Assembly (NCBI RefSeq): GCF_001879695.1
Contig: NZ_MNBL01000004.1
Location: forward strand, 1-34,793
Direction: 5' to 3'
Origin: Nioella sediminis
GTDB lineage: Bacteria > Pseudomonadota > Alphaproteobacteria > Rhodobacterales > Rhodobacteraceae
Length of the DNA stretch: 34,793 bases
Part shown: positions 1-34,793 of the stretch, one piece after another
Layout: the number at the start of each line of letters is the position of its first letter
Position numbering within the stretch: position 1 is the first letter of the stretch
The notes under the pieces: model-generated
Databases searched by the model: none
What the model saw: the letters and a program-made list of their open reading frames with translations, nothing else
What the model was told of the DNA's origin: nothing
Made by a program: the position numbers and the translations under genes

Positions 1-29
1 CGGCGAAACCGAAGCTCCCCTTGGCGGAG

Positions 30-227
30 TCAGCCGCCCAGAAGGTTGCTCAGCACCGCAAGCCCGGTGCCGATCACCAGCGCGCCGAACCCCGCAATCC
101 GCAGGGTCTCTTCCGGCTCGTGCTGCATGCGCCGCATCAGGTCCTTCATGAGCGAAGGGGCCAGCGCATAGGCCAGCCCCTCGATCACAAGCACCAGTCC
201 GAGTCCCCAGAGGATCGTCTGGATCAT
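30..227 (-). CDS. DUF2065 family small membrane protein
   Basis: A 65-residue protein with two hydrophobic segments: residues about 1-20 (ILWGLGLVLVIEGLAYAL) and a C-terminal one about 45-63. The LGLVLVIEGLAYAL start and the IAGFGALVIGTGL segment fit the DUF2065 family, small inner-membrane proteins often encoded directly after hflC. The start is either the ATG at 227 or the GTG one codon upstream at 230, which abuts the hflC stop; ATG was preferred. It is the last visible gene of the hflK-hflC transcription unit. Its function is unknown; the context suggests an accessory role with the HflKC membrane complex. Confidence 0.85.
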   Translation of the reverse strand: MIQTILWGLGLVLVIEGLAYALAPSLMKDLMRRMQHEPEETLRIAGFGALVIGTGLAVLSNLLGG

Positions 228-230
228 CAC

Positions 231-1136
231 TTACTCCGCAGGCGCGGGCACGACCACAGGGGCACGGCCGCCGGGCTGCCCGAAGAAGTCGAAGAATGCG
301 CTGTCCGGGTTCAGGACAATCGACGAGTTCTCTCCGTTCAGGGCCCGTTCATAGGCGGTCATGGACCGGTAGAATTCGAAGAAATCCGGGTCCTGGCCGA
401 AGGCTTCCGCGAAGATCCGGTTCCTCTCGGCATCGGCCTCACCCCGGATGATCTCGGCTTCGCGGTTGGCATCCGACACCAGTTCGACCACGGTCCGGTC
501 GGCCTGGGCGCGCACCCGCTGCGCGGCTTCCTCACCACGGGCGCGTTCGTCGGTGGCTTCGCGTTCGCGTTCCGCCCGCATCCGGGCGAAGGTCGCTTCG
601 AGGTTCTGAAGCGGCAGCGCGGTCTGTTTCAGACGTACGTCCAGCACATCAAGGCCAAGCGGCGCGGCCAGGGCGCGAGCCTGAAGGGTGATCCGCTGCA
701 TCAGTTCGGCCCGGTCCGAGGACAGGATGGTGTTCGACGTCACCCCGTCGGCACCCAGAACAGCCCGGATCTGCGGGTTCAGGATGTCTTCGAGCAGCCG
801 GTCCGCCTCGCGGATGCCGCCCACACCGACGGCCAGACGGAACTGGCGGGTGTCGATGATGCGGTAGCGGGCGAAGGCGTCGACGACCAGACGCCGGTCG
901 TCCGAGGGCGTGACCTCGATCGGCGCGGTGTCGAGCGACAGGATGCGGTCATCGTAGAACACGACCTGTTCGAAGATCGGGATGCGGAAGTTCAGGCCCG
1001 GTTCCTCGATCTCGGTGCGGATGTCCCCGAAGCGCAGCACCAGCGCGCGCTGGCGTTCGTCGACGATGAAGACCGAGCTCATGAGGATCGCCACGACGAT
1101 CACGATGGCGGGGATGATGAAAGTTGCCTTGCGCAT
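231..1136 (-). CDS. hflC: HflC, SPFH-domain subunit of the HflKC membrane protease modulator
   Basis: A 301-residue protein with one N-terminal membrane anchor (about residues 5-25) followed by the SPFH/band 7 domain starting at VDERQRALVLRFGD. A long charged helical stretch rich in Glu, Arg and Ala (about 185-250) is typical of the coiled coil that builds the HflKC cage. In known bacteria HflC pairs with HflK around the FtsH protease in the inner membrane and controls its access to membrane substrates. The start lies 3 bases after the hflK stop, so the two are translated together. Length and order match the family well. Confidence 0.95.
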   Translation of the reverse strand: MRKATFIIPAIVIVVAILMSSVFIVDERQRALVLRFGDIRTEIEEPGLNFRIPIFEQVVFYDDRILSLDTAPIEVTPSDDRRLVVDAFARYRIIDTRQFRLAVGVGGIREADRLLEDILNPQIRAVLGADGVTSNTILSSDRAELMQRITLQARALAAPLGLDVLDVRLKQTALPLQNLEATFARMRAEREREATDERARGEEAAQRVRAQADRTVVELVSDANREAEIIRGEADAERNRIFAEAFGQDPDFFEFYRSMTAYERALNGENSSIVLNPDSAFFDFFGQPGGRAPVVVPAPAE

Positions 1137-1139
1137 GGC

Positions 1140-2270
1140 TCAGTTCCCCCGGCTGCGAAGTTCATTGAGCGGCAGGTAGGGCACGACGCCCCCCATTCCG
1201 CCAGCGGCGTCGGTGTCGAGGATGATGGTCTCCATCCCGCCGAGCACCCGTTCCATGGTCTCCAGATAGAGACGGGTCCGGGTCACATCGGGCGCTTGCA
1301 GGTATTCCTCAAGAACGGCGGCGAAGCGGCTGGCCTCACCCTGGGCTTCGTTCACGACAAGCGCGCGGTAACCTTCGGCCTCTTCGAGAAGCTGCGCGGC
1401 TTCACCACGGGCGCCCGCGAGCACCTGGTTGGCATAGGCATCGGCCTGACGTTCCAGCCGGTCACGTTCCTGTTCAGCCGCCTGCACGTCGCGGAAGGCG
1501 TCGATCACTTCAACCGGCGGGTCGGCGCGGTCGAGGTTGAGACGCACGACGTTGATGCCCGAATCATAGCTGTTCAGCGTGGTCTGGATCAGTTCCTGCA
1601 CGGTGTCGGCGATGATCTGACGGTCGCGGTTCAGGATCGGGGCCAGTTGCGACGCGGCGATGATCTCGCGCATGGCGGCCTCGGACACGGCGCGCACGGT
1701 GGCCTCGGGTTCCGCGAGGTTGAACAGATAGGCCTCGGGGTCGGAGATGTTCCAGACCACTTCGAAGTCGATATCAACGATGTTTTCGTCCGTGGTCAGC
1801 ATCAAGCCGGTGTCACCACCGCCCGAGCGGGCAATGCCGATGGATTCAGTCCGGTTGGTCGTGACTTCGACGATCTCTGCCGTGACCAGCGGCCAGGGGG
1901 CAAAGTTGAGGCCCGGATCGCGCACCGCGAAGCGTTCGCCAAGGAAAAGCTCGACCGAGCGTTCTTCCGGCGCAACCGTGTAGACAGAGGCATAGGCCCA
2001 AAGCGCCGCAGCCGCGACGAGGCCGATCACGACAGTACCGCGTCCGAATTGCGGGCCTTCGCCACCGCCGGATCCGCCGCTGCCGCCACCGCGACCGCCC
2101 ATCAGGACGCGCAGCTGTTCCTGGCCCTTGCGGACAATCTCGTCAATTTCGGGGATCTGCTGACCCTCGCCGGGGCGTCGCCCGCCGCGATTGTCATCGT
2201 CATTTCCCCTGTTTCCTCCGCCACCGGAGCCGCCACCGCCGCCCCAGGGTCCGCCAGAATGTCCAGCCAT
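1140..2270 (-). CDS. hflK: HflK, SPFH-domain subunit of the HflKC membrane protease modulator
   Basis: A 376-residue protein. The first 70 residues are Gly-rich and disordered (runs of GGGG), as in other HflK proteins. A membrane segment follows at about 79-97, then the SPFH domain (YTVAPEERSVELFLGE) and a long Glu/Arg/Ala coiled-coil region around 250-310. It assembles with HflC and FtsH in the inner membrane. hflK is the first gene of the hflK-hflC-DUF2065 unit; an 87-base gap separates it from gor upstream, so it may have its own promoter or be read through from gor. The Gly-rich N-terminus gives a long antisense open frame that should not be annotated. Confidence 0.95.
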   Translation of the reverse strand: MAGHSGGPWGGGGGSGGGGNRGNDDDNRGGRRPGEGQQIPEIDEIVRKGQEQLRVLMGGRGGGSGGSGGGEGPQFGRGTVVIGLVAAAALWAYASVYTVAPEERSVELFLGERFAVRDPGLNFAPWPLVTAEIVEVTTNRTESIGIARSGGGDTGLMLTTDENIVDIDFEVVWNISDPEAYLFNLAEPEATVRAVSEAAMREIIAASQLAPILNRDRQIIADTVQELIQTTLNSYDSGINVVRLNLDRADPPVEVIDAFRDVQAAEQERDRLERQADAYANQVLAGARGEAAQLLEEAEGYRALVVNEAQGEASRFAAVLEEYLQAPDVTRTRLYLETMERVLGGMETIILDTDAAGGMGGVVPYLPLNELRSRGN

Positions 2271-2357
2271 GCCGGTTTCTACCCCTTGTTATTGCGTGGG
2301 CGCGCCCGCAAGGCGCACCCGTTTCCATACGCTACCTGTGCCCCTTGGCCCGGAAAA

Positions 2358-3716
2358 TCAAGCCGTGCGCACAGGTGTTTTCATCGTGACCAGTTCCTCG
2401 GCCATGGTCGGGTGCACCGCCATGGTCCGGTCGAAGTCCTCTTTCGTGGCCCCCATCTTCACCGCGATGCCCGCCAGTTGGATCAATTCACCCGCGTGAT
2501 CGCCCACCAGATGCACACCCAGAACCTTGCGCGTATCGGCGCAGACGATCAGTTTCATCAGCACCCGTTCCTCATGCCCGGCAAAGAGCGTCTGCATGGG
2601 GCGGAAGGCGGCGGAATAGACCTCGATCGGGCCCGCGTCGCGGGCCTGTTCCTCGGTCAAACCCACGGTGCCCAGTTCCGGCTGCGTGAAGACGGCAGAG
2701 GGGATCAGGTCATGATCGGCCTTGCGCGGGGTGCCACCAAAGACGGTGTCGGCAAAGGCGTGGCCTTCGCGGATCGCCACCGGCGTCAGGTTCACCCTGT
2801 CGGTCACGTCGCCCACGGCGAAGATCGAGGGGATGTTGGTCTGGCTGTAATCATCGACCTTGATCTCGCCATTGCGGCCCATCTCGACGCCGATCTCCTC
2901 CAGCCCCAGACCGGCGCTGTTGGGTTTGCGGCCCGTGGCATAGAGCACTTTTTCGAAGACCTGCTCCATCCCGTTGGAGGCCTTGACCCAAATGCCCTCC
3001 TCCACGGCCTTCATTTCCAGCACATCGGTGCCCACATGCAGCTCTACCCCGCGGGCCTGCATGGCGTCGGCCACGTGTCCGCGCGCCTCGTCATCAAAAC
3101 CGCGAAGCACCTGCGCACCGCGATAGAACTGCGTCACCTCGGTGCCCAGACCGTTGAAGATGCCGGCAAATTCACAGGCGATATAGCCGCCGCCGACAAT
3201 GAGGATGCTTTCGGGCTGGCGGTCGAGCTTGAAGACCTCGTTCGAGGTCATCACCAGATCGGAACCCGGAAAATCCGGCACGAAGGGCCAGCCGCCGGTC
3301 GCCACGAGGATATGCGCGGCGGTGAAGCTTTGCCCGTCGGACAGTTCCACCGTGTGGGGATCCTTCAGCACCGCGCGGGCGTTGTGGGTTACGACGCCGG
3401 ACCGGTCGAGATTGCCGCGATAGGCCGCTTCCAGCCGGTCGAGCTCTGCGTCCAGCTTGGCGCGAAACTTGGTCCAGTTGAAACCGTGCACCTCGGCATC
3501 CCAGCCATAAGCGGCGGCATCATGCACCTGGCCGGGATAGCCCGAGGCATAGACCATCAGTTTCTTGGGCACACAGCCGCGAATGACACAGGTGCCGCCC
3601 ATCCGGTATTCCTCGGCCAGCCCGACCCGCGCGCCATGTTCCGCCGCGATCCGGCCCGCGCGCACGCCGCCCGAGCCACCGCCGATGACGAAAAGATCAT
3701 AATCAAACTGGCTCAT
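2358..3716 (-). CDS. gor: Glutathione-disulfide reductase
   Basis: A 452-residue flavoprotein disulfide reductase that reduces oxidised glutathione with NADPH in the cytosol. Visible features are the FAD-binding GGGSGG (12-17), the redox-active pair Cys43/Cys48 in GGTCVIRGCVPKK, the NADPH-binding GGGYIA (about 175-180) followed by arginines at about 199 and 205 that suit the 2'-phosphate of NADPH, and the C-terminal His435-Glu440 pair (HPTMAEE) that serves the partner subunit's active site. CVIRGC rather than CVNVGC is the plant/alphaproteobacterial form of the motif. It lies between rpiA and hflK on the same strand. Neighbouring rpiA, a pentose-phosphate gene, suits a shared NADPH theme, but that is inference. 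Confidence 0.95.
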   Translation of the reverse strand: MSQFDYDLFVIGGGSGGVRAGRIAAEHGARVGLAEEYRMGGTCVIRGCVPKKLMVYASGYPGQVHDAAAYGWDAEVHGFNWTKFRAKLDAELDRLEAAYRGNLDRSGVVTHNARAVLKDPHTVELSDGQSFTAAHILVATGGWPFVPDFPGSDLVMTSNEVFKLDRQPESILIVGGGYIACEFAGIFNGLGTEVTQFYRGAQVLRGFDDEARGHVADAMQARGVELHVGTDVLEMKAVEEGIWVKASNGMEQVFEKVLYATGRKPNSAGLGLEEIGVEMGRNGEIKVDDYSQTNIPSIFAVGDVTDRVNLTPVAIREGHAFADTVFGGTPRKADHDLIPSAVFTQPELGTVGLTEEQARDAGPIEVYSAAFRPMQTLFAGHEERVLMKLIVCADTRKVLGVHLVGDHAGELIQLAGIAVKMGATKEDFDRTMAVHPTMAEELVTMKTPVRTA

Positions 3717-3807
3717 GGCCTGCTCCTCAATCGCTGTTAGTGACGTGCCGCAGCTAGGGGGTTGCCTGCAAAAGGGCCATACGCATCAGCGCACAAGCCC
3801 CCGTGCA

Positions 3808-4596
3808 TCAGTCCGAGACGTCCAAGAACAGGTTATCGGTGTCGATAATGTCGATCTGCTCGTGTTCCACGGTGCCGTTATTGATGTCGCGCACCTCGAC
3901 GCTGCCATCGCCCGCGCCGATGATCACGATATCGCAGATATCCAGGAACAACCCGTTTTCCACGACGCCGGGGATCTGGTTGAGGACCAGAGACACCTGT
4001 TGCGGGTTGGGAATATGGCGCAAATGCAGGTCGAGGATGAAATTGCCCTCATCCGTGCGGAAGGGCTGGTCATTGGCCAGGCGCAGCGAGGTCGTGGTTC
4101 CCAGCACGTCGAGATTGCCCAGCATCTCCTCGATCAGCGCCTTGGAGGTCTGCCAGCCGAAGGGGATGACCTCGACCGGCAGCGGGAAGGCGCCAAGCGT
4201 TTCCACCTGTTTGGTTGCATCCGCGATAACGATCATTTGATCCGAGGCGGTGGCGACAATCTTCTCCTGCAACAGCGCCCCGCCGCCGCCCTTGATCAGG
4301 TTCAGATGCGGATCGTATTCATCCGCCCCGTCAATGGTCAGGTCCAGCCACTTGACCTCATCGAGGGTGGAAATCGGCACACCGACCTGCCGCGCCAGAT
4401 CTGCCGTGCGGGTCGAGGTGGCGACGCCGGTCACCCGGATGCCCTCTTCGCGCACCATCTCGCCCAGACAGCGCACCATCCATGCGGCGGTCGATCCGGT
4501 GCCCAGGCCCACGCGCATGCCGTCCTCGACATAATCCACCGCCCGCTTGGCGGCCACGAACTTGGCTTTATCTATAGGAGAGAGCTCTGCGGTCAT
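3808..4596 (-). CDS. rpiA: Ribose-5-phosphate isomerase A
   Basis: A 262-residue enzyme that interconverts ribose 5-phosphate and ribulose 5-phosphate in the pentose-phosphate (and Calvin) pathway. The phosphate-binding GTGSTAAWM (32-40), the active-site DGADE (89-93), and KGGGGA (102-107) with the catalytic Glu111 are all present, so it should be active. The ATG at 4596 starts MTAELSPIDKAK, normal for the family. gor begins 91 bases downstream on the same strand; the diphosphokinase gene ends 71 bases upstream. Confidence 0.96.
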   Translation of the reverse strand: MTAELSPIDKAKFVAAKRAVDYVEDGMRVGLGTGSTAAWMVRCLGEMVREEGIRVTGVATSTRTADLARQVGVPISTLDEVKWLDLTIDGADEYDPHLNLIKGGGGALLQEKIVATASDQMIVIADATKQVETLGAFPLPVEVIPFGWQTSKALIEEMLGNLDVLGTTTSLRLANDQPFRTDEGNFILDLHLRHIPNPQQVSLVLNQIPGVVENGLFLDICDIVIIGAGDGSVEVRDINNGTVEHEQIDIIDTDNLFLDVSD

Positions 4597-4667
4597 CGGC
4601 TTGCCCGTTTTGGTTCCGTCACGAGGCTATTACACAAGCAGGGCGCGCGGTGCGAGGGAAAAACCCC

Positions 4668-5363
4668 TCAGAACAGCGCCGAAACCGCCGCGGGCAGGTG
4701 CTCTTTGGGCAGGATCACCAGCATCGCAGGCTGATCAACCTCAAGGCATACCTCTTCGGCCACCACCCGGTTCGAGGTGCCGATGGCCCGCCCCGGAGCG
4801 AAGGCAATGCCGTCAATGGGCCATTGCAGCCCGTCCGAGCTGCCGCTGACCGTCGCCATGGGAAACAAGGACAGCCGCGTCCCGACGGGCAGCGCCAGCC
4901 GCAAGGCGGGCGGGCAGAGAAAGACGATATCCTCCTCGGCCACGACAATGCAGCGCGGGACAGGGCAGCGCATCAGTGTGTGCCAGGCGGCCAGTTCATG
5001 ATCCGTGCGCCCTCCGGTCATCCCGAGCGCCAGCACGCCGGGCGCATCGATTCGGGCCAGCGCCTTCTCGAAATCGGTGCTTTCCTGCTCCGATACGTGG
5101 ATCAGCTTGTCCGCGGGCAACTCTGCGCGGGCCCTTGCCGACAGGGAATCGAAATCGCCAACCACCAGATCGGGCACATATCCCAGTTCCAGCGCCCGAT
5201 CCGCCGCACCGTCGGCCGCCACCAGCACTGGCGCTTTTCTCAAGGAATCGGCAAGATCACCTGTGTTAACGTCGCCACCGCCCAATATTGTCACCAAAGT
5301 GTCATATCGGAAGGACCCAGATGCGCTTTCCAAATTCTCGCCGTTTTTCGCGTCAGAAATCAC
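4668..5363 (-). CDS. thiN: Thiamine diphosphokinase
   Basis: A 231-residue protein of the thiamin pyrophosphokinase family, which transfers pyrophosphate from ATP to thiamine to make the cofactor thiamine diphosphate. Diagnostic motifs are VTILGGGDV near residue 24, ADGAA (50-54), GDFDS (69-73), STDFEKA (95-101) and GMTGGRTDHE (114-123); the aspartates bind Mg-ATP. The only usable start is a GTG at 5363 with a poor ribosome binding site. The first 20 residues are not conserved, so an internal GTG before TILGGG is possible. The gene diverges from the acidic protein gene across about 100 bases. Confidence 0.9.
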   Translation of the reverse strand: MISDAKNGENLESASGSFRYDTLVTILGGGDVNTGDLADSLRKAPVLVAADGAADRALELGYVPDLVVGDFDSLSARARAELPADKLIHVSEQESTDFEKALARIDAPGVLALGMTGGRTDHELAAWHTLMRCPVPRCIVVAEEDIVFLCPPALRLALPVGTRLSLFPMATVSGSSDGLQWPIDGIAFAPGRAIGTSNRVVAEEVCLEVDQPAMLVILPKEHLPAAVSALF

Positions 5364-5402
5364 TGAATGGCCCCAATGCCGTCCCGTTTGGCTGGAATAG
5401 GT

Positions 5403-5432
5403 TTGTTACACCTTTTCTCAAGATGGTAAATT
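5403..5432 (+). promoter_or_regulatory. Candidate sigma-70 type promoter for the acidic protein gene, in a divergent intergenic region
   Basis: TTGTTA (5403-5408) and TAAATT (5427-5432) are separated by 18 bases, and the second box lies about 35 bases before the ATG at 5467. On the opposite strand TTGAGA and TATTCC, 16 bases apart, overlap the same stretch and could serve the diphosphokinase gene. Both are matches by eye to a loose consensus. Confidence 0.35.
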
Positions 5433-5466
5433 CCGGGATCGAACTCGGACGAGCAGAGATTGAGCC

Positions 5467-7896
5467 ATGAGCGACGAAAACAAGATCCTTACAGTATCCT
5501 ACGGGACGTTCTCCTGCACCTTGGAAGGGTTCGACAATCCGTTCGAGGCAATGAAGGCCATTGCGGAATACTTCCGTGATCTCGCCGCCGGTGACAGGTT
5601 CTTCGGGGCGGAACCCCCGACCCCCGACACCGAAACGCTGCACCGGATCACCGAGGACGCCATCCAGGCCCGCGTCGATGCGCGGATCATGGAAAGCGGA
5701 CTGCTGCTGCGCCCCTCGGCCTATCGTGATGCAGATGACGCAGAACCGCTGGATGCAGGCGATGTGACGGAGGCTGCGGCTCCGCAAATGGCGGCGGAAA
5801 TCTCTGACGCGGACGACGCCGATGCTGATGCCGCGCCCGAGAGTGAAGCACCAGACGCCGAAGCAGAGCCGGAGGCAATGGGCGAAGAGGCCGCTGAAGC
5901 CGGGGACGCGCCGGTTGCGGAAGATGACGCTGCGGAAGATGACCAGGACGAGTCCACAGAAGACCCCGCCGCAGAGGATGCGACGGAATCGGACATCGCG
6001 GACAGCAGCCCGGCCGAGGAAGACACCGCCGCCGAAGCGGAGACCGGCGAATCGGCTGACGCAGCAACCGAGGCAGACGCTGTCGCCGCCACGGACGACC
6101 AGCCTGAAGCGGTTGCAGAGGCAGAAACCGATGAGGCCACGGAAGAACCGCAGGCAGAGGCCCCCCGCAGCGATTCCATCGCCGCAGCTGCCGCGATGGC
6201 CGGTGCCGCCTTTGCCGCTGCCATGGCAGACCCTGCCGAGGCCGCTGCCAGCGAAGAGCCCGCAGAAGAGGCATCCGTGGACGCAGCGGAGTCCAGTGCC
6301 GAAGACGCTCTGCCCGACACGGCTGCACCCGGCGAAGCCGGAGAGGACACGCTGTCCGCCGTGATGCAGGCCATGGCGACGGTTTCGGACGACGATCTGG
6401 AAGATGATGCCGCCGAAGCCCCGCAAGCCATTGCCGAGACCGAAGACGACACGGATGACGCCGCAGAGGATATCGCTGCCGCACTGGCGGACAGCATCGC
6501 TGCCGCCGATGAGGTGATCGAAGACGCCGCCGAGGAACTCGAAGACACCGCCACCACCATGGCGGAAGAGGTCTCGGATCATGCGCAAGAGGTCGTTGAA
6601 GACCTGACCGAGACGGCACGCGAACCTGCCGAGGACAGCTACCCCGACCCCGACAGCGTGGCCGCCAAGCTGGCCCGCATTCGTCGCGTCGTGGCCATGG
6701 AAGAGGACGAAGAGGCCGCCCCCGCAACCGGATACAGCGAGGACGAAGACGATAGCGACCCTTTTTCCGATGGTCCGGCCGCTGAAGCGGCAGAAGATAC
6801 CGCCCCGGAGGCCGTGACCGAATCCCAACCTGCCGCCGCCGAACAGGACGCCCCCGAGGCCGAAGCCGCGCCTGCCCAAACGCCCGCCCGCGCCCCGCGT
6901 GTCTGGGTGATCCGTGGCCGCGCACCCGAGGCTCAGACTGCGCCCGAAACTGCTGACGCCAGCTCGGCCGCAGCCGAGGCAACGGCTGCAGTGGACGTTC
7001 CCGCCGAGGAAGACGCCACCCTGGCACCGGATGCAGAAGCCGAGTTGCAGCGCGAGTTGGCGCAGATCGAAGCCGAACGCGAAGCCCGCCGCGCCGAACG
7101 CGAAGCCCGCCGGCAGCACATGAGCGGCGGCGATGTGGCCGAGGCCAATGTCAGCCGCCTGTTTGACGCAACCGACAGCCATCTGTCCACCGATGAAAAC
7201 ACCCGTCGCCGGGCCAATATCGAACACCTGAAAGCCGCCGTTGCGGCCCGTGCTGCCGAAGAACAGCTGACCGGCCCGCAGGAGCCGCGTGACGACACCG
7301 CTCAATATCGCGAAGATCTGGCGCAGGTCATGCGCCCGCGCCGGGTTCAGAACAACGGCCGTCGCCGGTCCGACCGCCCGGCCAGCGAACAGCCGCGCCA
7401 GACGCCGCTGGTTCTGGTATCCGAACAGCGCGTCGACGAGGGCAACAACCGCCCCGCCCCGCAGGCCAGCATCGTGCGCCCGCGCCGGGTGACCCGTGGT
7501 GGGGCCGCCCTGGCCCATGCACAGCAGGAAGACCGGGACGAGGATCAGGCCGCGCCGTTGACGCTGGCCGCGAATGATCGCGTCACGCGCATGCCAGAGC
7601 CCGAGGAAAACCTGTTCGACACGGACCAGAGCTTTCACGCCTTCCTGCAGGAACAGGACATCGAGGATCTCACCGAAGTGGCCTCGGCTGCCTGCGGCTT
7701 TCTGGCCGTGCAGCGCGGTCAGCAGGTCTTCAGCCGCTCGGAAGTCATCCGCATGGTGCAGGACCGCCCCGGCGACAGCGTCACCCGCGAAGAGGCGATC
7801 CGCGCCTTTGGCAGGGTTCTCAATGACGGCCAGATCGAGAAGATCCGGCGCGGTCAGTTCCGGCTATCGCCACGCTCGCCCTATTCGAACGACTGA
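5467..7896 (+). CDS. Long acidic low-complexity protein with conserved ends, unknown function
   Basis: An 809-residue protein with no signal peptide or membrane segment. Residues 1-80 look folded ([20 protein letters not shown]) and end in LLLRPSAY. Residues about 85-500 are extremely rich in Ala, Glu and Asp, interrupted by a short basic patch around 398 (KLARIRRVV). About 526-549 is a charged helix ([14 protein letters not shown]) that could form a coiled coil. The last 95 residues (from [15 protein letters not shown], about 716) look like a second folded domain ending in a basic tail. The overall shape is two domains joined by a long disordered acidic linker. I recognise it only as a protein found next to purA/secG in Rhodobacterales. 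The biased codons create long open frames antisense to it. Confidence 0.85.
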
Positions 7897-7930
7897 TCCG
7901 GCAGCCTCACACGCCAAACCGCGCCCGGGT

Positions 7931-8170
7931 CTAGTCGCCTGGGGTCTCGTCGTGCCCGGCATCGGGGTCGGCCTGTCCCACGCCTTTGAAGATGGCGCGG
8001 AAGGGCAGCGCCCACAGGATGCCGAGGGCAACATAGATGCCCAGTTCCAGCAGGATTGAGGGCCGGTCAAACAGGCTCAGCAGGAACCATGCCAGCCCGA
8101 TATAGACCGGCAGCCCCACCAGCAGGATGATCAGCGACCAGCGGCGCCGCGCCTTGTAGGACAGCGCCAT
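7931..8170 (-). CDS. DUF2842 family small membrane protein
   Basis: A 79-residue protein beginning [11 protein letters not shown], with two membrane segments (about 12-32 and 40-62) and an acidic C-terminal tail (DPDAGHDETPGD). It matches the DUF2842 family of alphaproteobacteria, whose role is unknown. The chosen ATG overlaps the purA stop by one base (TGATG), showing translational coupling; a longer frame starting at 8245 lies wholly inside purA and was not used. It converges with the acidic protein gene, leaving only 34 bases between them. Confidence 0.85.
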   Translation of the reverse strand: MALSYKARRRWSLIILLVGLPVYIGLAWFLLSLFDRPSILLELGIYVALGILWALPFRAIFKGVGQADPDAGHDETPGD

Positions 8171-9465
8171 CAGTCGGCAAACGGGTCGGTCACGAGGATC
8201 GTGTCGTCCCTCTCCGGGCTGGTGGACAGAAGCGCGACGGGGCACTGGATCAGTTCCTCGACCCGGCGCACATATTTGATCGCATTGGCAGGCAGATCGG
8301 CCCAGGACCGCGCGCCCTCGGTCGATTCCGACCAGCCGGGCATTTCCTCGTAGATCGGTTTGCAGCGCGCCTGCTGATCGGCGGCGGTCGGCAGATAATC
8401 CAGCCGCTTGCCATCCAGATCATAGGCCACGCAGATTTTCAGCGTCTCGAACCCGTCCAGAACGTCGAGCTTGGTCAGTGAAATGCCGTTGATGCCGCTG
8501 GTCGCGCAGGTCTGGCGCACAAGGCAGGCATCGAACCAGCCGCAGCGACGCTTACGGCCCGTGGTGGTGCCGAATTCATGGCCCCGTTCGCCAAGGCGCT
8601 GGCCGTCATCATCCTCCAACTCGGTCGGGAACGGGCCTTCGCCCACGCGGGTGGTATAGGCCTTCACGATGCCAAGCACGAAATCAATCGCATTGGGGCC
8701 GATGCCGACGCCCGTTGCCGCTTGACCTGCAATCACGTTCGAGGAGGTCACGAAGGGATAGGTGCCGAAGTCGATATCCAGCAGCGCACCTTGTGCCCCT
8801 TCAAACAGGATCCGCTTCCCGGCGCGGCGCTTTTCGTTCAGCACCTTCCAGACCGGGGCCGCGAAGGGCAGAATCTGCGGCGCAATCTCTTTCAGGGCAG
8901 CAATCAGGGCGTCACGGTCCACCGGGTCGATCCCCAGCCCCCGGCGCAGCGGGTCGTGATGCTGAAGCGCGCGATCGACGCGGGCGATCAGGGTGGCCTC
9001 ATCCGCCAGATCGGCAACACGGATGGACCGGCGGCCCACCTTATCCTCATAGGCGGGGCCGATGCCGCGCCCGGTGGTGCCGATCTTGGTGCCCTTGCTG
9101 GCCGCCTCTTCGCGGGCGCGGTCAAGCTCGCCATGAATGGGCAGGATCAGCGGCGTGTTTTCCGCGATCATCAGGGTCTCGGGCGTGATCTCCACCCCCT
9201 GTTCGCGCACGGTTGCGATCTCGTTCATCAGGTGCCACGGGTCCAGCACCACACCATTGCCAATGACCGACAGCTTGCCGCCGCGCACCACGCCCGAGGG
9301 CAACGCGTGCAGCTTGTAGACCTTGCCGTCGATGACCAGCGTATGGCCGGCATTGTGCCCGCCCTGGAACCGGGCAATGACGTCTGCGCGCTCGCTCAGC
9401 CAGTCGACGATCTTGCCCTTGCCTTCGTCGCCCCACTGGGCGCCCACGACAACCACATTGGCCAT
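8170..9465 (-). CDS. purA: Adenylosuccinate synthase
   Basis: A 431-residue enzyme joining IMP and aspartate with GTP to give adenylosuccinate, the first committed step of AMP synthesis. The N-terminal [18 protein letters not shown] contains the GDEGKGK GTP/IMP loop with the catalytic Asp. GHNAGHT holds the catalytic His. [12 protein letters not shown] and the [14 protein letters not shown] region also fit the family. Length is normal. The open frame extends upstream to 9648, but MANVVVVG is the conserved start and lies just after a GGAAGGAACC-like ribosome binding site. The gene is divergent from secG and coupled to DUF2842 downstream. Confidence 0.97.
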
Positions 9466-9689
9466 GTCCGAGGTTCCTTCCTGATCAAACCGGCCCGTGT
9501 ATAGCGATGGCCTTGCGCCTGCGAAACCGGAAAGTGTGGCCCGAATGGACGCAGCCCCGCGCGACACAGCCCGGTCGAGCGCACAATCCCGGCAATTCGT
9601 GCTGCAACTGCATGGTGAAGGCTCTTGCGGCGGCCTGACGCATCCCATAAGTAGGCTCCAAAGAATGCAAGGCCCGGGAAGCTGCCCAC

Positions 9690-10055
9690 ATGGAAAACGT
9701 CATCCTCGTCGTCCACCTGATCCTGGCCATCTGTCTGATCGGCGTAGTCCTGCTGCAACGGTCCGAAGGTGGCGGTCTCGGCATGGGCGGCGGTGGCGGT
9801 GCGATGACCGGGCGCCAAGCGGCAACGGCACTTGGCAAGATCACCTGGATTTTCGCGATTGCATTCCTGGCCACCTCGCTGACCCTGACCATCATTGCCG
9901 CCCAGAATTCCTCTGGCGGCTCGGTGCTCGACCGCATCGGGGCAGCGCCTGCCGAATCTTCGGAAGATACCTCGGTTCCGGCCCTTCCGGGGGACGGTCC
10001 GTTGCTTCCGCCCGCTGAAACCGATGCGCCGCTGGTTCCGCCGCGCGCTGACTGA
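9690..10055 (+). CDS. secG: Preprotein translocase subunit SecG
   Basis: A 121-residue inner-membrane subunit of the SecYEG channel. Two membrane helices are visible (about 2-21 and 50-72) with the conserved [15 protein letters not shown] loop between them. The C-terminal tail from about residue 80 is Pro/Ala/Asp-rich and not conserved, as in other alphaproteobacteria. It starts at ATG 9690, 224 bases from the divergent purA start. pyrG follows 163 bases downstream, an order often seen in Rhodobacterales. Confidence 0.94.
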
Positions 10056-10109
10056 CCTCAATAAATCTTGGGGTTACGACCCTTATTCAAACACCATCTA
10101 GCGGCCGGC

Positions 10110-10139
10110 TTGCCCTGACCGTGCGAATCCTGTTATCCT
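10110..10139 (+). promoter_or_regulatory. Candidate pyrG promoter
   Basis: TTGCCC (10110-10115) and TATCCT (10134-10139), 18 bases apart, lie about 80 bases before the pyrG ATG. Transcription would begin near 10146, inside the inverted repeats described next. The match is moderate. Confidence 0.35.
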
Positions 10140-10140
10140 C

Positions 10141-10176
10141 AAATCCCGTGAAATAGGGATTGAGCGACCGGGATTT
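10141..10176 (+). repeat. Overlapping inverted repeats at the pyrG leader
   Basis: The arm AAATCCCG (10141-10148) is complementary to CGGGATTT (10169-10176), and its inner part AATCCC is also complementary to GGGATT (10156-10161). The two pairings exclude each other. Located between the candidate -10 and the pyrG start, they could be an operator or a leader switch; no function is proven. Confidence 0.5.
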
Positions 10177-10218
10177 GCCGTATTTGGCTGACCGGTCCGG
10201 CACGGGGGATTGCACCAC

Positions 10219-11862
10219 ATGGCGCGATACATCTTCATCACCGGCGGGGTTGTGTCCTCGCTCGGGAAAGGTCTGGCATCCGCGGCTTTGGGGTCGCTGT
10301 TGCAAGCCCGTGGCTTCACGGTCCGGCTGCGCAAGCTCGACCCCTATCTGAACGTCGATCCGGGCACCATGTCGCCATTTGAACATGGCGAGGTGTTCGT
10401 CACCGATGACGGGGCGGAAACCGATCTGGACCTCGGCCATTACGAACGCTTCACCGGGGTTCCCGCCTGCAAGACTGATTCCGTCAGCTCGGGCCGAATC
10501 TATTCCAACGTGCTGGAGAAAGAGCGGCGCGGCGAATACCTGGGCAAGACCATCCAGGTGGTTCCGCACGTCACGAATGAGATCAAGGACTTCCTCGCCA
10601 TCGGTCAAGACGATGTCGATTTCATGCTGTGCGAAATCGGCGGCACCGTGGGCGATATCGAGGGCCTGCCGTTTTTCGAGGCGATCCGCCAGTTCAGCCA
10701 CGATCAGCCGCGCGGGCAATGCATCTTCATGCATCTGACCCTGCTGCCCTACCTGGCCGCCTCGGGTGAGCTGAAGACCAAACCTACGCAGCACAGCGTC
10801 AAGGAATTGCAATCCATCGGGATCGCGCCCGATGTGCTGGTCTGCCGGTCGGAGCAGCCGATTCCCGACAAGGAACGCGAAAAGATCGCGCTGTTCTGTA
10901 ACGTCCGAAAGGAGGCGGTGGTCGCCGCCTATGACCTTAATTCGATCTACGAGGCGCCGCTGGCCTATCACCGCGAGGGGCTGGATCAGGCGGTGCTGGA
11001 CGCCTTCGGCATCTCGCCCGCACCGCGCCCCGATCTGAGCGTCTGGCATGATGTGGCGGACCGCATCCACAACACAGATGGCGAGGTGCGCATCGCCATC
11101 GTCGGCAAATACGTGCAGCTTGAAGACGCCTACAAGTCCATCAAGGAGGCGCTGACCCATGGCGGCATGGCCAACCGGGTGAAGGTCAAGGCCGAATGGA
11201 TCGACGCCGAGATTTTCGACCGCGAAGACCCGGTGCCCTATCTGGAAGACTTCGACGCGATCCTCGTGCCCGGCGGCTTTGGCGAACGCGGGACCGAGGG
11301 CAAGATCAAGGCCGCGCAGTTTGCCCGCGAACATAAGGTGCCCTATCTGGGCATCTGCCTGGGCATGCAGATGGCGGTCATCGAAGCGGCGCGGAATCTC
11401 GCCGATCTGGGCGATGCCGGGTCGGAAGAGTTCGACCATGAATCCGGCAAGAAACGCTTTACGCCCGTGGTGTATCACCTGAAGGAATGGGTGCAGGGCA
11501 ACTACACGGTGAAACGCAAGGTCGATGACGACAAGGGCGGCACCATGCGGCTCGGCGCCTATGACGCGACGCTGAAAGAGGGCTCTCTGGTGTCGAAAGT
11601 CTATGGCTCCTGTGCGATCGAGGAACGCCACCGCCACCGCTACGAGGTCGATATCAAGTATCGTGAGGCGCTGGAGGAAAAGGGGCTGATCTTCTCCGGC
11701 ATGTCGCCCGACGGCGCCCTGCCAGAGATTGTCGAACATGACGGCCACCCGTGGTTCATCGGCGTCCAGTTCCACCCGGAGCTGAAGTCGAAACCGTTCG
11801 AACCGCACCCGCTGTTCCGCGATTTCGTGCGCGCCGCGAAGGAAAACTCGCGCCTCGTCTGA
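10219..11862 (+). CDS. pyrG: CTP synthase
   Basis: A 547-residue enzyme making CTP from UTP, ATP and glutamine. The N-terminal synthase domain starts [18 protein letters not shown] with the ATP loop, followed by [14 protein letters not shown] and the GGTVGDIE Mg/ATP motif. The C-terminal class I glutamine amidotransferase domain carries the Cys nucleophile in YLGICLGMQ, with the His and Glu in the GVQFHPEL motif. The ATG at 10219 was chosen over an in-frame TTG three codons upstream. A GC-rich terminator follows at 11896. The gene is complete and looks active. Confidence 0.97.
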
Positions 11863-11895
11863 CGATCAAATAACTGAAATAATTCAGAAATTCAG

Positions 11896-11931
11896 CCCCC
11901 GCCCGGATGTCCGGCGCGGGGGTTAACTTTT
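11896..11931 (+). terminator. Rho-independent terminator of pyrG
   Basis: CCCCCGC plus CCGG pairs with CCGG plus GCGGGGG across a four-base loop (11896-11922), with a one-base bulge at 11915, followed by TTAACTTTTC. It lies 33 bases after the pyrG stop. Confidence 0.8.
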
Positions 11932-12040
11932 CTGTCACTGTCTTTGAACCGTCGCCCGGCCTGCAACGACCTATCCTTGAAAGCCATTTCAGCAGCTTCT
12001 CATCACCGCCATAGGCCATAAACGACCAAGGACTTTTATC

Positions 12041-12622
12041 ATGACCAAAACCTTTACCCCCCTTGCCTCCGCCATTGCCCTTGCCGCCGCTCTGGCTGCC
12101 TCCTCGGCCCATGCAGACGCGACCAGCTTCGACGGCTTCTACGGCGGTCTCGCCATCAGCTCTGTCGGGCTCGACCCGAACTTCTCGGCCTCCTCGATCA
12201 GCAACGAATTGGGCTATGAGCTGTTCGCAGGGTATAACCATGCCCTGAACAGCAACTGGGTTGTCGGCGGCGAACTGAGCTTTGGAGCCTCCGGCGGTCA
12301 CAATGTGTCCGGCGGGGCCACCATCGTCGATCTTGAAAACATGATGACGATCAGCGCCCGCGCCGGCTATGTCTTTGACAACACGATGATCTATGGCCGC
12401 GTTGGCTATCAGACCGGCGATCTCGCCATCTCGACCTCTGCGGTCACGCCCGATCTTGACGGCGCGGTCTTCGGTCTGGGTGTCGAGCATATGTTCACTG
12501 ACACGATGTCCGGCCGCATCGAGCTGAGCCACTCGGTTCTGGATCTGTCGGGCACGGGCGTCCCCGCCGGGGCCGAACTGGACCGCACCGCCCTGTCGAT
12601 CGGCGTCGCCTTCCACTTCTGA
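12041..12622 (+). CDS. Outer-membrane beta-barrel protein (OmpA-barrel-like, porin family)
   Basis: A 193-residue protein with a Sec signal peptide (MTKTFTPLASAIALAAALAA, cleavage near SAHA-DA, about residue 26). The mature part opens with FDGFYGGLAIS and alternates hydrophobic and polar residues in segments such as WVVGGELSFGA, MMTISARAGYVF and MIYGRVGYQ. It ends in ALSIGVAFHF, a C-terminal Phe strand typical of the signal read by the BAM complex. Size suits an eight-stranded barrel of the OMP_b-brl type. No periplasmic peptidoglycan-binding domain follows. Ligand or role is unknown. It stands alone between two terminators, so it is monocistronic. Confidence 0.85.
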   Translation: MTKTFTPLASAIALAAALAASSAHADATSFDGFYGGLAISSVGLDPNFSASSISNELGYELFAGYNHALNSNWVVGGELSFGASGGHNVSGGATIVDLENMMTISARAGYVFDNTMIYGRVGYQTGDLAISTSAVTPDLDGAVFGLGVEHMFTDTMSGRIELSHSVLDLSGTGVPAGAELDRTALSIGVAFHF

Positions 12623-12644
12623 TCCCACATCCTCGCGACATCGG

Positions 12645-12678
12645 CGGGCGGGTGCAGCAATGCCCCGCCCGTTTTCTT
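12645..12678 (+). terminator. Rho-independent terminator of the outer-membrane protein gene
   Basis: CGGGCGGG (12645-12652) pairs perfectly with CCCGCCCG (12664-12671) across an 11-base loop and is followed by TTTTCTTT. It lies 22 bases after the stop at 12622. Confidence 0.85.
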
Positions 12679-12744
12679 TGGCTTGCATCCCGCGCCGCTT
12701 TCAGCGCCAACTGATTGGACGCTTCCCACGGAAAGGCCTGCCCG

Positions 12745-13650
12745 ATGACTGCCCTGCCCTTCGCCACCTGCGATGTTTTCACCGACCGGCCATATACCGG
12801 CAATCCGCTGGCCATCGTTGAGCAGGCCGACGGGCTGACCACGGCGCAGATGCAGACCATGGCGCGGGAATTCAACCTGTCGGAAACCATTTTCGTGCAG
12901 ACGCCCGACGACCCCGACCACAGTGCCAAGGTGCGCATTTTCCTTCCCACGGCAGAGATTCCCTTTGCCGGTCACCCCACCATCGGCTGCGCCATCCATC
13001 TGGCCAGGCAGCGCAACGCGGGCGCGGATTGGGACGACCTGATCACGCTGGAGGAAGTGGCCGGACTGGTCCCCGTGACCGTCAGCAGCCGTGACGGGCT
13101 GATCCGGGCGGAATTCACCGCGCCGCAGCTACCCGCCCCGCTTGGTGGCGACACAAGCCCCGAACTGATCGGCAAGGCGCTCGGCCTGTCGGCGGGACAG
13201 ATCGGCTATGGCAGCCATGTGCCACGGGTCTGGAAGGCCGGGCCCGATTTCCTGTTCGTGCCACTGGCCGGACCCCATGCGCTGGCCGCCGCCAAGCCCA
13301 CGGGCGCCGCCTGGGCCGAACTGGCCCGAAACACCAACGAATCGGTGTTCCTGTACACCCCTGCGGGCGACCATACGTTCCGCACACGCATGTTTTCCCC
13401 CGACCATGGCATCCCGGAAGATCCCGCCACCGGATCGGCCTCGGCCATCTTCGCGGCGCAATTGCTGGCGGGTGGCGATCTGGAGCCAGAGGGCAACACC
13501 GCCTTCACCCTGATCCAGGGGGTAGAGATGGGACGCCCCTCGGAAATCGGTCTGACCGTCGCGTGTTCGGGCGGCAAGATCACCGCCATCCGGGTCGCTG
13601 GCAGCGCCGTTCCGGTCATGTCCGGCCACATCATGCCGCCGCCGGACTGA
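12745..13650 (+). CDS. PhzF family isomerase/epimerase-like protein
   Basis: A 301-residue protein of the PhzF/diaminopimelate-epimerase-like fold. The start MTALPFATCDVFTDRPYTGNPLAIV, the catalytic Glu47 in FNLSET, the GHPT loop (76-79) and the EDPATGSASA loop (about 225-234) are all present. The fold therefore keeps the glutamate used by phenazine PhzF for proton transfer. The ATG at 12745 is preceded by GGAAAGG at a good distance; an upstream ATG at 12715 lacks this. No phenazine genes are nearby, so the substrate is unknown. It is the first gene after a terminator; the TerB-like gene follows 45 bases later. Confidence 0.92.
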   Translation: MTALPFATCDVFTDRPYTGNPLAIVEQADGLTTAQMQTMAREFNLSETIFVQTPDDPDHSAKVRIFLPTAEIPFAGHPTIGCAIHLARQRNAGADWDDLITLEEVAGLVPVTVSSRDGLIRAEFTAPQLPAPLGGDTSPELIGKALGLSAGQIGYGSHVPRVWKAGPDFLFVPLAGPHALAAAKPTGAAWAELARNTNESVFLYTPAGDHTFRTRMFSPDHGIPEDPATGSASAIFAAQLLAGGDLEPEGNTAFTLIQGVEMGRPSEIGLTVACSGGKITAIRVAGSAVPVMSGHIMPPPD

Positions 13651-13695
13651 ACCTTTGGACTTGGCAGTCGCGAGACATCCGCTTATCTGGGAAAC

Positions 13696-14136
13696 ATGTT
13701 CGGAGATCTCATAAGACGCCTGACGGCCCCGGAACCCGCCCCCTTGCCAGAGCTGGACGCACGGCTCGCGCTTGCAGCTTTGCTGGTGCGCATTGCCAAG
13801 AGCGACGGTCACTATGATGAACGGGAACTGGCCCGCATCGACAAGATCCTTGCCGAACGCCACGGGTTGAATCCGGTCGAGGCAGCCAAGCTGCGCGCAC
13901 AGGCCGAACGGCTGGAGCACGAAGCCCCGGACACCGTCCGCTTCACCCGCGCGATCAAGGATGCCGTGCCCTACGAGGACCGCGAAGCGGTGATCGAGGC
14001 GCTCTGGGCCGTGGTGCTTGCCGATGGGGTACGCGACCACGAGGAGGATGCGTTGATGCGCATGACCACCAACCTTCTGGGCGTCAATGACCGCGACAGC
14101 GCGCTGGCCCGCCAACGGGTCGAAGCGCGGGGGTAG
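13696..14136 (+). CDS. TerB-like (tellurite resistance B family) cytosolic protein
   Basis: A 146-residue, mainly helical protein. Two acidic signatures, SDGHYDERELARID (about 36-49) and LADGVRDHEEDALM (about 111-124), form the duplicated metal-binding pattern of the TerB/DUF533 fold. No other tellurite-resistance genes (terC, terD and so on) are present, so the name denotes fold, not resistance. The next gene begins three bases after its stop, so these are one operon. Role unknown; TerB-like domains often act as membrane-associated or stress-related adaptors. Confidence 0.85.
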   Translation: MFGDLIRRLTAPEPAPLPELDARLALAALLVRIAKSDGHYDERELARIDKILAERHGLNPVEAAKLRAQAERLEHEAPDTVRFTRAIKDAVPYEDREAVIEALWAVVLADGVRDHEEDALMRMTTNLLGVNDRDSALARQRVEARG

Positions 14137-14139
14137 GCC

Positions 14140-14832
14140 GTGCTGCGGGCGCTGCTGGCCAGTCTGGCTTTGCTGGCCACTCCTGCCCTGGCGCAAGGTA
14201 TCGAACCCGCCGGCTATCCCGCCGTGGTGAGAGACGCGCTCACCATCGTCGATTTCGAGATCCTGCCGCCCCGCGCGGAACCCGGCTATTCCGTCGATCA
14301 CGGGATTGCCTTTGCAGGGGGACGCTTGGGAACCGGCTTTGCCGGGCAGCGCATATGGGCCGAAAACGGCTTCGACCGGATCGGGGGGCGGCCCTCCGGG
14401 CCGCTGGCGCTGGTCACCGGCCCCGCAGGCAGGGGGCTCTCCGTGGCAACGCATCGCGGCTTCGGCTCGATGGCGGTCTATCCCCTTGGCCCCGCAGGCT
14501 TTCCTGCGCTAGAGGCACGGGGCGAGGGCAGCATTGCGGTGCTGTTTGACGAGGATATCTGCCAGGTTGGAATGCGGGTTCACAGCGACTATCCGGACCC
14601 GCTCGGCACCTTTGCGACTGCTCGCGGTGAGGTTCGGCTGACCGCTTACGGCCGCGCGGGAACCCGTCTGGGCCAGCTCTCGTTTCAACTGCCGCTCGGC
14701 ATGTCGGCCCATGGCTTGCGCAGCGCTGACAGCCGGTCCACCATCGCCGGGCTGACACTCGAAAACACCGATCCCGGCGGCATCGCGATTGACGATCTTG
14801 CCTTCGGCCCCTGCGCCCAGACCCTTGGATAG
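14140..14832 (+). CDS. Secreted protein, beta-sandwich-like, unknown function
   Basis: A 230-residue protein starting at GTG with a clear Sec signal peptide (MLRALLASLALLATPALAQG, cleavage near residue 19). The mature part is rich in Gly and beta-prone segments. The end LTLENTDPGGIAIDDLAFG resembles the last strands of beta-sandwich domains in exported extracellular proteins of Rhodobacterales, where such IDDLAF endings recur. It has two Cys in the mature part, at the middle (DICQVG) and end (GPCAQ), perhaps a disulfide. No catalytic motif was recognised. It lies 3 bases after the TerB-like gene and 5 bases before the PhnD-like gene. Confidence 0.8.
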   Translation: MLRALLASLALLATPALAQGIEPAGYPAVVRDALTIVDFEILPPRAEPGYSVDHGIAFAGGRLGTGFAGQRIWAENGFDRIGGRPSGPLALVTGPAGRGLSVATHRGFGSMAVYPLGPAGFPALEARGEGSIAVLFDEDICQVGMRVHSDYPDPLGTFATARGEVRLTAYGRAGTRLGQLSFQLPLGMSAHGLRSADSRSTIAGLTLENTDPGGIAIDDLAFGPCAQTLG

Positions 14833-14837
14833 ACCTG

Positions 14838-15602
14838 ATGCATGCCTCTCTGCCCATGTATGACCGCCCGGAGATGCGGGACCAGACGGACCGCTTCTGG
14901 GCTTTGACCCGCGATGCCCTGCGCGACCTTGGCATTGATGCGCCCGAGGCGCTGACGCGGGACTTCGCAAGCCCCTGGAACCTTTGGCAATCGCCCGACC
15001 TGCTGCTGTCGCAGACCTGCGGACTGCCCCTAAGGGCACGGCTCCATGACAAGGTGCAACTGGTCGCCACGCCGGATTTCGCGCTGCCCGGTTGTGCGCC
15101 GGGACAGTACAACTCGGTCCTGATCACCCGGGCAGAGCATTCAGACACCCCGATGACAGCACTTCTGAAGGGCCGTATCGCGATCAATGAGGGGCTGAGC
15201 CAATCCGGGTGGGGGGCGCTCTGTCGCTACGCAGCCGATCTGGGCCTCACACCCGCCCGGCCGATCCTGTCGGGCGGCCACGCCCTGTCTGCCCGCGCGG
15301 TGCTGGAAGGACGGGCCGATCTGGCTGCCATCGACGCCCACACCTGGCGACTGCTGCTGCGCTATGAACCCGACCTCATGGCGCTTGTCGAACGCGGCCG
15401 TACCGCCCCCACTCCGGCGCTGCCGCTGATCACCGCCCGGGGCCGCGACCCGGAGCCGCTGATCCTCGCGCTGAACACGGCACTTTCCGCGCTGCCCGAT
15501 CCGGACCGCCGAACGCTCGGACTGGCCGGGTTCGCCCGCCTTCCGCTTGCCGATTACATGGCGCTACCGGTGCCGCCAAATCCCGACGATCTGCCGCAAT
15601 GA
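14838..15602 (+). CDS. PhnD/SsuA-type phosphate/phosphonate-like ligand-binding protein without signal peptide
   Basis: A 254-residue protein similar to periplasmic phosphonate-binding proteins of the PhnD type. It has an N-terminal lobe (SLPMYDRPEMRDQTDRFW), a middle that includes SQTCGLPL and the Asn-Ser loop QYNSVLITR, and a SGGHALSARAVLEGRADLAAIDAHTW segment matching the family's ligand/hinge region. There is no signal peptide: the chain starts directly at the first strand, and no upstream in-frame start adds one. It may therefore act in the cytosol, perhaps as a sensor, unless it is secreted otherwise. It ends the TerB-like/secreted/PhnD-like operon; no phosphonate permease genes are adjacent. 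Confidence 0.82.
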   Translation: MHASLPMYDRPEMRDQTDRFWALTRDALRDLGIDAPEALTRDFASPWNLWQSPDLLLSQTCGLPLRARLHDKVQLVATPDFALPGCAPGQYNSVLITRAEHSDTPMTALLKGRIAINEGLSQSGWGALCRYAADLGLTPARPILSGGHALSARAVLEGRADLAAIDAHTWRLLLRYEPDLMALVERGRTAPTPALPLITARGRDPEPLILALNTALSALPDPDRRTLGLAGFARLPLADYMALPVPPNPDDLPQ

Positions 15603-15614
15603 CGGGCAAATCCA

Positions 15615-15636
15615 CGGGTGGACCTTAGGTCACCCG
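15615..15636 (+). promoter_or_regulatory. Inverted repeat upstream of the ABC transporter operon
   Basis: CGGGT (15615-15619) and GACC (15621-15624) pair with GGTC (15628-15631) and ACCCG (15632-15636) around TTA, with one unpaired G at 15620. No T-run follows, so an operator for the transporter operon fits better than a terminator for the gene before. Confidence 0.45.
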
Positions 15637-15702
15637 ACAGATGCGCATTGCATTTACGCCATTTTTGCGCAGAAATCGCTGAGGTCCACAGGGAACGATA
15701 GA

Positions 15703-16482
<780 letters not shown>

Positions 16483-16513
16483 CGAAAACCAACAACCAAC
16501 TGGGAGTAAGACA

Positions 16514-17248
16514 ATGAAAAAACTCGCATTTTCCGCAGCTATCCTGGCGCTGACGGCTGGTGCCGCCTTTGCCGACGGCCATGGCCGCACCATCCGCATG
16601 GGCACCGAGGGCGCCTACCCTCCGTATAACTTCATCAACGATGATGGCGAAGTTGACGGGTTCGAGCGGGTTCTGGGCGATGAGCTGTGCGCCCGCGCCG
16701 GTCTGACCTGTGAGTGGGTCACCAATGACTGGGACTCAATCATCCCGAACCTGACCTCGGGCAACTACGACACCATCATCGCGGGCATGTCGATCACCGA
16801 CGAACGCGATGAAGTGATCGACTTCACCCAGGACTATATCCCGCCGACCCCGTCCATCTACGTGGCGCTGTCCGATGATGTGGACCTTGCCACCGGCGTG
16901 ATCGCGGCGCAGGCCAACACCATCCAGTCGGGCTATATCGCCGAATCCGGCGCCACCCTGCTGGAATACGCGACCCCCGATGAAACCGTGGCCGCAGTCC
17001 GCAATGGCGAGGCCGACGCGGTCTTCGCGGATATCGACTTCCTCACCGACATCACCGACGAGGATGATGAACTGATGGTTGTCGGCGATCCGGTGCCGCT
17101 CGGCGGTGGTGTGGGCATGGGCCTGCGCGAAACCGACGGCGAACTGCGCGAGATGTTCAACGCCGCCATCACCTCGATGAAGGAAGACGGCACGCTGAAC
17201 GCGCTGCTGGTCGAGTGGTTCGGCGACGACGTGCCGACCTACGAATAA
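16514..17248 (+). CDS. Polar amino-acid type ABC transporter, periplasmic binding protein
   Basis: A 244-residue protein with a Sec signal peptide cleaved after AFA (residue 20). The mature chain follows the HisJ/LAO family: GTEGAYPPYNF near the start, a Cys59/Cys66 pair that forms a disulfide in relatives, Arg98 in SITDER (binds the alpha-carboxylate in homologues), and Asp173 in ADAVFADIDF (binds the alpha-amino group). The ligand is thus probably an alpha-amino acid or an opine-like derivative, but the side-chain pocket cannot be read safely. The ATG at 16514 has GGGAG upstream. A strong hairpin follows the stop. Confidence 0.92.
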   Translation: MKKLAFSAAILALTAGAAFADGHGRTIRMGTEGAYPPYNFINDDGEVDGFERVLGDELCARAGLTCEWVTNDWDSIIPNLTSGNYDTIIAGMSITDERDEVIDFTQDYIPPTPSIYVALSDDVDLATGVIAAQANTIQSGYIAESGATLLEYATPDETVAAVRNGEADAVFADIDFLTDITDEDDELMVVGDPVPLGGGVGMGLRETDGELREMFNAAITSMKEDGTLNALLVEWFGDDVPTYE

Positions 17249-17257
17249 TCCGACCCC

Positions 17258-17288
17258 GGCGCGCGGCGGGTCCGTCCTGCCGCGCGCC
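17258..17288 (+). other. Intercistronic RNA hairpin between binding-protein and permease genes
   Basis: GGCGCGCGGC (17258-17267) pairs perfectly with GCCGCGCGCC (17279-17288) across an 11-base loop. No T-run follows. Such hairpins between binding-protein and permease genes usually protect the upstream mRNA from 3' exonucleases, giving excess binding protein. Confidence 0.7.
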
Positions 17289-17305
17289 AACCCCTGCGAG
17301 GTCCG

Positions 17306-18187
17306 ATGTTCGAGTTCTGCGCCGATCCTTCCACACTGGACACAGCCCCATGGTTCGCCTGTTACCTGACCAACGGCGTCCATATGCTGTTTTATCAGAG
17401 CTTCCTGACAGTGCTGCTGCTTCTGGCCATCACCGCCCCCGTGGCGCTGGCCTTCGGCTTCATCGGCGCTGCGGCCAGCCGGTCGCATATCCTGCCGATC
17501 AGCTGGATGGGCAAGCTTTACACCTCGATGGTGCGCGGCGTGCCGGACATCGCCTTCTTCCTCTTCTTCGTGATCGCGCTCGATCAGGCGCTGGAGTGGG
17601 TCAATCACCAGATCCAGTGCCCCAACTGGGACGAGCCGATCCGACAAGGCGCGAATTTCGTGGTCTGCCAGGCTGCGAAAATCCCTCTCAGTTCCGCCCC
17701 GCAATGGGTGCACGAGGTCTATAACTACTTCATCGCGGTCTTCACCTTCTCGATCGTGTTCGGGGCCTTTGCTGCCAACGTGCTGTTTGGGGCCATGCGG
17801 GCGGTGCCGCGCGCGCAGCTGGAAACCGCCGAGGCCTATGGCATGACCCGCCGCCAGACCTTCTGGCGCATCCTCGTCCCGCAAATGTGGATCTATGCGC
17901 TGCCCGGCCTGTCAAACCTCTGGATGATCCTGATCAAGGCCACGCCGCTGCTGTTCCTGCTGGGGGTTGAGGATATCGTCTACTGGGCGCGGGAACTGGG
18001 CGGCAGCCGCACCTCGCAATATGCCTATCCGCATCCCGACTGGCGGCTGTGGTATTTCCTGGCACTTCTGGTCTTCTATCTGGGCTTCACACGCGTGTCG
18101 GAAGTCGTGCTTGCCCGCATCACCCGGCGCCTCAGCCACGGGCAGGCCACCGCTGGCGGTGAAGCGCAAAGAAAGGCCGCGGCATGA
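17306..18187 (+). CDS. Polar amino-acid type ABC transporter, permease (HisQ-like) with an extra loop
   Basis: A 293-residue inner-membrane permease. Membrane segments lie at about 27-56, 72-98, 141-163, 196-220 and 248-270. The cytosolic EAA loop (AQLETAEAYGM... about 170-193) that contacts the ATPase is present. It is longer than usual HisQ proteins (about 230-250 residues). The extra length is a predicted outer loop at about 100-140 with Cys105 and Cys121, plus a short N-terminus with Cys5 and Cys19. The following permease gene overlaps it by four bases (ATGA). Confidence 0.9.
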   Translation: MFEFCADPSTLDTAPWFACYLTNGVHMLFYQSFLTVLLLLAITAPVALAFGFIGAAASRSHILPISWMGKLYTSMVRGVPDIAFFLFFVIALDQALEWVNHQIQCPNWDEPIRQGANFVVCQAAKIPLSSAPQWVHEVYNYFIAVFTFSIVFGAFAANVLFGAMRAVPRAQLETAEAYGMTRRQTFWRILVPQMWIYALPGLSNLWMILIKATPLLFLLGVEDIVYWARELGGSRTSQYAYPHPDWRLWYFLALLVFYLGFTRVSEVVLARITRRLSHGQATAGGEAQRKAAA

Positions 18188-19008
18188 GCTGTTGGGAGAC
18201 CGTCCAGGCCTATGCCTTCCGCTCGCTCGGCTATGGTGAGCGCCTGTTGCCGCGCGGTGAAATCAGCCTGTGCGAACAGGTCACGCTGATCGGCTCCGGC
18301 ATGATCTGGAATATCTATTTCGGGGTGCTGGCGCTGTTCTTCGGGTTCTTCTTTGCCGTGACGCTGGCCGTGGCCAAGAACAGCCAAGCCAAATGGGCGC
18401 GCAAACCGGCGGAGTGGTTCATCTTCGTCTTCCGGGGCTCGCCGCTCTTCATCCAGTTCTTCCTGGCCTATTTCGCATTGGTCCGCCTGCCCGAGGAAAT
18501 CGGCACGCTCGACATCAGCTGGCTGACCGACCCCTTCGCAAAAGCCTGGCTCGGGGCGCTTATCGTGCTGTTCCTGAACACCGCCGCCTATGCCGGTGAG
18601 ATCTTCTATGGTGCGCTGCGCTCGATCCCCAAGGGCGATCTGGAGGCTGCGGATGCCTATGGCATGTCGGGGTTCAAACGATTCCGGCGCATCGTCTACC
18701 CGACCATGCTGCGGCTCGCGTGGCCCGCCTATACGAATGAGGCGATCTTCCTCTTCCATGCCACGACGCTGGTCTATTTCTCGGGCTTTCCCGCATTTCG
18801 CCAACAGGGCGATGCGCTCTACTACGCCAGCTATTTCGCGGACCGGACCTTCAACCCCTTCGTGCCCTACCCGATCGTGGCAATGTTCTTCATCATCCTG
18901 ACGCTGATCGTCATCACGGTCTTCAGCCTGATCAACCGCCGCCTCAACCGCCACCTGCCCGCCGAGCGCCGCGCCCGCGTGCGGTATCGGCCGAACCTGA
19001 TCCGGTAG
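18184..19008 (+). CDS. Polar amino-acid type ABC transporter, permease (HisM-like)
   Basis: A 274-residue inner-membrane permease, partner of the previous one. Hydrophobic segments lie at about 40-64, 78-100, 122-140, 177-200 and 230-250. The EAA loop (GDLEAADAYGMSGFKRFRRIVYP, quoted in part: LEAADAYGMSGFK) is at about 151-173. The N-terminus before the first membrane segment is longer than usual, with two Cys (3 and 30). Its start overlaps the first permease by four bases, and the amidotransferase begins five bases after its stop. Confidence 0.91.
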   Translation: MSCWETVQAYAFRSLGYGERLLPRGEISLCEQVTLIGSGMIWNIYFGVLALFFGFFFAVTLAVAKNSQAKWARKPAEWFIFVFRGSPLFIQFFLAYFALVRLPEEIGTLDISWLTDPFAKAWLGALIVLFLNTAAYAGEIFYGALRSIPKGDLEAADAYGMSGFKRFRRIVYPTMLRLAWPAYTNEAIFLFHATTLVYFSGFPAFRQQGDALYYASYFADRTFNPFVPYPIVAMFFIILTLIVITVFSLINRRLNRHLPAERRARVRYRPNLIR

Positions 19009-19013
19009 GCCCA

Positions 19014-19694
19014 ATGCGGATCGGCATTCTTCAGGCGGAGGAGTTCGACGCCCCCACACAAGCCGCGCTTGGCCCCTATCAGGGGCTCTTTGAGCGGTTG
19101 CTGGAGGGGCACGGGTTCAGCTACCGGGCCTGGAATGTCGAGGCGATGGAGTTGCCCGATCACATGGACGAGGCCGAGGGCTGGCTGGTCACCGGATCCA
19201 CCGCCGGGGCCTATGAAGACCATGCGTGGATTGCGCCGCTGGAAAACACGATCCGGGCCATTCATGCCAGCGGCAAGCCGCTTGTGGGCATCTGTTTCGG
19301 TCACCAGATCATCGCGCAGGCGCTTGGCGGTCGGGTCGAAAAGCACGCGGGCGGCTGGTGCGTCGGCCGCCATGTCTACCAGATCGAAGGGCGGGACGTG
19401 CCCCTGAATGCCTGGCATCAGGATCAGGTTGTCGCCCTGCCCTCTGCTGCGCGACGACTCGGCCAATCCCCGTTTTGCGAAAACGCGGTCCTCGCCTATG
19501 GCGACACCGGTCTGACTTATCAGCCGCATCCGGAGTTCGATACCGAGGTGACCGGGTATTTTGCCCGCGCGCTCAAGGGCGGCGCGGTCCCCGAGTCCCT
19601 GCTAAGCGAGGCCGAGGACAGTCTGCATCTGCCAACCGAAGGCAGCATGGTCGGCCAGCAGATCGCCGCGCATTTCCTGCAAAACCGGGGCTGA
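19014..19694 (+). CDS. Class I glutamine amidotransferase domain protein (GMP-synthase-like GATase1)
   Basis: A 226-residue cytosolic protein with a full catalytic triad: nucleophile Cys94 in VGICFGHQ, His172 and Glu174 in QPHPEFD. GWLVTGSTAGAYED resembles the oxyanion-side loop of stand-alone GATase1 proteins. No synthase domain is fused. Since its start is five bases from the permease stop, it is probably co-made with the transporter. It may hydrolyse a gamma-glutamyl or other amide of the imported compound, or supply ammonia to a partner; both are inference. Confidence 0.88.
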   Translation: MRIGILQAEEFDAPTQAALGPYQGLFERLLEGHGFSYRAWNVEAMELPDHMDEAEGWLVTGSTAGAYEDHAWIAPLENTIRAIHASGKPLVGICFGHQIIAQALGGRVEKHAGGWCVGRHVYQIEGRDVPLNAWHQDQVVALPSAARRLGQSPFCENAVLAYGDTGLTYQPHPEFDTEVTGYFARALKGGAVPESLLSEAEDSLHLPTEGSMVGQQIAAHFLQNRG

Positions 19695-19742
19695 ACCGCG
19701 GCCAAACAGGGCAGAAATCGGCTGAGGCGGCGAGTTCTGTCT

Positions 19743-19790
19743 TTGACCTGTTACGATTCCGATGTAAAGAAAATCGAAATACTGATTTTC
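19743..19790 (+). promoter_or_regulatory. Candidate internal promoter and inverted repeat before the DegT-family gene
   Basis: TTGACC (19743-19748) and TAAAGA (19765-19770) are 16 bases apart. An inverted repeat GAAAATC (19769-19775) / GATTTTC (19784-19790) follows, just before the AAGGTG ribosome binding site. The 110-base gap after the amidotransferase gene, unusual for this operon, has room for such an internal promoter. Confidence 0.4.
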
Positions 19791-19804
19791 GAAAAGGTGA
19801 AATC

Positions 19805-21028
19805 ATGGCACTCGCCCCCAATGTCTATGATGCCGAGCCGATCCCCGAAAGCGCCCGCGCCGAGGTGGAGCGGTTGCTTACGACAGGCGACCTATTCCGC
19901 TACACCGCGCCCGAAGATGCGCCGGTCAGCCTGCTGGAACGCGAATTCGCGGACATGATGGGGATGAAATACGCGCTGGCGGTATCCTCCTGCTCTGCCG
20001 CGCTGTTCCTGTCCCTGCTTGGTTTGGGCCTGCAACCCAACACCCGCGTGCTGATCCCCGCCTTCACCTTCGCCGCTGTCCCCTCTGCCGTGGTGCATGC
20101 CAACTGCCAGCCGGTTCTTGTCGAGGTGGGAGAGAATTACCGCGTTGACATGGAGGACTTCGCCGCCAAGCTTGATGACAGCATCGGCGCGGTCATCATC
20201 AGCCATATGCGCGGCCACACCTCTGACATGGATGCGATCATGGCGCTCTGCGATGCGCGCGGCATCCCGGTGGTCGAAGACGCGGCCCATTCGCTCGGCA
20301 CCACATGGCATGGGCGCAAGATCGGCACCATCGGGCGCGTGGGCTGTTTCAGCTTCCAGTCCTACAAGCTGGTCAATTCCGGTGAGGGTGGCATTCTGGT
20401 GACCGATGATGCCGATCTGGTGGCGCGCGCGGTGATCATGTCCGGCGCCTATGAGCATAACTGGGCCAAGCACATGGGACCCGAGGGCGACAACACTGGC
20501 GATCTTTCTGCCGCCTTTGCCCGCTGGCAGAACCAGTTGCCACTCTATAATCTGCGCCTGTCCAACCTATCGGCCGCGATCGTGCGATCACAATTGCCCG
20601 AAGTCGCCCGCCGGGTGCGCGATGGCCGGCGCAATCACGATTATGTGGCCGGGCTGCTGAACAGCTCGCCCTGGCTATCGGTGCCCCCCGCCCTTCCGCC
20701 GGAAGAGCGGGCACCGGACTCGATCCAGTTCAATCTGGTAGGTTTCACCGATGACACTGAGGCACGCGCTTTTGCAGACGCGGCAGCGGCCCGTGGGGTC
20801 AAGGTGCAGGTCTTTGGCCTGTCCACCGACAATGCCCGCGCCTTCTGGAACTGGCAGTTCATTGCCGGCGACCAGCCCGACCTGCCCCAAACCCGCGCCA
20901 TGCTGATGCGGGCCTGCGATGTGCGCCTTCCGGCGCGGCTTCAGAGGGACGATCTCGATTTAATCGCCTCGGCTCTTCTGGCTGCGGCCGAAGACGTGAA
21001 ATCCCAGACCCGCGCCTACGGGACCTGA
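19805..21028 (+). CDS. DegT/DnrJ/EryC1/StrS family PLP-dependent aminotransferase
   Basis: A 407-residue fold-type I PLP enzyme. VSSCSAALFLSLLGLG (about 60-75) is the phosphate-binding region, Asp159 in VVEDAAHSLG pairs with the pyridine nitrogen, and Lys188 in SFQSYKLVNSGEGG is the expected PLP lysine. Family members usually aminate keto-sugars, but no sugar nucleotide genes are here; the neighbours are an amino-acid type transporter and a GATase. The substrate could be a small keto acid or amino-sugar-like compound. The ATG at 19805 is preceded by AAGGTG. The gene converges with phaR across a hairpin-rich 100-base gap. Confidence 0.9.
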   Translation: MALAPNVYDAEPIPESARAEVERLLTTGDLFRYTAPEDAPVSLLEREFADMMGMKYALAVSSCSAALFLSLLGLGLQPNTRVLIPAFTFAAVPSAVVHANCQPVLVEVGENYRVDMEDFAAKLDDSIGAVIISHMRGHTSDMDAIMALCDARGIPVVEDAAHSLGTTWHGRKIGTIGRVGCFSFQSYKLVNSGEGGILVTDDADLVARAVIMSGAYEHNWAKHMGPEGDNTGDLSAAFARWQNQLPLYNLRLSNLSAAIVRSQLPEVARRVRDGRRNHDYVAGLLNSSPWLSVPPALPPEERAPDSIQFNLVGFTDDTEARAFADAAAARGVKVQVFGLSTDNARAFWNWQFIAGDQPDLPQTRAMLMRACDVRLPARLQRDDLDLIASALLAAAEDVKSQTRAYGT

Positions 21029-21030
21029 CG

Positions 21031-21128
21031 AAAACTTTTCACGAAAAGTTTTTAAAAAGAAGATTTTTCCGGAAAAATCTTCCGGCTTTCGCGCCTGAAG
21101 GATTTTCGGGAAAATCCTTCTTCGGCGC
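21031..21128. terminator. Three consecutive hairpins between convergent DegT-family gene and phaR
   Basis: First, AAAACTTTT (21031-21039) pairs with AAAAGTTTT (21044-21052). Second, a 24-base perfect palindrome spans 21059-21082, with inner sequence AAGATTTTTCC. Third, GAAGGATTTTC (21097-21107) pairs with GAAAATCCTTC (21110-21120), flanked by GCGCC (21091-21095) and GGCGC (21124-21128). Together they can end transcription from both sides. The first hairpin is followed by TTTAAAAA, typical for the plus strand. Confidence 0.75.
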
Positions 21129-21131
21129 GGA

Positions 21132-21686
21132 TCACAGCTTGGACAGTTTCGACTGAAGTTCGGCCAGTTGTTTCTTGATCTCTGAAAGCTCGTCCCCGGC
21201 CTCTTCGCTGCCCTCGTCCTCTGACGCGGCAGGCCCCGACCACTGGCCGGACATGCCGCCGGTCATGGCCTTCATGAAGGCCTCTTGCTGCGCGCGCATC
21301 GCCTCGAAGCCAGGCATGCTGGCCATCGGGTTCAGCGCGGTCATGTTCTCGACCATTTTTGACTGTCCGTCCCGCAGCATCTCGAAAGACATGGCCAGAA
21401 ACTCCGGCACGACGCTCTGCGCCTGCGTGGTGTAGCTGCGCACCAGATCGGTCAGCACGCCGATGGGCAGCACGCTTTCACCGCGGCTTTCATGTTCGGC
21501 GATGATCTGCAGCAGGTATTGCCGGGTCAGATCGTCGCCCGATTTCAGATCGACGATCTTCACCTCGCGGCCTTCGCGAATGAAGCCTGCGATATCTTCC
21601 AGCGTCACATAGTCCGACGTCTCGGTATTGTAGAGCCTGCGGCTGGCATAGCGCTTGATCAGCAACGGTGCATTCGTGTCAGCCAT
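21132..21686 (-). CDS. phaR: Polyhydroxyalkanoate synthesis repressor PhaR
   Basis: A 184-residue regulator. The N-terminal DNA-binding/accumulation domain is clear: IKRYASRRLYNTETSDYVTL, then IREGREVKIVDLKSGDDLTR. A central PHB-accumulation part (LPIGVLTDLVRSYTTQ) and an acidic, coiled C-terminus (ELSEIKKQLAELQSKLSKL) follow. In relatives PhaR binds both PHA granules and DNA, and leaves the phaP and phaR promoters when PHA forms. The ATG at 21686 has AAGGGAG six bases upstream; a TTG two codons earlier is less likely. A matching palindrome lies upstream of its own start. Confidence 0.94.
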   Translation of the reverse strand: MADTNAPLLIKRYASRRLYNTETSDYVTLEDIAGFIREGREVKIVDLKSGDDLTRQYLLQIIAEHESRGESVLPIGVLTDLVRSYTTQAQSVVPEFLAMSFEMLRDGQSKMVENMTALNPMASMPGFEAMRAQQEAFMKAMTGGMSGQWSGPAASEDEGSEEAGDELSEIKKQLAELQSKLSKL

Positions 21687-21709
21687 AGCCAACTCCCTTA
21701 TCCTTCACA

Positions 21710-21755
21710 CTGCATTGCAGCATGGAGAGCCTAGTCCTTTGTGCACAAAAAGCAA
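21710..21755 (-). promoter_or_regulatory. phaR promoter region with a PhaR-type operator
   Basis: On the minus strand, TTGCTT (21750-21755) and TAGGCT (21728-21733) are 16 bases apart, and the perfect CTGC-N3-GCAG box CTGCATTGCAG lies at 21710-21720, between -10 and the ribosome binding site. Within the spacer TTTGTGCACAAA (21738-21749) is a separate perfect 12-base palindrome. The box fits autorepression by PhaR; the second palindrome has no assigned factor. Confidence 0.55.
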
Positions 21756-21776
21756 TCACCTGACCGCACAAAAGAA

Positions 21777-21807
21777 AAGGACGGGCCCGGGGTGCGGGTC
21801 CGTCCTT
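21777..21807 (-). terminator. Rho-independent terminator of phaP
   Basis: AAGGACGG.CCCG (21777-21789) pairs with CGGG.CCGTCCTT (21795-21807) across a five-base loop, with one G-T pair. On the minus strand it is followed by TTTTCTTTTG. It lies 57 bases past the phaP stop and separates phaP from phaR. Confidence 0.8.
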
Positions 21808-21863
21808 CTGGAATTCGCGCGGAGTGGGAGGAAATCCGGGCGAAATCAGGGCTGTCTGGCGCC

Positions 21864-22307
21864 TCAGGCGGCAGCAGCTTTCTTAGCAGCGGTGGTCACC
21901 TCGGCGGTGGCTTTCTTGACGGCTGCGGTGGCTTCTTCCGAAGCTTCCTTGCCGGCGGCCATCATCAGCTCGACGGTTTCCATCTGCACTTTCTTGGCAA
22001 CCTCGGCGAAGGCGGCCAGGGTTTCGGCGGTCATTTCAGCCTGAGCCGATGCGAAATCGGTCATCGACTTGGTGTAGGCGGTCGGCTCGTCCTTGACCTT
22101 TGCAACATCGCCAAGCTTGGCCAGGGTGTCCTTGGTCCACTGGGTCGAGATCTCGGTCGACTTTTCGGCGGCTTCCAGAGCAACCTTGGAGAACTTCTCG
22201 CCCATTGCGGCGGAAGATTTGAAGGCATCGTTGTAGGCGGTCATGTCAACGGGGAAAGCAGCCATTGCTTCGTTGATGTATTTGGTGAAATCGTTGGTCT
22301 TGGCCAT
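21864..22307 (-). CDS. phaP: Phasin PhaP, PHA granule-associated protein
   Basis: A 147-residue, all-helical, Ala/Lys/Glu-rich protein. Phasin-family segments such as FTKYINEAMAAFPVD, AEKSTEISTQWTKDTLAKL and FASAQAEMTAETLAAF are seen, then a Lys/Ala-rich end (KKATAEVTTAAKKAAAA). Phasins coat PHA granules and set their number and size. The ATG at 22307 has AGGAGA at normal distance. It sits between phaC and phaR, has its own terminator and its own promoter with two PhaR boxes, and is expected to be made in large amounts when PHA accumulates. Confidence 0.93.
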   Translation of the reverse strand: MAKTNDFTKYINEAMAAFPVDMTAYNDAFKSSAAMGEKFSKVALEAAEKSTEISTQWTKDTLAKLGDVAKVKDEPTAYTKSMTDFASAQAEMTAETLAAFAEVAKKVQMETVELMMAAGKEASEEATAAVKKATAEVTTAAKKAAAA

Positions 22308-22369
22308 GGGTCTGTCTCCTGTTTGTCCAGCTCGGGGACGGTAGGGTTTGAATTCTGCGTCTGCGAAAG

Positions 22370-22417
22370 AATATGCATGCTGCAGCGCAGCAAATCAAGT
22401 CTTTTTCTGCACCGCAG
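22370..22417 (-). promoter_or_regulatory. phaP promoter with two PhaR-type operators
   Basis: On the minus strand, TTGATT (22393-22398) and CATATT (22370-22375) are exactly 17 bases apart. CTGCAGCGCAG (22380-22390) fills the spacer and CTGCACCGCAG (22407-22417) lies just upstream of the -35. Both fit CTGC-N3-GCAG, the palindrome bound by PhaR in Rhodobacter-type bacteria. PhaR bound in the spacer would block RNA polymerase. Confidence 0.7.
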
Positions 22418-22443
22418 CAAAATATTCGCAAACCCCTTGGAAA

Positions 22444-24222
22444 TCAGCCCTTTGTCGTCACCAGAACATAGGTTCCAGGCGCATCGCCAAGCGTTTCATG
22501 GCCCGACTCACCCGGTTCGCGGGCGGAAACCTGCGCCCCTGACCGGCGTTGCAACCACTCTTCCCAAACCGGCCACCACGAGCCCTCATGGAATTCCGCG
22601 CCTTCCAGCCACTCGTCCGCGGTGCCTTTGACCTTGGGGTTCAGGAAGTGGCCGTATTTCTTCTTGGAGGGCGGGTTGATGATGCCGGCGATATGCCCCG
22701 ACTCGGACATGATGAAGGTCTTGTCGCGGCTGCCGAACTGCGAAAAACCGCGATAGCAGTTCTTCCACGGCGCAATGTGGTCGGTCTTGGTGCCGACGGA
22801 ACAGACCGGCAGCTTGATGTCGCGGATGCTGACCGTTTCGCCCAGAATCTTGAAGCCTCCCTCGGCCAGTTCATTGCCCTGGCAAAGCTGGCGCAGGTAC
22901 TGTTTGACCATCCGGCCGGGCAGGTTGGTGCTGTCGCCATTCCAGTAGAGCAGGTCGAAGGCGGGCGGTGCTTCGCCCATCATGTAGCTGCGCACGGCGG
23001 GGCCGTAGACCAGATCGTTCGACCGCAGGAAACTCATGGTCTTGGACATGAAGAAACTGTCGAGGATGCCCTTCTCGGTGACTTGCCGTTCGATCGCGTC
23101 GACGAAATCATCCTGCAGGAAGACGGTAAACTCCCCCTGATCGCTGAAATCGGTGAGCGTGGTGAAGAAGGTGGCCGATTTGATCGACTTGTCGCCGCGT
23201 TTTTGCAGCAGGGCCAGCGTCGCCGACAGGGTCGTGCCCGCGATGCAATAGCCAACGGCATTGACCTGTTTCTCTCCGGTGATCTCCTTGGCGACCTCGA
23301 CCGCCTGAAGATACCCCTCCTCGATATAGTCCTCCAGCCCGACTTCGGCATAGCTGGCATCTGGGTTCACCCAGCTCACGACAAACAGCGTATAGCCCTG
23401 CTCGACGATCCAGCGGATCAGCGAGTTTTGGGGCTTGAGGTCCATGATGTAGAACTTGTTGATCCAGGGCGGGAAGATCACCAGCGGCGTGCGATAGACC
23501 GTGTCGGTCTTGGGCGCGTACTGGATTACCTCCATCATCCGGTTGCGGAACACGACCTTGCCTTCTGCGGTGCCGATGTTTTCACCTACCTTGAAGGCAT
23601 TGGGGTCCGACAGGGTCGGCAGCAGCTCACCCTTGTTGGCCTCGATGTCGCGGACAAGGTTTTCCAGCCCGTCCACGAGGCTCTGCCCATCCGTGTCGAT
23701 GGCCTTCTGCAGCGCGTCGGGATTGGTGGCGAGGTAATTCGTCGGCGCAAAGAGGTCGATGATCTGGCGGGAAAAGAACTCCACCCGGCTCTTTTCCTTC
23801 GGGGTCAGCCCCTCCAGCTCGGCCATGGATTGCTCGATGGCGTCGGAATTCAGTTCGTACTGTTTGCGCACGAAGCGGAAATAGGGATGTGTGCGCCACA
23901 TCGGATTGGCAAATCGCTTGTCCTTCGGGGCATCGTCGTCTTCCGGCATTTCGAACTGCCCGGCAGCAAGCGCCTGCTGCGTTTCGATGAAATTTTCCAC
24001 CGCCTTCGACCAATAGGCTACCTGATGGCCCATCAGCTTGGTGGGGTTTGTCAGCATCTCGTTGAACAGCGCCGACCCCGCTTTCACGTACAGATCCTGC
24101 CCCGGCCCGGACATGCCCGCGTCGGTTGTCAGGTCCTTCTGTCCGAGGGCGGCCACCATCCGTTTGGACAGCTCCTCCATCTTCGCGAGATTCGCATTGA
24201 GGCGTTCAAGATTGTCCCCCAT
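22444..24222 (-). CDS. phaC: Class I polyhydroxyalkanoate synthase PhaC
   Basis: A 592-residue enzyme polymerising hydroxyacyl-CoA to PHA. The lipase-like box AVGYCIAGTTL carries the catalytic Cys, the Asp is in TKTDHIAPW, and the His in SGHIAGIINPPSKKKYG. Size and the N-terminal domain (YFRFVRKQYELNSDAI) fit class I. The start at 24222 (MGDNLERLN) was chosen because GGAGGAG lies eight bases upstream. Starts at 24255 (ATG) and 24276 (TTG) are in frame but have weaker sites. It precedes phaP on the same strand and diverges from phaZ. Confidence 0.95.
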   Translation of the reverse strand: MGDNLERLNANLAKMEELSKRMVAALGQKDLTTDAGMSGPGQDLYVKAGSALFNEMLTNPTKLMGHQVAYWSKAVENFIETQQALAAGQFEMPEDDDAPKDKRFANPMWRTHPYFRFVRKQYELNSDAIEQSMAELEGLTPKEKSRVEFFSRQIIDLFAPTNYLATNPDALQKAIDTDGQSLVDGLENLVRDIEANKGELLPTLSDPNAFKVGENIGTAEGKVVFRNRMMEVIQYAPKTDTVYRTPLVIFPPWINKFYIMDLKPQNSLIRWIVEQGYTLFVVSWVNPDASYAEVGLEDYIEEGYLQAVEVAKEITGEKQVNAVGYCIAGTTLSATLALLQKRGDKSIKSATFFTTLTDFSDQGEFTVFLQDDFVDAIERQVTEKGILDSFFMSKTMSFLRSNDLVYGPAVRSYMMGEAPPAFDLLYWNGDSTNLPGRMVKQYLRQLCQGNELAEGGFKILGETVSIRDIKLPVCSVGTKTDHIAPWKNCYRGFSQFGSRDKTFIMSESGHIAGIINPPSKKKYGHFLNPKVKGTADEWLEGAEFHEGSWWPVWEEWLQRRSGAQVSAREPGESGHETLGDAPGTYVLVTTKG

Positions 24223-24382
24223 GTCGCTGTCTCCTCCGTCTGCGTGCTGTGCCATGACTTGATTTTGCCCTCTCAATGCTGCATGTGCATATAAGCCTTG
24301 CCAGGGTGAGGGGGCAAAGCGACGAAATGATCCGGGTCCGACTGGACCGGTCGTTCCTCAGTTTTGCAGGAGTCACAGCGCG
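24223..24382. promoter_or_regulatory. Divergent phaC / phaZ control region
   Basis: The 160-base gap holds a plus-strand candidate promoter for phaZ, TTGCCC (24265-24270) and CATATA (24288-24293) 17 bases apart. On minus, TATATG overlaps the same place, with a TTGCCC 18 bases upstream, and could serve phaC. CTGCATGTGCAT (24279-24290) covers both -10 boxes and looks like a degenerate PhaR box (four-base spacer, last base changed). Confidence 0.4.
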
Positions 24383-25657
24383 ATGAAACATCTTCTTACT
24401 TACGACATGATGGAATCGATCCGTGTGACCAACCAGTGGCTCGGGTCCACCGCACGCGCGATGTGCGGCTACCCCCAGCTTGGGTTGATCCCGAATCCGA
24501 TGATCAAACTGACCGCCGCCTGGGGCGAGGTCATGGAACGCAGCTTCGAACGGATGATCGCCAAGCCCGACTGGAACATCCATTCCATTCCCGGCGCCGA
24601 TGGTCGCGACCATCTGGTCGATATCGAAACCGTGATGCCCCGCCCCTTTGGCGACCTGATCCGGTTCAAGGTGCAGGGCCGCGCGCCCACGGGCCGCAAG
24701 GTTCTGCTGGTTGCGCCGATGTCGGGCCACTACGCTACGCTGCTCCGCTCGACCGTTGTCAGCCTGCTGCCCGATTGTGACGTATACATCACCGATTGGC
24801 ACAATGCGCGCGACATTCCGGTGTCGGAAGGCAAGTTCGATATCGAGGATTATACGCTCTACCTCGTTGATTTTCTGCGCGAAATGGGGCCAGATACCCA
24901 TGTGATCGCAGTCTGTCAGCCTGCGCCCCTCGCGCTGGCCGCCACCGCCTATCTGGCCGAGGAAGACCCCGACGCACAGCCCCGCACCCTGACCCTGATC
25001 GGCGGCCCGATCGACCCCGATGCGGCCGCGACCGACGTCACCGATTTCGGCAACCGCATCACCATGGGCACGCTGGAACGCCATGTCGTTCAGCGCGTCG
25101 GCTTCAAGTACATGGGCGCGGGCCGGATGGTCTATCCTGGTCTTCAGCAGCTCAGCTCCTTCATGGCGATGAACGCGGAAAAGCACGCCAAGGCGTTCTC
25201 CAACCAGATCCTTGCCGTCGCCAAGGGCGAAGCCTCGGATCATGACAAGCACAACCGATTCTACGACGAATATCTCGCCGTGATGGACATGACGGCAGAA
25301 TTTTACCTGTCGACCGTCGAACGCATCTTCAAAGGGCTGGAGATTGCACAGAATCGCTTCACCGTCGCGGGCAAGCAGGTCGATCTGGGCAAGATCACCA
25401 CCGTCGCGGTCAAAACGGTCGAGGGCGGCAAGGACGATATCTCGGCCCCCGGTCAATGTGTCGCTGCGCTGCGGCTATGCACCGGCCTGCCGGAAGAGAA
25501 GAAGGCCAACTACCTGGAACCGAACGCCGGGCATTACGGCATCTTCGCCGGGAAAAGCTGGCGCACCAATATCCGCCCGCTGGTGCTGAACTTCATCGAC
25601 GCCAATTGCGATGTTCCCAAGACCCCGGTCAGCGCCGTCACCACGGCCGCCGAATAG
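24383..25657 (+). CDS. phaZ: Intracellular polyhydroxyalkanoate depolymerase PhaZ
   Basis: A 424-residue intracellular enzyme, without signal peptide, that degrades stored PHA. Catalytic Cys is in VIAVCQPAPLALAA, where extracellular enzymes have Ser. The C-terminal His is in EPNAGHYGIFAGKSWR. The start MKHLLTYDMMESIRVTNQWLG and length match the PhaZ family of Rhodobacterales. It is divergent from phaC, so synthesis and breakdown share a control region. The DUF6151 gene begins four bases after its stop. Confidence 0.95.
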   Translation: MKHLLTYDMMESIRVTNQWLGSTARAMCGYPQLGLIPNPMIKLTAAWGEVMERSFERMIAKPDWNIHSIPGADGRDHLVDIETVMPRPFGDLIRFKVQGRAPTGRKVLLVAPMSGHYATLLRSTVVSLLPDCDVYITDWHNARDIPVSEGKFDIEDYTLYLVDFLREMGPDTHVIAVCQPAPLALAATAYLAEEDPDAQPRTLTLIGGPIDPDAAATDVTDFGNRITMGTLERHVVQRVGFKYMGAGRMVYPGLQQLSSFMAMNAEKHAKAFSNQILAVAKGEASDHDKHNRFYDEYLAVMDMTAEFYLSTVERIFKGLEIAQNRFTVAGKQVDLGKITTVAVKTVEGGKDDISAPGQCVAALRLCTGLPEEKKANYLEPNAGHYGIFAGKSWRTNIRPLVLNFIDANCDVPKTPVSAVTTAAE

Positions 25658-25661
25658 TCCC

Positions 25662-26219
25662 ATGACGGCAGGCGCGGATATCTCCTTCGCCTGCCGCTGC
25701 GGCACCGTCACCGGCATCCTGCACGATGTGCGCCCGCAAGAGGGAACGCATGTCGTCTGCCACTGCAATTCCTGCGCCCGCGCGATGCAGCTTTCAGGTC
25801 TGGGCGACTCGGCTGCGGGCGGTGTCGATCTTTGGCAGACCACCCCGGACCGGATCGAGATCGTCACGGGCGCCGACCGGTTGATCCCGGTTCAGCTGTC
25901 GCCAAAGGGCCTGTTTCGCTGGACGGCGCAATGTTGCGATACGCCGATGATCAACACTTTCGGCTCCCCTGCGCTGCCCTTCGCGGGCATCCTGACGGGC
26001 AACCTGTCCGATCCCGCGCCACTTGGCCCTGTCATCGCCCATGGCTTCGTCACCGGTCCCAATGGCAAGCAGCGCCACCAGAATGGCGGCCGGGTCATCT
26101 GGCGCTTTGTGAAACGCACCCTCGCTGCAAAGCTTGGGCGTGCGGGCAAACAGACCCCGTTCTTCAACGCCGATGGCAGCCCGATCAATGCGCCGGTGCT
26201 TGCCCCGAGGGCGGATTAG
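25662..26219 (+). CDS. DUF6151 family protein with GFA-like zinc-binding cysteines
   Basis: A 185-residue protein starting MTAGADISFACRCGTVTG. Cys in FACRCG and CHCNSCAR resemble the zinc centre of the GFA/CENP-V fold, and a later Cys pair (AQCCDTPMINTF) completes a plausible site. The overall pattern fits DUF6151. A glutathione-dependent activity is possible by fold but not shown. The ATG at 25662 is four bases after phaZ, so it is likely cotranscribed with it. An upstream in-frame start at 25611 lies inside phaZ. It converges on the next gene with three bases between stops. Confidence 0.83.
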   Translation: MTAGADISFACRCGTVTGILHDVRPQEGTHVVCHCNSCARAMQLSGLGDSAAGGVDLWQTTPDRIEIVTGADRLIPVQLSPKGLFRWTAQCCDTPMINTFGSPALPFAGILTGNLSDPAPLGPVIAHGFVTGPNGKQRHQNGGRVIWRFVKRTLAAKLGRAGKQTPFFNADGSPINAPVLAPRAD

Positions 26220-26222
26220 AAC

Positions 26223-26915
26223 TCAGACCCTCAGCATCCGATCCAGCAAATCGGTGACCTGCTCGGGCTGCTCCAGCATCGGCAGATGCCCCGCCTCCTC
26301 CAGCACCACCAACCGCCCTTGCGGCAGCAACCCGGCCATCACCTCGTGCCTGCGGGCTGGAAACAGACGATCATGCGCTCCGCAGACGACCAGCGTGGGA
26401 ACTGGCAGGCGGCGCAGCGTTCCTTGCTGGTCCGGGCGGCGCTGCATCGCGCGGGATTGGGCGTGAAAGGCATCTGCTCCGGCCCGTTCCGCCATCTGCC
26501 GGACAGTATCCAGAACCCCGGCGCGACCGGCCCCGGGTGCCAAAGCCCCCGATGGCAGCGCCTCGGCCATCGCATCCGCAAGCCGACCCGCCCGCGCCCG
26601 CGCAATCATCGTATCGCGGGCCGCCGCGACGCCTGGCAATTCCGACAGCGCATCGGTCGAGATCAGCACCAGCCGCGTGACCCTGTCCGGCGCGAGGCGG
26701 GCCAGTTCCATCGCCACCATGCCGCCAAGGGAATGGCCGACCAACGCACAGCGCTGCGGCAATCCCTGCAAGGCGAGGCTGGCCATCTCGCGCACGGAAT
26801 CGGACCCGGCAAGCGAGGCGATTTGAACCGGACGACCCATCGACAGGGCCTCGATCTGATGCCGGAACGCCCGCGCGTCAGCCATGAAACCCGGAATGAA
26901 AACAACAGGATCCAT
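26223..26915 (-). CDS. Alpha/beta hydrolase
   Basis: A 230-residue cytosolic hydrolase. The start MDPVVFIPGFMADARAF gives the oxyanion region; the nucleophile Ser is in VGHSLGGMVAMELA; an Asp is in VCGAHDRLF and the His in EEAGHLPMLEQPEQV. This is the standard triad of the MhpC/BioH-like group. Substrate unknown. It ends a minus-strand series of four genes; the secreted protein gene stops 24 bases upstream. Confidence 0.88.
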   Translation of the reverse strand: MDPVVFIPGFMADARAFRHQIEALSMGRPVQIASLAGSDSVREMASLALQGLPQRCALVGHSLGGMVAMELARLAPDRVTRLVLISTDALSELPGVAAARDTMIARARAGRLADAMAEALPSGALAPGAGRAGVLDTVRQMAERAGADAFHAQSRAMQRRPDQQGTLRRLPVPTLVVCGAHDRLFPARRHEVMAGLLPQGRLVVLEEAGHLPMLEQPEQVTDLLDRMLRV

Positions 26916-26939
26916 CGTTACAACTTCACTGAGCCGACC

Positions 26940-27530
26940 TTACCCGCCTTGTCCTCTGAGGGTCATGACGGTCTGCGCAGCATGCTGGGGCACCCCGACG
27001 CCCATTGCGGCCCAATGGCCGTCACAAAACCGGATCGCCTGTGCAAGGTTTTCCGCAAGACCGGTCCCCGACAGTTGCGCGACCCGCCGATCCCCGGCCC
27101 AAAGCTCGCTCGGCCCGCCCGCCAGCAGCGCCGTGATCAACGGATCGCCCATGGAGATCACCACCCCCCAATCGCCGACCATCTCGTTCCACTGGATCTG
27201 CGGAAACTGGTAGCCAAGCCCGCCGATGGAAAAGATCACGTCCGACCGGCGTCCGGCGTCCGGCTGGCTCCAATCAATGGGGCCAAGCGCTTCGGTCATC
27301 GAGACATGGATGATATAGGGGTCATAGGGGCCGCCGCCCTCACCATAGGACCAGTCCGCATCCTGATAGTGGCCCGCGCAATTGAAGCTGATCGGCCCGC
27401 CCTCTGTACCGGTTCCGGCAAAGAACCATCGTTGCTCGAAATTCGACCGCAGCCCCCAATCCTGCGCCATGGCAGGCCCGGCCAGCGCAAGTGCGGTCAG
27501 ACCCGCAACAATCGGTTTGAGAAACCCCAT
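26940..27530 (-). CDS. Secreted hypothetical protein
   Basis: A 196-residue protein with a Sec signal peptide (MGFLKPIVAGLTALALAGPA, cleavage near AMA-QD, residue 23). The mature part is Trp/Tyr/Gly-rich, with motifs such as DWGLRSNFEQRWFF, DADWSYGEGG and WNEMVGDWGVVISMGD, and two Cys (FNCAGH, RFCDGH) that may form a disulfide. The ATG at 27530 has GAGAGGGG upstream; an extended frame to 27647 is not supported. No family was recognised. It lies among hydrolase genes and could be periplasmic. Confidence 0.78.
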   Translation of the reverse strand: MGFLKPIVAGLTALALAGPAMAQDWGLRSNFEQRWFFAGTGTEGGPISFNCAGHYQDADWSYGEGGGPYDPYIIHVSMTEALGPIDWSQPDAGRRSDVIFSIGGLGYQFPQIQWNEMVGDWGVVISMGDPLITALLAGGPSELWAGDRRVAQLSGTGLAENLAQAIRFCDGHWAAMGVGVPQHAAQTVMTLRGQGG

Positions 27531-27622
27531 GGAACACCCCTCTCTGAAATCACTTTCCGACAGAGTTGCAGAGCCCTTGTCTTTGGGCAACCGTTTTGCG
27601 AGGCCCAAGCGCGGCTGGCAGC

Positions 27623-28606
27623 TCAAGGGAGCGTTGCTTGAACCCATTCAAGAATGACGTCTGTCACCGGCCCGGTCATCGCGGGGCTGAGGATATCGCC
27701 CGCAATGACATGAAAAAACGGGTCCGCTCCTGTTTCCGGCAGGTCTTGCGGGGCCAAGGTCACCGCGCCGCCCCATCCGGCCAGAAAGTCGCGCGTGGCC
27801 GCAGCCGATACCACGCGGTCGTTGTCGGAGAAAACCGCCAGAACCGGGGCTGAAACGCCGCTGTAGTCGCGTGCCCTCGTTTCTCTCATCAGGGTGCCGA
27901 GGCTGGTCAACACCCCGGTGCCATAGCGCGTGGTCCAGTAACGCCCATGTCCCTCGTTCAGGGCGTCCCAGGCCCGTTCCTCGCCTGCCAGCAGCGGCAC
28001 GATCCGGCGGGCGAAGGCCAGCTCGGTGATCACGGCAGAGCGGTTCATGACGCGGAAATTCGGCGACACCATCACCAGGCCCACCACATCGGCGGCCATG
28101 TCGGGCTCGGTCATGGCATAGCTGGCCAGCGTCGCGCCGGTCGACGTTCCGATGATCAGCACCCGTTCCCCCGCCGCGCGGGCCAGATCGAGGAACAGCG
28201 CCGCATCATTGGCCCACTGACTGGCCGTTGCCGCCGCCAGCGCATCCCCGCCGCGCCCATGCCCGGTCAGGCGCGCATAGATCAGGTTCGCGCCCAGCGC
28301 TTCGGCCACATTGTCGGGCACCGGGCGGATTTCTTCGGATGTGGCGGAGAAGCCATGCAGATAGAGGATCGAGAGCGGCGTCTGCATCTCGGGCTCACCG
28401 GCCCAGATCACCCGCGCCTCCACGCCCGGTGTGATGTCGTCGAACGCCGCCTCGCGCGCGGCCAGAACCTCGGCAATCCCCCTGCCCTCGATGGACACCG
28501 GCGCGCCACGTTCGATGCGTTCACGCGGGCCGAGGATCAGGAGACCACCGGCCAGCGCCACCACAGAGACAATGGTAAGGACCAGGCGTTTGAGCAACCT
28601 AAACAT
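27623..28606 (-). CDS. Membrane-anchored alpha/beta hydrolase (lysophospholipase-like)
   Basis: A 327-residue hydrolase with an N-terminal membrane anchor (about 5-27, LKRLVLTIVSVVALAGGLLIL), so the enzyme probably faces the periplasm. LYLHGFSATSEEI gives the oxyanion loop, the nucleophile Ser is in LIIGTSTGATLAS, the Asp in FSDNDRVVS and the His in DPFFHVIAGDILSP. The LTGHGRGGD segment suits serine aminopeptidase/monoacylglycerol-lipase-type enzymes. Substrate unknown. Its start overlaps the previous gene by eight bases. Confidence 0.88.
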   Translation of the reverse strand: MFRLLKRLVLTIVSVVALAGGLLILGPRERIERGAPVSIEGRGIAEVLAAREAAFDDITPGVEARVIWAGEPEMQTPLSILYLHGFSATSEEIRPVPDNVAEALGANLIYARLTGHGRGGDALAAATASQWANDAALFLDLARAAGERVLIIGTSTGATLASYAMTEPDMAADVVGLVMVSPNFRVMNRSAVITELAFARRIVPLLAGEERAWDALNEGHGRYWTTRYGTGVLTSLGTLMRETRARDYSGVSAPVLAVFSDNDRVVSAAATRDFLAGWGGAVTLAPQDLPETGADPFFHVIAGDILSPAMTGPVTDVILEWVQATLP

Positions 28607-29345
28607 GGGTCAGCACATCCTCGATGGCCGTCTCGATCCGCGACAGGCAATAGTCGTCGGAAAAGCGGTGATCGGCCCCCTTCACCAGTTCCAGCCGGAC
28701 ATCGGGGCCTTCCACATGATCCAGCAGGCGCAAGGCAACGGACATGTCCACATCCTCATCCGCCGTGCCTTGCAACAGCCGCACGGGGGCATTGACGGTC
28801 AGGGGGCTGCGCAGGACCAGTTGATTGCGGCCATCTTCGATCATGCGTTTGGTGATGATGTAGGGCTCACCATAGTCCGAGGGCAGAGCGACCTGCCCCG
28901 TTTCGGCCATCTCTGCCTTCTGGGCATCAGACCAGCTGTCCCACATCCCGTCCTCGGTGAAGTCGGGCGCGGCGGCGATGCCCACCAGCCCCGCCACCAA
29001 TTCCGGGTGCTTGCGGGCGAACAGCAGCGCCTGCCACCCGCCCATGGACGAACCAACGAGGATCTGCGGACCTTCGGTTAGGGTCAGGATCGCGGCCTCG
29101 GCATCCTCGGCCCAATCGCCGATACAGCCATCGGTGAAGGCGCCAGAGCTTTCGCCATGCCCCGAATAGTCGAACCGCAGGAAGGCGCGGCCGGTGCGCT
29201 TGGCCCAGGCCTCCAGATGCACCGCCTTGCTGCCCTGCATGTCGGATTTGAGCCCGCCCAGAAACACCACGCCCGGGCCCGTGCCAGAGCTTTGATGAAA
29301 GGCAATCCTGCGGCCCTGCTTGGTGGTCAGCGTTTGTGGGGTCAT
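28599..29345 (-). CDS. ABHD10-like alpha/beta hydrolase (thioesterase-like)
   Basis: A 248-residue cytosolic hydrolase. VVFLGGLKSDMQGSKA, FDYSGHGESSG, the nucleophile Ser in LVGSSMGGWQALL, Asp in LQGTADEDVD and His in VKGADHRFSDDY match bacterial relatives of mitochondrial ABHD10, an acyl-protein thioesterase/esterase. The true substrate here is unknown. It is the first gene of the minus-strand hydrolase series and diverges from thrS. Confidence 0.9.
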   Translation of the reverse strand: MTPQTLTTKQGRRIAFHQSSGTGPGVVFLGGLKSDMQGSKAVHLEAWAKRTGRAFLRFDYSGHGESSGAFTDGCIGDWAEDAEAAILTLTEGPQILVGSSMGGWQALLFARKHPELVAGLVGIAAAPDFTEDGMWDSWSDAQKAEMAETGQVALPSDYGEPYIITKRMIEDGRNQLVLRSPLTVNAPVRLLQGTADEDVDMSVALRLLDHVEGPDVRLELVKGADHRFSDDYCLSRIETAIEDVLTHV

Positions 29346-29482
29346 GTGGCGGCGTCCTCCCTGATCTTCCCCCCGGTTTTGCCTGCGGCGGGGAGATCGG
29401 ACAAGTTTTTATGCGTAGCGCCCTTGGAAATGCGCGAAGGTAGACGGCATGACATTGCGCCAAGCAGGGGCCGCCCCTACCC

Positions 29483-29515
29483 CATTAACCTTAACAGACG
29501 GGGTTAAGGTTAATG
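29483..29515. repeat. 13-base perfect inverted repeat upstream of thrS
   Basis: CATTAACCTTAAC (29483-29495) and GTTAAGGTTAATG (29503-29515) are perfect complements around a seven-base loop. Each arm holds a tandem TTAAC unit. No T-run follows and it lies between divergent genes, so an operator or cruciform is more likely than a terminator. Confidence 0.75.
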
Positions 29516-29554
29516 CCACGGGAACGGGATCAAGCCGGGCGGGTGCATCCGCCC

Positions 29555-29583
29555 TTGACACAAGGCGCGTCTGACGTCACCTC
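29555..29583 (+). promoter_or_regulatory. Candidate thrS promoter
   Basis: A perfect TTGACA (29555-29560) lies 94 bases before the thrS ATG. The matching -10 is poor (about 29577-29583), which is common in alphaproteobacteria. The box is 40 bases downstream of the inverted repeat. Confidence 0.4.
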
Positions 29584-29653
29584 TGCCCACCGAAACCATA
29601 TACCCGCAACCGGGCGTTCCGTGGGCGCCAAACCGACGAGGAGCTTGTGCCAG

Positions 29654-31633
29654 ATGGCCCAGATTTCCCTGACTTTCCCCGATGGCAATTCCCGTGACTA
29701 CGCGGCTGGCGTGACGCCTGCCGATGTGGCCGCCGGCATTTCCAACTCGCTGGCCAAAAAGGCCATCTCCGCCACCGTGAACGGTGCCCATTGGGACCTG
29801 CAATGGCCGATCGAGCAAGACGCCTCCATCGCCATTCACACCATGCAGGACGACACGCAGGCGCTGGAGCTGATCCGCCATGACTGCGCCCATATCATGG
29901 CCCGCGCCGTGCAGGAGATCTGGCCCGACGTAAAGGTCACCATCGGCCCGGTGATTGAAAACGGCTGGTATTACGATTTCGACCGGGCGGAGCCGTTTAC
30001 CCCCGAAGACCTCGGCCAGATCGAAGCCAAGATGCGCGAGATCATCAACCGCCGCGATCCGGTCACCACCGAGATCTGGGAGCGCGACCGCGCGGTCAAG
30101 TTCTACGCGGCCAATAACGAGCCCTACAAGGTGGAGCTGATCGAGGCCATTCCCGGCGACGAACCGCTGCGCATGTATTGGCACGGGCATTGGCAGGATC
30201 TCTGCCGTGGTCCGCATCTTCAGCATACCGGGCAGGTTCCGGCGGATGCGTTCAAACTGATGAGCGTCGCGGGCGCCTACTGGCGTGGCGACAGCAATCG
30301 CGCCATGCTGCAACGGATTTACGGCGTCGCTTTCCGCAACAAGAACGATCTCAAGGCGCATCTGACGATGCTGGAGGAGGCCGCCAAGCGCGACCACCGC
30401 AAGCTTGGCCGCGAGATGAACCTCTTTCACATGCAGGAAGAAGCGCCCGGTCAGGTCTTCTGGCATCCGGGCGGCTGGACGATCTACACCACGCTTCAGG
30501 ACTATATGCGCCGCAAGCAGCGCGCCGGGGGCTACCGCGAGATCAACACGCCGCAGGTCGTGGACCGCAAGCTGTGGGAAGCCTCGGGCCACTGGGAAAA
30601 GTACCAGCATCACATGTTCATCGTCGAAGTGGATGAAAGCCGCGATGGCGAGAATGACGATGCCTCCGCCAAGAACCGCGCCGAAACGCGGATCAATGCG
30701 CTGAAGCCGATGAACTGCCCCTGTCACGTGCAGGTGTTCAACCAGGGCCAGAAAAGCTATCGCGATCTGCCGCTGCGGCTGGCGGAATTCGGGTCCTGCG
30801 CGCGGTTCGAACCCTCGGGCGCGCTGCACGGGATCATGCGGGTGCGGGGCTTTACCCAGGATGACGCGCATATCTTCTGCACCGAGGATCAGATCCAGGA
30901 GGAATGCGCGCGGTTCATCGACTTCCTCGCCAATGTCTATGAAGAGCTTGGCTTCCCCGAGTTTGAAATCCGCTTCGCCACCCGCCCCGAAAAGCGCGTC
31001 GGCAGCGATGAAAGCTGGGACTATGTCGAAGGCGCGCTGGAAAACGCGATCAAGGCCGTGGGCCGCGATTACACGCTGGAACCGGGCGACGGGGCGTTCT
31101 ACGGGCCGAAGCTCGACTTCTACCTGACCGACGCCATTGGCCGGGTCTGGCAGTGCGGCACATTCCAGGTCGATCCGAACCTGCCCGAGCGGCTGGATGC
31201 GAACTACACCGGTGAGGACGGGGCCAAGCACCGGCCCTTCATGCTGCACCGCGCCTGCCTTGGGTCGTTCGAGCGGTTCATCGGCATTCTGATCGAGAAC
31301 TGGGAAGGCAAGCTGCCCTTCTGGCTGGCCCCGCGTCAGGTGGTCGTGGCCTCCATCGTGTCCGAGGCGGATGACTATGTGCAGGAGGTCGTGGCAGCCC
31401 TGACCGCGCAGGGCGTGCGGGCCGAGGCCGATATCCGCAACGAGAAGATCAACTACAAGGTCCGCGAACATTCCGTGGGCAAGGTGCCGGTGATCCTCGC
31501 CATTGGCCGCAAGGAGGTGGAGGACCGCACCGTCACCGTCCGCCGCCTTGGGGAAAAGCAGACCTCGGTCCTGTCGCTGGACGAGGTGGTTGCAAGCCTC
31601 GCCGCCGATGCAATCGCGCCCGATCAACGCTGA
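29654..31633 (+). CDS. thrS: Threonine-tRNA ligase
   Basis: A 659-residue class II aminoacyl-tRNA synthetase. The TGS domain (about 1-60) opens [16 protein letters not shown]. The editing domain has HDCAH (76-80) and [10 protein letters not shown]. In the catalytic core, zinc is expected at Cys355 ([10 protein letters not shown]) with further His residues; motif 2 is [15 protein letters not shown] and motif 3 lies around [15 protein letters not shown]. The C-terminal anticodon-binding domain follows WLAPRQVVV. The ATG at 29654 has GAGGAG upstream; a longer frame to 29513 begins inside the inverted repeat and was rejected. A strong terminator follows. Confidence 0.97.
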
Positions 31634-31653
31634 TCACAGCCCGATCTGACGAC

Positions 31654-31685
31654 AAGGCCGGTCCCGACATGGGGCCGGCCTTTTC
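31654..31685 (+). terminator. Rho-independent terminator of thrS
   Basis: AAGGCCGG.CCC (31654-31664) pairs with GGG.CCGGCCTT (31671-31682), followed by TTTT. It lies 21 bases past the thrS stop. Confidence 0.85.
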
Positions 31686-31735
31686 AGTTGATCCAGGTCA
31701 TATCCCCCTGCGCGGCCCCGCGCTTAAGTCGGTGC

Positions 31736-32803
31736 ATGACAGCGCCAACCAAATCCACGACCGCCCCAAAATCCATCCTCGTCACCGGCGGGGCAGGCTT
31801 TCTTGGGATCAACCTGATCCGATACCTGCTGGACCGGGGCCATTCCCTGCGCAGTTGGGACATTGCCCCCTTCACCTACCCCGAGGCGGACCGGATCGAC
31901 GTTTTGCAGGGCGATATCCGCGACCTCGCGCTTCATGATCGCGCCTTCAAGGGCATCGACATCGTCATTCATTGCGCCGCAGCCCTGCCACTGGCCAGCG
32001 CAGAGGAAATTCATTCCACCAATGTGGACGGCACCCATATGCTGCTGTCATCTGCGCTGCGCAAAGGCATCCGCCGCTTTGTTCATATCTCCTCAACCGC
32101 CGTCTACGGCATCCCAGATCACCACCCGCTGGTGGAGGCTGACCCGATGCAGGGCGTGGGGCCTTACGGGGAATCGAAAGTGGCCGCGGAAAAGCTTTGC
32201 CGTCAGTTTCGCGCGGATGGGCTGATTCTGCCGGTGCTGAGACCCAAGAGTTTTGTCGGCCCGGAACGGCTCGGCGCGTTCGAACTGCTCTATGATTTCG
32301 CCTCGACCGGGCATAATTTCCCGGTCCTCGGATCGGGCCAGAACCGCTATCAGCTGCTGGATGTGGACGACCTGAACGAAGCGATCTGCCTGAGTGCATT
32401 TGGCGAGGCCCAGACCGTCAACGACACGTTCAACATTGGCGCGGCAGAGTTTGGCACCATGCGCGAAAGCTTTCAGGCGGTGCTGGACCGGGCAGGTTTT
32501 GGCAAACGCATCATCGGCTTTCCCGCCACCCCCGCCATCTGGACCCTGCGCGGGCTGGAGGCGGTGCATCTCTCGCCGCTCTATAAATGGATTTACGAGA
32601 CCGCGTCGAAGGACAGTTTCGTCAGCATCGACCGCGCCCGAGAGAAACTGGGCTTCGTGCCGCGCCATTCCAATATCGACGCGCTGCTGCGCAACTTCGA
32701 CTGGTATCTGGCGAACCGTGACCGGATCGCCAAGGGCGCGGGCGTGACCCACAGGGTGCCATGGAAACGCGGCGCTCTTTCGGTGCTGCGCGCGGTGCTG
32801 TAG
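31736..32803 (+). CDS. NAD(P)-dependent epimerase/dehydratase (extended SDR)
   Basis: A 355-residue enzyme. ILVTGGAGFLGINLIRYLL is the NAD(P)-binding Rossmann start (glycine motif GGAGFLG), with DIAPF ending beta-2 and HISSTAVYG the catalytic Ser/Thr region. The catalytic Tyr and Lys are in PYGESKVAAEK. The C-terminus FVSIDRAREKLGFVP is typical of sugar-nucleotide epimerases of the extended SDR group. Substrate unknown; no sugar genes are nearby. The ATG at 31736 was chosen; a TTG at 31688 is in frame. It stands alone after the thrS terminator and converges with the membrane protein gene. Confidence 0.88.
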   Translation: MTAPTKSTTAPKSILVTGGAGFLGINLIRYLLDRGHSLRSWDIAPFTYPEADRIDVLQGDIRDLALHDRAFKGIDIVIHCAAALPLASAEEIHSTNVDGTHMLLSSALRKGIRRFVHISSTAVYGIPDHHPLVEADPMQGVGPYGESKVAAEKLCRQFRADGLILPVLRPKSFVGPERLGAFELLYDFASTGHNFPVLGSGQNRYQLLDVDDLNEAICLSAFGEAQTVNDTFNIGAAEFGTMRESFQAVLDRAGFGKRIIGFPATPAIWTLRGLEAVHLSPLYKWIYETASKDSFVSIDRAREKLGFVPRHSNIDALLRNFDWYLANRDRIAKGAGVTHRVPWKRGALSVLRAVL

Positions 32804-32807
32804 CCCC

Positions 32808-33176
32808 TCAGAAGTGGCTCACTTCCTCATCCGGCCGCCCCGCCGCGATGGCCAGCAAACCACCCAGGCCGCAAAGGGCAATCGGGAACATGGTGAAGAC
32901 GCCGAAGCCGAAGGCGTAGTACATGCCCGCCGCCGACAGCAGCAGGAAGATACCACCCCACAGCGCCCGTGCCCGCGCCATGGCCCCGCCTGCCAGCGCC
33001 AGAATGGGCGATATGATGCTCGCCGCCTTGATCAGATCGGGGTTGTCCACCTGTCTGGCGATATCCGGCACCTCGCCGAAATGGTCGATGAAGGTCACGT
33101 AACCATAGCCGAAGAACCCGACGATCATTCCCAGAATGCCACCGATGATTCCCAGAACGAGGGCTGCGTTGCGCAT
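32808..33176 (-). CDS. Small integral membrane protein, unknown function (DUF4064-like)
   Basis: A 122-residue protein with four hydrophobic segments: about 3-27 (Gly-rich, LGIIGGILGMIVGFFGYGY), 50-68, 72-88 and 92-112. The Gly-rich first helix and the short middle loop (DHFGEVPDIARQVDNPD) resemble DUF4064-type proteins. The ATG at 33176 has ACGGAGAG upstream and a candidate promoter at 33214; a longer frame to 33248 was not used. No function is known. Its stop is four bases from the epimerase stop. Confidence 0.8.
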   Translation of the reverse strand: MRNAALVLGIIGGILGMIVGFFGYGYVTFIDHFGEVPDIARQVDNPDLIKAASIISPILALAGGAMARARALWGGIFLLLSAAGMYYAFGFGVFTMFPIALCGLGGLLAIAAGRPDEEVSHF

Positions 33177-33213
33177 GAAGGCTCTCCGTTGGTTTCTTGC
33201 CTGTTCGGAGCCC

Positions 33214-33242
33214 GAGATAGGCACGATCTGCCAGACAGCCAA
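33214..33242 (-). promoter_or_regulatory. Candidate promoter of the small membrane protein gene
   Basis: On minus, TTGGCT (33237-33242) and TATCTC (33214-33219) are 17 bases apart and about 40 bases before the ATG at 33176. Confidence 0.4.
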
Positions 33243-33476
33243 GCCCAAGGCACCACTTTCGGTTGAAACATTTCACCGACGGGACGAGGCGGCAGGCAGA
33301 AACCCGTCACCTTCCCGCCGGTGGAATCTTCCCCACAATTACATGATTTCATTCAATAATCACACCTTCCAACCCAACCGGCCCGCCTCACGCCACCCTG
33401 ACAGAGGGTCACGCACGCGTGCTTGACGGGCCTGTGACTGGCCAGTGATCGACCCGGCGACTTACCACTTTCCCAT

Positions 33477-33493
33477 CACCCGCTCGACGGGTG
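33477..33493. promoter_or_regulatory. Inverted repeat before bufA, possible operator
   Basis: CACCCG (33477-33482) and CGGGTG (33488-33493) are perfect complements around five bases. It lies between the weak promoter candidate and the AGGGAG ribosome binding site (33516-33521) of bufA. It could bind a regulator or form a leader hairpin. Confidence 0.4.
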
Positions 33494-33528
33494 GGACACG
33501 GAAAATATCAGTTTTAGGGAGCTACCCC

Positions 33529-33912
33529 ATGTCGACCCAAATCAAATCGCTGGCCCTGATGGGCGCCGTTGCCGCCGCACTTGGCGCCGTCACCACCACC
33601 TCTGCCTCCGCGCAGGCGATGGAGAAGTGCTACGGCGTGTCGCTGGCCGGTGAAAACGGCTGCGCCGCAGGCCCCGGCACCACCTGCGCCGGGTCCTCCA
33701 CCATCGACTATCAGGGCAACGCCTGGACGCTGGTCCCCGCCGGCACCTGCGCCGAGATCGAGCTGCCCGATGGCCGCATGGGCGAATCCGAGGCCTCGCT
33801 GGAAGCCGACGGTTACATCGGTCTGGCCCGCGACCTTCCCGATGGTCTGGCCGAGGATGTTCTGGCCCAGTACCGCGACGTCTCGATGATGGAAGAAGAA
33901 ATGGACAGCTGA
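33529..33912 (+). CDS. bufA1: DUF2282/BufA1-type bufferin precursor (Sec-exported, four conserved Cys)
   Basis: A 127-residue precursor. A Sec signal peptide (about 1-28, ending SASA) is followed by the core [15 protein letters not shown], with Cys34 and Cys45, then [16 protein letters not shown] (Cys53) and VPAGTC (Cys74). This four-Cys pattern matches DUF2282 bufferins: ribosomal peptides whose core cysteines are turned into copper-binding thiooxazoles by an MNIO enzyme and exported to the periplasm, where they buffer metal. The next gene is such an enzyme. Odd here is a tail of about 48 residues after Cys74, acidic and ending MMEEEMDS; usual members stop soon after the last Cys. The ATG at 33529 has AGGGAG seven bases upstream. 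Confidence 0.88.
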
Positions 33913-33927
33913 TCGCGCTGACCTTCA

Positions 33928-33952
33928 CCCCCGGCCCTCAACGGGCCGGGGG
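33928..33952 (+). other. Intercistronic hairpin between bufA and bufB
   Basis: CCCCCGGCCC (33928-33937) pairs perfectly with GGGCCGGGGG (33943-33952) across five bases. No T-run follows (GTTCTGCC), so it is likely an mRNA-stabilising or partial stop element, leaving more precursor than enzyme message. Confidence 0.75.
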
Positions 33953-33980
33953 GTTCTGCCAAAGACCCAAGGGACACGCC

Positions 33981-34793
33981 ATGTACGACCTCGCGCAGGA
34001 AAACCGTCTGCCCCAACTTGCGGGCATCGGCTACAAGCCCCAGCATTTCCAATCCCTTATCAGCGCGCCCGGCGCGGTCAGTTGGCTGGAGATCCATGCC
34101 GAAAACTACATGGGTGACGGCGGCCGCCCGCTGGCGCAACTGCGCGCGCTCGCGGATCGCTTTCCGATCTCGGTGCATGGTGTCGGCCTCTCTATCGGTG
34201 GCGAAGGCCCGCTCGATCCCGATCACCTCGCCCGCCTCAAGCATCTCTGCGACTGGCTGAACCCCGCCAGTTTCTCGGAACATCTCGCCTGGTCCACCCA
34301 TGGCGACCACTATCTGAACGACCTGCTGCCCCTGCCTTATACCGAGGCGACGCTGGCCCGCGTCGCAGACCACATCGACCAAGTGCAAGAGGTTCTGGGC
34401 CGTCCGATGCTGCTGGAAAACCCCTCCACCTATCTCGCCTTTGCCGAATCCACGATGGATGAGGTCACGTTTCTTTCGGAAATCGCAAAGCGCACTGGCT
34501 GCGGGCTGCTGCTGGATGTGAACAACGTCTTCGTCTCCGCCACCAACCAGAGCTGGGATCCGGTCGCCTATATCGACGCGTTCCCGCTGGCGCAGGTGGG
34601 GGAAATTCATCTGGGCGGCCATGACGAGGATGAGGATGACCATGGACAGCCCCTGCTGATCGACAGCCATGGGCGCGAAGTGGTCGATCCGGTCTGGACG
34701 CTCTACGCGCACACCATCGCGCGCGGCGGGGCAAAACCAACGCTGATTGAATGGGACAATAACGTGCCCGATTTCCCGGTACTGGCGGCCGAA
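33981..34793 (+). CDS. bufB: DUF692 family multinuclear iron oxidative enzyme (MNIO, BufB-type), partial at window end
   Basis: 271 codons are open to the last base without a stop, so the C-terminus is missing. [70 protein letters not shown] and LIEWDN follow the DUF692 order. Likely iron ligands are among Glu41, His66, His101, Glu146, Asp179/Asn181, His210, His214, Asp228 and Glu257, all present. Such enzymes use two or three irons and O2 to modify cysteines in a partner peptide; here the partner is the BufA1 precursor just upstream. The ATG at 33981 has AAGGGA six bases before it. A DUF2063 (BufC) gene is expected next. Confidence 0.92.

Follow-up and report, generated by a model that had tools for sequence, protein, structure and literature searches.

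Bufferins of type 1 (Buf1) are defined by four-cysteine DUF2282 precursors in which the central cysteines are modified and the outer ones disulphide-bonded, and their core genes encode the precursor, an MNIO enzyme, a DUF2063 protein and a DoxX protein (PMC12452194). Thiooxazole formation by the MNIO and its BufC partner, giving a copper-binding product, is reported for Caulobacter Buf1 (PMC12452194; PMC13097082), which chelates Cu(I) and Cu(II) and improves growth in copper excess (PMC12452194); 5-thiooxazoles have been argued for across the whole class, and a two-cysteine test peptide of fontiphorin is reported to lose 8 Da (PMC13097082). With respect to regulation, Buf1 clusters are described as containing sigma factor and NrsF genes (PMC12452194), and for the operon in Caulobacter a sigma-F promoter of sequence GTAACC-N16-CGAA has been published (PMC3511200). 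The captophorin systems (HvfABC/oxazolin and fontiphorin) share the Cys-rich precursor, the MNIO with a DUF2063-type partner and the 5-thiooxazole product, but carry EGKCG repeats in place of a DUF2282 core. TglHI (3-thiaglutamate) and MbnBC (methanobactin) share the MNIO iron site, and TglI has the BufC fold; their substrates and chemistry are different.

The locus of Nioella sediminis described here resembles the bufferin-1 operon of Caulobacter vibrioides, which we take to be CC3254-CC3257, in the order DUF2282 - DUF692 - DUF2063 - DoxX and in its four-cysteine precursor, here with a putative signal peptide. It differs in that the precursor bears a conserved acidic tail and in that the genome has neither a sigma-F-type promoter before bufA nor NrsF and instead carries a tandem palindrome upstream of the operon. 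It also differs in control from SMb20527-SMb20530 of Sinorhizobium meliloti, likewise an alphaproteobacterial DUF692/DUF2063 operon, which is under RpoE7 (ECF16) and a promoter of the GTAAC...CGAA kind (PMC6180224).

We have established which genes are present and in what order (with a contig gap between them), their family matches, the iron ligands and the BufC fold, and by the sequence features tested the operon is a bufferin-1 operon; by analogy with Caulobacter Buf1, its product would carry thiooxazoles and bind copper. The proposed scheme is as follows. BufA would be made with a signal peptide, and a complex of BufB (an iron MNIO) with BufC (a DUF2063/RRE-fold partner of PME-type 1) would oxidise its cysteines in the cytoplasm, the central Cys45 and Cys53 being the most likely to become 5-thiooxazoles. 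After export Cys34 and Cys74 would form a disulphide, and the mature peptide would bind excess copper in the periplasm. Transcription would be governed by a putative DNA-binding regulator at the tandem palindrome rather than by sigma-F/NrsF. We assign a probability of roughly 0.88 to this reading as a whole, i.e. a bufABC operon with a DoxX-type gene, maturation to thiooxazoles by BufBC, periplasmic copper binding and non-sigma-F control at 33411-33441. As an operon it is a further instance of a large, known class; more useful is the control element, of which we did not find a description in the literature searched.

Gene content and assembly of the operon

The window, that is the whole stretch of DNA analysed (34,793 bases), is the entire contig C132; the genome assembly totals 3.96 Mb and comprises 197 contigs. 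Two genes of the operon lie at its right end:

33529-33912, forward strand: bufA, bufferin-1 (DUF2282) precursor of 127 aa (translation; Pfam PF10048, 81.8 bits against a cut-off of 22.4)
33981-34793, forward strand: bufB, bufferin maturase of the MNIO family, formerly DUF692 (NCBIfam MNIO_BufB NF050167, 381.5 bits against a cut-off of 310; ligand mapping; C-terminal ends of relatives)

The bufA frame opens with ATG, and a GGGAG stretch ends 7 bases 5' of the start codon. The sequence-only reading had proposed a DUF2282 precursor with a signal peptide and four cysteines, followed by an MNIO/DUF692 enzyme, and the two gene assignments are borne out: besides the profile scores above, BufA has exactly four cysteines (34, 45, 53 and 74) behind a hydrophobic, signal-peptide-like N-terminal stretch, and BufB reaches 351 bits with MbnB_TglH_ChrH. 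The same reading had the operon cut by the window edge. The truncation is real, and its cause is an assembly gap: C132 stops where the window does, so that bufB runs open to the final base, and it ends about 13 codons short of the stop expected from the C-termini of relatives, the remainder of the operon being found on contig C143. The two partners looked for downstream are both on C143 in the expected order, a DUF2063 (BufC) gene at the start of the contig (86.1 bits, cut-off 27.2) and a DoxX-type membrane gene (33.9 bits, cut-off 23.6), followed by a convergent ArsC-family gene. DoxX is common but not obligatory in Buf1 operons.

The bufC gene begins at base 23 of C143. In a different frame, the contig opens with codons for QPALV followed by a stop, which four bases separate from the bufC ATG. 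Of the 24 BufB ends listed for relatives, 23 extend 11-17 residues beyond the last codon of the window (31 in L038), so that the C143 opening fits the missing bufB end with a small gap. Moreover, C143 is colinear with unbroken operons over about 2 kb (L006 and L007) or about 1.5 kb (L009). From this colinearity and the two contig ends, we infer that C132 and C143 are adjacent. Searches of the genome yielded one MNIO gene, one DUF2063 gene (bufC) and one DUF2282 gene above its cut-off. Among the neighbours, profile matches were obtained for an epimerase, ArsC and, weakly, DUF4064; the last is a small membrane protein divergent from bufA (32808-33176, reverse strand) at 22 bits, below the 32.1 cut-off. 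Other flanking genes, as named from their sequences, presumably include thrS, a cold-shock gene and thyX.

An MNIO without its C-terminal iron ligands would not have supported the assignment, but all nine ligands of TglH are kept. In TglH these are His71, His107, Glu151, Asp184, Asn187, His216, Asp229, His231 and Glu258 (PMC10880893), and a phmmer alignment gives H66, H101, E146, D179, N182, H210, D228, H230 and E257 as the BufB equivalents, identical in 81 of 81 BufB sequences. The activity of HvfB is reported to require three ligands (Asn, Asp and His) that were predicted for site 3 (PMC13419390). The closest named match of BufB is from Nioella nitratireducens (82% identity, residues 1-271). 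A model of BufC built from 23 sequences has a pLDDT of 92.3, and at E <= 0.001 it matches in the PDB only TglI (8hci, 8hi7; 7.7e-6 for 8hci_A) and NGO1945 (3dee; 2e-4), while phmmer matched the BufC sequence to no PDB chain. Scores against models of the related systems fall below their cut-offs: BufB obtains 243 of the 360 bits required for HvfB and 49.7 of 325 for MbnB, BufC obtains 58.1 bits (HvfC equivalog cut-off 142) and the DoxX protein 30.6 bits (HvfX equivalog cut-off 80). BufA matches no NCBIfam model and contains no EGKCG.

For comparison, 80 loci of relatives were collected; they were chosen for encoding BufB and thus give no measure of how frequent the operon is. Most are titled Rhodobacteraceae, a few titles differing (Maritalea, L007; Nocardioides, L081) or giving only a phylum or class. 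Rhodobacteraceae is taken here as broadly as in these record titles; for N. nitratireducens, of the order Rhodobacterales, the family is given as Paracoccaceae. BufB and BufC are encoded in all 80 loci, BufA in 79 and DoxX in 78, the absences falling at contig ends (BufA in L040; DoxX in L008 and L029).

The control region upstream of bufA

A strongly conserved block precedes bufA:

33408-33443, forward strand: conserved bufA control element, putative operator (36-column matrix, 38.7 bits)

Its 31-bp core (33411-33441) reads ACG-N4-CGTG-N4-ACG-N5-GTGA-N-TGG, consists of two CACGN4CGTG-like palindromes with a spacing of 15 bp and stops 87 bp short of the bufA ATG. Neither this element nor the conserved BufA tail figured in the sequence-only reading. 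The second-best score in the window, 9.6 bits, comes from this very site read on the opposite strand. The block shared with relatives reads TgACGC-N3-CGTG-N3-CACG-N4-CGTGAaTgG (lower case, less conserved). The element was scored in the 300 bp upstream of bufA in 78 relatives and the window (79 regions; L040 and L058, without a full bufA, were excluded), with matrices trained on one half and tested on the other, four times. In 69 of the 79 regions the held-out score exceeds every one of 316 shuffles (maximum 8.8 bits), the lowest held-out score of the window being 33.9 bits, and in these 69 regions a distance of 69-136 bp separates the end of the 36-column block from the start codon. Two further family members also have it (L216, 27.4 bits; L217, 27.9 bits). 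In other families of the class it was found in none of 30 loci (L086-L115; best 5.9 bits, L101 being cut near the start) and in none of 18 longer loci (L198-L215) from genomes shared with that set. Among the titles and abstract openings listed from open-access literature on bufferins, MNIO/DUF692 and DUF2282/DUF2063, none mentions such an element.

The ten regions below threshold are L010, L016, L018, L041, L054, L029, L019, L024, L020 and L048. In the first five, the element is replaced by GTAAC-N17-CGAA, with GTAAC at -74 to -114 (CGAA assigned by eye), and L029 has a weaker GTAAT-N16-CGAA promoter. By eye, L019 and L024 retain a similar block with one extra spacer base. L020 and L048 lack both NrsF and an element that reaches the threshold. 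A search for the sigma-F-type promoter GTAAC(C/A)-N16-CGAA over the 300 bp preceding the window's bufA found no GTAAC at all, and NrsF (PF06532) has no match in the genome, Caulobacter serving as positive control. We searched for NrsF in 36 genomes of relatives, namely all ten that lack the standard block and 26 out of the 68 that carry it. It is above cut-off in six (L010, L016, L018, L041, L054 and L029) and in none of the other 30, the 26 element-bearing genomes included; L009 gives a partial match that stays under the cut-off at 20.8 bits. In the first five, the surroundings of the NrsF gene overlap with the bufA locus, but not in L029. With the classes set beforehand, NrsF is present in 5/5 genomes with the promoter versus 1/31 of the others (Fisher p = 1.6e-5); the value becomes 5e-7 if L029, whose promoter was noticed only after its NrsF match, is moved to the sigma-F class, both tests ignoring relatedness. 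Among the 18 longer loci of other families, four have GTAAC-N17-CGAA by eye (L204, L206, L207 and L211).

This complementary distribution points to an unrecognised regulator of bufA, and we read the element as a double DNA site for a putative dimeric protein. The block could instead serve as a promoter for some unrecognised alternative sigma factor, or form a structured RNA leader. It stands in place of the sigma-F promoter, at 69-136 bp, and a sigma-70-like promoter was looked for between 33150 and 34050, together with a terminator, and neither was found. As to an RNA, 62-73% of cells pair over three possible dyads, and by an uncontrolled count both sides have changed in 118 of the 1430 paired cells. 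The pairing peaks have three centres 7.5 bp apart, two of which are the ACG-N4-CGT palindromes lying 15 bp apart. However, the best-conserved columns are precisely the near-invariant ACG/CGTG arms of these two palindromes, a nearly symmetric block of about 30 bp is unlike a -35/-10 pair, and Rfam has no match in 28000-34793. We regard a promoter or an RNA structure as rather unlikely. An operator for a dedicated regulator is the reading we retain, and for the family we consider it reasonably probable that most Rhodobacteraceae with such a bufferin-1 operon control it by a dedicated regulator, as yet without a name, which binds the tandem CACGN4CGTG site, is mutually exclusive with sigma-F/NrsF and has bufA as nearly its sole target. 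The control region provides an exact 31-bp bait for the sensor of copper (or of another stress) in bacteria devoid of sigma-F/NrsF.

Other words recur further upstream. In many relatives (e.g. L026, L030 and L079) CTGTAACATT and CTGTAACAA are found, mostly 205-300 bp before bufA, and TGTAACATT is present in 31 of the 79 upstream regions, about 0.05 being expected from shuffles. Many relatives also have distal GTAAC words, beyond about 200 bp from bufA, which were considered as sigma-F promoters and dropped; the CGAA-paired GTAAC sits at -74 to -114 in the five loci that have it.

The BufA precursor and its C-terminal tail

The precursor can be divided into three parts:

33529-33618, forward strand: putative Sec-type signal peptide, residues ~1-30 (sequence and alignment; boundary set by eye)
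33628-33750, forward strand: four-cysteine bufferin core, residues 34-74 (all four cysteines invariant in 82 BufA sequences)
33751-33909, forward strand: acidic C-terminal tail, residues 75-127 (conserved R83, G85, E88, L99 and R101-D102-L103-P104)

The 82 sequences are those of the 79 loci used for the upstream regions plus three tandem copies. The N-terminus is hydrophobic with an Ala-rich region, as judged by eye from sequence and alignment, and the single-chain AlphaFold model of BufA is poor (pLDDT 58.7). After Cys74, the N. sediminis protein continues for 53 residues, of which 16 are acidic and 3 basic. R83, G85, R101 and D102 are conserved in 100% of the sequences, E88 in 99%, L99 and P104 in 96% and L103 in 89%, and the motif RD[LIM][PA] follows the fourth cysteine in 82 of 82. 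Among 81 relatives, the tail is 22-29 residues long in 75 and 32 in one; the longer form is common to N. sediminis, L006, L007, L009, L043 and L047 and results from an insertion before RDLP and an extension after it. Outside the family, some DUF2282 precursors have a tail and many have none. As with the element, we did not find this tail described in the literature searched.

Such conservation raises the idea of a follower-type docking sequence for the RRE of BufC. For DUF2063/DUF2282 pairs, a motif specifically recognised by the RRE was not found in PMC12710340, so that a recognition site is missing and the tail is worth testing in this role. We compared BufC of precursors outside the family with BufC of the relatives (L207 was excluded from the BufC set; the tail-bearing outsiders include the RNLP cases L199 and L200 and exclude L203, which has RDPA and a short BufB frame). 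In the N-terminal DUF2063 part, tail-bearing outsiders resemble the relatives slightly more (0.75, n=5) than tail-lacking ones do (0.65, n=11). In contrast, the RRE part gives 0.49 versus 0.50 in the same comparison, and this test of co-adaptation is thus negative. Furthermore, preliminary evidence is mentioned for the signal peptide belonging to the recognition sequence (PMC12452194), and the tail is absent from many DUF2282 precursors of other families. Docking through the tail is therefore doubtful in our opinion, but the conserved tail does allow a simple truncation test of where on a DUF2282 precursor recognition by the maturation complex takes place. Tandem bufA copies precede a single bufB in L019, L024 and L045, with the conserved tail on both copies.

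Targets of the element and conservation of the operon

In the N. sediminis genome, the only exact site of the element is that before bufA. A wider regulon was sought and rejected there, the best of 19 other places reaching only 14.3 bits, and no obvious transcription factor occurs among the listed flanking genes common to the relatives. In the family, 100 genomes were searched with at most one mismatch, and from the matches listed 30 loci were retrieved, roughly one for each genome, of which 28 were scored. Twelve of the 28 exceed 20 bits: nine lie before bufA, one between bufA and bufB (L136 1498-1533, genome G350, where the element is not before bufA), one before an msrA-like gene and one in a coding region. 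This coding region we take to be T6SS-like. The msrA-like case (L145 1500-1535, genome G378) is a 25.0-bit element about 50 bp before a gene for an exported MsrA-like protein (methionine sulfoxide reductase). As a general target msrA was rejected, the element being found at one of 30 msrA loci in the family and at neither of the two in N. sediminis.

The operon might serve mainly against a stress other than copper, such as hypochlorite or other oxidants, chromate, gold or another metal. CC3254-CC3257 of Caulobacter belongs to the sigma-F response under chromium stress (PMC3511200), roles beyond copper have been raised for bufferins (PMC12452194), and the element before the msrA-like gene in G378 would fit an oxidative signal. 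Nevertheless, that case stands at one in 30 msrA loci, and the chelation of both copper ions and the benefit in copper excess reported for Caulobacter Buf1 (PMC12452194) argue for copper; a principal role in another stress is improbable. Copper buffering is thus the function we favour for the N. sediminis operon. That this operon is broken or silent, as the incomplete bufB of the assembly might suggest, is very improbable indeed, the cut being a contig end in an open frame with all ligands kept and a plausible remainder at the start of C143.

Across the class, DUF2282 was detected in 100 of the 289 genomes sampled. A plasmid search returned 137 records with a partial match, none of which covers 80% of the query. 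Within the set of relatives, the BufC frame is split into two ORFs in L043 (5771-7198) and L044 (5768-6607), and the DoxX gene of L043 is split as well; these may be either disrupted genes or assembly errors. Nocardioides marinus is an actinobacterium, and yet the locus L081 titled with this name carries a Rhodobacteraceae-like bufferin locus; its record title or its assembly is probably wrong.
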